From Rhodopseudomonas faecalis (lineage in GTDB: Bacteria; Pseudomonadota; Alphaproteobacteria; Rhizobiales; Xanthobacteraceae), in contig NZ_QJTI01000013.1 in NCBI RefSeq assembly GCF_003217325.1, positions 1-64,000 on the forward strand: 64,000 bases of DNA. The letters are read 5' to 3'. Made by a program: the position numbers and the translations under genes. Below, one piece after another: positions 1 to 64,000 of this stretch. The notes beneath the pieces were generated by a model, which did not search any database, was not told the DNA's origin, and saw nothing but the letters and a program-made list of their open reading frames with translations. The stretch's first letter is position 1. The number at the start of each line of letters is the position of its first letter.

Positions 1-15
1 ATCCGATCGCCAGCC

Positions 16-47
16 GCTCTGCCGCGGATGGCCGTCCGCGGCAGAGC
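16..47 (+). terminator. Strong GC-rich hairpin, probable terminator of a gene left of the window
   Basis: A 13-bp perfect stem (16-28 with 35-47) closes a 6-nt loop and is followed by a short T-containing stretch. It probably ends transcription arriving from outside the window. Direction is uncertain because the T tract is weak. Confidence 0.5.
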
Positions 48-92
48 ATTCCTTTCGGAACACCCCAACGATATTCGATTTCGCTATTACAA

Positions 93-359
93 GGGCGGGT
101 TAGCCGCAGGCGTAACCCGCCGAATTACCGCAGGGCTTGTCCTGGCGAAATGGCGGATGACGCTTCGCTCATCCGCCCTACGGGCTTGACCACCTGCGTG
201 AAGTTCACGAGCAGGCCCGTCGCGATATCTCAGGTCGGCGCGATCACGTGGAGCCCTGCCCGCCTTCATGGAGGCTTATGGCCCATGCAACCTCAAGGTG
301 CAATCAGCACTAAAGCAGGAAAGGCCTGTAGCCCGGATGGAGCGCAGCGCAATCCGGGT
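93..359. repeat. Bradyrhizobiaceae-type intergenic repeat, copy 1
   Basis: This block shares long near-identical stretches with 17909-18145, including the segments around GGATGACGCTTCGCTCATCC and GACCACCTGCGTGAAGTTC. It ends in a small palindrome, CCCGGAT...ATCCGGG (332-358), of the kind scattered between genes in Bradyrhizobium and Rhodopseudomonas. No protein is supported here. The remaining sequence up to 558 shows no gene. Confidence 0.7.
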
Positions 360-558
360 GTCGCAAAGCTGGACGAGGTAAGCGCTGTTCCCGCGCCTTA
401 TTCCCATTATCCCTATCGTCAGCTGGAGGCCTTCGCCCAACTCAATCCGTCGATGGCGGGATCTGGATAGAGGCAGGAAATGCGAAGGGCCGGCATTCAC
501 GCGGGGATAGAGGAGCAGTCTGAACTGCCTGACTGGATATCGCCAAACATGCAGCTAT

Positions 559-1344
559 TCACTGTTCAGCGAGACCGGGCCAATAGAACGCATTGCCGGT
601 CGGCCGCGCACCAAAGATGGCCTGGCCGACCCGCACGACGTTCGCGCCTTCTTCGATGGCGATCTCGAAATCCCCCGACATGCCCATGGATAGCTGCGTG
701 AGTCCCGGATGGGACCGGATGGCGCGATCCCGCAAATCGCGCAGCAGGCGAAAGCAGGTGCGCACCCGCCTCTGATCAGCGCTGAAGATCGCCAGTGTCA
801 TCAGACCGCGCGGCTTGAGGCGCGGATATTCCGACAGGCGTGCGACGAAGGGCATGAGATCGTCTGGGTGCAAGCCATATTTGCTTTCCTCGCCCGACGA
901 GTTGACCTGCACGAAGACATCAAGATCGCGGTCCAGAGCGTCAAGCCGGCGGTTCAGTTCCTCCGCCAGCCGGAAGCTGTCGAGCGCATGAAACTCCGTC
1001 GCCAGCCGGACCAGATATTTCACCTTGTTGGTCTGGAGATGCCCGATGATGCTCCAGCGGATGGGTAATTCGCTCAAGGTCGCCTGCTTGTCGCGCGCCT
1101 CCTGAAGCTTGTTTTCCCCGAAATCCGAAATCCCGGCAGCATAGGCAAGTCGTAGGATATGAGCCGGAACCGTCTTGGTGACGGGGAGAAGGCGCACGTC
1201 GTCAGGAGACCGCCCGCAACGATGACAGGCAGCCGCGATACGCGCCTGCACGGTTTTCAGGTTCGCCGCGAATGTCGTGGCGGGGTCGTTGCCGAAGCGA
1301 GCGATGTCCTCTGGCAAAAGCTCGATCTTAGATCGCGGGTCCAT
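559..1344 (-). CDS. YggS/PROSC-family pyridoxal phosphate homeostasis protein
   Basis: This is a 261-residue fold-type III PLP-binding protein of the YggS/YBL036C family. The family binds PLP without a known catalytic reaction and buffers the cofactor pool in the cytosol. Visible marks are the PLP-lysine motif LLPVTKTVP, GENKLQEA, the IGHLQTNK motif and the C-terminal SMGMSGDFEIAI motif. I chose the ATG at 1344 because GGAGG stands about 10 bases upstream; a TTG at 1365 that overlaps the glyA stop is also possible. It lies directly behind glyA, so the two are very likely one transcript, which fits a job in protecting PLP enzymes such as GlyA. Confidence 0.93.
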   Translation of the reverse strand: MDPRSKIELLPEDIARFGNDPATTFAANLKTVQARIAAACHRCGRSPDDVRLLPVTKTVPAHILRLAYAAGISDFGENKLQEARDKQATLSELPIRWSIIGHLQTNKVKYLVRLATEFHALDSFRLAEELNRRLDALDRDLDVFVQVNSSGEESKYGLHPDDLMPFVARLSEYPRLKPRGLMTLAIFSADQRRVRTCFRLLRDLRDRAIRSHPGLTQLSMGMSGDFEIAIEEGANVVRVGQAIFGARPTGNAFYWPGLAEQ

Positions 1345-1361
1345 GCCGATCTCGCCTCCGA

Positions 1362-2666
1362 TCAATAGGGCAACGGGAAACGCGCGACGAGCTGGCGCAC
1401 CTGGCCATTGATCTCCGGCCGGCGGGCATCGAGCGTTCCGCTACGGATAGCTTCGAGGGTGTCGAGCATGAACGCGGCGATCTGGCGGTATTCATCGACA
1501 CCAAAGGCGCGCGATGTCCCGGCGGCGCTGCCGACGCGGATGCCCGATGTGACCATCGGTTTTTCCGGGTCGTTCGGTATGGCATTCTTGTTGAGCGTGA
1601 TGCCGACTGATTCCAGCGCCTTTTCGGCGATATTTCCGGTTACGCCGATGGGACGCAGATCGACCACGGCCAGATGGCAATCTGTGCCGCCGGAGGTGAT
1701 CTTCAAGCCGCCATCGGCAAGAGCCTGCGCCAAAGCCTGACAATTCTCGACCACCGCCCGCGCATAAGTTTGGAAGGACGGTTCCAGCGCCTCGCCGAAC
1801 GCTACGGCCTTCGCGGCGATGACGTGCATGAGCGGACCGCCTTGCAGACCGGGAAAGACTGCCGAATTGATCTTCTTCGCGATCTCCGCATCATTGGTCA
1901 GGACGAACCCGCCGCGTGGTCCGCGCAAGGTCTTGTGCGTGGTCGAGGTGACGACATCGGCGAAAGGAATGGGCGACGGATAGACGCCGCCGGCCACCAG
2001 ACCGGCGAAGTGCGCCATATCGACCAGCAGAGTCGCGCCAACGTCATCGGCGATCTGGCGGAAGTGCGCGAAGTCCATGACGCGCGGATAGGCCGAACCG
2101 CCGGCAATCATCAGCCTGGGCCGGTGCTGACGGGCAAGGGCGGCTACCTGATCCATGTCGATGAGATGGGTTTCCGGGTCCACGCCATAGCTGACGACGT
2201 TGAACCAACGGCCCGACATGTTGACCGCAGCTCCATGAGTGAGATGCCCGCCCGCCTTGAGGTCGAGTCCGAGGATCGTATCGCCAGGGTTGAGCAGCGC
2301 GAGGAAAACCGACTGGTTGGCCTGGCTGCCCGAATGCGGCTGCACATTGGCGTAAGAGCTGCCGAACAGCCTGTTCAGCCGCTCAATCGCCAAATCCTCG
2401 ACGACATCGACATTCACGCAACCGCCATAATAACGGCGATGCGGGTAGCCTTCGGCATATTTGTTGGTGAGCACCGACCCTTGTGCATCGAGCACGGCCT
2501 GGCTGACAAAATTCTCCGAGGCGATCAGTTCGATGGATTCGCGCTGCCGGATCTTTTCGCTGGCGATTGCGGCAGCAACGGCATTATCGGCGGCGGACAA
2601 CCCGGCTGCGCTCACACCTGCTTTTTCGACATTCTGGACTGCATGCGGCGCGGCCGATGTTTGCAT
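1362..2666 (-). CDS. glyA: Serine hydroxymethyltransferase
   Basis: GlyA is the PLP enzyme that converts serine and tetrahydrofolate to glycine and methylene-tetrahydrofolate. At 434 residues it has full family length. The PLP lysine is in [15 protein letters not shown] (Lys about 245), and the family signatures [22 protein letters not shown] and [14 protein letters not shown] are all present. The ATG at 2666 has a good ribosome site (GAAGGAG). It is followed at once by the yggS-type gene. Its promoter region carries an AAATGGTCTG motif also found at the neighbouring MocR-type regulator, so PLP-responsive control is inferred. Many relatives encode a second GlyA elsewhere; this copy may be a specialised one. 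Confidence 0.97.
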
Positions 2667-2784
2667 TGCTGATCTCCTTCAAGGCGCTGATGACTGGTCC
2701 GTCGCCGGGCTGCCTCGCGCGGCGGTGTTTCACCAGCTCCTATCATGGGCGTGGTCTGCCGCTCCCCTCCACTTTTCGCGAATC

Positions 2785-2800
2785 GATCAGACCATTTTGT
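2785..2800 (-). promoter_or_regulatory. Candidate MocR/PdxR operator in the glyA promoter
   Basis: Read on the minus strand this region gives ACAAAATGGTCTGATC. It matches the AAATGGTCTGTATC found at 4313-4326 beside the regulator gene. It lies about 120 bases upstream of glyA, in the 154-bp gap behind the regulator. That it binds the regulator is inferred from the shared motif and from gene order. Confidence 0.4.
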
Positions 2801-2820
2801 TTGAGACGGAAACGGCTGAT

Positions 2821-4314
2821 CTATGGTGATTTCGATATCGCCCGGAGTGCGTTTGCCAGCTTCTTGACCGCAACCTCGATCTCGGCCCGCGTATAGGCGG
2901 CAAAGCCCATTAGAAAACCGGCCCCGGCTTCGCCTGATGCGTGGAGCGCCGACAACCCAAGAAGCTCGATCCCAACCCGTCGCGCCGCGTCGATGGCGGC
3001 GCGCTCGGTTAGATTGCCCGTCAGCAAGCAGGGCATTTGCAGCCCGCCGATAGGAACGCGCGGTTCGACAAAATCTGACAGATGCTTGTTGACCAGGCTG
3101 ACCAGCACATCGAGCCGTTCAGCATAGATGCCGCGCATGGTGCGGACATGCGCGCCGAAATGCCCGCCTTCCATAAAGCGGGCCAACGTCAGTTGCGCCA
3201 TGGGGGCCGTGTGACCGTCCAGAAGCGTGCGCGCCACCGTCATCGGCTTCACCAGTTGCGGCGGCAGCACGACATAGCCGATCCGCAAGCCCGGAAACAG
3301 CGACTTGGTGAAGGTGCCGATATAGATGGTGCGGTCATGCGGATCGAGGCCCTGCACGCAGGCCGTCGGCTTGCCCGCATAATGAAACTCGCTGTCGTAA
3401 TCGTCTTCTATGATCCACGCCTGATGCCGGGCGGCCCATTCGATCAGGGTGAGCCGACGATCCAGCGCCAGCGTCGCGCCGGTTGGGAACTGATGCGAAG
3501 GCGTGAGGAAGACGGCCTTCGCCTTTCGTGGTTCGGCCCTGATCTGCTCGACCACGATGCCCTGCCGATCAACGCGGATCGGAACACATTCCAGCCCTGC
3601 CGCATCGAAGGCTTTGCGCGCGCCGTAATAGGCCGGATCTTCGATGAAGATCCGATCACCGGGATCGAGCAGCATATTGGCGCAGAGCGACATGGCCTGC
3701 TGCGAACTGGTCAGCACCAATACGCGGTCGGCGGTCGCGCGCGCTCCGCGCTCAAGGTTCACATAGTCGGCGATGGCGCAGCGCAGCGGCTCGGTTCCCT
3801 GCGGATCGCCGTGATGGAGGGCCTGCGCGCCGACCTCCTTGCGCACCTGCCGTTCCAACCTCTCCCAGAGCGGAAGCGGAAATGTCCGGGTTTCCGGCAC
3901 GCCATGCGCAAAGGGGCGCGGGATCAGCATCTCGCGCACCCCGCCGCTGCGGAACATGCCGTTGCCACGTTTGCTGAGGTTCGGGGCTTGGTTGCGCGCG
4001 AGTGCGTCCCGCTGGGAAAGGCGGTGGCCGGGCGTGAACTCTGTGATCTCGGCGACGAAACTGCCGCTGCCGACACGGCGGTCGATGAACCCCTCAGCAT
4101 GAAGCTGCGCGTAAGCCGCTTCAATCGTGTCGCGTGACACCCCCAACGATTTTGCGAGCGCACGCGACGCCGGCAGCGGTTTGCCCGGCCCAAGTGCGCC
4201 ATCGACGATTAGTTGCCGGATCGCCCGCTGAATCCGCGCATGAAGCGGCATCGCCGCATGGGCGGGATGGGCAAGCCATGCCTTCACGGATTCGAGTTGG
4301 GAGTGCTTGAACAA
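2821..4314 (-). CDS. MocR/PdxR-family regulator (GntR helix-turn-helix fused to aminotransferase-like domain)
   Basis: This 497-residue protein has an N-terminal GntR winged helix (PLHARIQRAIRQLI... SRALAKSLGVSRDTIEAAY, about residues 20-85). A fold-type I aminotransferase-like domain follows, with the PLP lysine in TFTKSLFPGLRIGY. Proteins of this family sense PLP or PLP adducts and often control vitamin B6 or amino-acid genes. It is divergent to a transporter-pdxY pair and lies next to glyA-yggS, which supports a PdxR-like role. The start is uncertain: a TTG at 4314 or a GTG at 4287 that fits family alignments better. Neither has a clear ribosome site, so the message may be leaderless. Confidence 0.9.
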   Translation of the reverse strand: MFKHSQLESVKAWLAHPAHAAMPLHARIQRAIRQLIVDGALGPGKPLPASRALAKSLGVSRDTIEAAYAQLHAEGFIDRRVGSGSFVAEITEFTPGHRLSQRDALARNQAPNLSKRGNGMFRSGGVREMLIPRPFAHGVPETRTFPLPLWERLERQVRKEVGAQALHHGDPQGTEPLRCAIADYVNLERGARATADRVLVLTSSQQAMSLCANMLLDPGDRIFIEDPAYYGARKAFDAAGLECVPIRVDRQGIVVEQIRAEPRKAKAVFLTPSHQFPTGATLALDRRLTLIEWAARHQAWIIEDDYDSEFHYAGKPTACVQGLDPHDRTIYIGTFTKSLFPGLRIGYVVLPPQLVKPMTVARTLLDGHTAPMAQLTLARFMEGGHFGAHVRTMRGIYAERLDVLVSLVNKHLSDFVEPRVPIGGLQMPCLLTGNLTERAAIDAARRVGIELLGLSALHASGEAGAGFLMGFAAYTRAEIEVAVKKLANALRAISKSP

Positions 4315-4326
4315 ATGGTCTGTATC
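4313..4326 (+). promoter_or_regulatory. Candidate MocR/PdxR operator between regulator and transporter
   Basis: AAATGGTCTGTATC lies in the divergent region between the regulator and the benE-type gene. It recurs almost unchanged (AAATGGTCTGATC, minus strand) in the glyA promoter. A related core, CCATTGGTC, lies about 35 bases further on. Autoregulation plus control of both flanking operons would explain this. Confidence 0.4.
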
Positions 4327-4429
4327 TCTGAGGAAAAGTGGATGGGAAACTCAGGCCATTGGTCGGCTAGTTGTCAAGACACTTCATCGCCTTCGCGGTC
4401 CCAAAGCCTTCAGGAGTTTCGTCACGACC

Positions 4430-5656
4430 ATGCCGCCCAGTTCATCGCCCATCCGCCTCAACGATCTGCCCCATCCCATCGTGGCGGGATTGATCTCCGT
4501 TATCGTCAACTATGGCGGCACCTTCATTCTGGTCTTTCAGGCCGCGAAAGTTGCGGGGCTTAGCCCGGAATTGACGGCCTCCTGGGTCTGGTCGGTTTCG
4601 ATTGGCGTCGGGGTGACCGGACTGTTCCTGAGCTGGAGGTTTCGCGAACCGATCATCACTGCCTGGTCTACGCCAGCGGCGGCGTTCCTCGTCACGGTAT
4701 TGGCAACGACGCCCTATGCGGAGGCGGTCGGCGCTTACATGATCTCGGCGGCGGCCTTCGTCGCGCTTGGGCTATCGGGCTATTTCGAGAAGGTGATCCG
4801 GCTGATTCCGCCGGGCATCGCCTCCGGTCTGCTTGCAGGCATCCTGCTGCAATTCGGCATCGGTGCATTCGGCGGCGCAAGCGTCGATCCGCTGCTGGTC
4901 GGACTGCTGATCGTCGCCTATGTCGTGTTGAAGCGCTTCTCCGCACGCTATGCCGTGGTCGGCATCCTCGCTCTTGGGCTGGTCCTCCTGCTGACGCAGG
5001 GCCGGGTCGATCTTTCGGGGCTGAAACTGGGGTTCGCTGCACCGGTCTTCACGATGCCGGCCTTTTCGGTGAATGCGCTTCTATCCGTCGCGCTACCCCT
5101 GTTCCTCATCACGCTGACCGGCCAATACATGCCGGGAATGCTCGTGTTGCGGAATGACGGCTTCAAGACGAGCGCCAATCCCATCGTCACCGTAACGGGC
5201 CTCGGTTCCCTCATCATGGCTCCGTTGGGCTCTCATGCCTTCAATATTGCGGCCATCACGGCGGCAATCGCCACCGGCAGGGAAGCCCATGAAGACCCGC
5301 GTAAGCGCTGGATCGCAGGCATCGCGGCGGGCTGCTTCTATGTGTTGGTCGGGGTGTTCGGTGTCACGCTCGCCGCTGTCTTTATGGCCTTCCCGGCGAC
5401 CTTCATCACGACGCTTGCCGGTCTTGCGCTGCTCGGCACGATTGGCGGCAGCCTGGCCGGCGCAATGGCCGATCCGACATCGCGCGAAGCGGCGCTCATC
5501 ACCTTCCTGGCGTCCGCTGCCAATATCAAACTGCTTGGCATCGGCGGTGCGTTCTGGGGGCTGGTGATCGGTCTTGTCGCTCACATGGTTCTGAATGGCC
5601 GTCTGCCGCGCCGTGAACGAGCCGACCTGATCGTGAACGAGGGAGCGGCGAAGTGA
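4430..5656 (+). CDS. BenE-family inner-membrane transporter, candidate vitamin B6 permease
   Basis: About 408 residues with roughly a dozen hydrophobic segments match the BenE (benzoate:H+ symporter-like) family, including the N-terminal PIVAGLISVIVNYGGTF and the conserved GSHAFNIAAITAAI region. The ATG at 4430 fits the family N terminus (MPPSSSPIRLND). An upstream in-frame start at 4307 would add an unusual basic extension and run through the operator, so I reject it. The stop overlaps the pdxY start by four bases. No aromatic catabolism genes are nearby, whereas a pyridoxal kinase and a PdxR-like regulator are. I therefore infer transport of a B6 vitamer; benzoate or another solute cannot be excluded. 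Confidence 0.85.
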   Translation: MPPSSSPIRLNDLPHPIVAGLISVIVNYGGTFILVFQAAKVAGLSPELTASWVWSVSIGVGVTGLFLSWRFREPIITAWSTPAAAFLVTVLATTPYAEAVGAYMISAAAFVALGLSGYFEKVIRLIPPGIASGLLAGILLQFGIGAFGGASVDPLLVGLLIVAYVVLKRFSARYAVVGILALGLVLLLTQGRVDLSGLKLGFAAPVFTMPAFSVNALLSVALPLFLITLTGQYMPGMLVLRNDGFKTSANPIVTVTGLGSLIMAPLGSHAFNIAAITAAIATGREAHEDPRKRWIAGIAAGCFYVLVGVFGVTLAAVFMAFPATFITTLAGLALLGTIGGSLAGAMADPTSREAALITFLASAANIKLLGIGGAFWGLVIGLVAHMVLNGRLPRRERADLIVNEGAAK

Positions 5657-6507
5657 TGGCGATGACCACTTCCGTCATCTCGATCCAGAGCCAAGTTGTG
5701 CATGGCCATGTCGGCAACAGCGCCGCCGTCCTGCCCATGCAAACCCACGGTTTGAACGTGGCGGCGGTGCCGACAACCTTGCTGTCGAACCATCCCGGTT
5801 TCGAAACCATGCGCGGGCGCGTCCTCGAATCCGAGCTTGTCGGCGATCTGCTGCGCGGCGTCGAGGAACGCGGGCTGATCGAGACAAGTCGCTATATCGT
5901 CTCCGGCTATCTCGGCTCCCGCGCGAATGGCGATGTGGTTGCGGCTTTCGTGCGGCGCGCGCGCCAGATCAACCCGGACATTACCTATATTTGCGATCCG
6001 GTGATGGGCGACTCCAATCTCGGGGTGTTCGTCGCGGATCAAGTGGTCGAGTGCATTTGCAGCGAGCTTGTGCCGCTGGCCGATCTGCTGACACCGAACC
6101 AGTTCGAGATCGAGCTGATAACGCAAATTCAGCCTGCGAGCTGGACCAAGCTCGATGCGGCTGCCGCGAAAATCCAAGGCCATCGTGGAGCGAGACTGGT
6201 CGTGACCGGCTGCACCCTGGACGACACACCGAACGGCTCCCTTGAGAACATTGTGTTCGAGGGCAAATCCTGCACGCGGCTGACATCGCCGCGCCTGCCC
6301 ATCGTTCCGGTCGGCACCGGCGATCTCTACGCGGGTCTGCTGACCGCCAAACTCACGCAAGGCTGCTCACTGGTTGAGGCTGCGCGCAGCGCCGCCGCGA
6401 CCGTGCTCGAAATCCTCGGTCGAACCGTGGCGGCGGATGCCCATGAAATGCAGCTTGCCAGCGTCATCGACCTTCTTGGCCCGAAGCAGACGGAGCCCCC
6501 CCAATGA
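5653..6507 (+). CDS. pdxY: Pyridoxal kinase
   Basis: This 284-residue ribokinase-fold enzyme phosphorylates pyridoxal (and possibly other B6 vitamers) to PLP in the salvage pathway. The N-terminal SIQSQVVHGHVGNSAA motif is the PdxY/PdxK signature. The catalytic anion-hole motif is VGTGDLYAGLLTA near residue 220, where the Asp is the general base. YICDPVMGD in the middle is also conserved. The start is a GTG at 5653 or the ATG at 5656, overlapping the transporter stop, so translation is coupled. Its own stop overlaps the ATG of the hemA fragment. Family assignment is firm; PdxY versus PdxK specificity is inferred. Confidence 0.94.
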   Translation: MMAMTTSVISIQSQVVHGHVGNSAAVLPMQTHGLNVAAVPTTLLSNHPGFETMRGRVLESELVGDLLRGVEERGLIETSRYIVSGYLGSRANGDVVAAFVRRARQINPDITYICDPVMGDSNLGVFVADQVVECICSELVPLADLLTPNQFEIELITQIQPASWTKLDAAAAKIQGHRGARLVVTGCTLDDTPNGSLENIVFEGKSCTRLTSPRLPIVPVGTGDLYAGLLTAKLTQGCSLVEAARSAAATVLEILGRTVAADAHEMQLASVIDLLGPKQTEPPQ

Positions 6508-6707
6508 CCAAATTCAACTATCAGGACTTCTTTACACATGAACTGGCGCAATTGCACCGCGAGGGACGCTATCGCGTGTTCGCCGATCTCGAACGGGTGG
6601 CGCAGACCAATATCTATGCTTTCGATCATCGAACCGGCAGGCGCGTCACGATCTGGTGTTCCAACGACTGCCTGTCGAAAGCCCCATGGCGACAAGTCAC
6701 GAGGTAA
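6504..6707 (+). pseudogene. hemA: 5-aminolevulinate synthase, N-terminal fragment only
   Basis: The first ~53 residues are clear ALA synthase (YQDFFTHELAQLHREGRYRV, FADLERVAQTN and IWCSNDCL, where intact enzymes read CSNDYLGM). Homology then stops near 6668 and the frame ends at 6707. A normal HemA has about 400 residues, so the whole PLP-binding catalytic body is missing. The start overlaps the pdxY stop (ATGA), so it was once the third gene of a transporter-pdxY-hemA operon of PLP-related functions. The break falls where the siderophore cluster begins, which suggests deletion or insertion at that point. A functional hemA must exist elsewhere. Confidence 0.85.
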
Positions 6708-6749
6708 CAGCATCATGTCCACTGAGGCAGCCATCGCCGAACCACTCGT

Positions 6750-6772
6750 GGTCCTGGTCCTGGTCCTGGTCC
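6750..6772. repeat. Short tandem repeat, hexamer GGTCCT about 3.8 copies
   Basis: Four near-perfect units stand in the 237-bp gap between the hemA fragment and the MFS gene. The unit length keeps reading frames, so copy-number changes would not shift a frame. No gene around it is convincing. The rest of 6708-6944 shows nothing recognisable. Confidence 0.6.
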
Positions 6773-6944
6773 GAACATCGCGATCAACGCGACCATCAAT
6801 ACAATGGCGCCGCGCCGCGGCACGCGGACAGACCGTTCTGAGGCGATCTATCTGCAGCTGATCGACGGCGCATGGATGCCGGACGTATCCGACATTGGAA
6901 AACTCACTTTCTTGCACTCCAGGACGCGACAGCGCCAGGCCACC

Positions 6945-8192
6945 TCAGCACTGAACTCCCGATCCGGGCAATTCTCGAACGATGATTGGGATGATTGCGA
7001 GCCCCGCTACGGCCAAAAGCGCAGCCAGCGCGAAGCAATTACCATAACCGAAATACTGCGAGACAAAGTTGCCCCCAAACCCGAACAGACCCGCGACTGT
7101 GGCGTCGGCGCATTGAAACAGGGTAAAATCCACGCCGGCCTGTGACAACGAGGCGAGGCCCATCAGCAGCGAATAGAGCGCAACGAACCCGATCGCCATC
7201 GTGATGGTTTGCAAGATCACGGCCGCAACCAGCCACGGCGCATTGTCAGCCACCAACATCGCCGCAGCGGCCAGCGTCGCCAAGGCCAGCGCCTGCAGTG
7301 CGGCGCCGATCAGCAGCGCCCGCCGCGGCCCCAGCCAACGCACCAGAGCGCCGCCGACCACCGTGCCGCCGATCCCAGCAATCGCGCCGCCGATGCCGTT
7401 CAGCATCCCCAGCACCGCAAGGTCAATGCCGGCATCGATCAAGAACGGTCCAACCACGCCCTGCGCGAGCCGGACCCCGATCTCGATCAACACCGTCAGG
7501 ACCAGCCCCCAGCGCACCGCGGGCCGAGCGAGAGCGAAGGCCAGACTGGGACGGCGCGCCTTGTGATCGATCACGCGATCGGGCTCTGCCGTGGCCATGA
7601 ACGGCATCGTCAGGACCACGATGAGAGCCGCCATCGCCAGCCCTGCCCACATCCAGCCGGCGAAAGCCACGATGATCGGAAACAAGCCGCCGCCGAGCAC
7701 CACCCCAAAATAGCCGCCCGCGACCTGAGCGGTGTTGCCCCATCCCCGGCTCTCGGGCGGGAGCTGTTCGATCGCAAAGCCATCGCAGGCGATATCGACG
7801 GTGGCGGAGGCGATCGCCGTCACGCCAATGCAGACGAACAGCGCCACATGCGAGATCGCGCCCATCAGGGCCAGCCCGACCAGCGCCACGGCGACCAGCC
7901 CCTCGCCGACGATCACAATGCGCCGCGAGCGGCGTTTCGCGCCGCGTGGCAGGCGGTAGCGCTCCAGATACGGTGCCCAGAGAAACTTCAAAGCCCATGG
8001 CAGCATCGCCAGCGAGACCAGCCCGATGACGTCGAGGGCAACCCCGTTGGCGCGAAGCACCGCCGGGATGCCCTGAAACGTCACACCGCCGACGACACTC
8101 TGCGCCGTGTAGATGCCCCCAATGGCGGCCAGCACCGATCCGAACGGTAACCGAGTTCCCGAAACGGACGCGCCAATTCCGCGATCGACCAT
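6945..8192 (-). CDS. RhtX/FptX-like MFS siderophore permease
   Basis: This 415-residue membrane protein has about 12 hydrophobic segments. It resembles the single-protein MFS permeases RhtX, FptX and YbtX that move ferric siderophores or their products across the inner membrane; the N-terminal PFGSVLAAIGGIYTAQSVVGG and the PWALKFLWAPYLERY loop are typical. Its ATG overlaps the stop of the TonB receptor gene by one base, so the two form an operon. The annotation rests on family resemblance and gene context. The substrate is unknown. Confidence 0.85.
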   Translation of the reverse strand: MVDRGIGASVSGTRLPFGSVLAAIGGIYTAQSVVGGVTFQGIPAVLRANGVALDVIGLVSLAMLPWALKFLWAPYLERYRLPRGAKRRSRRIVIVGEGLVAVALVGLALMGAISHVALFVCIGVTAIASATVDIACDGFAIEQLPPESRGWGNTAQVAGGYFGVVLGGGLFPIIVAFAGWMWAGLAMAALIVVLTMPFMATAEPDRVIDHKARRPSLAFALARPAVRWGLVLTVLIEIGVRLAQGVVGPFLIDAGIDLAVLGMLNGIGGAIAGIGGTVVGGALVRWLGPRRALLIGAALQALALATLAAAAMLVADNAPWLVAAVILQTITMAIGFVALYSLLMGLASLSQAGVDFTLFQCADATVAGLFGFGGNFVSQYFGYGNCFALAALLAVAGLAIIPIIVRELPGSGVQC

Positions 8193-10237
8193 CAGAACTT
8201 CATCTGCATCGAGGCACCGACCAGCCGGCCTAGCCCGATCGTGCTGATGATGGTCCCGCCATAGTTGAAGCTCGCGGTGCGGTAAACCTTATCGGCGATA
8301 TTGTCTGCAAAGATCTTGACGGTCAGCCCCTTGTCGAAGGCGAATTCAAGACCGGCGTCGTAGGTCGCGAACGCCGGTTGCGACAGCGTATTGGCCACAT
8401 CGAAATAGGTCTTTCCGACGAGGCGGGTCGCCCCCGTCACGGCGATCTGACCGGGGAAGAACGTCTGCCCGACGATATAGCGGGCCGACAGGTTGGCGGT
8501 CTGGTCCGGTGCGTAAGGCACGCGATTGCCTGTGTAACTCACGCCGCTGAGCGGATCGACCAGATCGGTGAATTCAGAACGTCCGAAATTTGCCGTCGCG
8601 TTCAGAGTCAACTGATCGGTCGGCTTCAGCATCGCCGAAAGTTCGACACCGTTGCTCTCACCCTTGCCCGCGTTACGGATCACCTGCAAACCCGCGGGAC
8701 CGACATAGATCTGCTTGTCGTTGGAGGCGATATGGTAGAGCGCGGTGGTGAGCGACAACCGGCCACCGAACAGCGCGGTGCGCAAGCCGGCTTCGTAGTT
8801 CCAGGCCTTCTCCGGTCGATAGGCCTCGGCATCCTGCGGATAGGACACCGCATGATTGAAGCCGCCGGGCTTATACCCCTCGGAAATCAACCCATAGACG
8901 CGGGTCGTATCGGTGATCTGATAACCGAGCGACACTTTTGGCTGGAAGCTGGAAAAGTCGGCAGTCTGATCAAATCCAAAACCCGATCCATTGCCGTAAC
9001 TATCGGGCCTGTTGAAATTGATGGCGGCCCAGTCGTACGCCCCTCGCGCGCCGGCTGTCAGTTCAAGTCGTTCGGTGAATGCATAGGACATTTCGCCAAA
9101 CACGGCTGCGCTGCGGCTCTCCACCTTGTTGCGGGACCGACCGTAGTAGCCCGGGTAACCGTCGTCATCGCGGGTGAACCAGTCGTTCCAGTACGACAGC
9201 CCGACGACTCCCTTGACTCGGCCACCACCGTCATAGGCGAGCCGCAATTCCTCGGTGAGACTGTGATCGGTCTCCGGATAGCCGACGCCAAACAGCTTGC
9301 GCTTCATGTCGACACTCTGAAACGAGGTCGAGTTTGAAAGCGTGAAGTCATCGAAGCGATAGTTCCACGACACGCCTGTGGTGGTGATATGCCGCTCGAA
9401 GACATTGTAGGGACCGTAGGCACTGAGGATCGGGCTCCGATAGAGCCGCTTGCCGACGTCCTGGTCGAGAATGAACGTCTCTTCGTGCGACCGCAGCGCT
9501 TCATGGGAAACCCAGACATTGGCGTCGAACGGACCGCCGGTCGGCGCATAGCGCAGCGCCGCGCGCCCGCTGCCGCCATCCCAGCCGTCGATACGATCGT
9601 TGCTGCCGTCCGTATCCTTGATCTGACCGAGCCGGCGGCTTCCTTTCACCGCCAGATCCATGAACAGCGTATCGGGGATCAGCACTCCCGTGGTGGTCAG
9701 GCCGCCTTCAAACAGCCGGTTGGCCACGGTTCCGAACACCGTCGAGGTCGGAGTCCGCGCCTGCTTAGTGATGATGTTGATGACGCCACCGACCGCGTTG
9801 CGGCCGTACAATGTCCCCTGCGGACCGCGAAGAAACTCGACGCGCTCGACATCGACCAAATCCTGCACCATCGCCGATGGCGCCTGCGGAACGCCGTCGA
9901 CATAGACCTGCACGGAGGGGCTGTAGTAGTCGGGCGACGAGATGCCGCGAACGGTGAAATTGGCGTAGGCGCGATTGCCACGGTTGTCGATAACGAGGCT
10001 GGGGAATACTTTTTGAAGGTCCTCGATGGTGCGGACGTTCTTTTCCTGAAGGTCCGTTGCGGTCGCGACCGAAACGCCTCCATCGACCTTTTCGAGCTGC
10101 TGCTCCCGTTTGTTCGTCGTGACGGTAATCGCATCGAGCGCGATGACATTGCTGCTCTGAGCGTGAACCGGATTAGAACCAATCAAAACAAATCCGGAAA
10201 CCGTCGCGAAAAACACTTTTCTTGAGAGCATTTCCAA
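8192..10237 (-). CDS. TonB-dependent outer-membrane receptor (ferric siderophore type)
   Basis: The protein has 681 residues. A signal peptide probably ends after PVHA (about residue 26). A TonB-box-like segment (LDAITVTTNK) follows, then the plug domain (TIEDLQKVFPSLVI... VEFLRGPQGTLYGRNAVGGV) and a beta-barrel ending in a C-terminal Phe. It takes up a ferric chelate across the outer membrane using TonB energy. It heads an operon with the MFS permease and is divergent from an AraC regulator, as in FyuA/YbtA or FptA/PchR systems. The ligand cannot be read from sequence. Confidence 0.92.
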   Translation of the reverse strand: MEMLSRKVFFATVSGFVLIGSNPVHAQSSNVIALDAITVTTNKREQQLEKVDGGVSVATATDLQEKNVRTIEDLQKVFPSLVIDNRGNRAYANFTVRGISSPDYYSPSVQVYVDGVPQAPSAMVQDLVDVERVEFLRGPQGTLYGRNAVGGVINIITKQARTPTSTVFGTVANRLFEGGLTTTGVLIPDTLFMDLAVKGSRRLGQIKDTDGSNDRIDGWDGGSGRAALRYAPTGGPFDANVWVSHEALRSHEETFILDQDVGKRLYRSPILSAYGPYNVFERHITTTGVSWNYRFDDFTLSNSTSFQSVDMKRKLFGVGYPETDHSLTEELRLAYDGGGRVKGVVGLSYWNDWFTRDDDGYPGYYGRSRNKVESRSAAVFGEMSYAFTERLELTAGARGAYDWAAINFNRPDSYGNGSGFGFDQTADFSSFQPKVSLGYQITDTTRVYGLISEGYKPGGFNHAVSYPQDAEAYRPEKAWNYEAGLRTALFGGRLSLTTALYHIASNDKQIYVGPAGLQVIRNAGKGESNGVELSAMLKPTDQLTLNATANFGRSEFTDLVDPLSGVSYTGNRVPYAPDQTANLSARYIVGQTFFPGQIAVTGATRLVGKTYFDVANTLSQPAFATYDAGLEFAFDKGLTVKIFADNIADKVYRTASFNYGGTIISTIGLGRLVGASMQMKF

Positions 10238-10362
10238 CCTTCCAGCCTGCGATCTGCAATATCACTCATGTCTTCTGTTACCGGAATGTTGTCTAACGAT
10301 TTTGGGACGGCTATTGACGCAAGCCGAACCAAGATGAGAGTTGGCTTCGATTGGAGGCGAGT

Positions 10363-11319
10363 GTGCTTTCAAATCAACACTGTTCTTCCTCGATCGAGGG
10401 AGCGGCAACGGACTGGCGGCAGGCAGTCGATCATGAGATCGCGGCGCTTGGCTGGACTGATGGCACGCGCGTGGAGCAGCTCGACGAGAGCGTGACCATC
10501 TTCACGATCGATACGTTCATTGCCAAGGCGTTGCAGCGGCAGCAAGAAGGGCCGGCCACCTTCTCGCTGAGCGTGTATCTCGAGGGTCGAGGCGCACTGT
10601 CAATCAATGGCGCCAAACCGCTCACGATCGGCCCGCGGGTGGCGGCGGTGTTCGCCAGCCCTCGGTTCGCTCGCGGCGAAATGGTCATTCCGGCGGCGCA
10701 GCGGCTGCATTTCATTGACCTGCGTTTCGAGCAGCCGTTCTTGATGAAGGTTGGAGGAGAGCCGCTGGCACGTCTCGGCGGCGATCTCCTCACCGAGCAT
10801 AGCGTTCCGGAACAGGACGTGTTTCTCGTAGGCTTGGCTTCGCCGGCGGCCTTGCAGCAGACCGCATGGGACATCGCCAGATGCCAGTTGCCCGATGGAT
10901 TGGCGCGGCGGCTCTATCTGCACAGCAAGGCGATCGAAAGCCTGAGCATCGTCGTCGATGCGTTGTGCAGAAGGTCGGCCGGATCATCGACGATCAAGGC
11001 CCATGAACGCCTGCGCGTGGAGCGGGCACAGCAGCTGATCTCGACGCGCTACGATCTCGATTGGACGATCGCGCGCCTGTCTCGCGAAGTCGGACTGAAC
11101 GAGCGGAAATTGAAGCACGGCTTCCGCCAGATCGTGGGCAACTCGGTCCATTCCTATCTGCGCCAAGTTCGCCTGGACGCGGCCGCCTCCCTCTTGCGCG
11201 ACGGGCACAGCGTGACTCACGCGGCGCTCAGCGTCGGCTTCGACAGCCTCAGCCATTTCAGCAAGATATTTACCGAGGTGAAGGGCGTCGCGCCGAGCCG
11301 TTACCGGCAGCAATTTTAG
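10363..11319 (+). CDS. AraC-family regulator of siderophore uptake (YbtA/PchR-like)
   Basis: About 318 residues with a variable N-terminal sensing half and a C-terminal double helix-turn-helix (LDWTIARLSREVGLNERKLK... HAALSVGFDSLSHFSKIF, last ~100 residues). YbtA and PchR homologues bind the siderophore and activate receptor genes. It is transcribed away from the TonB receptor gene and towards the ABC pair, the usual layout. I prefer the GTG at 10363, which follows GGAGG by five bases, over a TTG at 10351. The 125-bp divergent region should contain its operators, but I could not define repeats there. Confidence 0.88.
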   Translation: MLSNQHCSSSIEGAATDWRQAVDHEIAALGWTDGTRVEQLDESVTIFTIDTFIAKALQRQQEGPATFSLSVYLEGRGALSINGAKPLTIGPRVAAVFASPRFARGEMVIPAAQRLHFIDLRFEQPFLMKVGGEPLARLGGDLLTEHSVPEQDVFLVGLASPAALQQTAWDIARCQLPDGLARRLYLHSKAIESLSIVVDALCRRSAGSSTIKAHERLRVERAQQLISTRYDLDWTIARLSREVGLNERKLKHGFRQIVGNSVHSYLRQVRLDAAASLLRDGHSVTHAALSVGFDSLSHFSKIFTEVKGVAPSRYRQQF

Positions 11320-11746
11320 ACGCTCGCACCGCCGGCCGCGAAAAACCGCGCGTCGTCGACGCACGGATCCGATATCGGCGATACAGATCATGGCGCCGCG
11401 ATGCCGGCCGGCATGCTATCTGTCGCCGAGCTTTTTGATGTGATGGCCCCTTCGATTGAACCGGCCGATGACGCCCGGACGCATCCGCCCGGACGCACCG
11501 GTGGCGTTCGCCGCGCTCCGAGACGGTGCGGCGAATGTCGGCGTTTGGCGCGGCGCCATTTTCGCGTGGCGGCGCCTCGCCATCATGGTCCGGTTCACGA
11601 CAATCACCGCCCCGGATTCGTTAGACAAGCCTGTCGCGGATCGGCACACCGACAGTCATCGGATTGCGCAGGAGGCGGCATGTTCGGCACCGAGATGATG
11701 GCCACGAGAGCAGCGTTCAACGCTTCGCGACACGCGACCGCGTAAC
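11320..11746. other. 427-bp intergenic region upstream of the ABC pair
   Basis: I see no gene I can support. Small open frames on both strands have no recognisable homology and no good ribosome site. The region probably holds the promoter of the ABC operon; no clear operator or terminator was found. Confidence 0.4.
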
Positions 11747-13570
11747 ATGTCGAACACCTCCTCCTCTGCGCCGTCCGAAAACTCCGCAGCAACGTCAGAC
11801 GGCAATGGCACGGGGCGGTCCGGTTCGCCCGATCAGTCGCGCGCCTTGAGTTTTCTGATCGCCGAGATGCGGCCGCACCGCACTGGAGTCGTTGTCAGCA
11901 TCCTGATGGCGCTGCTCGGCGGCGTATTGTCGTTCGCGCCGCAGGTCGGACTGTGGTTGACGCTCTCTGCAGGATCTGCCGATCTCGGCCACCTGGGGCT
12001 CATCGCCGGTGCCGTCCTGCTCGCCATCGTGCTGGGGCGCGCGGCGTCGGCGGTCTCGAGCGGCGTCGCTCACCAGGTCGCGTTCCGAATCCAGGCAAGG
12101 CTGCGGACGGCGATCCTCAAAGCGCTGGGACGCACCGAGATGGGGTTTCTCGGCCGCAAGCATTCCGGTGACCTGCGCAAGGTGGTGCTGGATGACGTCG
12201 ACAAACTCGAGGACGGCGTGGCTCATCTCCCGCCGGAGTTGACCGCCGCGATCTGCGCGCCGCTGGTGGCGATCGCCTGCCTGCTGGTTCTGGACTGGCG
12301 GCTGGCGCTTGCCGCGCTCGGGCCGCCGCTGCTGGGAGCCTATCTGTTCGTTCGGTTCATGCAGCGCGGCGATGGCGCAGCGCGCGCCTACTACGAGATC
12401 GTCGGGCAGATCGGCGCCGCCACTGCGGATGCCGTGCGCGCGGTCCCCACCATGAAAGTGTTCCGCCAGGAGGGCGCGGCGCTGACGCAGATCGACCGGC
12501 TCTACGAGCGCTATATCGTTCACGCCCGGTCGTGGATTCGCGATCTGGCGATGCCGATGAGCGTCGCCAATGCCGTCATGTCGTCAGCGGCGCCCGTCAC
12601 CGGCGTGGTCGGCATCGTGCTGCTGGCGTTTGGCTCGGCCGACTGGACGACCGTGCTGATTGCGGTCGCGTTCGCGCTGGGCATCGACGACCTGTTCGCG
12701 AGCGCCAGCAACCTCTCGTTCCGCATCGAGCAGATCGCCGAAGCGTACGCCCAGATCCAGACATTGCTGGACGCGCCGCCGCAGCCGGTACCGGACCGCC
12801 CCGCTCGACCAAAACGCTGTTCGATCAGTTTCGACAACGTCAGCTTCCGCTATGCCGAACGCCTTGCGATCGATCGGCTGTCGTTCATCATTCCCGCCGG
12901 CGAGGTCGCGGCCGTGGTCGGGCCGAGCGGTGCCGGAAAGAGCACGCTGGTTCGCCTGCTCGGCCGCTTCTTCGACGTTGCCGACGGTAGCATCGCGATC
13001 GATGGCATCGACATTCGTCAGATCGAGGCCGCCACGCTCGCCGATACCGTGTCGTTCGTCCTGCAGGACGTATTCCTGTTTCAGGGAACGATCGCCGAAA
13101 ACATCGCGCTCGGCCGGCCCGACGCGCCGCGCCAGGCGATCGAGCAAGCGGCCCGCCGCGCGCGCGCCGACGGCTTCATCGCGCGGCTGCCGCAAGGCTA
13201 CGACACCATGCTCGACGACCGCGGCGCGGGCCTTTCCGGAGGCGAGCGGCAACGGCTGTCGATCGCGCGGGCGCTGCTTCGCGATACGCCGGTGCTGGTG
13301 CTTGACGAGGCGACATCCTATGCCGACCCCGACAACGAGGAGCTGATCCAGCAGGCGCTCGACGAAGCCGTGCGCGGCCGCACCGTCCTGGTGATCGCGC
13401 ATCGCCTCAAAACCGTCTGCAACGCCGATCGCATCCTGGTGCTCGACCACGGCCGGCTGATCGAGCAGGGACGGCACCACGATCTGGTCGCGGCCAACGG
13501 CCTCTATGCCCGGCTGTGGCGGCGACAGAGCGAACGCGCCGCCCCTGCTTTGCCGGAGACAGTCGCATGA
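11747..13570 (+). CDS. ABC transporter half-molecule, YbtP/IrtA-like siderophore importer with exporter fold
   Basis: 607 residues with an exporter-type transmembrane domain (about 40-330, six helices) fused to a nucleotide-binding domain with Walker A GPSGAGKST (near 395), signature LSGGERQR (near 497) and Walker B VLVLDEATS. Proteins of this shape (YbtP/YbtQ, IrtA/IrtB) import ferric siderophores despite the exporter fold. The next gene starts inside its stop codon, so the two form a heterodimer-type pair. The link to TonB receptor, MFS and AraC genes supports import. Export of a siderophore is the main alternative, but no biosynthesis genes are seen. Confidence 0.88.
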   Translation: MSNTSSSAPSENSAATSDGNGTGRSGSPDQSRALSFLIAEMRPHRTGVVVSILMALLGGVLSFAPQVGLWLTLSAGSADLGHLGLIAGAVLLAIVLGRAASAVSSGVAHQVAFRIQARLRTAILKALGRTEMGFLGRKHSGDLRKVVLDDVDKLEDGVAHLPPELTAAICAPLVAIACLLVLDWRLALAALGPPLLGAYLFVRFMQRGDGAARAYYEIVGQIGAATADAVRAVPTMKVFRQEGAALTQIDRLYERYIVHARSWIRDLAMPMSVANAVMSSAAPVTGVVGIVLLAFGSADWTTVLIAVAFALGIDDLFASASNLSFRIEQIAEAYAQIQTLLDAPPQPVPDRPARPKRCSISFDNVSFRYAERLAIDRLSFIIPAGEVAAVVGPSGAGKSTLVRLLGRFFDVADGSIAIDGIDIRQIEAATLADTVSFVLQDVFLFQGTIAENIALGRPDAPRQAIEQAARRARADGFIARLPQGYDTMLDDRGAGLSGGERQRLSIARALLRDTPVLVLDEATSYADPDNEELIQQALDEAVRGRTVLVIAHRLKTVCNADRILVLDHGRLIEQGRHHDLVAANGLYARLWRRQSERAAPALPETVA

Positions 13571-15342
13571 AGCTGATCGCCCTGATCGGCCGTACGCCGC
13601 GTTCGACGCGCGTCGGCATCGTCGTGCAGTTGCTGCTGCAACTGGCCGCGGGAGGGTGTGCGGCCCTTGCGATCGCGACGCTGGCCGTACCGGCCTGGAC
13701 GGACGGCGCTCAGTCCATCGGCACCGGGTTGCTAGTCATCCTGGCCCCGATCGCCGTGCTCGGCCTGATCGGAATGCGCATCGTCGCATCGGCGGTCGCC
13801 GGCCGGATCGGCATGCCTGCGGCTTTTGCGGCGACCACGGTGCTGCGCCGCGCGCTGCTTCGCCACGTGGTCGACGTCCCGCTCGACGTGTTCAGCCGGT
13901 GGTCATCGGCACGGCTGGGCATGATTGCGACCGACCAGGTACGCAAGGTGGAAATCGCCTTCAGCTTTGCGGTGGGCGAACTCGTCTCCTGCTGGGCCAC
14001 CACGGGGCTGCTGCTCGCGCTGTGTTGCGCGCTATCGTGGCGGATCGGCGCGGCCGCCTTGCTCGGCGTTGGCCTCTACGCATTGACGAGCTGGCTGAGC
14101 GACCGGCTGATCGCACGGGCCTTCGCAGCGCTGCAGCCGGCGACCAATGAAGCCGCGCGGCGCATTGAGGAGCATCTGCAAGGCCTCGCCACCATCCGCG
14201 CCCACGGCGCGCTGCCGCTGCGGGAAAGCGCGCTTACAACGGTGATCGGCAGACTTCGTGACATCATGGTGGCGCACAGCCTGCGCCTGTCCGGAGCGGT
14301 GCGCTCCGGCGCGGCCACCATCGACATCGCCGTCTTCGCCGGCTTTGCCTGGGCGGCCAGCCAGGCCGAAAGCGCCGCCGCGCTGACGGCCGCCGGCTGT
14401 GCCGCCGTGCTGGCGATCGGCGCCAACCGCGCTTTGGCGCGGAGCGCCGCCTACCTCGCCCTCCTGCGGCTTGGAGAAAGCGCCGCCGCCGAGATCGGCG
14501 AATTCCTCGCCGCTCCTCCACTGACCTGCCAGCCGCCGGCCGCCATCCCCGATCGCTTCGACATCGCATTCGACGGCGTCACCCTCGCCTATGACGGCCG
14601 GTCCAACGCGGCTCTGCGCGGGCTCGATTTCAAGGTGCCGGCCGGCCAAGTCACCGCGATCGTCGGGCCGAGCGGCGCCGGCAAAAGTTCGATCCTGGCG
14701 CTCGTTGCCCGTCATCGCGAGGCCAGCGCCGGCACGATCACCATCGGGGGCGTCGATATCCGACGGATTCCAGCCGAGGCGCTCGCGCAGTTCGTCACCT
14801 TCGTCGAGCAAGAGCCTTTCTTGTTCAACCGCCCGCTCGGCGACAATGTCCGGCTCGGCAGGCCCGAAGCACGACAGCACGAACTCGACGCGCTGGCACG
14901 CGACGTCGGGCTCGACGAGGTCGTGGCCGGGCTCGACAAAGGCTGGGATAGCATTGTTGGCGAAGCCGGCGGAACGCTGTCGGGCGGCGAACGCCAGCGG
15001 GTGGCGATCGCCCGCGCCGCTCTCAAAGACTCGCCGATCGTGCTGCTGGACGAAGCCACCTCCTCGCTTGACGCCGACATGGAGGCTCTGGTCCGCACCG
15101 CTCTGGCGCGCCGCTTTGCAGGCCGCACGGTGCTGATCGTGACTCACCGCATGTCGATCGCCGCCCAGGCCGACCACATTGTCGTGCTGGCGGATGGCCG
15201 CTTGGTCGGTGCAGGCACTCATGAAGTCCTGCTAGCCGCCGACGGCCTCTACGCAAAGCTCTGCGAAGCCGAACAACGATCCGCTGGGTGGCGGCTGGGC
15301 GCCGGTCGCGCGGGGCCGTCGTCGGCATCGGCGCGTCGATGA
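13567..15342 (+). CDS. ABC transporter half-molecule, YbtQ/IrtB-like partner
   Basis: 591 residues from the ATG at 13567, which overlaps the stop of the first subunit (ATGA). It again fuses a six-helix exporter-type membrane domain with an ATPase domain: Walker A GPSGAGKSS near 367, signature LSGGERQR near 472, Walker B IVLLDEATSS. The two ATPase domains both look intact, so both sites may hydrolyse ATP. It probably forms a heterodimer with its neighbour. See that entry for the import argument. Confidence 0.88.
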   Translation: MKLIALIGRTPRSTRVGIVVQLLLQLAAGGCAALAIATLAVPAWTDGAQSIGTGLLVILAPIAVLGLIGMRIVASAVAGRIGMPAAFAATTVLRRALLRHVVDVPLDVFSRWSSARLGMIATDQVRKVEIAFSFAVGELVSCWATTGLLLALCCALSWRIGAAALLGVGLYALTSWLSDRLIARAFAALQPATNEAARRIEEHLQGLATIRAHGALPLRESALTTVIGRLRDIMVAHSLRLSGAVRSGAATIDIAVFAGFAWAASQAESAAALTAAGCAAVLAIGANRALARSAAYLALLRLGESAAAEIGEFLAAPPLTCQPPAAIPDRFDIAFDGVTLAYDGRSNAALRGLDFKVPAGQVTAIVGPSGAGKSSILALVARHREASAGTITIGGVDIRRIPAEALAQFVTFVEQEPFLFNRPLGDNVRLGRPEARQHELDALARDVGLDEVVAGLDKGWDSIVGEAGGTLSGGERQRVAIARAALKDSPIVLLDEATSSLDADMEALVRTALARRFAGRTVLIVTHRMSIAAQADHIVVLADGRLVGAGTHEVLLAADGLYAKLCEAEQRSAGWRLGAGRAGPSSASARR

Positions 15343-15346
15343 GATT

Positions 15347-15745
15347 TTGAGTAGCAGCGTCATGCCTTACCCCTTAGACGCAACAGGTGGCAATTCTCAC
15401 ATTTGCGCGTTTCTTGAATCGACTTCTTTGCGAAGACGCGCCACCGAACTACACGTGAAGATCGCACGATCGAGCGATCGAATTAGTCCAACTCTAATCG
15501 ACCGCCCGGCCAGCCTCAGCCGATCGCATGTCGCCCGGGCGTTTCGTGCTGCCACCAGCAAGTCACCGCAGGACTATTTGCAGGAGCGCCGGCTGTCCAA
15601 AGCAGCCCGGCTGCTGGAAGCTACTGAACGTCCGATCACGGATACTGCATTCGCGCTGGGTTTCAGTAGCCCGAGTGCATTGGCTCAGAGATTCCGGCGA
15701 CGCTTCGGAACCACACCAACCGCTTGGCGCCGGGGCGGACGATGA
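15347..15745 (+). CDS. Small AraC-type DNA-binding protein, possibly a truncated regulator
   Basis: 132 residues carrying only the C-terminal AraC double helix-turn-helix (SRSHVARAFRAATSKSPQDY... ITDTAFALGFSSPSALAQRF). The N-terminal ~45 residues are not recognisable and no sensing domain is present. It follows the ABC pair by a few bases, in the same direction. It may be a stand-alone regulator of the Mar/Sox size class or the remnant of a larger AraC protein; the poor N terminus favours a remnant. Confidence 0.65.
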   Translation: MSSSVMPYPLDATGGNSHICAFLESTSLRRRATELHVKIARSSDRISPTLIDRPASLSRSHVARAFRAATSKSPQDYLQERRLSKAARLLEATERPITDTAFALGFSSPSALAQRFRRRFGTTPTAWRRGGR

Positions 15746-15785
15746 CCCTGCGGCGGCGTCCAACCGAGCAATATAGGCATTCCAA

Positions 15786-16622
15786 ATGACCGATCGACAG
15801 TCGCCGAACAACAACTTCGCACTCACGGGCGTTGCAGAGACCCTGCTGTGGCCATTGTGGACCCGCACCACGGAGGCTCGCAAACTGAACGGTTTCTTCG
15901 ACGATCCGATCGGGATCGCTTTGATTGACCATCTCGACTATGATTTCGCCAAATTCGGACGCCCCAATGGCTGGCACGCCGTGCGATCCAAATTCTCCGA
16001 CAATCTCATTCGCCGCTTTCTCGCCGCACATCCCCACGGCACCGTCGTCGCGCTCGGCGAGGGTCTCGAGACCCAGTTCTGGCGCACGGACAACGGCAGC
16101 GTGCACTGGATCTCGGTCGATCTCCCCGATGCCATCGCGGTCCGCCGCCGATTTCTTCCACCCGAGCCCCGCAATTCGCTGATCGCCTGCTCGGCGCTCG
16201 ACGCAGCCTGGATGGACGCGGTCTCCGCTGCTGAACCGGTCTTCGTCTCGGCCGCCGGCCTCTTGATGTATTTCACCCGACCGGAGGTCGAAGGCTTGCT
16301 GCGCGCCATCGCCGAGCGGCTGCCGAACGCGGAACTCTTCTGCGACCTGATTCCACCGTGGCTGTCGCGTCGCACCCTGAAGGGGCTCTACACGACGCGA
16401 CGATATCGAACCCCCGCGATGCCGTTCGGACTGGGCATCGATGATATTCCTGTATTCCTGGCCGGCGCAGGCGGCTTCGTGGTGCTGCAGAGCGTCACCT
16501 ATCCCCAAGCCTTCCCAGAATGGTCGCCGGTCGGCGCTGCGGCAATGAGGATCCCCTGGTTGCGCAGACACGCTCCGTCTCTGGTGCATGCCCACCTCCG
16601 GCCGAATGAAGCAGCGACATGA
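15786..16622 (+). CDS. PPM/LCMT-family S-adenosylmethionine-dependent methyltransferase
   Basis: 278 residues of the leucine carboxyl methyltransferase / Tcmp-type O-methyltransferase family (COG3315 type). The AdoMet-binding loop is VVALGEGLETQFWR with VDLPDAIAVRR after it, and FVSAAGLLMYF marks the core sheet. It closes the siderophore uptake operon, about 40 bases after the AraC-type gene. A role in altering an imported chelator, for example to release iron, is inference from position only. A 57-residue ORF starts inside its stop codon. Confidence 0.85.
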   Translation: MTDRQSPNNNFALTGVAETLLWPLWTRTTEARKLNGFFDDPIGIALIDHLDYDFAKFGRPNGWHAVRSKFSDNLIRRFLAAHPHGTVVALGEGLETQFWRTDNGSVHWISVDLPDAIAVRRRFLPPEPRNSLIACSALDAAWMDAVSAAEPVFVSAAGLLMYFTRPEVEGLLRAIAERLPNAELFCDLIPPWLSRRTLKGLYTTRRYRTPAMPFGLGIDDIPVFLAGAGGFVVLQSVTYPQAFPEWSPVGAAAMRIPWLRRHAPSLVHAHLRPNEAAT

Positions 16623-16792
16623 GCTCGATCAACTCCGGATTGGAACGAACGGACGCGCGAGCTGACCGAGAGCGCCGCGTTCATCCACTTTGTCGAACTG
16701 CGAACCAGGCGATCGCCTATCACGTTGCAGAGTTTCTTAACCGTCGCGCCGACCGGCGCCGCATCTGGCTGCGCTTGAGGATAAACGACTAG
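16619..16792 (+). CDS. Coupled 57-residue ORF of unknown function
   Basis: The ATG overlaps the methyltransferase stop (ATGA at 16619-16622) and the frame stays open for 58 codons to a TAG. The predicted product is very basic, with many Arg (NRRADRRRIWLRLRIND at the C terminus). I do not recognise it. The coupling is real in the sequence; that it makes a protein is a guess, and a degraded gene end is possible. Confidence 0.35.
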   Translation: MSSINSGLERTDARADRERRVHPLCRTANQAIAYHVAEFLNRRADRRRIWLRLRIND

Positions 16793-16851
16793 ATCTTCGA
16801 TGTTTGTGGATTTCTAATTCCCCCGATGCCGAGAAGATGTTTCAATGGCTT

Positions 16852-17000
16852 ATACCAACGGCTCCTACCATTGACTCGTCATGCCCGCGCTTGTCGCGGG
16901 CATCCACGTCTTGAAAGCGCCGCAAGATCAAAGACGTGGATGGCCGGGACGGAGCCCGGCCATGACATGCGGATGGGTTGGTATCAATTTCCGTTGGTAT
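16852..17000. repeat. 149-bp palindromic MITE/REP-like element
   Basis: It is bounded by a perfect 10-bp inverted repeat, ATACCAACGG (16852-16861) and CCGTTGGTAT (16991-17000). Inside are two hairpins (CCCGCGC...GCGGG near 16884-16900; GGCCGGG...CCCGGCC near 16942-16961) and an inner CCACGTCTT/AAGACGTGG pair. The inner part matches an intergenic repeat widespread in Bradyrhizobium and Rhodopseudomonas genomes. It has no coding capacity. The remaining gap up to 17165 shows no gene. Confidence 0.75.
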
Positions 17001-17165
17001 TAGTATTCTCTCATCGTCTGCTGCCGCTGAACGCAGCCGATCGGCAACATCCCGCCGGCGGAAGCCGCGCAACGCTATTACGCAATACTGAAACAACCGG
17101 CCATGGCGGCGTAGCTTAAACCAAATGGCCTCCGGCAAACCCGGGGCAGTTCACCGGATCATTGC

Positions 17166-17876
17166 TCACCGCTTCGACCTCCGCCAAAATTCATCACGGG
17201 ATATCGTTTGTGCCAACGTGGGATGAATCGTCAGCCCACTATGTGAGTCCAACAAAGACCCTCGATCGTTTAGCCACGGTAGTCGCTTGTCGATCCCCGT
17301 CGTCAGTTCGTCGCTGGTTGTTTCGAGCCGAATCCGCTTGACGCCGATCGTCTCGGGGCGGACCAACTCGACGCTGGTGGGATCGCTTAGGTCGCGAAAC
17401 CGCACCATCCGCGGCCAGTCTTTGCGCGGGAGTTCGGCCTTGTAGTCGGCGAACCAGCCCCCCAGCTTGCCGACGGCCGCGACATGCGAATCCACATGCC
17501 CACGCCGCGTCTCGGGAAGGAAAGCCAACGTGACCATCGCCGATAGCGGCTGACAACCGCCGCAGATCTCGCGCAGAACAAAGATGGGGCCATCGGGCAG
17601 ATCGACCGTGACCGCCTCGCCGAGAAAGTCTCCGCCCCCAGCATGTTCTTCGGGCAGGATCTTGAGAGCCTTGTAAGCGCTGATTTCCATCACCGACGAG
17701 CCGGTCTTCAGTCCGTCGGGTGTCTCCACCTCGACGGTCATGCGGAAACGATAGCGTTTTGGAAACAGGAAACTGCAGCCGGCGACCGGCAATGCCAGAC
17801 CACCACTTGCTAACACGCCTAACAATCCTCGCCGTGTCACGCCTCTCGACTCGTCTGGATCAGTGCTGTTGCTCAC
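17166..17876 (-). CDS. Tat-type lipoprotein of unknown function
   Basis: 236 residues. The N terminus has a twin-arginine segment (TRRGLLGVLASG) and a lipobox LPVAGC with Cys about 34, so it should be exported by Tat and lipid-anchored. The mature part is mostly beta-rich, with a Cys pair in REICGGCQPLS. I recognise no enzyme family. It stands alone between repeats, facing away from the guaA relic. Confidence 0.75.
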   Translation of the reverse strand: MSNSTDPDESRGVTRRGLLGVLASGGLALPVAGCSFLFPKRYRFRMTVEVETPDGLKTGSSVMEISAYKALKILPEEHAGGGDFLGEAVTVDLPDGPIFVLREICGGCQPLSAMVTLAFLPETRRGHVDSHVAAVGKLGGWFADYKAELPRKDWPRMVRFRDLSDPTSVELVRPETIGVKRIRLETTSDELTTGIDKRLPWLNDRGSLLDSHSGLTIHPTLAQTISRDEFWRRSKR

Positions 17877-17908
17877 GTCGAAAACCTCAGCAAGTCGCCC
17901 GTAGCCCG

Positions 17909-18145
17909 TAGGGCGGGTTAGCCGAAGGCGTAACCCGCCGAATAACCGCAGGGCTTGTCCTCACGAAATGGCGGATGACGCTTCGCTCATCCGCCCTACG
18001 GGCTTGACCACCTGCGTGAAGTTCGCGAGCAGGGCCGGCGCGATCACGTCGACCATCCACCCGCCTTCATGGCAGTTTATGATTGACGCAACCGAAAGAT
18101 GCAATCAGTCCTATGGCGAGGAAAGCAAGTAGCCCGGATGAAGCG
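17909..18145. repeat. Bradyrhizobiaceae-type intergenic repeat, copy 2
   Basis: Near-copy of 93-359, with several small insertions and deletions relative to it. Both copies carry a GGATGA...TCATCC palindrome and an AGCCCGGATG(G)AGCGCAGCGC segment. The two copies flank the whole 17.5-kb left chromosomal block, and homologous recombination between them could delete it. Confidence 0.7.
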
Positions 18146-18163
18146 CAGCGCATGGTTTACGGC

Positions 18164-18189
18164 GGCGCAATACGCTTCGCTATTGCGCC
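18164..18189. repeat. REP-type hairpin
   Basis: GGCGCAATA (18164-18172) and TATTGCGCC (18181-18189) form a perfect 9-bp stem, a common Nitrobacteraceae palindrome. It follows the long repeat directly. Confidence 0.55.
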
Positions 18190-18204
18190 CTTTGAGCTTT
18201 GCCC

Positions 18205-18236
18205 ATGAAAAAAGCCCACCGAAACCGGTGGGCTTT
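18205..18236 (-). terminator. Rho-independent terminator originally downstream of guaA
   Basis: On the minus strand an 11-bp perfect stem (18226-18236 with 18211-18221, loop of four) is followed by a run of T. It lies about 40 bases beyond the guaA stop relic, in the correct orientation to end guaA transcription. Confidence 0.8.
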
Positions 18237-18272
18237 CGATTCATGTTCTGCCGTAACGAGTAGCGGGAGTGA

Positions 18273-18290
18273 TTACTCCCACTCAATTGT
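18273..18290 (-). other. guaA: guaA 3'-end relic, putative island attachment site
   Basis: On the minus strand these 18 bases read ACA ATT GAG TGG GAG TAA, that is T-I-E-W-E-stop, the conserved C terminus of GMP synthetase. An in-frame stop stands immediately upstream and no further GuaA homology follows. The terminator stands in its native place downstream. The guaA 3' end is a known insertion site for genomic islands. The reading is therefore that native DNA lies to the left, the island to the right, and the intact guaA with its rebuilt 3' end lies beyond the window. Confidence 0.65.
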
Positions 18291-18658
18291 TCAAAACCCA
18301 CCTAACATACTGATTTATCGTGGTCTTTTCTTGTTCGGCCCGCAGAAAGCCGACCCATGGGCCGTCAAAATCCTACACTATTGATCTTAAAGGGAAAATC
18401 GCGCCTAAAAATTTTTGATGGCTTCACCATCTATCGAGATCAGACGCTTCTTGGGCCCAGCCTGCGGCGACGTGTATGGCTTCATCGCGCACGAAGAAAG
18501 TACCATCACCGCCACATAGCATAACGCATTGTGCGAGCATTGCCTATTGCGTAGCTAGACCGTCCGATCTCGATGTTATCGCGCAACTCCAGGAGCACGA
18601 TCTCGACGGCCGGCACCCCCGATTCGGCCGATCAGGATTCTCCAAAGCAGTTCCGAGA
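18291..18658. other. AT-richer island edge without a recognisable gene
   Basis: This 368-bp stretch has lower GC than both sides and no supported reading frame. It is what would be expected of the non-coding attachment end of an island. No integrase is found here. Confidence 0.4.
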
Positions 18659-20622
18659 TCATTCCTCTTCAAGCCAATCGAATGGCACCAACGCGCGGTC
18701 GCGCCATTCCTCGGCCAAAATGACGTTGGGCAAATCGCCCCATACATCCTCGTCGGCATGGTCGAGCACGATGACCTGCAACCGATCCCGCGCAGCCGTT
18801 ACCTGCTCGCCCAGAAGTGCGAAGACTTTTCGCACAGCGACTACATCGTCATCACGCCAAGTCACAGGGTCCGCGCCGGTATCTCCAGCGGTCCGCCGCG
18901 GAAAATAGACCTGACTGGGTTGATCGTAGATCAGGAGACCCGGCACGGGATGATGCGGAAGGTCAAGGAAGAAGACCTGGAGGGCGAGCGTCAGAGCGAC
19001 GTGATAGGCCAGCCAGTTGGCGCCGCTGCCGATTTCCCATAGGTAGTCGTCGCGCGTGCCCCTGATGACCTTAACTGTGAGATCGGGGATCATGAGCCGT
19101 ACCGGCGCATCGGGCCACTCCGCATCTAGGTGGGGTATCAGGCGTCCGGTCGTCGCCTCGATACTGTCGACTGCATTGCGGAGCTTTCGTGCGATTTCGG
19201 TCTCAGAAACCTTGCGCTGTAGCTCGGCGATCTGTGCCTTGAGCGCGTCAATTTCCTGCCGCAGGTCGGCGGACTGGTCGGTGCGGTCGTATAGCTCGAG
19301 CGCCTGTTCCAGACGGCCAAGGAAGCGCTCCATACGGTCAAACCGGTCGATGGCCTGCTTGGCTGCCTTCGAATCCCGCTCGAGCACGCCGATCTCTCGG
19401 CGGATCTCGTTGAGCCGGACGAGCTGCGTTTCTGCCGCCGCGCGGAGACGAAGCACTTCGCGGTCCAGCGTGTCGGACACACTCGGATGGGTCTAAGCCG
19501 AACCTCAATCGAGGCGAGTGCGTCCGTGAGCTGGTCGATCTTCTGCTTGCCGCCGTTCGATATGAGCGCGACCGGCTCGCTCGCTTCAGCGTCCGTGGAA
19601 AGCTTTTGCAACCAGTCGGACAGCGCGAGGCGGTCGCGCTGAATACGGAGCGAGCTGCCGTAGATGTCGCTGCTTTCCAACAGGCGGCGCAGTTCGCTAA
19701 GACGCTGGCGATGCCGCGTCAGCTCGGTGGCAACCACGGTCTCTTCGGCTCGAAGCGCCTGGAGCCGATCGAGCGCGGTGTCGACACCGGCAAGGGTGGG
19801 ATGCGCGGCATCTCCGTTAGCTTCGACGACTCTGCGGAGCAGATCGACGATTTCCGGCCAGTCCGTCGGGATAATCTGGTCGGCCGACAACAATCCGAAT
19901 TCGATCGCCTGCCGGAGCCAGGATTGCGCCTCCATCCGCCATGCATTGGCGGCAGTCACCATAGCCTTTAGATCGTTCTCCCGCCGGCGCAGATTGCGCG
20001 ACAGCCGGTCCAACTCATACCGGGCCTGCAGGATGTCCGCCGTCACCGCCTGTAGGATGTAGGGGAAGATTGTCTTGAGCTTCTCGCGGTGCTCGGTCGT
20101 ATCGGCCTTGAAAAACATGACGTCGGGGTTGGCGACGATGTTTTGTGGCTGAAAGGTGAAGGCCATGAGATCGCGGAAGCTCGGCCGCGACTTGAAGTTC
20201 GAATCCGCCTCTGGCTCGAAATCGAGGTTGGTGAGACCCGCGAGCCGGTTGAGCATCGCTTTGACAACCTGCGTGGTAGTCCCTTTGTCCTCGATGTGTG
20301 CCGGGATTTCGACCTCGGCCCCCTCGATCATCACCATGTCGCTGGTGCTTTGCTTGTCGCCGGGTTCGCGCCGGGCCAGCAGCTTCTGCCCCTCGACCGT
20401 GTCGATGAGCACGCCGAACCAGCTACAATTCTCTCGGATAACACCGACCGGGATGGCGCATTTATCGGACGCCAAGCAGTAATCGATAATGGGGATCACG
20501 GCGGACTTGCCGGTCTTCGACGCGCCGCTAATAACGTTCACGACGCCCGGGTGGAACTCGACAATGCGTGGCTCGCCGTCGTGCCGGGGCCAGAGGATGA
20601 GTTTGCGCAGTTGAAAATACAT
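18659..20622 (-). pseudogene. DUF3732-type ABC-like ATPase of an ABC-3C defence system, frameshifted
   Basis: The N-terminal part (20622 down to about 19495) has a Walker A loop, SGASKTGKSAVIPIIDYCLA, near residue 35 and long coiled-coil sequence. The C-terminal part, in another frame (about 19480 to 18659), carries the rest of the coiled coil and a Walker B-like LQVIVLDHADED. DUF3732 proteins have about 640 residues, and the two pieces add up to that. Homology switches frame within about 20 bases near 19490, and a TAG blocks the second frame at 19490-19492. A one-base loss is the simplest cause; a sequencing error is possible. Such ATPases work with a middle component and an effector, both encoded upstream. 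Confidence 0.8.
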
Positions 20623-21131
20623 TAGAAATCCACCCTCAGCGTCGAGGCCACCTGCGCTAGACCGAGCCTGGAGAACCAGTAGCCGAGCTTATCGGCTGCC
20701 GCCGCAAATCCCTTCAGTCGTTCGGGCAATCTCGGTTTGGCGGCGTTGAGAAGATCGAGCGGATATCCGCGGAGCTGGGCTGTGTCGTAATCGATCCGAA
20801 CGAGCTTCGATGTCGCGGCCACGCCGATCGACTGAAGGCTGAGCGGCCGCAGTTGGATCGCGCGCCCATGAATGCCCATCAAGATTTCCCGCTCCTTTTC
20901 GAACTTCGCCGCGAACAGCGGCAGGCCTGACGCCTTTCGCGTTGATGCCACCTCATCGAACGTCTGCCGGTGCAGAAGCATCGGCAACACCAGGAACGCC
21001 AATGGGATCGGCGCCGCTTGGGCACCGTCTTCCTGATAGCCCAGCGTGAACTGCCAGATCAGATAAGCGCCGATCGCAGGATTCTGCACGATATCGAGTT
21101 CGGTGAGCCCTAAGGTGGATAAGGCCGTCAT
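20622..21131 (-). CDS. ABC-3C system middle component
   Basis: 169 residues from the ATG at 21131, which overlaps the stop of the effector gene (ATGA); its stop overlaps the ATPase start (TAATG). It resembles the small 'three-component ABC system middle component' proteins: an N-terminal NPAIGAYLIWQFTLGY segment, then PLAFLVLPMLLH and a region of charged helices. These are thought to bridge ATPase and effector. The identification depends partly on its place between the two partners. Confidence 0.8.
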   Translation of the reverse strand: MTALSTLGLTELDIVQNPAIGAYLIWQFTLGYQEDGAQAAPIPLAFLVLPMLLHRQTFDEVASTRKASGLPLFAAKFEKEREILMGIHGRAIQLRPLSLQSIGVAATSKLVRIDYDTAQLRGYPLDLLNAAKPRLPERLKGFAAAADKLGYWFSRLGLAQVASTLRVDF

Positions 21132-22312
21132 TCGCCATCCCCTTCCAGCAGCGTCAGATAATCGCCGTGCCAGCCAAGGCGACGACGATCGGCTAGGTCG
21201 TTGAAGCTGCCGTGAACGAAATGACTGGGAACCGCCCGCCCTTCGAGGGGGGCGACATGCTGAGCACACTGACGGTAAATCAGCCGGCCCTGGATCGCCG
21301 CCGACTTCTCTCCGTGCAGATCGGCGACGTCGCCTTTAGCAATGCCGTACTTCTTAAGGAGATCTTCGTCCCAACCGTCCAGGCTGCCGGAAAATATCTC
21401 GCCACGTTCGGCCCAATCGGCCTTGTCTGCCGAGGCGCGAAGATAGTCGCTGACGGCGCGAAGCCGGTCCTCTTCGGTCGCCTCGATGAGTTCGAGCTGC
21501 CGCACGAACACCGGCCGGGCCGCGGCGATGCCGGCGATCAGCGTGTCATCGGGCGACTCGCTGAGCGATGCCAGCAGGCCAGGCAGGTTGTTTTGGCGTA
21601 TGAAGGCATGGAAATCGCGGCGGAAGGCTTCCGCATCGAGGATGGGCTTTTCGCCCCGCTGGATTAGTCGATCCATCGCCTGTTTCGCTTGGCCGATGCC
21701 GGAGCGGACGATGATGTCGATATGGGCCTCGGCAATCGACGGTCGAAGACGATCCCTGATGCTTTCCAGTGGATCGTCCGCCTCCGCCTCCAGTTCGAAA
21801 TTCCGGAAGAGACCATGGCGATGGTCCTTGGGCGCATCGAGCAACGCCAACACCTTGGCCGCGCTAGCTGGCGGAGTCTTCTTCTTGTCGAGCTTCGCCT
21901 TGATGACGGCGAGTGTGGCATCAACCTCTTCGTCGGACGCGGCCGCGGAGAGCGCCTCCGCGAAGGCGCCTTTCTTCGCGGGCGTCACGTACAGCCGAAA
22001 AGTGGCGGATGCCGCCTGGCACTGCCCGGCATCAAGCATGACCCGCCAATTATCGAAGGCCTTCCAAAGGTCTTCGTCCCAGTCCGAAATGGGATTTTGC
22101 TTCAAGGCGCTCTTCGTCTGCTCAAGACAAACACTGCCATCGGCGTAATGGACTGAGACATCGTCTTGCAGCTCTAGAGCAACCTTGGCACCTTTGGGCG
22201 CGGTGAGCAGGTGATAGAACGCCCGTACGGGCTGAAGCGCAAAGCCGAGATATTGCCCCGGAGCACTATGCTTCGTTGGTTTTATCTCGACGTTCAAAAA
22301 GTCATGCCCCAC
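21128..22312 (-). CDS. ABC-3C effector with N-terminal Cap4-like dsDNA nuclease motif
   Basis: 394 residues starting at a GTG. Residues about 45-70 read ALELQDDVSVHYADG and then EQTKSA, which fits the E...D...(E/Q)xK arrangement of the restriction-endonuclease-fold nuclease of Cap4/DUF4297-type effectors (Glu47, Asp50/51, Glu64, Lys67). The remainder is helical, as in ABC-3C C-terminal partners that dock to the ATPase complex. It is the first gene of the three-gene operon. The expected role is DNA cleavage upon phage sensing. The motif is short, so the nuclease call is moderate and the system call is stronger. Confidence 0.75.
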   Translation of the reverse strand: MGHDFLNVEIKPTKHSAPGQYLGFALQPVRAFYHLLTAPKGAKVALELQDDVSVHYADGSVCLEQTKSALKQNPISDWDEDLWKAFDNWRVMLDAGQCQAASATFRLYVTPAKKGAFAEALSAAASDEEVDATLAVIKAKLDKKKTPPASAAKVLALLDAPKDHRHGLFRNFELEAEADDPLESIRDRLRPSIAEAHIDIIVRSGIGQAKQAMDRLIQRGEKPILDAEAFRRDFHAFIRQNNLPGLLASLSESPDDTLIAGIAAARPVFVRQLELIEATEEDRLRAVSDYLRASADKADWAERGEIFSGSLDGWDEDLLKKYGIAKGDVADLHGEKSAAIQGRLIYRQCAQHVAPLEGRAVPSHFVHGSFNDLADRRRLGWHGDYLTLLEGDGE

Positions 22313-22557
22313 TTCTTAACTGCGCCCCCGCTCGGTCGGATATATAGATAGTTAAGCCATAGCACGTTCCGCACAAGTGAGTTGTCAGATTCCGCGCACG
22401 GAGCCCGGTTGAGGACATCAGCATTGGCGTGAAGCCGGATCGCCGGTCGCGTCCATGAGCTTCTTCAGGAATCACCGAGGATCTCCGATCCACAACGTTG
22501 TCGTGAGCTCGGCCCTCCCTCCGAGTAAACAGCGGGAGGCTCCTCGTGCACGCCCTT

Positions 22558-22594
22558 GCATGTCAGAAAAAGATGCATTATTTTCTGACGCATG
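22558..22594 (+). promoter_or_regulatory. Inverted-repeat operator over the abiEi start (first AbiE)
   Basis: GTCAGAAAA (22562-22570) and TTTTCTGAC (22581-22589) are perfect 9-bp arms with a 10-bp AT-rich spacer. Matching CAT/ATG triplets lie outside them, and the right arm abuts the abiEi ATG at 22592. AbiEi proteins are known to bind inverted repeats at their own promoter. No ribosome site precedes the ATG, so the message may be leaderless. Confidence 0.65.
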
Positions 22595-23221
22595 AAGACG
22601 GTAGCCGCCTCTGTTCCTGACCGGGTCATGAAGCGCGTCCGCGCCAGCGGACGCGGCAGCGTCTTCACGCCCAGCGACTTCCTCACGGTTGCCGCTCGCC
22701 CGTCAGTCGATCAGGCCCTCTCCCGGCTGGTGAAGGGCGGACAGCTCCGCCGGCTTGCGCGTGGGCTCTACGACTTCCCCAAGCTGCACCCGAAGCTCGG
22801 GGCACTGTCCCCTGCGCCGGACGATGTCGCACACGCTCTTGCCCGGGAGACCGGCTCCCAGGTGCAGATCGCCGGCGCACGGGCAGCGAACGCGCTCGGC
22901 CTTTCGGCGCAGGTCCCGGCCCAAAGCACTTACCTGACCGATGGCCCGTCACGGCGCGTCGTGCTGGGAAACCGCGTCGTGGATCTTCGCCACGCCTCGC
23001 CCAAGCATCTAATCGCGCCCGGCAGCCCTGCCGGAACGGTGGTTCAGGCGCTTCGCCATGTCGGCCCCGTTCGGGCGGCTGACGTCGCGCAGGTCGCGGC
23101 GCGCCAGCTTTCGGCCAGCGACAAGAAGACGTTGGCCTCAACCGCTCTTCAAGCGCCTGCCTGGATGCGGCCCACGCTTGTTTCGATCGCCAACGCAGCG
23201 GTGGCCGATATCGATGGATGA
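22592..23221 (+). CDS. abiEi: AbiEi/DUF6088-type antitoxin and transcriptional repressor
   Basis: 209 residues with an N-terminal winged helix (GRGSVFTPSDFLTVAARPSVDQ... GGQLRRLARGLYDFPKL, about 20-70) and the helical C-terminal domain that neutralises AbiEii. It belongs to the DUF6088 branch of AbiEi. AbiE is a type IV-like toxin-antitoxin abortive-infection system: AbiEi represses the operon and counters the nucleotidyltransferase toxin. The gene overlaps abiEii by eight bases and lies behind a perfect inverted repeat. The stop TGA lies inside the abiEii start region, so translation is coupled. Confidence 0.88.
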   Translation: MKTVAASVPDRVMKRVRASGRGSVFTPSDFLTVAARPSVDQALSRLVKGGQLRRLARGLYDFPKLHPKLGALSPAPDDVAHALARETGSQVQIAGARAANALGLSAQVPAQSTYLTDGPSRRVVLGNRVVDLRHASPKHLIAPGSPAGTVVQALRHVGPVRAADVAQVAARQLSASDKKTLASTALQAPAWMRPTLVSIANAAVADIDG

Positions 23222-24251
23222 CGTCGCCCGTCTCCCTGCCGACGATCGCGCGGCTCTCTTCGGGGAGACCGGCGCCGGCCGGGGCGTCGCCGACACGATC
23301 ATCGAAAAGGACTTTTGGCTCTGCTGGAGCCTAAGGCGCCTGTTCGGTCTCCCGAAGGGCGCCACGGCCACCCTCGTCTTCAAGGGCGGCACGTCGCTCT
23401 CCAAGGCGTTCAATGCCATCCGCCGCTTCTCCGAGGACATCGACCTATCGTTCGACCGGGCAGAACTCGGATATACCGGCGAGCGCGATCCCGAAAAGGA
23501 AGGGATCAGCAGGAAGCAGGCGGCCCGGCTTATCGACGACCTGGTCGGCGACGTCGAGCGACACATCGCCGAGAAACTTCTCCCGGCGCTCCGCGCCGCG
23601 ATCGTCGAGCAGCTCGGCGAACCGACCAACGGCGAGTGGTCGTTGGAGATAGACGCTGCCGACGCCCAAACGGTCAACTTCCACTATCCGACTGCGCTAC
23701 CTGCCGCCGAATACGAAGGCATGGCCTACATCACCCCGCGGGTAAAATTCGAACTCGGCGCGCGCGGCGCCCCCTGGCCGATCGAAGAAAAGGTAATCAG
23801 TCCCTACGCGGCCCACGACTATCCGGACTTCTTCGCCGATCCCGACACCAGCGTGACCGTGCTGTCAGCGCGGCGCACCTTCTGGGAGAAGGCGACCGCG
23901 CTCCATGCGGAGGCGCATCGCCCGGCGCAATCACCGACGCCGCAGTATTTCTCTCGGCACTACTACGACCTCGCCATGCTCCTCGACACGGATGAGGGCC
24001 GAGCTGCCGTTGCCGACCTCGATCTGCTGGCGCAGGTCGCGCATCACAAAGCGACCTTTTTCCGCTCGAGCTGGGCCAGCTATGATACGGCTCAGCCAGG
24101 CACGATCCGGCTGACGCCGGACGACGCGCGCGTCAAAGACCTGAAGGCGGATTACCGGGCGATGGCGCCAATGATGTTTGACCAGACACCGCCATCGTTC
24201 GACGACATATTGGCGAAAATTGCCGCCCTTGAAGAAACGATCAACAGCTAA
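23214..24251 (+). CDS. abiEii: AbiEii nucleotidyltransferase toxin
   Basis: 345 residues from the ATG at 23214. The DNA-polymerase-beta-like nucleotidyltransferase core shows FKGGTSLSKAFNAI and then FSEDIDLSFD (the GGT...DxD triad). IIEKDFWLCWSL near residue 25 and the later FWEKATALHAEA are typical of DUF1814/AbiEii. The family transfers nucleotides to RNA (MenA/MenT relatives modify tRNA acceptor ends) and stops growth when unchecked. The antitoxin gene precedes it with overlap. The next gene follows in the same direction. Confidence 0.9.
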   Translation: MDDVARLPADDRAALFGETGAGRGVADTIIEKDFWLCWSLRRLFGLPKGATATLVFKGGTSLSKAFNAIRRFSEDIDLSFDRAELGYTGERDPEKEGISRKQAARLIDDLVGDVERHIAEKLLPALRAAIVEQLGEPTNGEWSLEIDAADAQTVNFHYPTALPAAEYEGMAYITPRVKFELGARGAPWPIEEKVISPYAAHDYPDFFADPDTSVTVLSARRTFWEKATALHAEAHRPAQSPTPQYFSRHYYDLAMLLDTDEGRAAVADLDLLAQVAHHKATFFRSSWASYDTAQPGTIRLTPDDARVKDLKADYRAMAPMMFDQTPPSFDDILAKIAALEETINS

Positions 24252-24353
24252 CTCAAGGCTGTCCGCTGGGGAGGAAGATCTATCAATTCGATTCGATCCA
24301 TTGACCTGCGTCTCATTGACGACCTCGTCGACTTCGTCCGGGGCCCGGGCTTC

Positions 24354-25160
24354 GTGCTGGATTTTTCCGACACCAGTTTTTCGGACTTCTTCGCCTCCGT
24401 ACTCAAGGTGAACATCGACGATCCGAAATACGCGGCCAACGGCGGATCGAAGGGCAAGCGCCTCCGCTATTTCCTCCAGACCTGCGATGACGCGACCGCT
24501 ATTCGCGCCCTGGAAGCGCTCTGGGAGCATCGCAGCGAGTATCTGGCCCGCTCCGGCGGCGCCGACCCCGTCGCCAATGCCGAGACACGCTACCAGGGCC
24601 TGATCAACCGCCTATCGGGTGGTGGTGTACCGTCGCGCCCTTCGGTAAGCCCCCAGTCTGTTCCCGTCGACCGCGCGGCGATCGCGAAGATCAAAGCGGA
24701 CTTGCTGCAGGTCACGGCCTTGACGCCGCATGCGCACGGCTATGCGTTCGAGGGATTCTTCGAACGACTATTCGACACCTTCGGATTGGCAGCGCGGGAG
24801 CCCTTCCGGTTGCGCGGCGCGCAGATCGACGGCAGCTTCCAGCTCGGAAGCGAGATCTACCTGCTCGAAGCCAAATGGCACGGCCAGCCGATCGGCGTCG
24901 CCGAGCTGCACACCTTCCACGGCAAGATCGAGCAGAAGGCGGCCTGGACCTGTGGTCTCTTCGTCAGCAACAGCGGCTTCACCGAGGACGGCCTCGCCGC
25001 CTTCGGACGCGGCAAGAGCGTCATCTGCATGGACGGCCTCGACCTCTATGAGATGCTCGACCGTGAACTCCCGCTCAATCAGGTTCTTGAACGCAAGGTC
25101 CGCCGCGCCGCTGAAACCGGCGCGCCGTTCATTCGCGTCCGCGACCTCTTTCCTCAGTGA
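24354..25160 (+). CDS. AbiJ-NTD-like / PD-(D/E)xK restriction endonuclease, true start probably further upstream
   Basis: From the GTG at 24354 the frame gives 268 residues. The N-terminal ~65 (LDFSDTSFSDFFASVL, GGSKGKRLRYFL) resemble the domain found at the head of AbiJ-like abortive-infection proteins. The C-terminal half is an Mrr-like nuclease with Glu133, Asp159 and the EAK of LLEAKW (172-174). The open frame runs back without a stop to the abiEii TAA at 24249-24251, and a strong GGGGAGGA lies at 24268-24275. That site is followed by in-frame ATC (24282) and ATT (24291) but no ATG, GTG or TTG, so a rare or mutated start is likely. It sits 15 bases before hamA. Confidence 0.8.
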   Translation: MLDFSDTSFSDFFASVLKVNIDDPKYAANGGSKGKRLRYFLQTCDDATAIRALEALWEHRSEYLARSGGADPVANAETRYQGLINRLSGGGVPSRPSVSPQSVPVDRAAIAKIKADLLQVTALTPHAHGYAFEGFFERLFDTFGLAAREPFRLRGAQIDGSFQLGSEIYLLEAKWHGQPIGVAELHTFHGKIEQKAAWTCGLFVSNSGFTEDGLAAFGRGKSVICMDGLDLYEMLDRELPLNQVLERKVRRAAETGAPFIRVRDLFPQ

Positions 25161-25175
25161 CCGGGAGGAACGAGG

Positions 25176-25955
25176 GTGGCGCAATTCAATGATTGGTGCA
25201 TTTCGGTCGACCAGCGGGTGGGCAATCATCACCGTCGAGTGATGACGGGCCAGGCCGCAAATCTTGCGGTCGGCATTCAGGCGACGGCGGCCATCGTGCC
25301 CGGGCACTACGCCTCGGAAGAACAGGTGGCGCGCGCACTCGCCCGGCTCGGCAAGCCTGCGGCCGCCGCGCTGATCGAGAGCAAGCTCCCGACCACCAAG
25401 CAGATCCGGTCTGGCGATCTCGGCGAGATCTACGCGACGGAGTGGATCGACGCCCATAGCGGCGGCTACCGCGCGCCGATCAAGCGGCTGCGCTGGAAAG
25501 ACCATCGCAACATGGCGATGCGGGGCGACGACGTGATCGGCATCCTGCAAGACCCGCAGTCGCAACGCCTCCAGTTCCTCAAGACGGAGGCGAAGAGTCG
25601 CGCCGCCTTGACAGCGCAGGTGCTGACCGAAGCCCGCGCGGGGCTGGATAAGGATGGCGGGCTGCCCTCGGCACACGCCCTGCACTTCATCTCGGCACGC
25701 CTGCTTGAGCTCGACAATCTGCCGCTGGCCGATGCGATCGACGACGCGCTCCTCAAGCACGGAATCCCGCCGCAGAGCGTCCGGCATCTGCTCTTCACAT
25801 TCTCTGGCAACGCCCCGGAGGCGCTCTTGGCCGCCTCCCTTCAGGCCTATCCTGGCCCCATCAATCAATGGGGTATCGGGCTTCGCGTGGATGGCCATGG
25901 CGCCTTTATCGGCGCAGTCTACGATCGAGTGATCGCCGATGCCAACAACCCCTGA
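25176..25955 (+). CDS. hamA: HamA, nuclease subunit of a Hachiman anti-phage system (DUF1837)
   Basis: 259 residues with the HamA C-terminal-domain pattern: SGDLGEIYATEW (Glu84), RGDDVIGI (Asp118/119) and TEAK (Glu138, Lys140), a PD-(D/E)xK arrangement. HamA is held by the HamB helicase and, on sensing damaged or phage DNA, degrades DNA non-specifically and causes abortive infection. The GTG at 25176 has GGGAGG eight bases upstream. It overlaps hamB by 17 bases. The large helicase behind it makes the Hachiman call secure. Confidence 0.9.
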   Translation: MAQFNDWCISVDQRVGNHHRRVMTGQAANLAVGIQATAAIVPGHYASEEQVARALARLGKPAAAALIESKLPTTKQIRSGDLGEIYATEWIDAHSGGYRAPIKRLRWKDHRNMAMRGDDVIGILQDPQSQRLQFLKTEAKSRAALTAQVLTEARAGLDKDGGLPSAHALHFISARLLELDNLPLADAIDDALLKHGIPPQSVRHLLFTFSGNAPEALLAASLQAYPGPINQWGIGLRVDGHGAFIGAVYDRVIADANNP

Positions 25956-28900
25956 GGCCATTGCCGCGGATATCGCCGAAGCGGCAACCGCCGGCTTTCG
26001 CGGCCGGCTGATCGCACGCGGGCAGGCCCGCGCCATCATCTGGCGCGATGGTGCGCTTCCGGCCGACGCACCGGCGTTCGCGCCGCAGCTCAGCTACGAC
26101 CTGCATAGCTACGCCTATTCCCTGCTCGGCCTGGGCCTTCGCCTTCGCGAGCTTGGCGGCGATCCCACCCAGGCCCGCACGGCCTTCGAGCAGGCCGCCA
26201 CCGCCCTTGAGGCGGTGATGGCCAAGGGCAATCGCCAGGAGATCGATCGCGATTTCCATTTCGTCATGGCGGCGGCCGCCTATCATCTCGCTCACCTGTC
26301 CGCGCGCGCCTATTCCCTCCTCGCCATCGTCGAGGCGGATGAGAATTTCTCTCCGATCGAGCGCGTGCTAGCTCAGTTGATGCGTCGCAATTTCGGCGTC
26401 TTGCGCAGCAGCGTTCTCAACTACCGGGTCTCCGGCCAAGGCAGCGACGCCCGGATCGCTGCCGACATCCAGGCTCGGCTCGACCAAGCCGAGGGCGTGG
26501 CCGCACCGCCGGAGGCCGGTGGCGACGACTTCCTTTTTGACGGCCTGGATACGGCACTCACCGACGCCTTCATGGCCGCCATGTCGCTTTACCTAGTCGC
26601 CCTCGATCGCGGCGAGCAGGCGTTTGTCGATCAGGCGCTGGAACGGCTTCGCGTGAGCCTCGCGATTTGCGGCGAGATGAACATGCTGCCCCAATGGTGG
26701 GCGCACCGTGTCGCGATCCACCTTCTGTCGGATCTATGGTCGAGCACCTTCCATGAAAGGGTCCCGCTTCAGCCTGCAGGCGGATTGGCGGCCGACTGGC
26801 AGCGGTTGCGCGAACTGTTCATCGCGTTGCTGCAGCGTCGCGCGAAAGCGGAGATCGACCTCTGGCCGTCGCAGACCGAGGCAGCCGCCCGCGCCGTCGA
26901 CCAGTCCGATGACCTGGTCGTGTCACTGCCGACGAGCGCCGGCAAGACGCGCATTGCCGAACTCTGCATCCTGCGCTGCCTCGCGGGCGGCGAGCGGGTG
27001 GTGTTCGTCACGCCGCTACGAGCGCTTTCGGCTCAGACCGAAACCACGCTGCAGCGAACCTTCGGCCCGCTCGGCAAGACCATCTCGGCGCTCTATGGCA
27101 GCATCGGCGTCAGCGGCTTCGACGAGGACGCGATCCGTGAGCGCGACATCGTCGTCGCGACGCCGGAGAAGCTCGACTTCGCGCTTCGCAACGATCCGTC
27201 GCTGCTCGACGATGTCGGCCTGCTCGTCTTCGACGAAGGGCACATGATCGGCCTCAACGAACGTGAGGTCCGCTACGAGGCGCAAATCCAGCGACTCCTT
27301 CGCCGCGCCGATGCCCAGCAGCGCCGGATCGTCTGCCTATCGGCCATTCTGCCCGATGGCGACCAGCTCGATGACTTCGCCGCCTGGCTGCGCCGCGATC
27401 ATCCGGGCGGGCTGATCAAGAATGACTGGCGGCCGACCCGGCTGCGCTTTGGTGAGGTGGTGTGGGGGTCGCCAACCGCCCGGCTCGATCTGAGAGTCGG
27501 CGAGGAGCGGCCGTGGGTTCAGCGCTTCCTCACCGGCGCCGCCCCGCCCAATTGGATTCCGCCGAAGCGCCGCCGCACCCGCCTGTTTCCAGACGACCAG
27601 CGCGAACTCTGTCTCGCGACCGCTTGGCGGCTTGTCGACGACGGCCAGACCGTCCTCGTCTTCTGCCCCGAGCGGCGCAGCGTCGAGCCGTTCGCCGATG
27701 TCATCGTCGATCTGCACGAGCGCGGCGCCCTGCGCTCGCTGCTCGATGCTGATCCGAACGTCCTCAGGACTGCCATCGCGCTCGGCGAGGAATGGCTGGG
27801 CGCCGACAACGCGATCCTCAAATGCCTGCGTCTCGGCGTCGCCCTTCACCATGGCGCCCTGCCGACCGCCTATCGCAAGGAGGTGGAGCGTTTGCTGCGC
27901 GAGAACGTCCTCAAGGTCACCATCTCCTCGCCGACGCTGGCCCAAGGCCTCAACCTGTCGGCCACCGCCGTCGTCATGTACTCCCTACATCGCGCCGGCG
28001 AGCGGATCGAGATCAGCGAGTTCAAGAACGTCATCGGCCGGGCGGGACGAGCTTATGTCGACGTCGAGGGCATCGTCCTCTTTCCCATGTTCGACGACAT
28101 CCCCAAGAAGCGGCGGAATTGGGAAGCGCTCATCACCGACCTTGGCGCGCGCGAGATGGAAAGCGGTCTGGTCCGTTTGGTCGCGGTGCTGCTGACGCGG
28201 ATGCGCGCGCGCATCGGCGGAGACCTCAATCAGCTCGTTGAATATGTCGTCAACAACGCCGCCGCTTGGACCTTCCCCGAGATCGCCAACGAAAAGCCGG
28301 AAGACCGCGAGCGCGCTCTCGCCGACTGGGAACGGCACGTCGCGACGCTCGACACCACCATCCTCAGCCTCATCGGCGAGAATGACATTCCCGACGAAGA
28401 GATCGAGGCCGCCCTGGACGACATCCTCCAATCGTCCCTGTGGCACCGGCGCCTGCAGCGTCAGGATGCTCACGTCCAGCAGTTGCTCAAGGCCGGTCTC
28501 GTGTCCCGCAGCCGGCTGATCTGGAGCCAGTCGACGGCTGCCCGGCGGCGCGGCTATTTCCTGGCCGGCGTTGGCCTCACGACGGGCCATGCCCTCGACG
28601 CCATCGCTGCCGACGCCAACCTGCTTCTCATTCAGGCCAATGGCGCAATCCTCGAGGGAGACGCCGAAGCAGCGATCACCGCGATTGCCGGCCTCGCCGA
28701 GCGGGTCTTCGCGTTCTATCCCTTCACACCCGACCCACTACCGGCGAATTGGCGCGACATCCTGCGCGCGTGGCTGCTCGGGCAGCGGCTGGCGGCGCTG
28801 GGCGGGGCTCAGCCATCGGAAACCCTACAGTTCGTCGAAGGCGGTCTGGTCTACCGGCTACCCTGGGCGATGGAGGCGATCCGCGTCCGCGCCGCCGCCA

Positions 28901-29460
28901 ATGGTGACACGGTCGGCGTATTCGACCTGCCGTTGGAAGATCACGAACTTGGTCTCGCGGTGCCGGCCGTCGAGACCGGCACCCTGAACCGTTCCGCGTC
29001 CATCCTCATCCAGGCGGGCTTCAATTCGCGGCTGGCAGCGATCAAGGCGGTGACCGACACTGGCGCGACGTTCACGACGGGTCAGGAGTTGCGACAATGG
29101 CTCAACTCCGAGCCTGTCGCTGCCTGGAGCGCGCTGCCTGACTGGCCGACGCTGGAGACAAAGCCGATATGGGCGGAGTTCGCCCAGAGCTTCACGCCAG
29201 CCGAGAAACGCATCTGGGCTGATCGACGCTATTGGGCGAATGTCGCATGGCTGGGCGCCCCCCCTCCGCCTGGCACGGCAGTTCAGGTTCACAACTGGGC
29301 GGGTCAGCCACGAGTGCTCTCGACCGACGGCACGCCCCTTGGCACCGTCCAGGCAGCACTTTATCCGCTTCGAGCCGGACTCCTTCGCGCACAGGTCGCG
29401 CAGGACGTCAGTAAAATCGACATCGCATATCTCGGTCCTGACGATTTGGCAGGCCCATAG
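25939..29460 (+). CDS. hamB: HamB, helicase subunit of a Hachiman anti-phage system
   Basis: 1173 residues. About 300 helical N-terminal residues precede a superfamily-2, Ski2-like helicase core: Walker A LPTSAGKTR (331-337), DEGH box (432-435), SAILPDG (motif III), VLVFCPERRS and the GRAGRAYVDVEG motif VI. A long C-terminal region follows. HamB is the DNA-binding sensor and motor that releases HamA. It is translated from an overlapping start within hamA. Its length is within the family range and all core motifs are intact, so the system looks functional apart from the uncertain start of the nuclease two genes upstream. Confidence 0.93.
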   Translation: MPTTPEAIAADIAEAATAGFRGRLIARGQARAIIWRDGALPADAPAFAPQLSYDLHSYAYSLLGLGLRLRELGGDPTQARTAFEQAATALEAVMAKGNRQEIDRDFHFVMAAAAYHLAHLSARAYSLLAIVEADENFSPIERVLAQLMRRNFGVLRSSVLNYRVSGQGSDARIAADIQARLDQAEGVAAPPEAGGDDFLFDGLDTALTDAFMAAMSLYLVALDRGEQAFVDQALERLRVSLAICGEMNMLPQWWAHRVAIHLLSDLWSSTFHERVPLQPAGGLAADWQRLRELFIALLQRRAKAEIDLWPSQTEAAARAVDQSDDLVVSLPTSAGKTRIAELCILRCLAGGERVVFVTPLRALSAQTETTLQRTFGPLGKTISALYGSIGVSGFDEDAIRERDIVVATPEKLDFALRNDPSLLDDVGLLVFDEGHMIGLNEREVRYEAQIQRLLRRADAQQRRIVCLSAILPDGDQLDDFAAWLRRDHPGGLIKNDWRPTRLRFGEVVWGSPTARLDLRVGEERPWVQRFLTGAAPPNWIPPKRRRTRLFPDDQRELCLATAWRLVDDGQTVLVFCPERRSVEPFADVIVDLHERGALRSLLDADPNVLRTAIALGEEWLGADNAILKCLRLGVALHHGALPTAYRKEVERLLRENVLKVTISSPTLAQGLNLSATAVVMYSLHRAGERIEISEFKNVIGRAGRAYVDVEGIVLFPMFDDIPKKRRNWEALITDLGAREMESGLVRLVAVLLTRMRARIGGDLNQLVEYVVNNAAAWTFPEIANEKPEDRERALADWERHVATLDTTILSLIGENDIPDEEIEAALDDILQSSLWHRRLQRQDAHVQQLLKAGLVSRSRLIWSQSTAARRRGYFLAGVGLTTGHALDAIAADANLLLIQANGAILEGDAEAAITAIAGLAERVFAFYPFTPDPLPANWRDILRAWLLGQRLAALGGAQPSETLQFVEGGLVYRLPWAMEAIRVRAAANGDTVGVFDLPLEDHELGLAVPAVETGTLNRSASILIQAGFNSRLAAIKAVTDTGATFTTGQELRQWLNSEPVAAWSALPDWPTLETKPIWAEFAQSFTPAEKRIWADRRYWANVAWLGAPPPPGTAVQVHNWAGQPRVLSTDGTPLGTVQAALYPLRAGLLRAQVAQDVSKIDIAYLGPDDLAGP

Positions 29461-29883
29461 ACTGAACCCTCGTGGCTGCCGACTGCCGCCGCTGCGCTCA
29501 TGGCGCCATTGGCTTTCCTACCGGCCGGCAACCTATCAAGAGTGAGAAGGTCCCGGCTATCTTCGGGTTCGATATGGTCACGAACACAACCGCCAACCAG
29601 TCGGCGGCAACGGAGGCATTGGACGTGCCTTCGCGCTACAATCAACAGAGTGATGAGCACGCGTCACCGCGATCGCCACGACATTGCGCAACAATGGCGT
29701 CTCGCCACTCAAGCTCCCCGCAATCCCCCCGCGCCGCAAGCGATGATGTCTGCAACTTTTCCAAATAGGTAGAGTCGACGTTGTAGAAGTGACGCGCCGT
29801 CGATGCTCGACCAATCTTGCGGAGTGAACGATATCCGGTCACTTCGGTTGGGTTGGACGCTTCGGCGCAGCCCTTTGGCTTGA
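29461..29883. other. 423-bp gap at the end of the defence block
   Basis: Short open frames exist on both strands, but none has recognisable protein character or a ribosome site. No hairpin terminator behind hamB was identified. The sequence looks like decayed DNA. Confidence 0.4.
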
Positions 29884-31244
29884 TCACGCGCACTGCCGTT
29901 TCGAGGACTTTGACGAGACCGCGCCTACGGCCGGCATAGTCATCACAACTCGAAGCCCTGTCGGGTCGTTCGAATTCAATTCGATCGCACCTCCGTGCCG
30001 CTGGACGACTTCTCGCGCGATAGATAAGCCCAAACCGAACCCCTTATTGATCGAGGTGCGGGCATTGTCGGCCTTAAAGAATGGATCGAACACGCGATCG
30101 CGGATAGACTCGGGAATACCGGGACCATTTTCCGCAATTTCGATCTCAATTTGGCCGGTCTCGTCTTCCGCGAGCGCTACCGAAACCTTTCCAGCAAATT
30201 TCACCGCGTTCCCAACGATGTTCGTGATGGCGCGAGACAACGCGCGTGGACGGCACTCGTATGAGAGGCGACCGGGGCCGACGTAGGCCACGTCGTGACC
30301 CATGTCGGCTAAATCAAAGCAGATAGTCTTCAGAAAGCTGGGCAAATCGATTCGGGTAACCGTCTCTGACTGGGCGTCGTCCCGCAGATAATCCAGGGTC
30401 TCATCCATCATTCGACTAATTGTCGTGATGTCGGTCAGCATCGCGGCCTGCAAATCCGAATCTGCAACCCGCTCCGTTCGTAGCCGACGCCTCGTCAGAG
30501 GCGTTCGCAGATCGTGGCTGATCGCGGCCAGCATGCGCGTACGGTCGTCGATCAGTCGCGGATACGGGTGCGCATGTCGTTGAGCGCATCCGTGACTTGG
30601 ATGATTTCTTGCGGACCTCTTCTAGCCAGCGCCTCTGAGGCCAGGGACGTTTGGCCGAACGAGGCTGCGGCATCGGCAACTTTGGCCAGCGGAGTCACCA
30701 CCCAGCGGACCGCATACAAGGATAGCAACACGGTCGAAACCACGATGATCGTTGCCATCAGAGCAGCGGGCGCGAGCAACATGCGCCACAGCGGCGAGTC
30801 AACTCTCAACTCGAACACCATAGCCTCGGAACCAGCCAATCGCATAACGACCTGCGATTCTGGTCCGTTAGGATCGCGAAGGTCCGCAATCAACTCAACG
30901 TCGGGTTGGTTCGTCAACGCGCGCTCAACGAGCCACGGTACAAGCGACCCGTTATTGTCTTTGATCGGCACAAGCTCGCCGATTGCGACGCGCCTGATCT
31001 GCGGATCGAGGCGCTGCGCTGTTGAAATGATCGCGTCCCGCTCCGATGGTGTGCTCGCATTGCGGGCAAGTCGCGAGATTTCTGCAATCCGTGCGATCGC
31101 CGCCCGATTGTCGTTGGCCGGCGGGCCGATGAAAAGGATGAGCACCGATGCCAGCAGCGCGACCGCGAGCAGGACGGAAACAGCTACGATAAACGTGATC
31201 TGGCTCGTGATGCTTCGTGGCATAAGCCGCTGCGCCAATTTCAT
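29884..31244 (-). pseudogene. EnvZ-type sensor histidine kinase, frameshifted
   Basis: Residues from 31244 down to about 30552 give a TM helix, a periplasmic domain, a second TM helix and a HAMP-like linker (VRWVVTPLAKVADAAASFG). The frame then ends at a TGA. In another frame from about 30550, the dimerisation/phosphoacceptor helix MLAAISHDLRTPLTR (His box) and the ATPase domain (N box IVGNAVKF, ENGPGIPESIRDRVF, GFGLGLSIA) continue to 29884. The two halves join as ...TRIRD-x-IDDRTRM, exactly the usual junction, so one base has been lost near 30550. It is paired with the response-regulator remnant just upstream. Confidence 0.82.
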
Positions 31245-31505
31245 CGATGTTCCTCAACTGACGGCGTGAACACATATCCTCCCAACCGCACCATCTTGAT
31301 CATGGAGCGATCGGATGGGTCAGGCTCCAGTTTCGGTCGGATGCGGCTGATATGGACGTCGATGCTGCGCTCAATCGACCCAGCCATTCCCCCATGCACA
31401 AGCGCGATGAGTTGCTCGCGCGACATCACCTTTCCGGGGTTGCGGCAGAACCCGAGCAGGAGATCGAATTCGACGCTGGTGAGCGTGATCTTCACACGGG
31501 AGAGG
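31241..31505 (-). pseudogene. OmpR-family response regulator, C-terminal DNA-binding domain only
   Basis: About 88 residues form the winged helix (LTSVEFDLLLGFCRNPG, SREQLIALV, RSIDVHISRIRPKLE, GGYVF). The receiver domain with the phospho-Asp is absent. Upstream of about 31505 the frame stays open but reads through a tRNA-like 3' end and unrelated sequence. It overlaps the kinase gene start by four bases. The missing part was cut off where the tRNA fragment lies. Confidence 0.78.
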
Positions 31506-31507
31506 TC

Positions 31508-31535
31508 CAAGGTTCGATCCCTTGTGCGCCCACCA
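31508..31535 (+). other. tRNA 3'-end fragment (T arm, acceptor strand, CCA), putative attachment site
   Basis: CAAGG-TTCGATC-CCTTG is a complete T arm, followed by TGCGCCC, A and CCA at 31533-31535, then a T run. No D arm or anticodon arm lies upstream, so this is only the last ~28 bases of a tRNA gene, perhaps tRNA-Lys from the GGGCGCA-type acceptor it would need. Such fragments mark where tRNA-targeting islands end. It falls exactly where the response regulator loses its receiver domain. The following 224 bases, to 31759, show no gene. Confidence 0.65.
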
Positions 31536-31759
31536 TTTTTATCAATATTTAAAAGGGTTGGGACTTTACTTCCCTTGCGGAGTGCCCCGAGAGGACTGGG
31601 GCACAATCTGGGCACAGCATGCTCGGTGACCGCGGCGCATCCGGGATCGACGACGCCCGCTCGATCGTCGAGGTGGTCTTCTGTTTGGACAAGCCGTAAA
31701 ATCTCCCCCGCGCTCGGCGACCGCGACACCCTCTTGCGGGTGATGCGGATACCGTGACG

Positions 31760-34060
31760 TCAGCAGGCCAAAGGTTCGCTGATCCGCGCCTTACGTGCAC
31801 GGCGGCGGCTGCGGCGATCGAGAAACGGCTGGACGTCTTCGGCGCGCAGCGGCTTTGCGAAGTAATAGCCCTGGCCCTGATTGCACCCCAGTCCGCGAAT
31901 CCACGCCAGTTCGGCTTCGTTCTCGATACCTTCCGCGGTGGTCTCCATCGACAACGCCCGCGCCATGCTAATGACGGCCGAGATCACTGCGTTGCGCTCC
32001 TTCAGCGCGGTCTGGCCGGAGACGAACGAGCGGTCGATCTTCAGTTTGTGAACCGGCAGCCGGGTGAGATAGCCGAGCGAACTGAAGCCGGTCCCGAAAT
32101 CGTCGAGCGCGATACGAACGCCCACCGCATTCATCTTCTCGATGAACGACCGCGCCCGTTCGCCGTGGCGGATAAACACTGCTTCGGTCAATTCCAGTTC
32201 GAGCCGGTGAGCATCGAGGCCGCTCTTTGCGAGCGCGCCGAACACCATTTCGTCGAGCCGCTCGTCACCCAATTGCACCGGCGACAGGTTGACCGCGACG
32301 CCGATGTCGTCCGGCCAGGTCGCCGCAATCCGCGTCGCCGTTTTCAGCACCCATTTTCCGATTTCGGCGATCAGGCCGGTGGTCTCGGCGACGGCGATGA
32401 AGCGATCTGGCGGCACCAGCCCCTTGGTCGGATGCGTCCAGCGCAGCAAGGCTTCGAAATACACGACGCGCGACGTCGCGATGTCGACCACCGGCTGAAA
32501 CGCTAGCCAGAGCTCGTTCGCAGCCAGCGCTCGGCGCAAATCCTCGGCGAACTCGCGCCGCTCCTGCTGCGCCTGGTCCATCGCGGCATCGAACACCGCC
32601 ACCGAGCCTTTGGACCCGTGCTTGGCGGCGTAGAGCGCGGTATCGGCCTCGTTCAGCAAGCGGTCGACGTTCTCCTGAAGATCGGTTCGGAAGGCGACGC
32701 CGGCGGTCGTTCCGATCACGACGCTCGCCGCATCGAGCGCGAATGGCTGCGCGATCGCCGAACCGATCGCCCGCAAGGTCGACACCACCTCGCTTTGGCC
32801 CATACTCTCGAAGAACAATCCGAACTCGTCGCCGCCGAGCCGGCCGACTCCGATCGACGCGCTCTCGAACGTCTTGAGCCGTCTGGCGACCGCGACGAGC
32901 AGTTGGTCGCCCGCGGCGTGCCCGAGTGAATCGTTGACGCCCTTGAAGCCGTCGAGATCCAGCACCGCGACGGCGAGCGCCGTCGGCGACAGCGCGGACG
33001 CCGCCGCGTCGCGGAAGGTGGTCCGGTTCGGCAGGCCGGTCAAAGCGTCGGTGGTGGCGAGCCAGATCACTCGATCCTTTGCGGTCTTCGCATCGGACAC
33101 ATCCGAGCCCACGCAGCGCCATCCCGACGCCCGCCGCCCCCGTTGCACGATCGGGCTGGCCGAGATCGACCACCAGCGCCGGGTGCCGTCGTCGAGAACC
33201 ACCTCGACCAGCAAGCCCTTGAACGCGACGCCAGCTTCACACGTCGCCGCGAAGGATCGCTTCGACGCGGCGGAGAGCCAGTCCGCGAACGGCCGCTTGA
33301 GCAGATCGTCTTCGGACAGGCCGACGATTTCGGCAAGGCGCGGCGAGACGTCCTGAAAGCGCTGCTCGGCATCGAGCTCGAACAGCCAGTCCGAGGCGTT
33401 CTGTTGAAATTCGCTGAGCAGAAGCTGGATCACCTCGCCGCGTTCAGTCAGTTCGGCCTCGGACGTCACCTTGTCGACGTAGAGGCGCGCGGTTCCCACC
33501 GCCGCGTAGCAAACGGCAACGGAATACGCCAACAGCAGCACGACGAGCGGGATGGCATGTTCGAGGTCCGCCCCCAGCACGCCGGCGAGGCCGCCCGCCG
33601 TCAGGCACACGACGTAGCCGTTCGCCGCGCTCGGAACGGTGGCGAGCGCGAAGGCGCCGCAACAGATCATGCCGGTGACCAGCGTCGCGACGAGAAGCTG
33701 ACCTCCGCCCGTCAGCTCCGCGAACCACAGAGCCGGCAACGCGCCCCACAACAGACCGAGACCCGCTCCGTGCCAGGTCGCCCGCCGGATCGCCCGCGGC
33801 GACGCGGCGCCCCGACCCGGGCGTCGTTGCGCATCGATCCACGACCGGATCGCAAATCCGGCCGCGAGCACCACCAGCGACAGCCACACCAGAACGGCCA
33901 GCGCGCCGGCCTTGGTGCTGACGATGTGTGCGGAGACCGCCGCGTTGACGACATTGGCGACCATCATCACGGGGGTGAATCGCAGCATCGCGTTGAGCTG
34001 CTGGCCGCGTACATAGTCTGAGCTATCGGTTCGCTGTTGCGCAAGGCCGGAGACGCGCAT
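31760..34060 (-). CDS. Membrane-bound GGDEF-EAL protein (c-di-GMP cyclase/phosphodiesterase)
   Basis: About 766 residues from the ATG at 34060. A hydrophobic N-terminal half has several TM helices, a PAS-like sensor follows (WLFELDAEQRFQDVSPRLAEI), then a GGDEF domain with the intact active site RLGGDEFGLF and an EAL domain with YFEALLRW, AVNLSP and DDFGTGFSSL. Both active sites look intact, so it could make or break c-di-GMP. A longer open frame reaches 34297, next to the chemoreceptor fragment, but that extension looks artificial. It controls lifestyle switches in general; no target is visible here. Confidence 0.9.
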   Translation of the reverse strand: MRVSGLAQQRTDSSDYVRGQQLNAMLRFTPVMMVANVVNAAVSAHIVSTKAGALAVLVWLSLVVLAAGFAIRSWIDAQRRPGRGAASPRAIRRATWHGAGLGLLWGALPALWFAELTGGGQLLVATLVTGMICCGAFALATVPSAANGYVVCLTAGGLAGVLGADLEHAIPLVVLLLAYSVAVCYAAVGTARLYVDKVTSEAELTERGEVIQLLLSEFQQNASDWLFELDAEQRFQDVSPRLAEIVGLSEDDLLKRPFADWLSAASKRSFAATCEAGVAFKGLLVEVVLDDGTRRWWSISASPIVQRGRRASGWRCVGSDVSDAKTAKDRVIWLATTDALTGLPNRTTFRDAAASALSPTALAVAVLDLDGFKGVNDSLGHAAGDQLLVAVARRLKTFESASIGVGRLGGDEFGLFFESMGQSEVVSTLRAIGSAIAQPFALDAASVVIGTTAGVAFRTDLQENVDRLLNEADTALYAAKHGSKGSVAVFDAAMDQAQQERREFAEDLRRALAANELWLAFQPVVDIATSRVVYFEALLRWTHPTKGLVPPDRFIAVAETTGLIAEIGKWVLKTATRIAATWPDDIGVAVNLSPVQLGDERLDEMVFGALAKSGLDAHRLELELTEAVFIRHGERARSFIEKMNAVGVRIALDDFGTGFSSLGYLTRLPVHKLKIDRSFVSGQTALKERNAVISAVISMARALSMETTAEGIENEAELAWIRGLGCNQGQGYYFAKPLRAEDVQPFLDRRSRRRARKARISEPLAC

Positions 34061-34297
34061 GAACTCGGAAGGATCGACTATCGCGCGCCTCCATCGCTGC
34101 AGACCGCCGCTATGAGCGAGAACGGACTGCTGGACTGAAACTAGGCGATCACCGAGTGAACGGAATATGCACCAGATTGGCAATGTTCGAACTACCTCAG
34201 GGGCAGGTGACGCTACTCGTTGCCGACTGAACTCAATACGCGATACTTCTTTCACGCGCGTTAAGCGTCGGACTGGGACGCGGCACACCGGCAGCAC

Positions 34298-34828
34298 TCA
34301 GTATCCGCCACGATCCAGATTGGCGGTGCCGCCGCCGTTGCCGGTTGCCGCGATAAGCGCGTCGGCCTTCCTATCCCAATCGGTCGCTAATGTGGCGCGT
34401 TTCTCGTTGAGTTCGAGCATCTTCTTCTGCTGCTGGGCCTGTTCGTCTGCGCCGACGGCATATTCGTCCGTAAGTCTCGTGATTTCACCGTACATCCGCT
34501 TTTCTTCTGGCGATGCCGAGAGAGCGATCGATACCTCCAGCAATTTCGCCTGCGCGGCCTTGGCATCCCGAAACTGGCTGCGTCGCTTATCAAAATCCTT
34601 CGTCGAGCGTGCCAACCGAACGCCACGCACAGCAAGCTGCATGTTTCGCATTTCCGATTCCGCGATCAGAGCGTTTTCCGAGATCTGGGCTTCGTCGTCC
34701 GCGTGTCGGTTCGCTTCGCGCACCTTAGGCTCGGTGGCCGCCTGATTGGCGATCATCCCGACCGCTAGCATAATGCCGATCACTCCCGCAAAGCCGAGCT
34801 TGATCCCGATTCGATTGAGGCTACGCAT
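34298..34828 (-). CDS. Chemoreceptor N-terminal sensor fragment
   Basis: 176 residues: one N-terminal TM helix (LGFAGVIGIMLAVGMIANQA) and a charged four-helix-bundle-like periplasmic part. No second TM, HAMP or signalling domain follows; the frame ends after a Gly-rich tail. Full methyl-accepting proteins have over 500 residues, so this is most likely the left-over sensor of a truncated receptor. A chemoreceptor tail at 37982-38215 cannot be its other half because the order is wrong for a minus-strand gene. Confidence 0.55.
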   Translation of the reverse strand: MRSLNRIGIKLGFAGVIGIMLAVGMIANQAATEPKVREANRHADDEAQISENALIAESEMRNMQLAVRGVRLARSTKDFDKRRSQFRDAKAAQAKLLEVSIALSASPEEKRMYGEITRLTDEYAVGADEQAQQQKKMLELNEKRATLATDWDRKADALIAATGNGGGTANLDRGGY

Positions 34829-34958
34829 GTTGTCTACTCCACTCCTAAGTGGCCCCTCGGCTATGGTTGCAATTTCGGCAGATTGCCGCTTCTAATGCCC
34901 GACCGACAGCGATCGCAGCACACGATCGAGGGCGCTCGATCGGAGACCTCGTGCGCTC

Positions 34959-35282
34959 CTATCCCTCCTCGCGCTCGTTGATCTTCGAGAGCAGATGACG
35001 AAGAGTCTTTGTCTGGTGGTTCAACTGCTTCGCGGCGATTGCAAGCCGATCTCGATTAGCGTTGATGCTCGCGCTCAAATGGCCCCTTATACGCGCATCC
35101 TCGATGGTCGGAATCAGGAGGGCCATTTGATCCAATTCGTGTCGCAGCCGGCCGGCCACTTCTTGGCAACTTGCACTCACCTCGGCGAGCGCATTTCCTT
35201 CCATTGAAACGCGTTCGACGGACGACACGATCCATTCCGTGGACACACTTCGTTTCGTAGGAAACTCGATGATCAACCCCAT
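34959..35282 (-). CDS. Small helical protein of unknown function
   Basis: 107 residues, rich in Glu, Arg and Leu, with a predicted helical pattern from about residue 20 onward (LRHELDQMALLIPTIEDARI, LRHLLSKINEREEG). It looks like a genuine protein by composition, but I do not recognise a family. It is transcribed in the same direction as the chemoreceptor fragment. Confidence 0.5.
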   Translation of the reverse strand: MGLIIEFPTKRSVSTEWIVSSVERVSMEGNALAEVSASCQEVAGRLRHELDQMALLIPTIEDARIRGHLSASINANRDRLAIAAKQLNHQTKTLRHLLSKINEREEG

Positions 35283-36003
35283 ACTTCCTCCGTACCTTGG
35301 ATACCGTGCTCACATGGCCGTTCTTATAGCAGCCAACCCAACAGACACATCGCTCTACGCTCTCCGGATCGCGCGAGGCTCTCCTTGGTTGATAGGTCGC
35401 TCGATTTGATGGGGCCCGACGTCGACATATGGATCCACGAAAAACAACCTAATTGCTCGTCTGGCGACCGCCTGTCTCGACAGAGACACAATCGTACTAA
35501 CGTGATCCTTTCTAACTACTTATTCTCTACCTGGCATGCATGCATATGGCACTGTGGTTACACGATGTCGCAATCCACAGACACTAGCACGTACCAAACA
35601 CACAAATACCGCAACTGGAGATGCCATCCAGCGCAGATTGGGTCTCCCATTTCCTGCGGCACGCAGTCATACAGCCTGAGGGGCTGGGCATCGTGATTCG
35701 CAGCGACGCTGCAGCGCGCGCAAGATTGGGGGTTGCCGCCTCAAACGGGTCTCGGCGTCAGGATAGATTTCGGAACATTATTGCCGGCAGAGGCCCACCG
35801 CTTCGCAGCCACGGCTGACGTTTCCTGGACTAATTCTGCACTTGGGAGCTCGGACTCCCGTTGTCTGCGCCGACAATTCAGCAGCCCGGATATCGTCCGC
35901 TACGCCCTCGGGCAGCGCGTGCCCTATTTGACTAATGCCCGAGGAGCAGCCATCCAAACTGAAGGGCGCTATCCAATGCGAGCAAATGACGCGATGCCCG
36001 ATA
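35283..36003. other. 721-bp gap, lower GC, no supported gene
   Basis: Many short frames occur on both strands, none with protein-like composition or a ribosome site. GC is visibly lower than in the flanking ICE and chromosomal genes. I see no RNA gene or repeat. Confidence 0.45.
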
Positions 36004-36261
36004 CTACCCTTTGTCGCCGCCATCACTCAGGGCCTGAATTCCCCTCAGCCGCCTTCCGTCCGTACTGATCGCACTTCCGTTTGGGTTGGACCTCACAACG
36101 ACATTCATCCTGCCATCGCAGTCTGGACAGACATACTCGTGTACATCGTAGCCACTCGCGATGCGCCAACGGCCATTGAAGTTCCTATTGCGGCTGCATC
36201 GAGAACAGACATTCTGGATCACGACCATGGTTTTCTCCCAAATCAGTGAACTAATGCTCAT
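36004..36261 (-). CDS. Small zinc-ribbon-like protein
   Basis: 85 residues with two CxxC knuckles, CSRC and CPDC, about 25 residues apart, as in zinc ribbons. The start may be Met12 (VVIQNVCSRC downstream) rather than the first Met. It may be a regulator or a metal-binding adaptor; nothing nearby says more. Confidence 0.5.
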   Translation of the reverse strand: MSISSLIWEKTMVVIQNVCSRCSRNRNFNGRWRIASGYDVHEYVCPDCDGRMNVVVRSNPNGSAISTDGRRLRGIQALSDGGDKG

Positions 36262-36832
36262 CGTTGCAAGCCTGACATAGACCTCTCGATCTGAACACCT
36301 GTGCTCAACACCAGTCCCGACGACGTCGCACCAAACGACAGTGATCTGACAGGTCAGGCTTGGCGCGAAATGTCCATAATGTCACCTTTCATCCACCTTC
36401 ACGACCGACTGCTGTCCCGCTTCGGCGCCTCACCTCATTCTCCCATGGACATCCCAATTCTACCGTTGGACAAGGCCTCAACAGAAATTCTTCTTTGAAG
36501 ACTCTCCCGGAACCTCTGTCCGAATCAAATTCGCAAGCGAACAACACTCGAACAACACTTTCCCGTTGAACGTGGACCACACGCATACGGTGAATTGGCA
36601 GCTAGGACGGCACCTCGAGCCAATCGGAAAAGCACCGAAATCTGGAGGCCACCTTATCAACTAATGGTTGTGGCCGTTCCGTTCGATTTTGGCTCCTTAT
36701 CCGATGCTTAGAGATCTCATCTGCCAGCAGAAACAAGACCGCAATTGATTTGGTTTCGGATTTCGGTGCCGATCCGGTATATCGGGACTTGAAGACTATG
36801 CGTTTCGAACATCGAGCAAGGCGGATTCGACT
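36262..36832. other. 571-bp gap, no supported gene
   Basis: I find no convincing reading frame, RNA or repeat. The region upstream of 36833 may contain the promoter of the AraC-type gene. Confidence 0.4.
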
Positions 36833-37818
36833 GTGCTATTGGGCCGGTTCCCCGAAATTGTTTCTTCCGACATTGACGAACTCGCGGCATCGCTAATCGC
36901 GAACGCAGGTGGGCGGCGATTCGACTTCGAGAAGAGCGACGAACTCTTCGTCTTTCGTGTGAACGCAGTGAGATTGACCCAGGTCGGCCTCATCTGGATC
37001 GCAACCAACAACAAGGTGACTGTGAACTTTGGTGCGACGGAATATGCACGGCGGGTGTTTCAGTTGCGCAATTCTGCTCAGGTGCAGATCGGCCGGCAAC
37101 GTATCGATTGTACGCCACTCGACGCAGATTTATCGTACCACCCGACTGCGAGGACTGGAGTGTCGAATATGGAAAGGGCGGATTCGAGTGCCTAAGTCTA
37201 CGGGTGGACGGTGAAGCGCTGTCGCGAAAGCTGCAGACGCTTACAGGACTCGACTCGACTCCCACCGTTACGCTGAGTCAGCCGAATCGGAACGACGTCC
37301 GAAGAGATGCTCTCTTACGTCAGGCGGTCTGCCAGTTCGCTATCGAACTCGATGAGTTTGGAGACCATTTCACGCCTCACGCTATAGCCGAATTCGAGCA
37401 CGAGCTCATTTTCCGGTTCTTACTACATACGAATCACAACCAGAATCATCTATTGGAGCGCACCCCGACGCTTGGAAGCGCCGGACAGATGGCACGAATT
37501 GAGGACTACATCTATGCCAACTGGGACAAGCAGCTCGATATTGACCAATTGGCACATGTCGCCAGTGTGAGCGGAAGGACCATCTTTCGCATGTTTCGAG
37601 CGCGCCATAGTTGCTCGCCGCATCATTTCATTCAACAGGTACGTCTTCATCGTGCGCGACAACTCTTGCTCGAAGCCGCCGACGGGCTCACAATTTCTGG
37701 AGTTGCATTCCGATGTGGTTTTACCAACCCGGGATACTTTGCAAGATCGTATAGGGATATCTTCGGCGAACTGCCTTCGGACACCGTTAAGCGACCTCGT
37801 TCACGGATTCCGAAATGA
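36833..37818 (+). pseudogene. AraC-family regulator with AraC_binding_2-like domain, frameshifted
   Basis: The first frame (36833 to about 37115) encodes the N-terminal sensing domain up to QIGRQRIDCTP. The second frame, from about 37118, continues with RFIVPPDCEDWSVEYG and then the AraC double helix-turn-helix (LDIDQLAHVASVSGRTIFRM, ISGVAFRCGFTNPGYFARSY). The continuity of the domain across the shift shows a one-base indel near 37110-37125. The start codon of the first piece (GTG) is uncertain. Such regulators often control aromatic or alcohol catabolism; no target lies nearby. Confidence 0.75.
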
Positions 37819-37981
37819 GACACTGCACTCGTACGAGAAGCCCACCCGCACTTGGTCTTTGCGACATTGACCGGTTCGTTTGAGAGCCACCTATCTTCGG
37901 AACGTCAGCCGAGCCTGCACGGCGATCGGCTATTCCGGCAGCAGTCATACGAGATCCGGAGTGTTGACAATTGGGGATTAG

Positions 37982-38215
37982 CTAGCGCCCTGCGATCGCC
38001 GCCGCTTCTGCGGCCGCGCGTTGCATGCTGGTGGACATCTCGTTCGTTACTGTACTCTGCTCCTCGATCGCGGCAGCAGTCGAAGTGACATATTCGCTGA
38101 CGTTGTTGATCGCTTGCTTGATGACAGACAGAGCGCTGACAACGTCGCCTGAAATGCTGTTCAGGCTTTCAATTTCTCGGCTGATCTTATCGGTAGCTTG
38201 CTTCGCTTGATTCGT
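37982..38215 (-). pseudogene. Chemoreceptor signalling-domain C-terminal fragment
   Basis: Minus-strand reading gives about 77 residues of a methyl-accepting protein tail (QATDKISREIESLNSISG, VTSTAAAIEEQSTVTNEM), ending at a TAG at 37982-37984. An in-frame TAA stands just upstream of the first residues, so only the end of the gene survives. The IS5-family element lies about 130 bases beyond the broken end. Confidence 0.75.
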
Positions 38216-38345
38216 TTACTGCGGCGTTAGCCCATTGAACGTAACGACCGCCTGGAAAGCGCATCCATCAACAGCGCGGTCTCGATGCACCACGGACTAG
38301 GCAGCGCTTCGCTCCGTGCCAACAGGATGGTCGACGGCTTCCAAT

Positions 38346-39897
38346 GTTACGTAGTCGCCCGTGAACAATTCGGGAGCCGCTGATTTTTCTGACTGATCGA
38401 TCGTGGGCAAGTATTCGCTTTTGCAGGAAGCCGCGGGACGACCGCGGTTTTCTTGCGTTTTGGGATTCTCGATTGGGCCGGTTTGTGATTCCTTTGGTGG
38501 CGGGTTCGTCTGTCGGGAGGGATAGGTGAGCAAGCCGCGCGACGATCGTCAGGTGGAGTTGTTTCGGCCGGCGCTGGAGCAGATCATCGATCTCACCCAT
38601 CCGCTGGTGCGGCTGGCCGCGGAGATCGACTGGGCGTTTGTGGAGAGGCGCTTCGGCGCCGGCTATCGCACGGGTCCTGGGCAGCCGCCGTTGCCGACGC
38701 GACTGATCGCCGGGCTGTTGATCCTCAAGCACATGCACGATCTGTCCGACGAGGTCTTGTGCGCGCGCTGGGTGGAGAACCCGTATTTCCAGTTCTTCTG
38801 CGGCGAGGTCGTGTTCCGGCACGATCTGCCGTTCGACCGCTCGTCGCTGAGCCGCTGGCGCAAGCGGCTGGGCGATGAGCAGCTCGCGGCGCTGCTGCAG
38901 GAGAGCCTTTCGGTGGCGCATCGCTCGGGCGCGCTGCAGACCAAGGATTTGGAACGGGTGGTGGTCGACACCACGGTGCAGGAGAAGGCGGTCACTCATC
39001 CGACCGACGCCCGGCTCAACCACCGCGCGATCGAGAAGCTGGTCGATCTGGCCAAGCGCGAGGGCGTGGCGTTGCGCCAGAGCTATCTGCGCGTCGCCAA
39101 ACGCGCCGCGATCATGGTCGGGCGCTACACCCACGCCCACCAGTTCAAGCGCGCCCGCCGCGAACTCAAATTCCTGCGCACCCGGCTCGGGCGCATCATC
39201 CGCGACATCCGCCGCAAGATCGAGGGCAACGCCGCGCGCGAGGATCGCTTCGCGCCGCTGCTCGATCTCGCCGTCCGGGTGAAGCAACAGGATCACCGCC
39301 AGCGCGGCCAGAAGGTCTATTCGCTGCACGCCCCGGAGGTCGAATGCATCGGCAAGGGCAAGGCGCGCTCACCCTACGAGTTCGGCTGCAAGGTCTCGGT
39401 CGCGACCCCGGTCACCGCGCCGAAGGGCGGCCAGTTCGTGCTGCATGCCAAGGCGCTGCACGGCAATCCGTTCGACGGCCACACGCTCGGGCCGATCATC
39501 GCAGACCTGCAAAATCTGACCGGTGTCGAGGTCCAGCGCATCCATGTCGACAAGGGCTATCGCGGCCACAGCTATCCCGACCGCTTCAAGGTCTGGATCT
39601 CCGGCCGGGTCCGCAGCGTCACCAGGACCATCCGCCGCGAGATGAAGCGCCGCACCGCCGTCGAACCGGTGATCGGTCATCTCAAGGCCGAGCACCGCAT
39701 GGGCCGCAACCACCTCAAGGGCCGCCACGGCGACCGCATCAACGCCGTCCTCGCCGCCGCAGGCTTCAACTTCCACCTGCTGCTGCGCTGGTTCGAGCGG
39801 CTCTTGCGTGCCCTGCTGTTGATGCTGTCGCTCCGCCCCGAAGCCGACCGCCACCCCTAAATCAATCCGATCCAGCAAACTTCACGGACGACTACGT
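38346..39897 (+). mobile_element. IS5-family insertion sequence
   Basis: One transposase gene lies between imperfect terminal inverted repeats: ACGTAGTCGCCCGTGAA at the left (from 38349) and its near complement TTCACGGACGACTACGT at the right (to 39897). A CAAT on each side (38342-38345 and 39898-39901) may be the target duplication. Length is about 1.55 kb. It lies among decayed chemoreceptor and regulator genes. Confidence 0.78.
38526..39860 (+). CDS. IS5-family transposase
   Basis: 444 residues of DDE transposase. Likely catalytic positions are the Asp in VVVDTTVQ, the Asp in HVDKGYRGH and the Glu in AVEPVIGHLK. The N-terminal DLTHPLVRLAAEIDW segment and the FDRSSLSRWRKRLG helix are typical of this group. 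The frame is intact, so the element may still move. The long frame on the opposite strand is a by-product of high GC. Confidence 0.93.
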   Translation: MSKPRDDRQVELFRPALEQIIDLTHPLVRLAAEIDWAFVERRFGAGYRTGPGQPPLPTRLIAGLLILKHMHDLSDEVLCARWVENPYFQFFCGEVVFRHDLPFDRSSLSRWRKRLGDEQLAALLQESLSVAHRSGALQTKDLERVVVDTTVQEKAVTHPTDARLNHRAIEKLVDLAKREGVALRQSYLRVAKRAAIMVGRYTHAHQFKRARRELKFLRTRLGRIIRDIRRKIEGNAAREDRFAPLLDLAVRVKQQDHRQRGQKVYSLHAPEVECIGKGKARSPYEFGCKVSVATPVTAPKGGQFVLHAKALHGNPFDGHTLGPIIADLQNLTGVEVQRIHVDKGYRGHSYPDRFKVWISGRVRSVTRTIRREMKRRTAVEPVIGHLKAEHRMGRNHLKGRHGDRINAVLAAAGFNFHLLLRWFERLLRALLLMLSLRPEADRHP

Positions 39898-40035
39898 CAA
39901 TTTGACACCTCGGACTTGTACGAGGTAGCGGCCCAGAGACCGAACAGACGTTCAATTTGCACGCTCACGAGATCGATCAGCAAGACCAGACTGGGATTAC
40001 TGATCGGAAGCCGACAAAGCTCCGATCCCGTTCCG

Positions 40036-40650
40036 TCATGCCGATGCCACTCGTTCTTCCGCAACTGTTACGGTATCGGTAGCCAAAATGAGGAGTTGCG
40101 TGGAGCTTCTTGCTCCACACTTACGCATGATATTCATACGATGATATTCTACGGTACGATGACTAATTTCCATCGTCTTGGCAATTTCCTTATTGGTGCT
40201 CCCGCTCACAATTAGGTCGAGCACTTGCTTTTCACGCATTGTAAGCTGTCTGAACGATGTTCGCGGCACAACTTGTTGGGGCGCCCGCGTTTCAATGGCG
40301 CTCTTGATCTTGCCCACCAATTGACGACGATCTATCGAGCTGTCCACGAAATCAAATGCACCAAACTTGATGGCCTTCACTGCGGATCTGATCGACGCGC
40401 GGCTCGACATGGCGATAATCGGAGCAGCGCATCCAATCTCTTGCAAAATCCGAAGCACTTTAAAGTCGACCTTGTCCGCGACAGTGAGATTCACGAGCAG
40501 GCAGACAGGTTGTCGATCTCTCGCGGTGCTGATCAGCGCCGGCACGTCCGCGAAGAAGACGGCCGCGAGACCAGCCTCCAATAGCAGCTCGCAAATCTCG
40601 TTGGATCTCGTCAACCTGGAACCGAGGATATAGACTTCGTCGCTCGTCAT
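40036..40650 (-). CDS. FixJ/NarL-type regulator with degenerate receiver domain
   Basis: 204 residues from the Met at 40650 (a Met at 40719 is also possible). The C-terminal LuxR helix-turn-helix is intact (LTMREKQVLDLIVSGSTNKE, ISHRTVEYHRMNIM). The receiver-like N terminus keeps the fold pattern but has Asn where the phospho-Asp should be (CLLVNLTVAD) and lacks the usual acidic pair and the switch Lys. Phosphorylation is therefore unlikely; it may be a pseudo-receiver sensing something else or a decaying gene. No partner kinase is adjacent. Confidence 0.8.
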   Translation of the reverse strand: MTSDEVYILGSRLTRSNEICELLLEAGLAAVFFADVPALISTARDRQPVCLLVNLTVADKVDFKVLRILQEIGCAAPIIAMSSRASIRSAVKAIKFGAFDFVDSSIDRRQLVGKIKSAIETRAPQQVVPRTSFRQLTMREKQVLDLIVSGSTNKEIAKTMEISHRTVEYHRMNIMRKCGARSSTQLLILATDTVTVAEERVASA

Positions 40651-41599
40651 GGCTCGCCGACCGCTCAACAATATCATTATTACTCTAGCTGATTCGCGCC
40701 TTGTTGCGTCGCGTAGCAAGGCAGCGCTGGGCGCTCAAATTCGGCACTTCTTAGACGGTCGCCGCATCCTGATGAAAACTGCGCCCTACCCGTCTTCGTG
40801 CGGAGCCAGGTAACCTTCGTTGCGCACCCCGCCGCGCGGAGCCAGATCGCCCGCGCTGCGACCCGCGGGCCGTTACGCGTCGATTGACAACCAAATCGCA
40901 GATGCGACAGTCGTGATGTCAAATGAAAGCGACGCCGAGACGAAAGAGCGCCGGACCCTGCTGCAGAAGATGTTGGCACAGAGATCATCTCGCTGAACAA
41001 CGTTTGCCGGCGTCATCGTGAGCCAGACTCGCAGCATTACACCGAGCCGCCCCGTCGTCCGGAGTCAGTCCGCGCCTTCGTATTGTTCTCGCGCAACGCC
41101 GGGGCGTGGAACGCTGCTCGCCTTGTTGATGCAAGCTGCCTGCGTTCGATGTTTTACGAGGCGACGGAACATGCATCAGGACAGTGCTGTTGAAATCTCC
41201 TCGCGGCAGATACATGGCGATCAGCGTTGACTACGCTTGATTGTCAGCGTTGTTCTAACGCGCGTTGAGAAAAATGGTTCTGGGCGGCGACGCGTTGAGA
41301 TCAGCCGCTAGGCGCATCGATCGTGGAAGATTTGTCCTCGAGCACCGGCAATGCCCGTAATCACGACAGGCGGCGTGCCTGCAGAAGTCATTTGTCGGAC
41401 TGATCTTCGGGCGGCCCCGCTGACCGAAAGCTTAGACCTGGTGGCCCTTGTCGTCACATATTTGGTGCGGAACTGCAGCACCAAGTAAGCAACCTTGACG
41501 ATCTCGACGAAAGTGTCGCTTCGTATACACGTGTCCATTGTCTGGGGGCGCAGTCGTCAGTGCGCCCCCAGTGCTTGGGCTTCGATTGGAGAAAGCCTC
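40651..41599. other. 949-bp gap without a supported gene
   Basis: Several short frames on both strands were examined and look like random translation. No RNA gene, repeat or terminator stands out. Confidence 0.4.
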
Positions 41600-41962
41600 T
41601 CATGCGTTGCTTTCGATCTTTCCTTCAGGGCTCGCCTGATCGACCACCGTCGGCAGATGATCGGCCAGAAATTTCGACACTGCATCGAGCGGAACACCGA
41701 ACTTGTCGGCAAGCTGCTTGACCTGCTCGTTACCAAGTGCATCGTGAATCTGCTGGGCGGTGACTGGCAGGTTACGGCCGTTGCTCAGCCATGAGTTGAC
41801 CTGTTCTTTTAGGCCGCCCAATCGCAGTTTGTCGATCAATCCCTGCAAATCCCCGAAATCGGTCTTCGCCAGCGCCTCGGATATCATGGCCGGAATGGCT
41901 GCGGTTTCAATCTTGTCGATTGCGCCTTTGATCGCGCTGCCAACGTCGTCGAGAAATCCCAT
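41600..41962 (-). CDS. YidB/DUF937-family protein
   Basis: 120 residues with the N-terminal MGFLDDVGSAIKGAID and the C-terminal LPVTAQQIHDALGNEQVKQL and FLADHLPTVVDQASPEGKI segments that mark the YidB/DUF937 family. Biochemical function is unknown. The frame is clean, with an AGGAGGTAG-type ribosome site just upstream of the ATG at 41962. It is one of the few intact genes in this decayed stretch. Confidence 0.85.
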   Translation of the reverse strand: MGFLDDVGSAIKGAIDKIETAAIPAMISEALAKTDFGDLQGLIDKLRLGGLKEQVNSWLSNGRNLPVTAQQIHDALGNEQVKQLADKFGVPLDAVSKFLADHLPTVVDQASPEGKIESNA

Positions 41963-42827
41963 GACTACCTCCTCATCGAATAATCGTGAAGCTACGCGCG
42001 CTGAATAGCATTGAGTTTATGCGCTCCGGGCATTTGCGGCAACGCAGAACCCATCGATACATCGGTACCGGAGAGTGGTGGTCCGCCAGTCGCAAATTGA
42101 CGCGAGACGACTAGGCTATCCAATTCTCGGCTGCAGATTTCGCTCGAAAATTGCGTCTTCGTGCAGGTGAACCGGACGATTAGTCCTTCAAGGCCTTTTG
42201 CGATCGATATGCAGCGCTGTGCGCATACTCTCGGTGGCATCACTCCATCATGAGCAAGACCATTCACAATCCCATCGAAGTACCGATCCGCCCGGTATCA
42301 GGCCGCTCGCGCCACGGGGGTCACGGCCAACGGCGCAATGATATCGCCTCATCGGCGCCGACCGACTCGGCCGCCAGCCCGAATATCGGTCAAGCGGTCA
42401 AGCGGCTTGTCGTTCAGGAATGCCGGGAAACGCCCGCGTCACGCCGTCGCCCTGCTCTCGTAGAGTGCTCTTTGCCAAAATAATGCACAAAGGCCGCTTC
42501 GCTTGACTGCAAATCGTGATGGGCCGAATAGTCGGATTCTTCGTCCGATCTTCGACGCTGAGACGGTTCAGGACACGTATCTGACAAAGGGCTGTCTACG
42601 GATCCGGCCGGTTCGCGCCAGACTGTGCTGCCGGACACCTCCAAACTACCTTTCTTTGCGGCCGCTTGGGTCGACAGCACCACGGCCGCTTCTCGACCGC
42701 CACGCTTGGGCGGGCTGCGCACGAACTGGGCCTGACATAGATTTGACGTAATACCAGACTGTTTCTTCTGTAAGAATGCCATGGCAATCATTTGTGGTGC
42801 GCGACTTCAATAATCTGGAGATCACCA
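41963..42827. other. 865-bp gap without a supported gene
   Basis: Frames present here (for example on the minus strand around 42414-42791) lack protein-like composition. No repeat or RNA gene was recognised. The promoter of mscL must lie near its right end. Confidence 0.4.
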
Positions 42828-43238
42828 ATGCTCGATGAATTCAAGAAGTTTGCATTACGCGGAAACGTCGTCGACTTGGCGGTCGGCGTGATCATCGGCG
42901 CCGCATTCGGCGCTATCGTAACATCTATTGTGAGCGACGTCATTATGCCCGTCATTGGTGCAATTACCGGAGGTCTTGATTTTTCGAACTACTACACAGC
43001 TCTCTCTTCAAAGGTGCAGGCCGGCGTTTCCTACGCCGACGCGAAGAAACAGGGGGCTGTGTTGGGGTGGGGTCAATTTCTCACGGTCACCCTCAATTTC
43101 GCGATCGTCGCGTGGGTACTATTTTTGGTAATCAAAGGAATGAACAGATTGAAGAAGCAAGAACCGGTAACTGTTCCGGCTGGCCCCAGCGACGAAGTCA
43201 AATTGCTGATGGAAATCCGCGACCTGCTCAAGAAATAG
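42828..43238 (+). CDS. mscL: Large-conductance mechanosensitive channel
   Basis: 136 residues from the ATG at 42828, preceded by GGAG. MscL is a homopentameric inner-membrane channel that opens under membrane tension during osmotic downshock. The N-terminal amphipathic helix ([20 protein letters not shown]), TM1, the periplasmic loop, TM2 ([19 protein letters not shown]) and the C-terminal helical bundle are all present. The gene stands alone; no neighbouring gene informs its regulation. Confidence 0.96.
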
Positions 43239-43593
43239 GTCAACTTTTAGAAAGGTCTCGGCAGACAGCGCGCTACATGGCACCAGATCTGATTAGGCTA
43301 CGATTCTGGCTCGGCTTGGCGCATTCTCCATCTAAACCCGCAACTCGTCTTGAGGGCCATTTTGCAGCAATGGACAGCGAGGGCCGCGTCGCCGCCCCTC
43401 GAATTGTCGCTACAGCCCGTTCTCTTGATCCGAAGTGGCGGCACGGACCATTCCAGCAAACAATCCGAGCGCTTCATCCAAGCCATCTTTGCAGCCAATG
43501 GTGTTGTCTTGACAAGCCTCAACACGCCCGCCCCGATTGCGTATTTCTACCAAGTTGAACGATCGTTCTTGACGCTCTAGGCTTTCGTCGAAA
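43239..43593. other. 355-bp gap behind mscL
   Basis: No supported gene or RNA. No obvious terminator hairpin for mscL was recognised. Confidence 0.35.
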
Positions 43594-43815
43594 ATGGAAG
43601 CTGTGATGGTTTCTGGGTCGGTAGACTATTTGCGTGATACGGCGGAGCGTTGTCGTCAGTTGGCTGGCGTGACGGAGAGCCGGACGATGCTCCGCCTTCT
43701 CGCGCTGGCTGAGAGGTTGGACGATCTTTCACGGCAACAGACTGATCTTGTCCGCTGCGTCGCCGCCGGACATGAATATGGATCCAATTCAGTCAAACAC
43801 CAGATCCGGGTTTGA
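43594..43815 (+). CDS. Small hypothetical protein
   Basis: 73 residues, helical and charged (DYLRDTAERCRQLAGV, LRLLALAERLDDLSRQQ). Similar short proteins with a 'YLRRQAExCLRLA' type start are common in Bradyrhizobium relatives. The start may be the second Met at 43606. Function is unknown. Confidence 0.5.
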   Translation: MEAVMVSGSVDYLRDTAERCRQLAGVTESRTMLRLLALAERLDDLSRQQTDLVRCVAAGHEYGSNSVKHQIRV

Positions 43816-43927
43816 ATTGAACATCGAGATTCGTTCAACCATGACCTCGACCGACACAACGGTCTGGCAGGTTTCGCACTGGAAGATCTTCGATCTATTC
43901 GAAATCCTGTGACCTGCTCCCGAACTT

Positions 43928-44854
43928 TCATCCAGTCACGGTTAGAGCCTCGGCGGTTTGTACGCCGTGGGGCGTGGGTTGAGCAACGGGCGATCGGCGG
44001 AGCTGGTCGGTGTTGCGGAGCCGATCGCCCGTTGCAGTGAAGGTGGCGGCATAAGCCGTCGGTGTGAGATAGCCGAGCGCCGAGTGTGGGCGTTCGTTGT
44101 TATAGTCGGTGACCCAGGCGGCGATCTTGGCGCGGGCGTCGTCGAGGTCGAAGAACAGCGTCTCGTTGAGCAGTTCGTCGCGCATCCGGCCGTTGAAACT
44201 CTCGACGAAGCCGTTCTGCATCGGTTTGCCGGGCGCGATGAAATGCCAGTCGGCTTTGCTGTCCTGACACCAGGCGAGCATGGCGTTGCAGGTGAACTCG
44301 GTGCCGTGATCGGACACGATCATGCCCGGCTTGCCGTGCCGTTCGACGATCGCGGTCAGTTCGCGGGCCACCCGTCGGCCGGAGATCGAGGTGTCCGGGA
44401 TGGCGCCGAGGCAGGTCTTCGTCACGTCGTCGACGATGTTGAGGACGCGGAAGCGCCGGCCGTTGGCAAACTGGTCGTGGACGAAATCGATCGACCAGCG
44501 TGCGTTCGGCTGGGCCTCGACCAAGATCGGCGCCCGCGTGCCCACGGCCTTGCGCCGGGCCCGCCGTTTGCGCACGCAAAGCCCTTCCTCGCGATACAGC
44601 CGGTGGATGCGATTGAGGCCCGATCGTTCGCCCTCCCGGCGCAGCAGCACGAACAGCCGGCGGTAGCCGAACCGCCGCCGCTCGTTGGCCAAATCGCGCA
44701 AGCGGGCCCGCAGCTCGGTGTCGGGTGGCCGACGGGATCGATAGCGGACCATCTTGCGGTCCGCGCCGACGATCCGGCAGGCCCGCCGCTCCGACAGGTC
44801 CATGACGGACTGAAGGTGCGCGACGCCCTCGCGCTTGGCGACGGGCCCTACCAT
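43928..44854 (-). CDS. IS3-family transposase OrfB
   Basis: 308 residues with the HTH_21-like region ([20 protein letters not shown]) and the integrase core: Asp in WSIDFVHDQ, Asp in IVSDHGTEF, Glu in [13 protein letters not shown]. All three catalytic residues are present. It probably is made as an OrfAB fusion through a -1 frameshift at the seven A (T7 on the plus strand, 44854-44860) at the end of orfA. Confidence 0.93.
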
Positions 44855-45114
44855 TTTTTTGACAGAAGCTCGCGCAGTGCGGCCGCATCCAGCATCTGCT
44901 CGGCCAGCAGCTTCTTCAGCTTGGCGTTCTCCTCCTCCAGAGCCTTCAGCCGCTTCGCTTCGGAGACGTCCATCCCGCCGAATTTGGCCTTCCAGTTATA
45001 AAACGTCGCCTCCGAGATCCCGTGCTTGCGCGCCAGATCGGCGGTCTTGGCGCCGGCCTCGTGCTCCTTCAGCACCGCAATGATCTGCTCTTCCGTAAAC
45101 CTTGCTCGCTTCAT
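44848..45114 (-). CDS. IS3-family transposase OrfA
   Basis: 88 residues from the Met at 45114 ([20 protein letters not shown]), with helix-turn-helix ([19 protein letters not shown]) and a leucine-zipper-like tail ([18 protein letters not shown]). It ends SKKW-stop over an A7 run that is a classical A-AAA-AAA slippery site leading into the orfB frame. Confidence 0.92.
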
Positions 45115-45177
45115 CAGTCCGTCCTCGTCAGGGCCGGACTCTAACTCCAACTGGGGGAAAAACTCAGGGGCAGGTCA

Positions 45178-45356
45178 ACGTTCGGCGCCGCTCTGAATGC
45201 TATCGGTGCAATGACGAGATCCCGGCCGGAACATCCTGCATCGCAATACCCAAGCTTGGGGGCGCCTTCACGACCGAGCGCCGCGTATGCGTCACCTGCT
45301 ACGAAGCGATCTTGAAGCAGACGGCCGACGACTTGGACGAACTGCGTCAGCTCTAG
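45178..45356 (+). pseudogene. Zinc-ribbon protein truncated by the IS3 element
   Basis: About 56 residues remain (from RRRSECYRCNDEIPAGTSC), with CYRC and CVTC knuckles typical of small zinc-ribbon proteins. The N terminus is replaced by the IS end at 45177. It lies just before, and in the same direction as, the next zinc-binding gene, so it was once in that operon. Confidence 0.65.
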
Positions 45357-45367
45357 GAGGAACAGAG

Positions 45368-45844
45368 ATGGGAGATGGCTATAATCTCCAGCAGCTCAAG
45401 GCGCACATCCTTCCCCTGAGCAATGCGGGAAGCTGGGACGTCGCCGTCAAGGAATGGAGCCTGGTCGGCATCCATGAAGCTGATGAGCCAGAGGCATGTC
45501 CGTGTGGACACTTCCCCATCATAGAAATGTGCTCCATCCACAATCGTGTCACCGGCCACTCGACAGAGGTAGGCAACATCTGCGTGAAGCGGTTTCTCGG
45601 GTTACGATCCGACCTGATCTTCACCGCCATCAAACGAATTCGGAAAGACCCAGACAAGAGCCTGAACGCCGACGCGATCGCTTTTTTCCATGAGCGACGC
45701 GTGCTCAATGAGTGGGAATACAATTTCTGCCAGAACACGATGCGCCTTCGAAGTCTGACCTCGGCCCAACTCGGCAAGCGTCGTGACATCAACCGCAAAG
45801 TTCTCGCAGCCATCGAAAAGCGCGGATTTCAGGGGCCGCAGTAG
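45368..45844 (+). CDS. Putative zinc-binding protein common on alphaproteobacterial mobile elements
   Basis: 158 residues from the ATG at 45368, with AGGAGGAACAG as ribosome site. A metal-knuckle region reads CPCGHFPIIEMCSIHNRVTG and continues to VGNICVKRFLG, giving Cys/His ligands. The rest is helical and basic at the C terminus. I recognise the C-x-CG...C...N-x-C-V-KRF pattern from other mobile-element proteins but know no function. Confidence 0.7.
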   Translation: MGDGYNLQQLKAHILPLSNAGSWDVAVKEWSLVGIHEADEPEACPCGHFPIIEMCSIHNRVTGHSTEVGNICVKRFLGLRSDLIFTAIKRIRKDPDKSLNADAIAFFHERRVLNEWEYNFCQNTMRLRSLTSAQLGKRRDINRKVLAAIEKRGFQGPQ

Positions 45845-46016
45845 CGAGCGAGTGACGGCAAATGAAGAGCCGCGTGCAGTCGCCAAGGTTTTACCAACTA
45901 TCGCAGTCATTCGACCGATTTTCGCTCTCTCGCGGTCTTCGGTCGCGCCATCATTCATGTAGGCCCCAGTTTCGATCAGGGTCATTACGTCGATTGTCGG
46001 CCTCCGGCGGGACTGT

Positions 46017-46553
46017 CTAGGAGTGCCGGACCTGACCATCCGATCCTGTCCAGTCAAACCGGACCCGCCAACCGGTGCTCTTCCCGCTGTTGCTCTTATA
46101 ACCGATGACCTGCTTATGCACCGTGATGCCTGCCAACACCATCGAACCTGATCCAGTGCCAATATTGGCGATAAACACGCTGTCGATCAGACGGTGATCC
46201 ATCAGATCGCGTTCCAGAATGAGCAATGGGTTTTTGACCGCTTGCTCCCTCCTCCTTCTCTCCGCGAGCTGCTCCCTAAGTTTGTCTCCTTCGGCAAGAT
46301 AAGCTTCTGCTTCCGGCGCATCCGTTGGCGTGCAGCCTCTCTTCATCGGAAGGCGCCCGTCCTTGTAGGCCGACAGGATCGCCGCGGCCGCATCAGGACC
46401 AACCTCGAGAACGAGATCGAGCCAGTTCCTTTCGCGCATGTAGATGTCGGCGCGCTCAGCTTTCGACAGAGCACCTCCTTCAAGGACGAGCTTTCTCGTC
46501 TTAATGGGCATGATGCCAGGCAGGCCAGCAAGGAAGTCCGTAAGAGAGCGCAT
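46017..46553 (-). CDS. Hypothetical protein at the end of the second AbiE operon
   Basis: 178 residues. The first half is helical (LSKAERADIYMRERNWLDLV) with a charged stretch (LREQLAERRRREQAV); the second half looks beta-rich. No family recognised. It is 76 bases behind the HEPN-like gene, in the same direction, and may be the fifth gene of that operon or independent. Confidence 0.6.
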   Translation of the reverse strand: MRSLTDFLAGLPGIMPIKTRKLVLEGGALSKAERADIYMRERNWLDLVLEVGPDAAAAILSAYKDGRLPMKRGCTPTDAPEAEAYLAEGDKLREQLAERRRREQAVKNPLLILERDLMDHRLIDSVFIANIGTGSGSMVLAGITVHKQVIGYKSNSGKSTGWRVRFDWTGSDGQVRHS

Positions 46554-46629
46554 CGCCGATTCCTATTAAATCATTCGTAGGCCGCTAGAGCGGCCGATGT
46601 ATTATTGCTGTCGATCCAACAAGACCGCG

Positions 46630-47802
46630 TCAGCCTTCGCCCCCCAGAGTCAGGCTCGTCCAATCCGGAAAACTGCCACGCTGCAGGATGGCTTGCACGA
46701 CACGGACAACAAGCTGATCGGCGAGATCGAGATCGACCTTGGACTTCGGCGGAAGCACACCCGAGTGGACCGCGTCCGACCGGGCTTTATATAGATGCTT
46801 CATCTCATCGAAGATCTTGGTGCGCTCGGCGGCGCCCTCACCCAAGAGCCAGGCAGCGCGACTGCCAATCTTATAGGCGATTTCGGTATTCGACGTTCCA
46901 AGATCGTGCATCAGCACGATTTCCGCGGCCATGCCCAAATCGAGAGCGCGGTCGACAGGATGGATTGCCAGCCGAGAGCGCCCGAGCCGGTCGATTGCAC
47001 GGGTAAGACTATCTCCCTCGGCGAATGCCGCGAGCTGCCCAAATACGGTCTTGATCATCGCCATGTCCGCTGGGAAAGCCACGAGCGGGTGAGCCGCAAA
47101 CGGACGGCCTGACATCGTGCCACCAGCCGACAGCAAGGCGCGGCGATCCGACAGAATTACCGACATCGGCAACTCGACCCCGCCGCTGGAGCCAAGCAAA
47201 CAGGCGAGCCGGAAACGGCGGCGGATTGCATCACGCGCCGATGAGGCGGGCTGTGTCATGCTGGTCCCGGCTGGCCCATTTGCGTCATCCGGTTGTTGCT
47301 CGAAGGCTGGCGTTACCTTGTAGGACTGGATGAGGAAGCCGGTTCCGGTGGGCATGCTCGGCCACGAATATCGCCAAGGGTAGTCGAAGGCACTGAAGAT
47401 GTCGGCCGCCGGCGGCACAAGGCGAACACCGTCGCCCAATTCACATGGCTCGTTGATTTCGATGCCAAGCACCGGAGAGACGTCCTCGTAGATCGCGGCA
47501 TTCCGCGCCACTTCGTCCGTGAACAGTGCAACGATGTCTTCCGGCGCTATTTTTTCGACGAGCCGGTCAATCGCCCATTCACCGAAGCGGCCCCCGACGA
47601 CAGAGCCACCGCCGTCACCACTGAACACCCAACACGTCGCGAAATCGGAGAACGGCTCCGCACGCGAGAGATATTGATCGACGCGGTGCTTCGCCTCGCC
47701 GCGCCAGAGTGAATAGTCGCTGCCGCGGTGAATCTCGGCGAGTTCTCCAGCGATCTCGCGCAGGAAGGCTACCGCGTCGGGTGTAGTGTCCGCTCTGCTC
47801 AT
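46630..47802 (-). CDS. HEPN-like (ApeA-type) protein
   Basis: 390 residues from the ATG at 47802, which overlaps the upstream stop (ATGA). The C-terminal ~120 residues resemble HEPN domains of abortive-infection proteins: a helical region (LGMAAEIVLMHDLG), then LLGEGAAERTKIFDEMKHLY and an Rx4H motif in ARSDAVHSGVL, the usual HEPN RNase signature. The N-terminal ~250 residues are not recognised and may sense the trigger. Encoded with an ART-like protein behind an AbiE pair. An RNase effector is inferred; no biochemical claim can be made. Confidence 0.65.
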   Translation of the reverse strand: MSRADTTPDAVAFLREIAGELAEIHRGSDYSLWRGEAKHRVDQYLSRAEPFSDFATCWVFSGDGGGSVVGGRFGEWAIDRLVEKIAPEDIVALFTDEVARNAAIYEDVSPVLGIEINEPCELGDGVRLVPPAADIFSAFDYPWRYSWPSMPTGTGFLIQSYKVTPAFEQQPDDANGPAGTSMTQPASSARDAIRRRFRLACLLGSSGGVELPMSVILSDRRALLSAGGTMSGRPFAAHPLVAFPADMAMIKTVFGQLAAFAEGDSLTRAIDRLGRSRLAIHPVDRALDLGMAAEIVLMHDLGTSNTEIAYKIGSRAAWLLGEGAAERTKIFDEMKHLYKARSDAVHSGVLPPKSKVDLDLADQLVVRVVQAILQRGSFPDWTSLTLGGEG

Positions 47803-48632
47803 TCCTCGTCCCACCGATCGCGGTTCACGTCGACGAAGCCGGCCGGGTAGCCCCGAGCCATGACGCCGAAGTTGGGCTCGCCTTCACTATGAACGGCGAG
47901 GATATGCTCAGGACCGAGCGGCTGATGTGTGTAGAGGTCGAACGCATGTTTGCCCGGCCGGCAGCCGAGCAACCGGCCATAAGTGGCAACCACTGCCTCA
48001 GCCGCCGAATAACCATGACGGGAATGGGCGAGCGGCATGGCAATCTCCAGGACACGCGGCCGACCGATCTTCTTCAGCATGTCCTGAAGTGCCGCGTCTC
48101 GCTGCCAGAAATAGGCTGACTCGCCGCCCCAGCTCTCGAGGAGCAATTCAACGCCGCTGTCTTCGACGTCGACGGGATGCGAGACCATCCAGAACTTGTT
48201 GGAGCGGGAGTCGAGCTGATCGCTTTGGTACGGGCTGTCGGCGAACAAGCGATCTGCGACCTTTTGGCTGAATGCGCCAGCAGCGACTTGCGCCGCGAAA
48301 CGTGATCGGATGGTGTCGAAGCTGGATGGATAAATGCCGCCCTGTCGAAGAGCGCCGACTTCCGCGTCGGTCAGGCGGGTATAGTGCCAAGCGCGGATCG
48401 TGCGGCCTTCCATCAGCCGCATGATATGCTCCTTCACCCACATGAACTCGCCCGCATAAGGATTCTCGGGATAGGGCATGGTGCGATCGGAGGCCTCACG
48501 CTCCAGCCATTGGCGGCGCGAGGTGAGCATGTAATCGCGGATGACATCTGTGTGGGCGTCGAGGTCGCCGCGCAACGCGCTGTCGAAGGTTTCGACGTCC
48601 CAGACGTCAATGATGGCGACGCTCTCGGTCAT
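47799..48632 (-). CDS. ADP-ribosyltransferase-like protein of unknown target
   Basis: 277 residues. Around 80-104 it reads RAWHYTRLTDAEVGALRQGG, the 'H-Y-T...L...G' start common to PARP/DarT-like and other small ART folds. Further on, LLLESWGGESAYFW could supply the catalytic-Glu strand. The start overlaps the abiEii stop by four bases and its stop overlaps the HEPN-type gene start by four, so three or four genes are translated as a unit. The ART call is a pattern judgement, not proven. It could instead be a structural relative without activity. Confidence 0.5.
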   Translation of the reverse strand: MTESVAIIDVWDVETFDSALRGDLDAHTDVIRDYMLTSRRQWLEREASDRTMPYPENPYAGEFMWVKEHIMRLMEGRTIRAWHYTRLTDAEVGALRQGGIYPSSFDTIRSRFAAQVAAGAFSQKVADRLFADSPYQSDQLDSRSNKFWMVSHPVDVEDSGVELLLESWGGESAYFWQRDAALQDMLKKIGRPRVLEIAMPLAHSRHGYSAAEAVVATYGRLLGCRPGKHAFDLYTHQPLGPEHILAVHSEGEPNFGVMARGYPAGFVDVNRDRWDEE

Positions 48633-49507
48633 GCCTCACTCCCGTTTCTTGCTACGATCCGCGCGCATGACGGGCCGACCAACCCCCAAACCTTTTCGAT
48701 GATCGATTCCAGCGAAACAGCGTCGAGTTCGAGCGATGCGGCGTAAGCGCGCCATTGCCGCTGCTTCCCTTCGTCGCCAAACATCTCGGCTGAGAGGCCT
48801 GGGGGGCATTCCTTCGGAATCGGCGTCCGCCGGCGCTCGAACGTCGCGCGGATGGCCGCATCCAGATCGTCAGCGGAAATGTCGATCGCGCGCGGGATCG
48901 CCCACAGGTCGTAATAATCCTTCATGCGTCCGTTGAGGACGCCAAGCGCCACCATGGCCTGGAATTTCTCGGCAATCACCGTGGCGGGCGGATAGGAACG
49001 AACCTGCGGAGCGGGAAAATCCAGCAGGGTCGGATAGTCGAGCCGCTGCGTCGCATCGGCCATAGCGTCTCCGAAGCCGATGTCGATTGTGACGGGGATG
49101 CGCGTTCTTTCGAGATAGGCAGCGGTCTTGATGCGAATGCCGCCATATTCCATCTCCTCTCGAATGACGGTCGCAGCGAGCGCATCGATGTCGAAGGCGA
49201 GTCCATCGTCGCTCGCGATCGCCATGATCTCTCCGAAGTCGGCAATCAGGCCGTCAGGATCAGCGTCCCCGTGTCCGAGAAAGTCCGCATCCCGCGTCAC
49301 CCGATTGTCGTCGGCCACCCAGACCGTGACCAGCATGCCGCCTTTCAGGACGAAGCGGTCCCGATGCGCTGAGATCGACAGGCGGTAGAGCAGCCGTTCA
49401 AGCGCGAACCGCACCAGCAGGATGTCGAAAGCGCGACCTTCTTTCCGGGCGATATTGAGCAGCCGGTCCTTGACCGACTTCGCCATATTCGTCGGTGCTT
49501 TAGCCAT
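48629..49507 (-). CDS. abiEii: AbiEii nucleotidyltransferase toxin (second AbiE)
   Basis: 292 residues. The nucleotidyltransferase core shows FVLKGGMLVTVW and RVTRDADFLGHG (GG...DxD) and VTIDIGFGDA as the third acidic strand. The MAKSVKDRLLNIARKEG start and VIAEKFQAMVALG... MKDYYDLW motifs are typical for this AbiEii subgroup. It overlaps abiEi by eight bases. It is a different subfamily from the copy at 23214, so the two pairs are not recent duplicates. Confidence 0.9.
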   Translation of the reverse strand: MAKAPTNMAKSVKDRLLNIARKEGRAFDILLVRFALERLLYRLSISAHRDRFVLKGGMLVTVWVADDNRVTRDADFLGHGDADPDGLIADFGEIMAIASDDGLAFDIDALAATVIREEMEYGGIRIKTAAYLERTRIPVTIDIGFGDAMADATQRLDYPTLLDFPAPQVRSYPPATVIAEKFQAMVALGVLNGRMKDYYDLWAIPRAIDISADDLDAAIRATFERRRTPIPKECPPGLSAEMFGDEGKQRQWRAYAASLELDAVSLESIIEKVWGLVGPSCARIVARNGSEA

Positions 49508-50120
49508 TGGAAGTGAGCGCCTCGATATAGGGTTGCATCACCTTCCAGGCGCCGCCGGCCTTCGCGGCCTGGGCGATAGCGCTCGGAGTTGCCTTGTGTT
49601 GCTGGAGGGCGGCGCGCAGACCTTCTATAGCGACTGATCGATCGACCAGTTTGGGGTTTCGGAACAGGTCGGCAAGAGTCTTCGGGATCGAATAGACCGG
49701 GACGTCGATGCCAGCGATCGCATGATGCTCGATGCCCTGGCGCAGATAGGATTCCGTGAAACGGACCATGCGCAGCGGCGGATAAGACTGCACGGGCGCC
49801 CAATCGCTCGTCCCGATCGCCATCCAAACCCGCCGTGGCATCTGGTCGGTCAGTCCATGGAAGGCGAGAGCCGATACCAGAGCGACCACGCCTTTGGGGA
49901 CGCGCATGGCGGCTTCGGCGAGGATCTGGTTCTCTTCGACTTCCGCGCCACGCTTCTGATAAACCCCGCGCGAGATACGCTCGACTTCACCGCTCTCGAC
50001 GGCGCGCGCGATCGTTTGCGCGCTGATGCCAGCCTCACGCAGTTCATGCGCGTGCATCATACTGCGCGCTTCGAGCAGGCTTCTGAGCTTCGCCTTTTGC
50101 GAATCTTGCGCCGAGGGCAT
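49500..50120 (-). CDS. abiEi: AbiEi antitoxin/repressor (second AbiE)
   Basis: 206 residues with an N-terminal winged helix (MMHAHELREAGISAQTIARA, SGEVERISRGVYQK) and the AbiEi C-terminal domain (VYSIPKTLADLFRNPKLVDR). It should repress its own operon and neutralise AbiEii. A 17-bp-arm inverted repeat covers its start codon, a convincing autoregulatory site. It heads the minus-strand run abiEi-abiEii-ART-like-HEPN-like. Confidence 0.92.
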   Translation of the reverse strand: MPSAQDSQKAKLRSLLEARSMMHAHELREAGISAQTIARAVESGEVERISRGVYQKRGAEVEENQILAEAAMRVPKGVVALVSALAFHGLTDQMPRRVWMAIGTSDWAPVQSYPPLRMVRFTESYLRQGIEHHAIAGIDVPVYSIPKTLADLFRNPKLVDRSVAIEGLRAALQQHKATPSAIAQAAKAGGAWKVMQPYIEALTSNG

Positions 50121-50170
50121 GTTACAAATCCTCTAATCGGCCGCGATCTTATCAGAGGTTTTGTCACATG
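50118..50170 (-). promoter_or_regulatory. Long inverted-repeat operator over the abiEi start (second AbiE)
   Basis: CATGTTACAAATCCTCT (50118-50134) and AGAGGTTTTGTCACATG (50154-50170) are inverted copies with 15 of 17 positions matching and a 19-bp spacer. The left arm includes the abiEi start codon. This is the expected layout for AbiEi autorepression. Confidence 0.75.
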
Positions 50171-50327
50171 TCATCCCCAATGCGATTTTCTGACGTATTT
50201 CAATCAGGTCGATGTGAACGAGCCTGGAGGGGAAAGCCTTCCCCTACGGCCGAGCCGAGGTCTCGGCCGACCCCTTCTACGGGGTGCCCCCGCAACGCCC
50301 CGAGAAGAGTGAGAGTGGGGATCGGAG

Positions 50328-50378
50328 ATCCATGACGGGTTGAGTGTCGAGAGAGAGGCTCCCGGCGCCCGTCATGGA
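50328..50378 (+). promoter_or_regulatory. Structured RNA leader A1 before the DUF932 gene
   Basis: TCCATGACGGG (50329-50339) pairs perfectly with CCCGTCATGGA (50368-50378) around a 28-nt loop containing TCGAGAGAGAGG and ending CGGCG. The Shine-Dalgarno GGAG (50376-50379) is part of the stem base. A leader of the same size and loop, with compensatory stem changes, stands before the parB-type gene (51696-51745). No terminator follows, so control of translation is the likely role. Confidence 0.6.
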
Positions 50379-50388
50379 GTTTGGTCTC

Positions 50389-51582
50389 ATGAACATGCAG
50401 ATTCTCGACGCCCGCCGCGACATGACCGGTGGCTACAAGGTGGATGTCAGCCGCGGCGAGCGGATCGGCCGCGTTTCTTCGGAATGGTTCTCGCGCCCCG
50501 ATGACGAGCGTTATCTTTCGCTGTCGGAGCTGGCGGATTCGGTTCGCAGGCGATCCGAGCGCAGCCGGACGCGCGTCGTCGAAACCGCGCTCATCCATGT
50601 CGAGGCGAGCCGCACCGATCCAGAGCGGTTGTCTCTCATCCTGCCCGGCTCGGACACGCCCGTCGCGCCGACCCATTGGAGCTTCGGCCAGCTCGCTGCC
50701 CAAGTCGGCGCTCCCGCCGCCTATCTGCGCCAGCTCCCCGCCGCACTTGCCGGCATCAACCTGCAATACGGTCTGTCCTCGCATCGGGCCGAGCAGATCA
50801 AGACCCTCGAAACCGACAACGGCCGGATCGAGCTGCGCGCCGTCACCGGCCCCGACTATGGCCGGATCTACGACCACGAGCTGGTCGAGGCGGTCCAGCG
50901 CATCGCCGGCAACGGCACGGGTGACACGCGCTGGAAGGTGCCCGGCGTGCTCGATTGGTCGACCGGCGTCTACAACCCCCGCGTTGACGTCACGAAGGAC
51001 ACGACGACGCTCTATGCGTCCGATCGCGACGTGTTTCTCTTCCTCGTCGACGATCTCAATCCCATCGAGGCCGGTCGGCTCCCCGACGGCTCGCCCGACC
51101 TCTATTTCCGCGGCTTCTACTGCTGGAATTCCGAGGTCGGCGCCAAGACGCTCGGCATGGCGAGCTTCTATCTCCGCGCGGTCTGCCAGAATCGGAATTT
51201 GTGGGGCGTGGAGGATTTCGAGGAAATCACCATCCGCCACAGCAAGTATGCGGCCTCGCGCTTCGCCCACGAAGCTGCGCCGGCGCTGCTGAACTTCGCG
51301 AACTCCTCACCAATGCCCTTCATCAACGGCATCAGGGCGGCCCGCGAACGGATCGTCGCGAAATCGGACGAGGACCGCACCGAATTCCTGCGCAAGCGTG
51401 GATTCTCGAAGGCCGAGACCGGCAAGATCATCGAGACCGTCCTGGCCGAGGAAGGCCGCCCGCCGGAATCGATCTTCGATTTCGTCGCGGGCATCACCGC
51501 CGTCGCCCGCGAAAAGACCAACCAGGACGCGCGGCTCGAACTGGAGGGCAAGGCGAAGAAGCTGCTCGACCGCGCCGCCTGA
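50389..51582 (+). CDS. DUF932-domain protein of ICE/plasmid backbone
   Basis: About 397 residues; the ATG at 50389 lies nine bases behind GGAG, while an in-frame ATG at 50374 falls inside the hairpin stem. DUF932 proteins, related to phage-plasmid LGT_TIGR03299 proteins, are abundant on mobile elements but have no settled function. Visible family segments are THWSFGQLAAQVGAPAAYLR and RAVTGPDYGRIYDHELVEAV. The block that follows (ParB, helicase, Toprim, DUF2493, DUF736) is a well-known alphaproteobacterial mobile-element set. Confidence 0.88.
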   Translation: MNMQILDARRDMTGGYKVDVSRGERIGRVSSEWFSRPDDERYLSLSELADSVRRRSERSRTRVVETALIHVEASRTDPERLSLILPGSDTPVAPTHWSFGQLAAQVGAPAAYLRQLPAALAGINLQYGLSSHRAEQIKTLETDNGRIELRAVTGPDYGRIYDHELVEAVQRIAGNGTGDTRWKVPGVLDWSTGVYNPRVDVTKDTTTLYASDRDVFLFLVDDLNPIEAGRLPDGSPDLYFRGFYCWNSEVGAKTLGMASFYLRAVCQNRNLWGVEDFEEITIRHSKYAASRFAHEAAPALLNFANSSPMPFINGIRAARERIVAKSDEDRTEFLRKRGFSKAETGKIIETVLAEEGRPPESIFDFVAGITAVAREKTNQDARLELEGKAKKLLDRAA

Positions 51583-51695
51583 TCGCCGTGAAGCCGGAAG
51601 CACGACTTTCCGTGTCTCCGGCTTTGCGCCTCCGTGCCTTTCCGTTTTCCCGATCCGTGGCGCTGCCCTCCAAGAGTGAGAGGGCGGCGCTTCGC

Positions 51696-51745
51696 TTCGT
51701 GACGAGTTTGGGTTCGAGGGAGAGGCTCTCGGCGCTCGTCGCGGA
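51696..51745 (+). promoter_or_regulatory. Structured RNA leader A2 before the parB-type gene
   Basis: TTCGTGACGAG (51696-51706) pairs along its full 11 bp with CTCGTCGCGGA (51735-51745), including two G-U pairs, around a 28-nt loop with TCGAGGGAGAGG and a CGGCG end. Compared with leader A1, stem pairs 4 and 10 change on both sides (A-T to G-C, G-C to A-T). The GGAG ribosome site overlaps the 3' base of the stem. Confidence 0.6.
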
Positions 51746-51754
51746 GTAACGAAC

Positions 51755-53905
51755 ATGGCAACCGCCGTTCAGAAGATCACGCTGTCGTCGTCGCGCGACA
51801 TTCCCTTCAACAAGCTGGTGCTGAGCCAGTCCAACGTCCGGCGCGTGAAGGCCGGCGTCTCGATTGAGGAGCTGGCCGAGTCGATCGCCCGTCGCGGCCT
51901 GATCCAGAGCCTCCATGTGCGCCCGGTCGTCGATGGCGAGGGCCAGGAAACCGGTATGTTCGAGGTGCCCGCTGGTGGCCGCCGCTACCGCGCGCTGGAA
52001 ATGCTCGCCAGGCAGAAGCGCCTCAACAAGACCACTCCCGTCCCCTGCGTCGTCTCGGCCGCCAACGCCGCCATCCTGATCGACGAAGTTTCGCTGGCCG
52101 AGAACATCGAGCGCGCGCCGCTCCATCCGCTCGACCAGTATCGCGCCTTCCAGACCATGCGCGACAAGGGCATGACCGAGGAAGACATCGCCGCCGCGTT
52201 CTTCGTCGACGTCAATATCGTGAAGCAGCGGCTGCGCCTCGCGTCGGTCTCGCCGGCACTGCTCGACATCTATGCCGAGGACGGCATGGAGCTGAAGCAC
52301 CTCATGGCCTTCACCGTGTCGCACGACCACGCCCGTCAGGAGCAGGTCTGGGAGCAAATCCGCAATAGCTGGCAGAAGGAGCCGTACCACATCCGCCGCA
52401 TGCTGACCGAGACGACGGTTCGCGCTTCCGACAAGCGCGCCGTCTTCGTCGGCATCGACGCCTACGAGGCGGCCGGCGGCATCGTGATGCGAGACCTCTT
52501 CGAATCCGACGACGGCGGCTGGCTTCAGGATGTCGGGCTTTTGGATCGCCTCGTCTCCGAGAAGCTCACGACCATCGCCGACGAGATCGCGACCCACGGC
52601 TGGAAATGGGTCGAGGCCGCCGTCAGCATTCCCTACGGCGTCACCCATGGGCTGCGCGAGATCAAGGGCGTTCCTCTCGACGTCACCGCGGAGGAGCAGG
52701 CCACGCGCGACGCGCTGCAGGAGGAACTCGACCGCCTGACCGCCGAATACGAGGACGCCGATGAGCTTCCGGACGAAGTGGATGCCCGCCTGGGCGAGAT
52801 CGAGGCGGCGATCGACACGCTCGACAACCGCCCGGTCCGTTACGATCCGGCGGAAATCGCCATCGCGGGCGTGTTCGTCAGCATCGATGCCGATGGCTCG
52901 CTCTCCGTCGATCGCGGATACGTCCGCCCCGAGGACGAGCGGCCGGTCGAGGTCGCCGATGACGAGGCACCGGAGGACGATGTCGATCCTGAAACCGGCG
53001 AAATCCGCACGCCTGCCGTCCAGCGCACCGTCATCACCATCGACGGCCAGCCGGTGCAAACCGAAGAGGAGGACGAGGACGACGGCCTGAAGCCGTTGCC
53101 CGAGCGGCTGGTCATCGAACTGACCGCCCATCGCACGCTCGCCCTCCGCGACGCGGTTGCAACCCACCCGCAGGTCGCCCTGACCATGCTGCTGCACAAG
53201 CTGGTCAGCGACACGTTTCGCCACACCGCGCCGACCGGCTGCCTCGAAGCCTGGGTCAAGCACCTCTATCTCTCCGGCCAATCCGAAGAGATGAAGGCCA
53301 GTCCTTCGGCGCAATCGGAGAATGCGCGTCACGAAAGCTGGGGCGACCACGTTCCCGCCGATGACGACGCCCTCTGGGATTGGCTGGAACAGCTCGATGA
53401 CGGCACCCGCCTCGATCTGCTGGCGCATTGCGTGAGCTTCGGGATCAACGCTCTGTTCGAGCGCCCGAATCCGCACGCCGCGTCCGGCATCAGCCGTCAC
53501 GGGCTCGACGTGCGCTTGGCCCAGGCGGATCGGCTCGCCGTTGCCACCGGGCTCGATATGGTCGCCGCAGGCTGGAAGCCGACCGTCGGCAACTACCTCG
53601 GACGGGTGACGAAGGGCCGCATTCTCGAAGCCGTGCGCGAGGGCGCCGGCGAACGCGCCGCGCAGCTCATCGGCCACCTGAAAAAGGGCGACATGGCCAA
53701 GGAAGCCGAGCGCCTGCTCGCCGACACCGGCTGGCTGCCGGAACCGCTACGGATGTCGGACGACACCGCGGCCATCGACGATCAGCCAGTCATGTCGGAG
53801 GGCGGCGACGAAGACCTCCCGGCATTCCTGGCCGAAGACGGAGAGGACGACGAGGCGAACGAGCCCGAAGACGACGAGCACGTCGCAATGATCGCAGCCG
53901 AATAG
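51755..53905 (+). CDS. ParB/RepB/Spo0J-type nuclease-domain protein, large ICE variant
   Basis: 716 residues. The N-terminal ParB domain (about 15-110) shows LVLSQSNVRR, the GGRRYRALE box and ENIERAPLHPLDQYRAF. A helix-turn-helix follows (MTEEDIAAAFFVDVNIVKQRL). The large C-terminal half is acidic and rich in Glu/Asp stretches (VEVADDEAPEDDVDPETGEI; tail DEDLPAFLAEDGEDDEANEP). ParB-type proteins bind DNA sites and use CTP in partitioning. Proteins of this length on ICEs are often stand-alone, without ParA, and may act in replication or regulation instead. No parA gene is adjacent. Confidence 0.9.
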   Translation: MATAVQKITLSSSRDIPFNKLVLSQSNVRRVKAGVSIEELAESIARRGLIQSLHVRPVVDGEGQETGMFEVPAGGRRYRALEMLARQKRLNKTTPVPCVVSAANAAILIDEVSLAENIERAPLHPLDQYRAFQTMRDKGMTEEDIAAAFFVDVNIVKQRLRLASVSPALLDIYAEDGMELKHLMAFTVSHDHARQEQVWEQIRNSWQKEPYHIRRMLTETTVRASDKRAVFVGIDAYEAAGGIVMRDLFESDDGGWLQDVGLLDRLVSEKLTTIADEIATHGWKWVEAAVSIPYGVTHGLREIKGVPLDVTAEEQATRDALQEELDRLTAEYEDADELPDEVDARLGEIEAAIDTLDNRPVRYDPAEIAIAGVFVSIDADGSLSVDRGYVRPEDERPVEVADDEAPEDDVDPETGEIRTPAVQRTVITIDGQPVQTEEEDEDDGLKPLPERLVIELTAHRTLALRDAVATHPQVALTMLLHKLVSDTFRHTAPTGCLEAWVKHLYLSGQSEEMKASPSAQSENARHESWGDHVPADDDALWDWLEQLDDGTRLDLLAHCVSFGINALFERPNPHAASGISRHGLDVRLAQADRLAVATGLDMVAAGWKPTVGNYLGRVTKGRILEAVREGAGERAAQLIGHLKKGDMAKEAERLLADTGWLPEPLRMSDDTAAIDDQPVMSEGGDEDLPAFLAEDGEDDEANEPEDDEHVAMIAAE

Positions 53906-53910
53906 CGCGG

Positions 53911-53940
53911 TGATGCGGGGCGGTTCCGCCGTCCCGCGCC
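53911..53940 (+). terminator. GC-rich hairpin behind the parB-type gene
   Basis: GCGGGGCGG and its near complement CCGCCGTCCCGC fold over two T. There is no T tract, so it may be a processing or pausing hairpin rather than a true terminator. Confidence 0.35.
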
Positions 53941-54000
53941 ATCCCTCTCCCAATTCCTCGCCCGGCCATGTGCCGGGCATTCTCGTTTCAGGAGCCTGTC

Positions 54001-54417
54001 ATGGCCGATTATTTCACCCATTTCTCGTGCCTGCTCGACGTAGGCACGCCCGAGAACGCCGCGCGCGCCCTCGATCTCTACAATGCGCTGTCCGAAGAAG
54101 GCGCATCAGAGGAACCACCTTCGGATGGATTCCTGCTCTCGATCCAGCCCGAGCATGGCGGCACGAATCTCTGGATGCGCGATGACGTCACTGGCGACCC
54201 CGAGCGGCTCATCCAGTTCGTGAAGCGCTGCGCCACCGAATTCGGTCTCACCGGGCGATGGGGTTTCCAATACGCCAACACCTGCTCGCGCCCGCGCCTC
54301 GACGGCTTTGGCGGCGGGGCACACGCCCTGGATCTGGCGACCGGCGAGACGATCGGCTGGACCTACACCACTGGCTGGCTCGCCGAGCTGCTCGACGACG
54401 GTATGCCCGGCGACTGA
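54001..54417 (+). CDS. Conserved ICE-backbone protein of unknown function
   Basis: 138 residues from the ATG at 54001, behind AGGAG. It contains ADYFTHFSCLLDVGTPENAA, LWMRDDVTGDPERLIQFV and GGGAHALDLATGETIGWTYT, a mixed alpha/beta pattern. Relatives occur between parB and the helicase gene on many rhizobial elements. I know no function. Confidence 0.8.
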   Translation: MADYFTHFSCLLDVGTPENAARALDLYNALSEEGASEEPPSDGFLLSIQPEHGGTNLWMRDDVTGDPERLIQFVKRCATEFGLTGRWGFQYANTCSRPRLDGFGGGAHALDLATGETIGWTYTTGWLAELLDDGMPGD

Positions 54418-54420
54418 ACG

Positions 54421-54453
54421 AAAAGCCCCCACCTCATGGTCGGGCGCTTTTTT
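54421..54453 (+). terminator. Probable rho-independent terminator
   Basis: AAAAGC at the left pairs with GCTTTT at the right, with CCACC/GGT inside and a run of T at the 3' end. It stands four bases behind the stop of the small protein gene. Confidence 0.6.
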
Positions 54454-54564
54454 CATGTCAGGCCCCTGAGAGGAAGAGGCCGGCCGGGACGAGGCGAGTC
54501 CGGGTGGTTCGAGAGAGAGCGCCGCGCGGGCTTGCCCGTTTTCCGCTCTCCCGAGGTTCTCGAC

Positions 54565-57500
54565 ATGAACATCATGCTTCCCATCGCCGGCGAGCCCGCT
54601 GCGACGCCGCCGCTCGCCTCCAGCGCCAACCCCGCCGCAGCAATCCTGGCGGCCGCCAATCTACTCCTCCCCCATCTAGAACGCGGCGCGCGGATCGATG
54701 CCACAACCTTGCGTGCTGCGCTCGAGACGGCATTCGGCGCATCGGACACGTCCGGCGCCTGGACGTGGAAAACGGCCTATGAAGCCTGCGAGGCCGCAAC
54801 CGTCCTTTTCCTACGCAAATACGGAAAGGCTCTTTTCCGTAAATCCGCATCTCCGGCAGCGCGGCTTTCCACGTTGTCGAAAATCACCGGGCTCCTGCCG
54901 ACACATACCCGTCGCTCCGAGGAATCGCAGGCGCTTCAGCAATTCTCGACGCCGATCCCTTTGGGTCTCGCCGCGCTCACGGCCGCGTCGGTTGCGCCGA
55001 CCGACCGCGTGCTGGAACCTTCGGCCGGCACCGGCCTGCTCGCCATCCTGGCATCGACGGCCGGCGGGTCGTTGATCCTCAATGAACTGGCCGAGATCCG
55101 CGCCGATCTTCTCGCTTCTCTCTTTCCGGCCTTGACCGTCACGCGCTTCGACGCCGCGCAGATCGACGATCACCTCGATCCCGCAGCGATCCCCAGCGTC
55201 GTGCTGATGAACCCGCCGTTCTCAGCGATGGCCAATGTCTCTGGCCGCGTAGCCGACGCCGGGTTTCGCCATATCGCCTCAGCGCTGAACCGCCTTGCGC
55301 CCGGCGGCCGGCTCGTGGCGATCACCGGCGCCAATGTCGGTCCGGACCTGCCGGATTGGCGCGATGCGTTCGTCGGCCTGCAAGAGCGCGGTCGTGTCGT
55401 CTTCACCGCTGCGATCGCCGGCTCGATCTATGCCAAGCACGGCACCACGTTCCCCACCAGGCTGACCGTCATCGACAAGCTGCCCGCCGACGACCCGGCA
55501 ACCTTTCCGGCGTCGCCCGGCATGGCGCCCGATGTTGCTACGTTGCTCGGTTGGATCGAGCGCGACATACCGACTCGCTCGCCCGTCAACCTGCCGGCGA
55601 TCTCCGCACCGGTAGCAGTCGCACCCCCGAAATCCGTGCGCGGCTATACCGCCCGCGCGGCATCCTCGCGCTTGCCCGCATCGGTCGCCGCCGATCCCTC
55701 CGGTATCGCGCTCGCCTATGAAACCGTGGACTGGACGCCGGCGGAGAGCGCGCATCTGACCGACGCGATCTATGAAGAATACGGATTGCAGTCGATCCGT
55801 ATTCCCGGCGCTCAGGCGCATCCGACCAAGCTCGTCCAGTCTGCCGCGATGGCGAGCATCGCGCCGCCGAAGCCGAGCTATCGGCCGACCCTCCCGGCGA
55901 ACATTCTCCGCCTGCTATCCGATGCCCAGCTTGAGACCGTGATCTACGCCGGCGAGGCGCACGGTGACTATCTCGCCGGTTCGTGGACGGTCGACGAGAC
56001 CTTCGATGTCGTGAAGGCTGCGCCCGCCGACACGGCCGACACCGTTCGCTTCCGCCGCGGTTTCATGCTCGGCGACGGCACCGGCGCCGGAAAGGGCCGC
56101 CAGTCGGCGGGCATCATTCTCGACAATTGGCTCCAGGGCCGGCGCAAGGCGGTCTGGGTCAGCAAGTCCGACAAGCTGATCGAGGACGCACAACGCGATT
56201 GGTCCGCGCTCGGCATGGAGCGCCTGCTGGTCACGCCGCTGTCGCGCTTCCCGCAGGGCAAGCCCATCGCGCTCTCGGAAGCCGTCCTATTTGCAACCTA
56301 CGCCACGCTACGCTCCGACGACCGAGGCGAGAAGGTTTCGCGCGTCCGACAGATCGTCGAATGGTTGGGCTCCGATTTCGACGGAGTGATCATTTTCGAC
56401 GAGAGCCACGCGATGCAGAACGCCGGCGGCGGCAAGGGAGAACGGGGCGACGTCGCCGCCTCGCAGCAAGGTCGCGCTGGCCTCCGGCTTCAGCACGCCC
56501 TGCCGAATGCCCGCGTCGTCTATGTCTCGGCCACCGGCGCGACCACCGTCCATAATCTCGCCTATGCCCAGCGGCTTGGCCTCTGGGGCGGAGACGATTT
56601 CCCCTTCGCCACGCGCGCCGAATTCGTCGAGGCCATCGAGGATGGCGGTGTCGCGGCGATGGAGGTGTTGGCGCGCGACCTGCGTTCGCTCGGACTCTAC
56701 ACCGCCCGCTCGCTCTCCTACGACGGTGTGGAATATGAACTGGTCGAACACCAGCTCACCGACGAACAACGCCGCATCTACGACGCCTATGCCGGCGCCT
56801 TCGCCATCATCCATAACCACCTCGATGCGGCGATGGAGGCGGCCAACATCACGGGCTCGACCGGGACGTTGAACCGGCAGGCTAAGTCCGCCGCCCGCTC
56901 GGCCTTCGAAGCCGCGAAACAACGCTTCTTCGGGCATCTGCTGACGTCGATGAAGACGCCGACCCTGATCGGCTCGATCGAGCACGACCTGGCGGCCGGC
57001 CATGCCGCCGTTGTGCAGATCGTGTCGACCGGCGAAGCCCTAATGGAACGTCGCCTGGCCGAGATCCCGACCGAGGAATGGAACGACGTGCGCGTCGACA
57101 TCACGCCGCGCGAATATGTTCTCGATTATCTCGCCCATTCCTTCCCGGTGCAGCTCCATGAGCCGTTCACCGATGGCGAGGGTAATCTGTCGTCTCGCCC
57201 GCTCTATCGCGACGGCCGACCCGTCGAGAGCCGCGAAGCCGTCGCGCGCCGCGACGAGCTGATCGAGCGCCTTGCGTCGCTTCCACCCGTGCCGGGCGCG
57301 CTCGACCAGATCGTGCAGCGCTTCGGCACCGATATGGTCGCAGAGGTGACGGGCCGCTCGCGGCGGATTGTCCGCAAGGGCGATCGTCTGGCCGTGGAGA
57401 ACCGCGCGCCATCGGCCAACCTCGCCGAGACGGCCGCCTTCATGGACGATCTGAAGCGCATCCTCATCTTCTCGGATGCGGGCGGCACCGGCCGCAGCTA

Positions 57501-58893
57501 CCATGCAGAGCTGTCGGCGAGGAACCAGCGGCTGCGCGTGCATTACCTGCTCGAACCGGGCTGGAAAGCCGACGCGGCGATCCAGGGGCTGGGCCGCACC
57601 AACCGCACGAACCAGGCGCAGCCGCCCTTGTTCCGCCCAATCGCGACCGACGTGAAAGCGGAAAAGCGCTTCCTCAGCACGATCGCGCGCCGGCTCGATA
57701 CGCTCGGCGCTATCACGCGCGGGCAGCGCCAGACAGGCGGCCAGGGCCTATTCCGGCCGGAGGACAATCTGGAATCCTGCTACGCCCGCGACGCGCTACG
57801 CCAGCTCTATCTCCTGATCGTGCGCGGGAAGATCGAAGGCTGCTCGCTCCATCGCTTCGAAACCGCCACCGGCCTCAAGCTGATGGACGACAACGGCATC
57901 AAGGACGAACTGCCGCCGATCACGACATTCCTCAATCGGCTGCTGGCGCTCACGATCGAGCTGCAGAGCATCCTCTTCACCGCCTTCGAACAGCTTCTCG
58001 ATGCGAAGGTGTCGGGCGCGATCGCCAGCGGCGTCTACGACGTCGGCCTCGAAACCCTGACGGCGGAGAGCTTCGTCGTCACCGATCGCACGACCATCTA
58101 CACCCACCCGGCATCCGGTGCGCAGACCCGACTGCTGACCATCACCCAGCGGACCCGCAATCGTCCGCTGTCGCTCGACGACGCGCTCGGCTGGCTTGAT
58201 GATCGTGGCGCAAAGCTGCTGATGAACGAACGATCCGGGCGAGCCGCCGTGCAGATCCCGGCGCCATCGCTCATGCTCGACGACGGCGAGATCGAGCGCC
58301 GCGTTCGGCTGATCCGCCCTATGGAGCATCATCATGCTTCGCTGAAGTCGATGGCGGAAAGCCATTGGCGGGAGGCCGATCGCAGCACCTTCGCCGCAGC
58401 ATGGTCCAGCGAACTCGGCGATGTGCCCACCTTCAGCGAAAGCACCATCCACATCGTCGCGGGATTGCTGCTGCCGGTATGGAAGCGCCTGCCGAACGAG
58501 TCGACGCGGGTTTATCGGCTTCAGACCGACGATGGCGAGCGCATCATCGGTCGCCGCGTCTCCCCGGCCTGGGCCGCGAACGCCGCTTCGACCGGCACGA
58601 CCAACCTGTCGGCCGACGACGCCTATGCGGCTTTGATCGACGGGCGGACGATTCTCGACCTCGCCGAGGGACTTCAGCTCCGTCGCGTGCGCGTCATGGG
58701 CGCCAACCGCATCGAACTGTCCGGCTTCACCGAAGCGATGCGGGACCGCCTTCGCGCCTATGGCCTCTTCACCGAGATCATCTCCTGGTCGCTGCGGTTC
58801 TTCGTGCCGATCGACAGCACGGGGCCGACCGTGCTCGCCAAGCTGCTCGACACCTATCCGGTGGCGCGCATCGGCGAGCGGGAGGCCGCGTAA
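54565..58893 (+). CDS. Methyltransferase-helicase fusion of the strawberry-notch family
   Basis: 1442 residues from the ATG at 54565. An N-terminal DNA-methyltransferase-like domain has the AdoMet loop LEPSAGTGLLAI (near 150) and the catalytic NPPF motif (near 214). The second part is an SF2 helicase of strawberry-notch type with Walker A GDGTGAGKGRQ (near 502), FDESH (near 611) and the RTNRTNQAQPP motif. These proteins are a hallmark of alphaproteobacterial ICEs and plasmids and may protect incoming DNA. Both active sites look intact. The next gene overlaps the stop by one base. Confidence 0.9.
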   Translation: MNIMLPIAGEPAATPPLASSANPAAAILAAANLLLPHLERGARIDATTLRAALETAFGASDTSGAWTWKTAYEACEAATVLFLRKYGKALFRKSASPAARLSTLSKITGLLPTHTRRSEESQALQQFSTPIPLGLAALTAASVAPTDRVLEPSAGTGLLAILASTAGGSLILNELAEIRADLLASLFPALTVTRFDAAQIDDHLDPAAIPSVVLMNPPFSAMANVSGRVADAGFRHIASALNRLAPGGRLVAITGANVGPDLPDWRDAFVGLQERGRVVFTAAIAGSIYAKHGTTFPTRLTVIDKLPADDPATFPASPGMAPDVATLLGWIERDIPTRSPVNLPAISAPVAVAPPKSVRGYTARAASSRLPASVAADPSGIALAYETVDWTPAESAHLTDAIYEEYGLQSIRIPGAQAHPTKLVQSAAMASIAPPKPSYRPTLPANILRLLSDAQLETVIYAGEAHGDYLAGSWTVDETFDVVKAAPADTADTVRFRRGFMLGDGTGAGKGRQSAGIILDNWLQGRRKAVWVSKSDKLIEDAQRDWSALGMERLLVTPLSRFPQGKPIALSEAVLFATYATLRSDDRGEKVSRVRQIVEWLGSDFDGVIIFDESHAMQNAGGGKGERGDVAASQQGRAGLRLQHALPNARVVYVSATGATTVHNLAYAQRLGLWGGDDFPFATRAEFVEAIEDGGVAAMEVLARDLRSLGLYTARSLSYDGVEYELVEHQLTDEQRRIYDAYAGAFAIIHNHLDAAMEAANITGSTGTLNRQAKSAARSAFEAAKQRFFGHLLTSMKTPTLIGSIEHDLAAGHAAVVQIVSTGEALMERRLAEIPTEEWNDVRVDITPREYVLDYLAHSFPVQLHEPFTDGEGNLSSRPLYRDGRPVESREAVARRDELIERLASLPPVPGALDQIVQRFGTDMVAEVTGRSRRIVRKGDRLAVENRAPSANLAETAAFMDDLKRILIFSDAGGTGRSYHAELSARNQRLRVHYLLEPGWKADAAIQGLGRTNRTNQAQPPLFRPIATDVKAEKRFLSTIARRLDTLGAITRGQRQTGGQGLFRPEDNLESCYARDALRQLYLLIVRGKIEGCSLHRFETATGLKLMDDNGIKDELPPITTFLNRLLALTIELQSILFTAFEQLLDAKVSGAIASGVYDVGLETLTAESFVVTDRTTIYTHPASGAQTRLLTITQRTRNRPLSLDDALGWLDDRGAKLLMNERSGRAAVQIPAPSLMLDDGEIERRVRLIRPMEHHHASLKSMAESHWREADRSTFAAAWSSELGDVPTFSESTIHIVAGLLLPVWKRLPNESTRVYRLQTDDGERIIGRRVSPAWAANAASTGTTNLSADDAYAALIDGRTILDLAEGLQLRRVRVMGANRIELSGFTEAMRDRLRAYGLFTEIISWSLRFFVPIDSTGPTVLAKLLDTYPVARIGEREAA

Positions 58894-59930
58894 TGGCCCG
58901 CCACGACGCTTCCGATCTCGCATCCCGTCTCGGCCGTCAGGCCGAGGCGGTATGCAAACGCTATCTCGCTGCTGGCCGCCGACAGGGCAACTATTGGCAG
59001 GTTGGCGATGTTCGCAACACGCCGGGCAAGTCCATGTTCGTGCGCCTGAAGGACACCGCGAAAGGCCCCGCCGGCAAGTGGACGGACGCTGCGACCGGCG
59101 AGCATGGCGATCTGCTCGACGTGATCCGTGAATCGCTCGGCCTCATCGACTTCGCCGACGTTGCCGAGGAGGCCCGCCTGTTCCTCAGCATGCCGCCCGA
59201 TCCCGAACCGCAACTGAGGCAGCACGCGCGCACGCCAGCACCATCGGGGTCTGCCGAGGCCGCACGGCGGCTCGTCGCCATGTGTCAGCCGATCGGCGGG
59301 ACGCTCGTAGAGGCGTATTTACATGGACGCGGCATTACGGCTCTGCACGGATGCGGAAGCCTGCGCTTCCATTCCCGGTGCTACTATCGACCCGACGAGC
59401 ACAGCCCGACCGAGACCTGGCCGGCCATGGTCGCCGCCGTCACCGATCTCGCCGACAGGATCACCGGCGCGCATCGGACCTGGCTCGCGCCCGACGGTTC
59501 AGGCAAGGCGCCGATCGACATCCAGCGCAAGGCGATGGGCGACCTTCTTGGGCACACGGTCCGCTTCGGGCTCTCCAGCGACGTGCTGGCGGCCGGCGAA
59601 GGGATCGAAAGCGTGCTATCGGCCCGTGAGGTCATGCCCGGCATGTCGGCGGCGGCGGCACTCTCCGCGGCGCACCTCGCTGCCATCCAGTTCCACGATG
59701 CACTGCGCCGGCTCTATGTCGTCCGCGACAATGATCGCGCCGGAGACGGTGCGAGGAACACGCTGATCGAACGGGCGAACGGCGTCGGGGTCGAAGCGAT
59801 TACCCTGTCACCCATGCTCGGGGACTTCAACGAGGATCTCCGCACCTACGGTCGTGACGCGCTGATGGCGCATATCCGGGTGCAGCTCGCCCCGCAGGAC
59901 GTCGCCCGCTTCATGCTGCTGGCGGCATAG
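58893..59930 (+). CDS. Toprim-domain protein (DUF7146/primase-like)
   Basis: 345 residues; the ATG shares a base with the helicase stop (TAATG). The N-terminal half resembles the primase-associated region (RYLAAGRRQGNYWQVGDVRN, GKWTDAATGEHGDLLDVI). The C-terminal Toprim fold shows VLAAGEGIESVLSAREV (catalytic Glu) and LYVVRDNDRAGDGARNTL (the DxD acidic pair). It likely acts with the helicase in replication or conjugative DNA processing. Confidence 0.9.
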   Translation: MARHDASDLASRLGRQAEAVCKRYLAAGRRQGNYWQVGDVRNTPGKSMFVRLKDTAKGPAGKWTDAATGEHGDLLDVIRESLGLIDFADVAEEARLFLSMPPDPEPQLRQHARTPAPSGSAEAARRLVAMCQPIGGTLVEAYLHGRGITALHGCGSLRFHSRCYYRPDEHSPTETWPAMVAAVTDLADRITGAHRTWLAPDGSGKAPIDIQRKAMGDLLGHTVRFGLSSDVLAAGEGIESVLSAREVMPGMSAAAALSAAHLAAIQFHDALRRLYVVRDNDRAGDGARNTLIERANGVGVEAITLSPMLGDFNEDLRTYGRDALMAHIRVQLAPQDVARFMLLAA

Positions 59931-60062
59931 ATCGGCGGCTGAACGGCGGCGGCGCGCGGCCGCCATTATGCTCGCACGGATGCACGGTCCCTTGGAGAGG
60001 ACCGCGCCTCGGCCTTCGAGAGGGCGATCGGCCCACAAGCGGTTCGGACAGGCAATGCCTAC

Positions 60063-60216
60063 GGCCAGCTATTTTCCGGCGGCGGCCGAGGCCGCCTTTC
60101 CATCGCGAAACAAAATAGCCGGCCTCCGCCATCCTCCGCCTTGCTCCGGCCCGGCGCGCGCGCCGGGTGCAGGTCCGCTCCGCCCGTGGGCTCCGTCGCC
60201 ATGAAGGCCGCGACGG
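60063..60216 (+). promoter_or_regulatory. Structured leader B1 before the DUF2493 gene
   Basis: The 312-bp gap 59931-60242 has no gene but strong structure. GCTATTTT (60068-60075) pairs with AAAATAGC (60112-60119) around an inner GGCGGC/GCCGCC hairpin. TCCTCCGCCTTGCTCCGG and an 18-nt palindrome CCCGGCGCGCGCGCCGGG follow, then CCGTCGC/GCGACGG (60193-60199 with 60210-60216) with loop CATGAAGGCC. Elements in the same order stand before the DUF736 gene (63456-63641). Confidence 0.5.
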
Positions 60217-60242
60217 TCGCGGTCCAACCAAGGGAGCATCCC

Positions 60243-61166
60243 ATGAGCGAGCACGACGACTACGAACCCCACCACGAATCGTCACCCACCGATCACGTCC
60301 TCAACGAACTCCAGCTCCACGGCTACCGCCCCTTCGCCGACGAGCCGGACCAGCGTTTCCTGCCAGACGGCAATCAGGTCGCGGGCGCAATCGCCGACAT
60401 CTTCGACGCCCTGATCTCGACCCTGGAAGACACCCGCCTCGAACCCGACCTCGACGATCTCCTCTGGTCGACAGTCAACGTCTTCCACCGCGCCACCGAA
60501 CGGATCGCGCGCGAACTCGACGACAACGAGCAGGCGCAAAAACGCTCGCAGCGGCAGCAGGACGGCAGCGAGGTGAAGTCGGTCGAACTCGAGCGCCAGA
60601 TCGCCGAGGGCAAGACTCTCATCGAACGGCAGAACGCTTTCGAGCTGATGCGCGACCAGGCCGCCGAGCACTACGAACGCCAGATCGGCAAGCCGTGGCT
60701 CCCTCGCACCGGCTCAAAGGTCAACCATCGCAACCTCACCTCGGCGATGATCGACAGCCGCGACTTCCTGATGGCCCGCAAACGCGCCGAACAGGAAGTC
60801 CTTCTTCCGCCCGGCCCGAAGATCGTCGTCACCGGCGGACTGGACTTCAATGACCATCGGCTGATCTGGGCCAAACTCGATCAGGTCCACGAAAAGCACC
60901 CCGACATGGTGCTGATCCACGGCAAATCCCCGAAGGGCGCCGAAAAGATCGCCTCTCTCTGGGCGAAGAACCGCAATGTCCCGCAGATCGGCTTTGCACC
61001 CGACTGGACGAAGCATGGCCGCGCAGCGCCGTTCAAACGTAACGACGCAATGCTCGACATCGTGCCGAAGGGCGTGGTGCACTTCCCCGGCACGGGCATC
61101 AACGACAACCTCGCCGACAAGGCGAAGAAGCTCGGCATCCCGGTTTGGAAATTCGGCGGCGCGTGA
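60243..61166 (+). CDS. DUF2493-domain (SLOG/Rossmann-like) protein
   Basis: 307 residues from the ATG at 60243, with AAGGGAG upstream. The N-terminal ~190 residues are charged and helical. The C-terminal domain has KIVVTGGLDFNDHRLIWAKL and LIHGKSPKGAEKIASLWA, the DUF2493/YspA-like nucleotide-binding pattern of the SLOG superfamily. Proteins of this family are regular members of this ICE backbone, and a nucleotide-ligand sensor role is proposed in general. Function here is unproven. Confidence 0.88.
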   Translation: MSEHDDYEPHHESSPTDHVLNELQLHGYRPFADEPDQRFLPDGNQVAGAIADIFDALISTLEDTRLEPDLDDLLWSTVNVFHRATERIARELDDNEQAQKRSQRQQDGSEVKSVELERQIAEGKTLIERQNAFELMRDQAAEHYERQIGKPWLPRTGSKVNHRNLTSAMIDSRDFLMARKRAEQEVLLPPGPKIVVTGGLDFNDHRLIWAKLDQVHEKHPDMVLIHGKSPKGAEKIASLWAKNRNVPQIGFAPDWTKHGRAAPFKRNDAMLDIVPKGVVHFPGTGINDNLADKAKKLGIPVWKFGGA

Positions 61167-61215
61167 GCGCCGCCGCTTCACATCACGAGGCACTTTCCGA
61201 CATAGTGATCATACG

Positions 61216-62115
61216 ATGTATGATCTTGATTCGAGTGTAGAACTATTACTTCAACCCGCCGCAGCGTTGTCCAAAGGCGATGATAACATCTGGCGGCGGC
61301 ATCATTTCGTCTGGAAGCAACCAGAGACCTGGGTGCCTCAGCTTACTGCTTGGCTGCTTCCTCACTTTCGAAGAGATGGCTTCAGGCGACTAAAGCCCGG
61401 CCGCTTTCGCGACCTATGCTGGGACGATTTCGAGTGGCGCGATGTGCTTGGACGCTGCCTGCTCGCCGATATCGATTATCATACCGATCAGCTCGCGGAC
61501 GTGTTGGATCGTGCAACGCTGCGGACCTACCATGGTTGCCGAACGGATGATGCCGGCAGCTACTTCCGCGAAGGGCTTCTTGTTCACGATCGCGCTCATA
61601 TGACCGCAAGACTGCGCTCGATCGTTGAGCAGAATCAGGAACTCAACTGGTTTGCTCCGCGATTGGATGCAGCAATTGCCGAGATCGACAACACGCTCGA
61701 TATTGGCAGGCTCTATGTTGTCGCCGAAGACACGTTCCTCCTCAAACATGCTGCACATTATCTGATCTATGGCAGCGAGTGGATCGCTGCGGTCCTCGGC
61801 TCGACCGGGAGAAAAGTCCTCCTGAAATCCGGCGCTCCGACGCTTCTCGAAATCGACCTTCCGCTTCGTGTCGCAACGCCCGGCACGTTGCGGGAACTCT
61901 CTGCAAAGCTTCTCGCCGAATGGACACGAAGGGCCTGCAATCAGCCCGATTGGCACGCGCCGATCGACTTCTCGTTTTGTTTACGCACAGATATTCCACC
62001 GGACTGGATAGTCGATCATTCTCACCCGGCAGAACTCAACGACCCCCTGGAGCAACGGAGGCTGTACAAGGCTGCGGTCGCGGGCTGCGCATACTGCTCC
62101 CCGGCTCCTGAGTGA
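61216..62115 (+). CDS. Hypothetical cargo protein with ART-like HG motif
   Basis: 299 residues from the ATG at 61216. Its GC is lower than that of its neighbours. Around 101-122 it reads TLRTYHGCRTDDAGSYFREG, resembling the 'YHG-R...G' start of ADP-ribosyltransferase-like folds. The middle (RLYVVAEDTFLLKHAAHYLI) and the C terminus (IDFSFCLRTDIPPDW) are not recognised. It interrupts the ordinary backbone order between DUF2493 and DUF736 and has no structured leader, so it is likely cargo, perhaps a defence or toxin gene. Confidence 0.6.
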   Translation: MYDLDSSVELLLQPAAALSKGDDNIWRRHHFVWKQPETWVPQLTAWLLPHFRRDGFRRLKPGRFRDLCWDDFEWRDVLGRCLLADIDYHTDQLADVLDRATLRTYHGCRTDDAGSYFREGLLVHDRAHMTARLRSIVEQNQELNWFAPRLDAAIAEIDNTLDIGRLYVVAEDTFLLKHAAHYLIYGSEWIAAVLGSTGRKVLLKSGAPTLLEIDLPLRVATPGTLRELSAKLLAEWTRRACNQPDWHAPIDFSFCLRTDIPPDWIVDHSHPAELNDPLEQRRLYKAAVAGCAYCSPAPE

Positions 62116-62154
62116 GGCGAACCACCCCCGCTTCATATCGCTGATCCTTGGTCC

Positions 62155-62253
62155 GGCCGATGGCCTGACGCCATCAACCCGTAAAGGGTCGGACTACGCA
62201 TAGCGTGCCGCCGCGCCGGCTTCGCCAGCACGGTGATTGCGGCCATCGGCCGA
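62155..62253 (+). other. Long-range inverted repeat in the gap before a small ORF
   Basis: GGCCGATGGCC (62155-62165) and GGCCATCGGCC (62243-62253) are perfect complements enclosing about 77 bases with further small hairpins. It may be the leader of the 62311 gene or a remnant of a B-type leader. Nothing else was found in 62116-62310. Confidence 0.45.
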
Positions 62254-62310
62254 ACACATCGGGCGCCTGTCAGCGGGGGATGGTCCTCCGCCCCAGCAGG
62301 AGCCGGATCG

Positions 62311-62478
62311 ATGTCCTTCCCCGACGCACATGCCTTCGCCTTCAGCCTCGCCGCTACCCTGATGGTCGCCATCGTGATCTTCCGCGCCGGCGACGGCACG
62401 CTCTCAGTCGTCCCCGCCACCGAATACGATGGCGATGACGCCGAGATCGTCGGCGAAATCGACCCCTTCGCCTCATGA
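62311..62478 (+). CDS. Small membrane protein, 55 residues
   Basis: The ATG at 62311 follows AGGAG. One hydrophobic segment (FAFSLAATLMVAIVIF) is followed by an acidic tail (TEYDGDDAEIVGEIDPFAS). A hairpin terminator lies behind it. Function unknown; similar short proteins accompany this ICE block in other genomes, but I cannot name one. Confidence 0.6.
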   Translation: MSFPDAHAFAFSLAATLMVAIVIFRAGDGTLSVVPATEYDGDDAEIVGEIDPFAS

Positions 62479-62503
62479 CGAGGCGAAGATCGTGTCCGCC
62501 GAC

Positions 62504-62526
62504 GCGAAAACCTCTGCGGTTTTCGC
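62504..62526 (+). terminator. Hairpin behind the small membrane protein gene
   Basis: GCGAAAACC (62504-62512) and GGTTTTCGC (62518-62526) form a perfect 9-bp stem with a 5-nt loop. No long T run follows, so it may also be an attenuator for the next gene. Confidence 0.55.
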
Positions 62527-62620
62527 TCCCGCCGGCACTCATCTTTTGCTATGCTCTGCGTTGCGCCGCGGTGGTGGTGGAAGGCGCAGCCGTTAGAGCT
62601 TTGCTATCGGAGACACCACC

Positions 62621-63061
62621 ATGATTATTCTCGGCATTCTCGTCTGCATGGTAGCAATCGGCTTCCTTTGCTGGTTGCTCTTCACGCTCGCCGTTTTCGC
62701 GCTTCCATTCTTTGTCGGTGTGAACGCAGGCATGTGGGCCATGAGTTCCGGCGCAGGCTGGCTTGGCGCCATTCTCGTCGGTGCGCTGGCCGCAGGTTTC
62801 ACCTTCGGAGCTGGCCAGCTTTTGCTCGGAACCGTTCGCCCGCTCTGGGCGAAGCTGGCGATCGCGCTCATCTTCGTCGCTCCAGCCGTTGTTGCCGGCT
62901 ATCACGCCACCCACGGCATCGCGAAACACTTCATGCCTTCCGAGGGCTGGCAAATCGCATTCTCCATCATCGGCGCGGTTGCCGTCGGCATCGCGGCATT
63001 TCTTCGCATCGTCGGAATGGCAGGCGACGACCAATCCGGCCGAGGCCTTGCTCGGGCTTGA
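62621..63061 (+). CDS. Integral membrane protein of unknown function
   Basis: 146 residues with about four hydrophobic segments (IILGILVCMVAIGFLCWLLF at the N terminus; LAIALIFVAPAVVAGY and IAFSIIGAVAVGIAAF later). It resembles small hypothetical membrane proteins of conjugative elements. A ribosome site (GGAGA) precedes the ATG. No known domain is seen. Confidence 0.75.
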   Translation: MIILGILVCMVAIGFLCWLLFTLAVFALPFFVGVNAGMWAMSSGAGWLGAILVGALAAGFTFGAGQLLLGTVRPLWAKLAIALIFVAPAVVAGYHATHGIAKHFMPSEGWQIAFSIIGAVAVGIAAFLRIVGMAGDDQSGRGLARA

Positions 63062-63455
63062 TCGCACAGCTCGACACGGCGGATCAGACGAGGCGATTGG
63101 CACCGTCCCGTCTCAAAGGGTGTCGGCACAGTGCGGCGGTGGGCTGCATCGTCGAATAGGCCGATGACCGCAGCCATGTGGCGCTCGTAAACACCCGCAG
63201 GCCGATCGGCGCAACCCGAACGAACGGGATCGGGTGGGTCGTTTCGGGCGGAGCACAAGCGAGGAAGGCGGACGCCTGCGCCACGGACACGGAGTGAGAT
63301 CTGCGGAAACCGCGTTGCGGCCGGTTTCAGGCGAGAATGGTCGCCACATCTCCGTCTGCCATCCGTTCAGCGAGCGCTCCAAACGGCCTCTCCAATGGGC
63401 TGATCTGGCCGAAGGACGGCTGACGCCTCGACCGCCTATGCCGCAACGGCGCGTC

Positions 63456-63641
63456 TCGACTTTCTTCCCCTGCCGGCACCCACCCCATGCAGCAAGCTGC
63501 ATGGGGACCCCGGGATGGCCGTCATTCCTCGCGAGACAACAAAGTCGATCCTGTGCCGTCCTCCGCTTTGCTTCGGTCGCAAGCGATGCGTCGTCGGTCG
63601 CCTCCGGCCCACCGATCGCCATCGAGGCCGCATGGTGCGGT
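63456..63641 (+). promoter_or_regulatory. Structured leader B2 before the DUF736 gene
   Basis: Within the 607-bp gap 63062-63668, which holds no supported gene, TCGACTTT (63456-63463) pairs with AAAGTCGA (63541-63548). Inside is a perfect hairpin CCCCATGCAG/CTGCATGGGG (63483-63506). TCCTCCGCTTTGCTTCGG follows (63559-63576), then a CATCGAGGCC segment between ACCG and CGGT (63611-63641). The order matches leader B1 although the outer stem sequence differs. Confidence 0.5.
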
Positions 63642-63668
63642 CTCGGGAACGGAAAACGGAGAATTACC

Positions 63669-63995
63669 ATGGCGACCATCGGCACCTTCAAGAAGACCGG
63701 CTCGAACGAGTTCACCGGCGAAATCGTCACCCTCAGCGTCAAGGCCAAGGGCGTGCGCATCGTCCCCGACACCCGCGCCACCGGCGAAAACGCCCCCAGC
63801 CACCGGGTTCTGGTCGGCCGCGCCGAAATCGGCGCCGCCTGGTCCAAGCGCTCCAACGAGGGTCGCGACTATCTGGGCCTCAAGCTCGACGATCCGAGCT
63901 TCAACGCCCCGATCTACGCCAACCTCTTCGACGACGAGGAAGGCGACACCTTCTCCCTCATCTGGTCCCGCCCGAACAGTCGGCGGGGCGACTGA
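63669..63995 (+). CDS. DUF736-family protein
   Basis: 108 residues from the ATG at 63669, with a purine-rich GGAGAATTACC upstream. The whole protein fits DUF736 (MATIGTFKKTGSNEFTGEIV, AEIGAAWSKRSNEGRDYLG, LKLDDPSFNAPIYANLF). DUF736 proteins are hallmark small proteins of alphaproteobacterial conjugative elements, usually near traG/trb genes, so transfer genes are expected just beyond the window. Molecular function is unknown. Confidence 0.95.
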   Translation: MATIGTFKKTGSNEFTGEIVTLSVKAKGVRIVPDTRATGENAPSHRVLVGRAEIGAAWSKRSNEGRDYLGLKLDDPSFNAPIYANLFDDEEGDTFSLIWSRPNSRRGD

Positions 63996-64000
63996 GCCCC

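Follow-up and report, generated by a model that had tools for sequence, protein, structure and literature searches.

Ribosomal-protein leaders and other translational operators use a hairpin that touches the Shine-Dalgarno sequence, and they serve in the autogenous control of chromosomal operons. The leader described here differs from them in that one RNA class stands before several gene families of mobile elements. In the available text of PMC8708921, PMC11541004 and PMC5512222, sets of genes related to these are treated as establishment, leading-region or polyvalent-protein genes. EGeRS1 is described in the available text of PMC8708921 as a repeated structured sequence of 400-600 bp that lies immediately upstream of the ribosome sites of establishment operons, including ardC, in conjugative plasmids of the pLS20 family from Bacillus. 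A consensus fold has been predicted for EGeRS1, that text reports no covariation test, and its authors state that the mechanism is unknown. The leader, in contrast, is 74 nt long, covaries, is locked to the Shine-Dalgarno sequence and is alphaproteobacterial; this distinction from EGeRS1 is drawn from the published description. Like the leader, Frpo/ssi elements are hairpins that recur in front of anti-defence genes and early genes of a related kind. According to the available text of PMC11541004, however, Frpo acts in the transferred strand and as DNA, whereas selection on the leader is on the mRNA-sense strand.

The radC motif (RF01754) is tabled in the available part of PMC2864571. Like the leader it is proteobacterial and probably a cis-regulatory RNA, and radC is also found downstream of a few leaders; however, its model has 149 positions and the leader has 74 nt. 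At E 0.01 and under strict filters, the motif (cut-off 40 bits) was not found in the genome of the window, and it was absent from the matches up to E 5 in window positions 50100-51900 and up to E 10 in six loci. Two radC sequences that were inspected had no features in common with the leader. Rfam 15 gave 0 matches over the gathering thresholds in the 64-kb window. The first-pass annotation knew of no description of the element, and none was found in the literature or in motif-discovery papers, a search that stopped short of the Weinberg 2017 motif collection; the papers listed for a piece of the loop sequence were all unrelated. The leader is best classed as a probable cis-regulatory RNA whose regulon is unusual.

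The window, that is the whole 64-kb stretch of DNA that was analysed, contains two of the five copies that model R1 finds in its genome, and the other three are on another contig (C8). The two had been described in the first pass as leaders with 11-bp stems and 28 nt between the arms, and this is correct. Stem 1 pairs 50329-50339 with 50368-50378 and stem 2 pairs 51696-51706 with 51735-51745. The stems differ, as had been claimed, at four of the eleven positions with pairing kept at all four; two of the changes are two-sided (A-T to G-C and G-C to A-T) and two are one-sided (C-G to T-G and T-A to T-G). The 3' arm of the stem was also rightly said to meet GGAG, which ends 9 nt before the ATG at 50389 in leader 1 and 8 nt before the ATG at 51755 in leader 2. 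The 28-nt interval has the length given for it but is more than a simple loop: in the homologues it comprises an internal loop and a second hairpin, which covaries and is capped by the pentaloop AGAGG. When compared with dinucleotide shuffles, the short leader 1 had a z of -4.83 and its folding was equalled by 0 of 200 shuffles; for the short leader 2 the values were -2.61 and 2 of 200. The inner hairpin of leader 1 has one A-C mismatch, and the minimum-energy fold of this leader pairs the 28-nt interval otherwise than the family consensus does. The conserved element begins upstream of the stems that were first recognised, at AGAGTGAGAG (50306-50315 and 51673-51682), and 14 nt separate the end of this motif from the 10-bp core of the outer stem. 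In an alignment of 18 copies, most columns of AGAGTGAGAG either do not vary or show a conservation of 90% or more. Two copies alone are thin evidence, but the family of 255 copies lifts the case above chance. The features of the window are collected in Table 1.

Table 1. Positions in the window of the two leaders, their parts, block U and the two genes that follow the leaders.
Feature	Position	Strand	Remarks
Block U, three GC-rich hairpins	50229..50301	+	directly upstream of leader 1
Leader copy 1	50306..50379	+	before DUF932-type gene; model R1 89.3 bits, E 8.1e-21
AGAGTGAGAG, conserved unpaired purine motif, copy 1	50306..50315	+	
Outer stem 5' arm, copy 1	50330..50339	+	partner 50368-50377
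Inner stem 5' arm, copy 1	50347..50353	+	partner 50359-50365, one A-C mismatch; family consensus
AGAGG pentaloop, copy 1	50354-50358	+	
Outer stem 3' arm into Shine-Dalgarno, copy 1	50368..50379	+	GGAG at 50376-50379
DUF932-type gene, 397 aa	50389..51582	+	after leader 1; Pfam DUF932 E 0.0036, below cut-off
Leader copy 2	51673..51746	+	before ParB-like gene; model R1 82.7 bits, E 5.6e-19
Outer stem 5' arm, copy 2	51697..51706	+	partner 51735-51744
Inner stem 5' arm, copy 2	51714..51720	+	partner 51726-51732
AGAGG pentaloop, copy 2	51721-51725	+	
GGAG Shine-Dalgarno, copy 2	51743..51746	+	first GG inside stem
ParB-like gene, 716 aa	51755..53905	+	after leader 2; Pfam ParB_N E 4.4e-7

A covariance-model search, one of the checks proposed in the first pass, places both leaders in a large and apparently undescribed family of structured mRNA leaders. 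By sequence similarity, related leaders were found in 221 plasmid records for copy 1 and in 103 for copy 2, both counts being taken at E up to 10 and the 221 including weak matches. Judging from their names, we take the ten commonest genera and the 60 records listed for copy 1 to be alphaproteobacterial. The search with copy 2 also counts 8 Streptomyces records, which are probably due to chance. Model R1 was built from 18 copies aligned by sequence alone; nine plasmid regions supplied 16 of them and the window the other two. At E 0.001 it matched 27 of 385 genomes belonging to the class of the window, which is taken to be Alphaproteobacteria. Strains in which the element was confirmed include Ketogulonicigenium vulgare Y25, Rhizobium etli IE4803 and Bradyrhizobium sp. 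BTAi1. Model R2, built from 150 matches, has matches in 34 of 398 genomes drawn from the phylum (E 0.01), all 34 of them in the window's class. A pattern scan of genome contigs gave at least 117 stretches; among those listed, 113 are alphaproteobacterial by title and four have unspecific titles. Applied to fetched loci, R1 gave 275 matches. Two that were cut off by the end of a locus were left out, and the 273 that were kept gave 255 copies with 237 distinct element sequences at 154 loci; among the 255, one is probably a truncated second fetch of a counted copy and two more end before the hairpin does. A locus was picked because it resembled the window, because it matched a conserved pattern that fixes TGACGGGT and GAGAGGC, or because R1 found it, and the conservation at TGACGGGT and GAGAGGC is therefore inflated.

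A phage origin of the leader was rejected, as 50,697 phage records gave three matches, each of at most 34% of the query and with E 2 or worse. The first pattern scan of viral contigs gave a single match, which was without the stem. Three IMG/VR contigs (L168, L169 and L170) carry the leader before ParB-like, ArdC, DUF932 or small genes without assigned function, which suggests that these are misclassified conjugative elements.

The consensus element begins at its 5' end with the unpaired AGAGNGAGAG, which is followed by a spacer of about 14 nt, the outer 5' arm CCGTGACGGG and an internal loop of approximately TTGARGG. An inner stem of about 7 pairs comes next with the AGAGG pentaloop, found in 210 of the 240 copies scored, and the inner 3' arm is followed by the outer 3' arm CCCGTCRYGG, which runs into AG so that GGAG is half inside the outer stem. 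A leader RNA is expected to hold a fixed place at the ribosome site of its gene, and an ATG is found 7-9 nt after GGAG in 242 of the 255 copies. The 5' arm of the outer stem is nearly invariant, and the support for this stem thus comes largely from wobble and not from double change. In three variants (L132:5103-5177, L164:5640-5714 and L167:6640-6718) the 5' half is kept and the 3' half is different; there is no readable gene at the usual distance, and these variants are decayed or differently folded.

The first pass had also claimed that the RNA structure was selected. This claim is strongly supported by covariation, by the excess of G-U over A-C, by the fixed distance to the ATG and by the unrelated genes that lie downstream. 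A conserved secondary structure with compensatory change, as expected of an RNA leader, was found. In the sequence-only alignment of 18 copies 97.7% of cells are paired, and 7 of 17 pairs are changed on both sides. The covariation score was reached by 0 of 500 shuffles and the count of two-sided pairs by 1 of 500, and pairing fell to 30-53% when the partner was slid by 1-3 columns. A tree-aware null, a custom test and not R-scape, was applied to 167 non-redundant copies aligned without structure. The top four column pairs at least 3 columns apart are all pairs of the inner stem. Over all column pairs the expected false counts for these four are 0.2, 0.5, 1.2 and 5.3, none of which is below 0.05, and the highest null score (141) is above the best observed score (118). 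The four pairs pass 0.05 only if the counts are rescaled to the 17 pairs of the predicted structure, which gives about 0.001-0.04.

The strand on which the structure was selected can be read from the wobble pairs. G-U and A-C cells number 358 and 16 in the outer stem (248 of 255 copies scored, 7 unscored) and 233 and 35 in the inner stem (240 of 255 scored, 15 unscored), which is 591 against 51 for both stems, counts that are inflated by the relatedness of the copies and that in the outer stem come mainly from three pairs. For the 167 non-redundant copies aligned without structure the counts are 232:15 in the outer stem and 167:32 in the inner stem. Because G-U far outnumbers A-C, the selection was on the mRNA-sense strand; no G-U bias would be expected of a double-stranded site, and the opposite bias would be expected of a hairpin in the template strand. 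A further regularity was observed at the two neighbouring pairs beside the Shine-Dalgarno sequence. Among the 221 copies with G-T in the 5' arm near this sequence, the 3' arm has GC in 130 and AT in 56, and thus exactly one wobble is present in 186 of the 221; the rest have two wobbles (14), none (9) or another combination (12). Within the ParB copies alone, GC is found in 55 of 86 and AT in 19 of 86. These counts, too, are inflated by the relatedness of the copies. It looks as if the strength of the stem were tuned.

The GG of the Shine-Dalgarno sequence is predicted to be occluded. The mean unpaired probabilities of its two bases are 0.03 and 0.04 in 235 copies versus 0.18 and 0.21 at 160 control sites, and the mean for GG is below 0.1 in 91% of copies versus 57% of controls, the controls being GGAG-ATG sites that are unverified as true starts and are often paired too. 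It had been proposed in the first pass that an RNA element controls translation by means of protein, RNA or temperature. The selected RNA stands. Translational control is what we infer from the overlap with the Shine-Dalgarno sequence, and its direction, its timing in conjugation and the factor are put forward in the same conditional sense. A temperature trigger is unlikely because the median predicted energy of the element is about -35 kcal/mol.

On the strength of these sequence comparisons, the leader is probably a cis-acting RNA operator that is common to establishment genes of a family of alphaproteobacterial conjugative elements. In the mRNA, the 10-bp outer stem and the inner hairpin with AGAGG would form just before the start codon. 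The stem would pair the first two bases of GGAG, so that the default state would be one of low translation. AGAGNGAGAG, the internal loop and AGAGG may be the recognition surface for a trans-acting factor, or they may be a ribosome standby site, and the factor or the standby site would set when the stem opens. One RNA class would in this way co-regulate ArdC, ParB-like, DUF932, RadC and other genes at translation, which would be off or low in the resident cell and on upon entry into a new cell. A count of antisense partners nearby included both strands, so that counts for the complement equal those for the forward sequence. No NusG/RfaH-like antiterminator is named in two annotated neighbourhoods, the gene tables of which are incomplete.

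The timing of anti-defence and establishment genes in conjugative elements is an open question outside a few models. A compact RNA that marks such genes on many alphaproteobacterial plasmids and ICEs makes this question testable with small reporters. A more tentative suggestion, which we regard as possible but rather doubtful, is a translational switch for zygotic induction. The hairpin class would keep early genes off by way of an RNA binder that is encoded by the element and is perhaps the ParB-like protein, and in a new cell without the binder the anti-restriction and partition-type proteins would be made at once. If true, the switch would parallel, at the level of RNA, the known strategies for establishment genes that rely on repressors or on single-stranded promoters.

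Genes of at least five families, with no evident relation to one another, lie downstream of the leader. The gene that follows it is ParB-like in 102 of the 255 copies, ArdC in 69, DUF932 in 36, a 185-aa family in 24 and RadC in 3; the remaining copies are followed by a small uncharacterised family (3), by other genes (10) or by a gene that is not readable (8). One representative each of ArdC (ArdcN, MPTase-PolyVal) and RadC was confirmed by Pfam. An Aminobacter gene and a Sphingobium gene under the leader-1 match are annotated as DUF932. The 716-aa ParB-like protein of the window has HTH_ParB just under the cut-off and ParB/Noc relatives in the PDB. The proteins of the 185-aa family are mostly of 182-185 aa. 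Of the 24 leaders that precede this family, one is at L161:1253-1326 and the others are at 23 further loci; for one representative protein, Pfam gave nothing over its cut-off and PHROG gave no match. The motif also serves as an annotation handle, as likely establishment genes, including the 185-aa family, are found by the leader alone. The first pass had spoken of ICE backbone genes, which is right but too narrow, since establishment-type genes on plasmids as well as on ICEs carry the leader.

The ParB-like gene is the one most closely linked to the leader. In the same 385 genomes, 27 of 28 ParB-like places at 53% identity or more have a leader within about 40 nt upstream, in a comparison that was made by eye, with strict filters that may miss weak leaders. 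Not counted are three partial matches of more than 53%, of which one, a truncated gene, has a leader and the other two have none. Of the more distant ParB-like places (37-47% identity, E 1e-34 or better) 1 of 16 has a leader. A ParB-like place at 53% or more is present in 22 of the 27 leader-bearing genomes, and the five without a full one include one with a truncated gene and one with a 43% relative. Among the ORF families present in every one of the 24 neighbourhoods, the ParB-like family alone looks like a true gene, and no dedicated regulator gene besides it is common to all 24. This linkage is biased, since leader and ParB hits were used to select the neighbourhoods. The occurrence in all 24 and the leader at 27 of 28 close places make the ParB-like product the best-linked candidate for the trans-acting factor.

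The specific form of the operator reading in which the ParB-like product binds the leader as an autogenous repressor has a rather small chance of being right. The presence of the gene in all 24 neighbourhoods and the leader at 27 of the 28 close genes would agree with it, but the choice of neighbourhoods biases this linkage, five of the 27 leader-bearing genomes are without a full ParB-like place at 53% or more, and no RNA-binding domain was found in domain searches. Known ParB proteins, moreover, bind DNA. It is about equally conceivable, and likewise improbable, that there is no regulator and that the leader is a ribosome standby site or context insulator, in which AGAGNGAGAG and the Shine-Dalgarno-like loop GAGG hold the 30S subunit and translation is constant. 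The conserved unpaired purines, the AGAGG loop (210 of 240 scored copies) and the lack of conserved sequence upstream of 92 non-redundant ParB copies are consistent with such a role. However, an insulator need not pair Shine-Dalgarno bases, and the sequence conservation of the 5' arm would be left unexplained.

Readings in which the hairpin acts as DNA, or responds to a metabolite or to temperature, are less favoured by the data. A single-stranded DNA promoter of the Frpo/ssi type, in which a hairpin of the transferred strand starts early leading-region transcription in conjugation, is unlikely. The gene set (ArdC, ParB-like, RadC) and the orientation toward the relaxase region would fit a leading region, and Frpo-type promoters stand before such leading-region genes according to the available text of PMC11541004. 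If the transferred strand, itself an inferred assignment, is taken as the template, however, hundreds of G-U cells become C-A mismatches, and the counts of 358:16 and 233:35 favour the mRNA-sense strand. Because GGAG abuts the stem, a hairpin promoter would have no space beyond it in which transcription could start; by eye, neither a TATAAT-like sequence in the stems nor -35/-10 elements in the consensus were seen. A role of this type would be better suited to block U, which is Watson-Crick paired with few wobbles. A metabolite riboswitch or an RNA thermometer would account for the conserved internal and terminal loops and for the Shine-Dalgarno overlap, but we give little credence to either: the targets are united by mobile-element biology and not by metabolism, a thermometer would be expected to have a much less stable stem, and there is no Rfam match. 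The outer stem is also an inverted repeat, as an operator for a DNA-binding protein would be. A double-stranded site of that kind gives no reason for G-U over A-C (591 vs 51) and the spacer itself covaries as a hairpin, so it is very improbable. The cis-acting RNA operator is the reading that we prefer.

The element of the window looks like an ICE of the RlxS/Trb type: downstream in the contig, and on the same strand, come ParA, TraF, RlxS, TraG, TrbB, TrbE and TrbL. In Aminobacter pAA02 the same gene block precedes a Ti-type tra region. Once near-repeats had been removed, a loose match found block U at 61 of 99 ArdC/DUF932 leaders. Of the 64 U blocks in the loci, 61 have the leader after them. 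Its middle hairpin covaries. Over the three hairpins there are 30 G-U, 13 A-C and 119 other unpaired cells, with the middle hairpin fitted to its best register. Because wobbles are few, block U may act as DNA, unlike the leader, and it is possibly a DNA-level signal. Conservation drops at the upstream edge of block U, and farther upstream the elements mostly have sequences unrelated to each other. The idea of a shared promoter immediately before the leader was rejected, as there is no conserved sequence before the 92 non-redundant ParB copies.

The window holds some further genes of note around this region. An AbiEi/AbiEii type IV toxin-antitoxin pair (48629-50120, minus strand) is divergent and adjoins block U; in other elements its place is taken by different cargo, some of it defence-like and some metabolic. 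In the upstream region there are an IS5-family transposase gene and an apparent two-ORF transposase of the IS3 type, recognised by eye (38526-39860 and 43928-45150). Farther along the same contig, at 64912-65686, two overlapping ORFs in different frames (L179:912-1217 and L179:1111-1683) match Pfam Trans_reg_dom and RovC_DNA-bd. In ICEMlSym-type elements, the frameshifted excision activator FseA has this arrangement.
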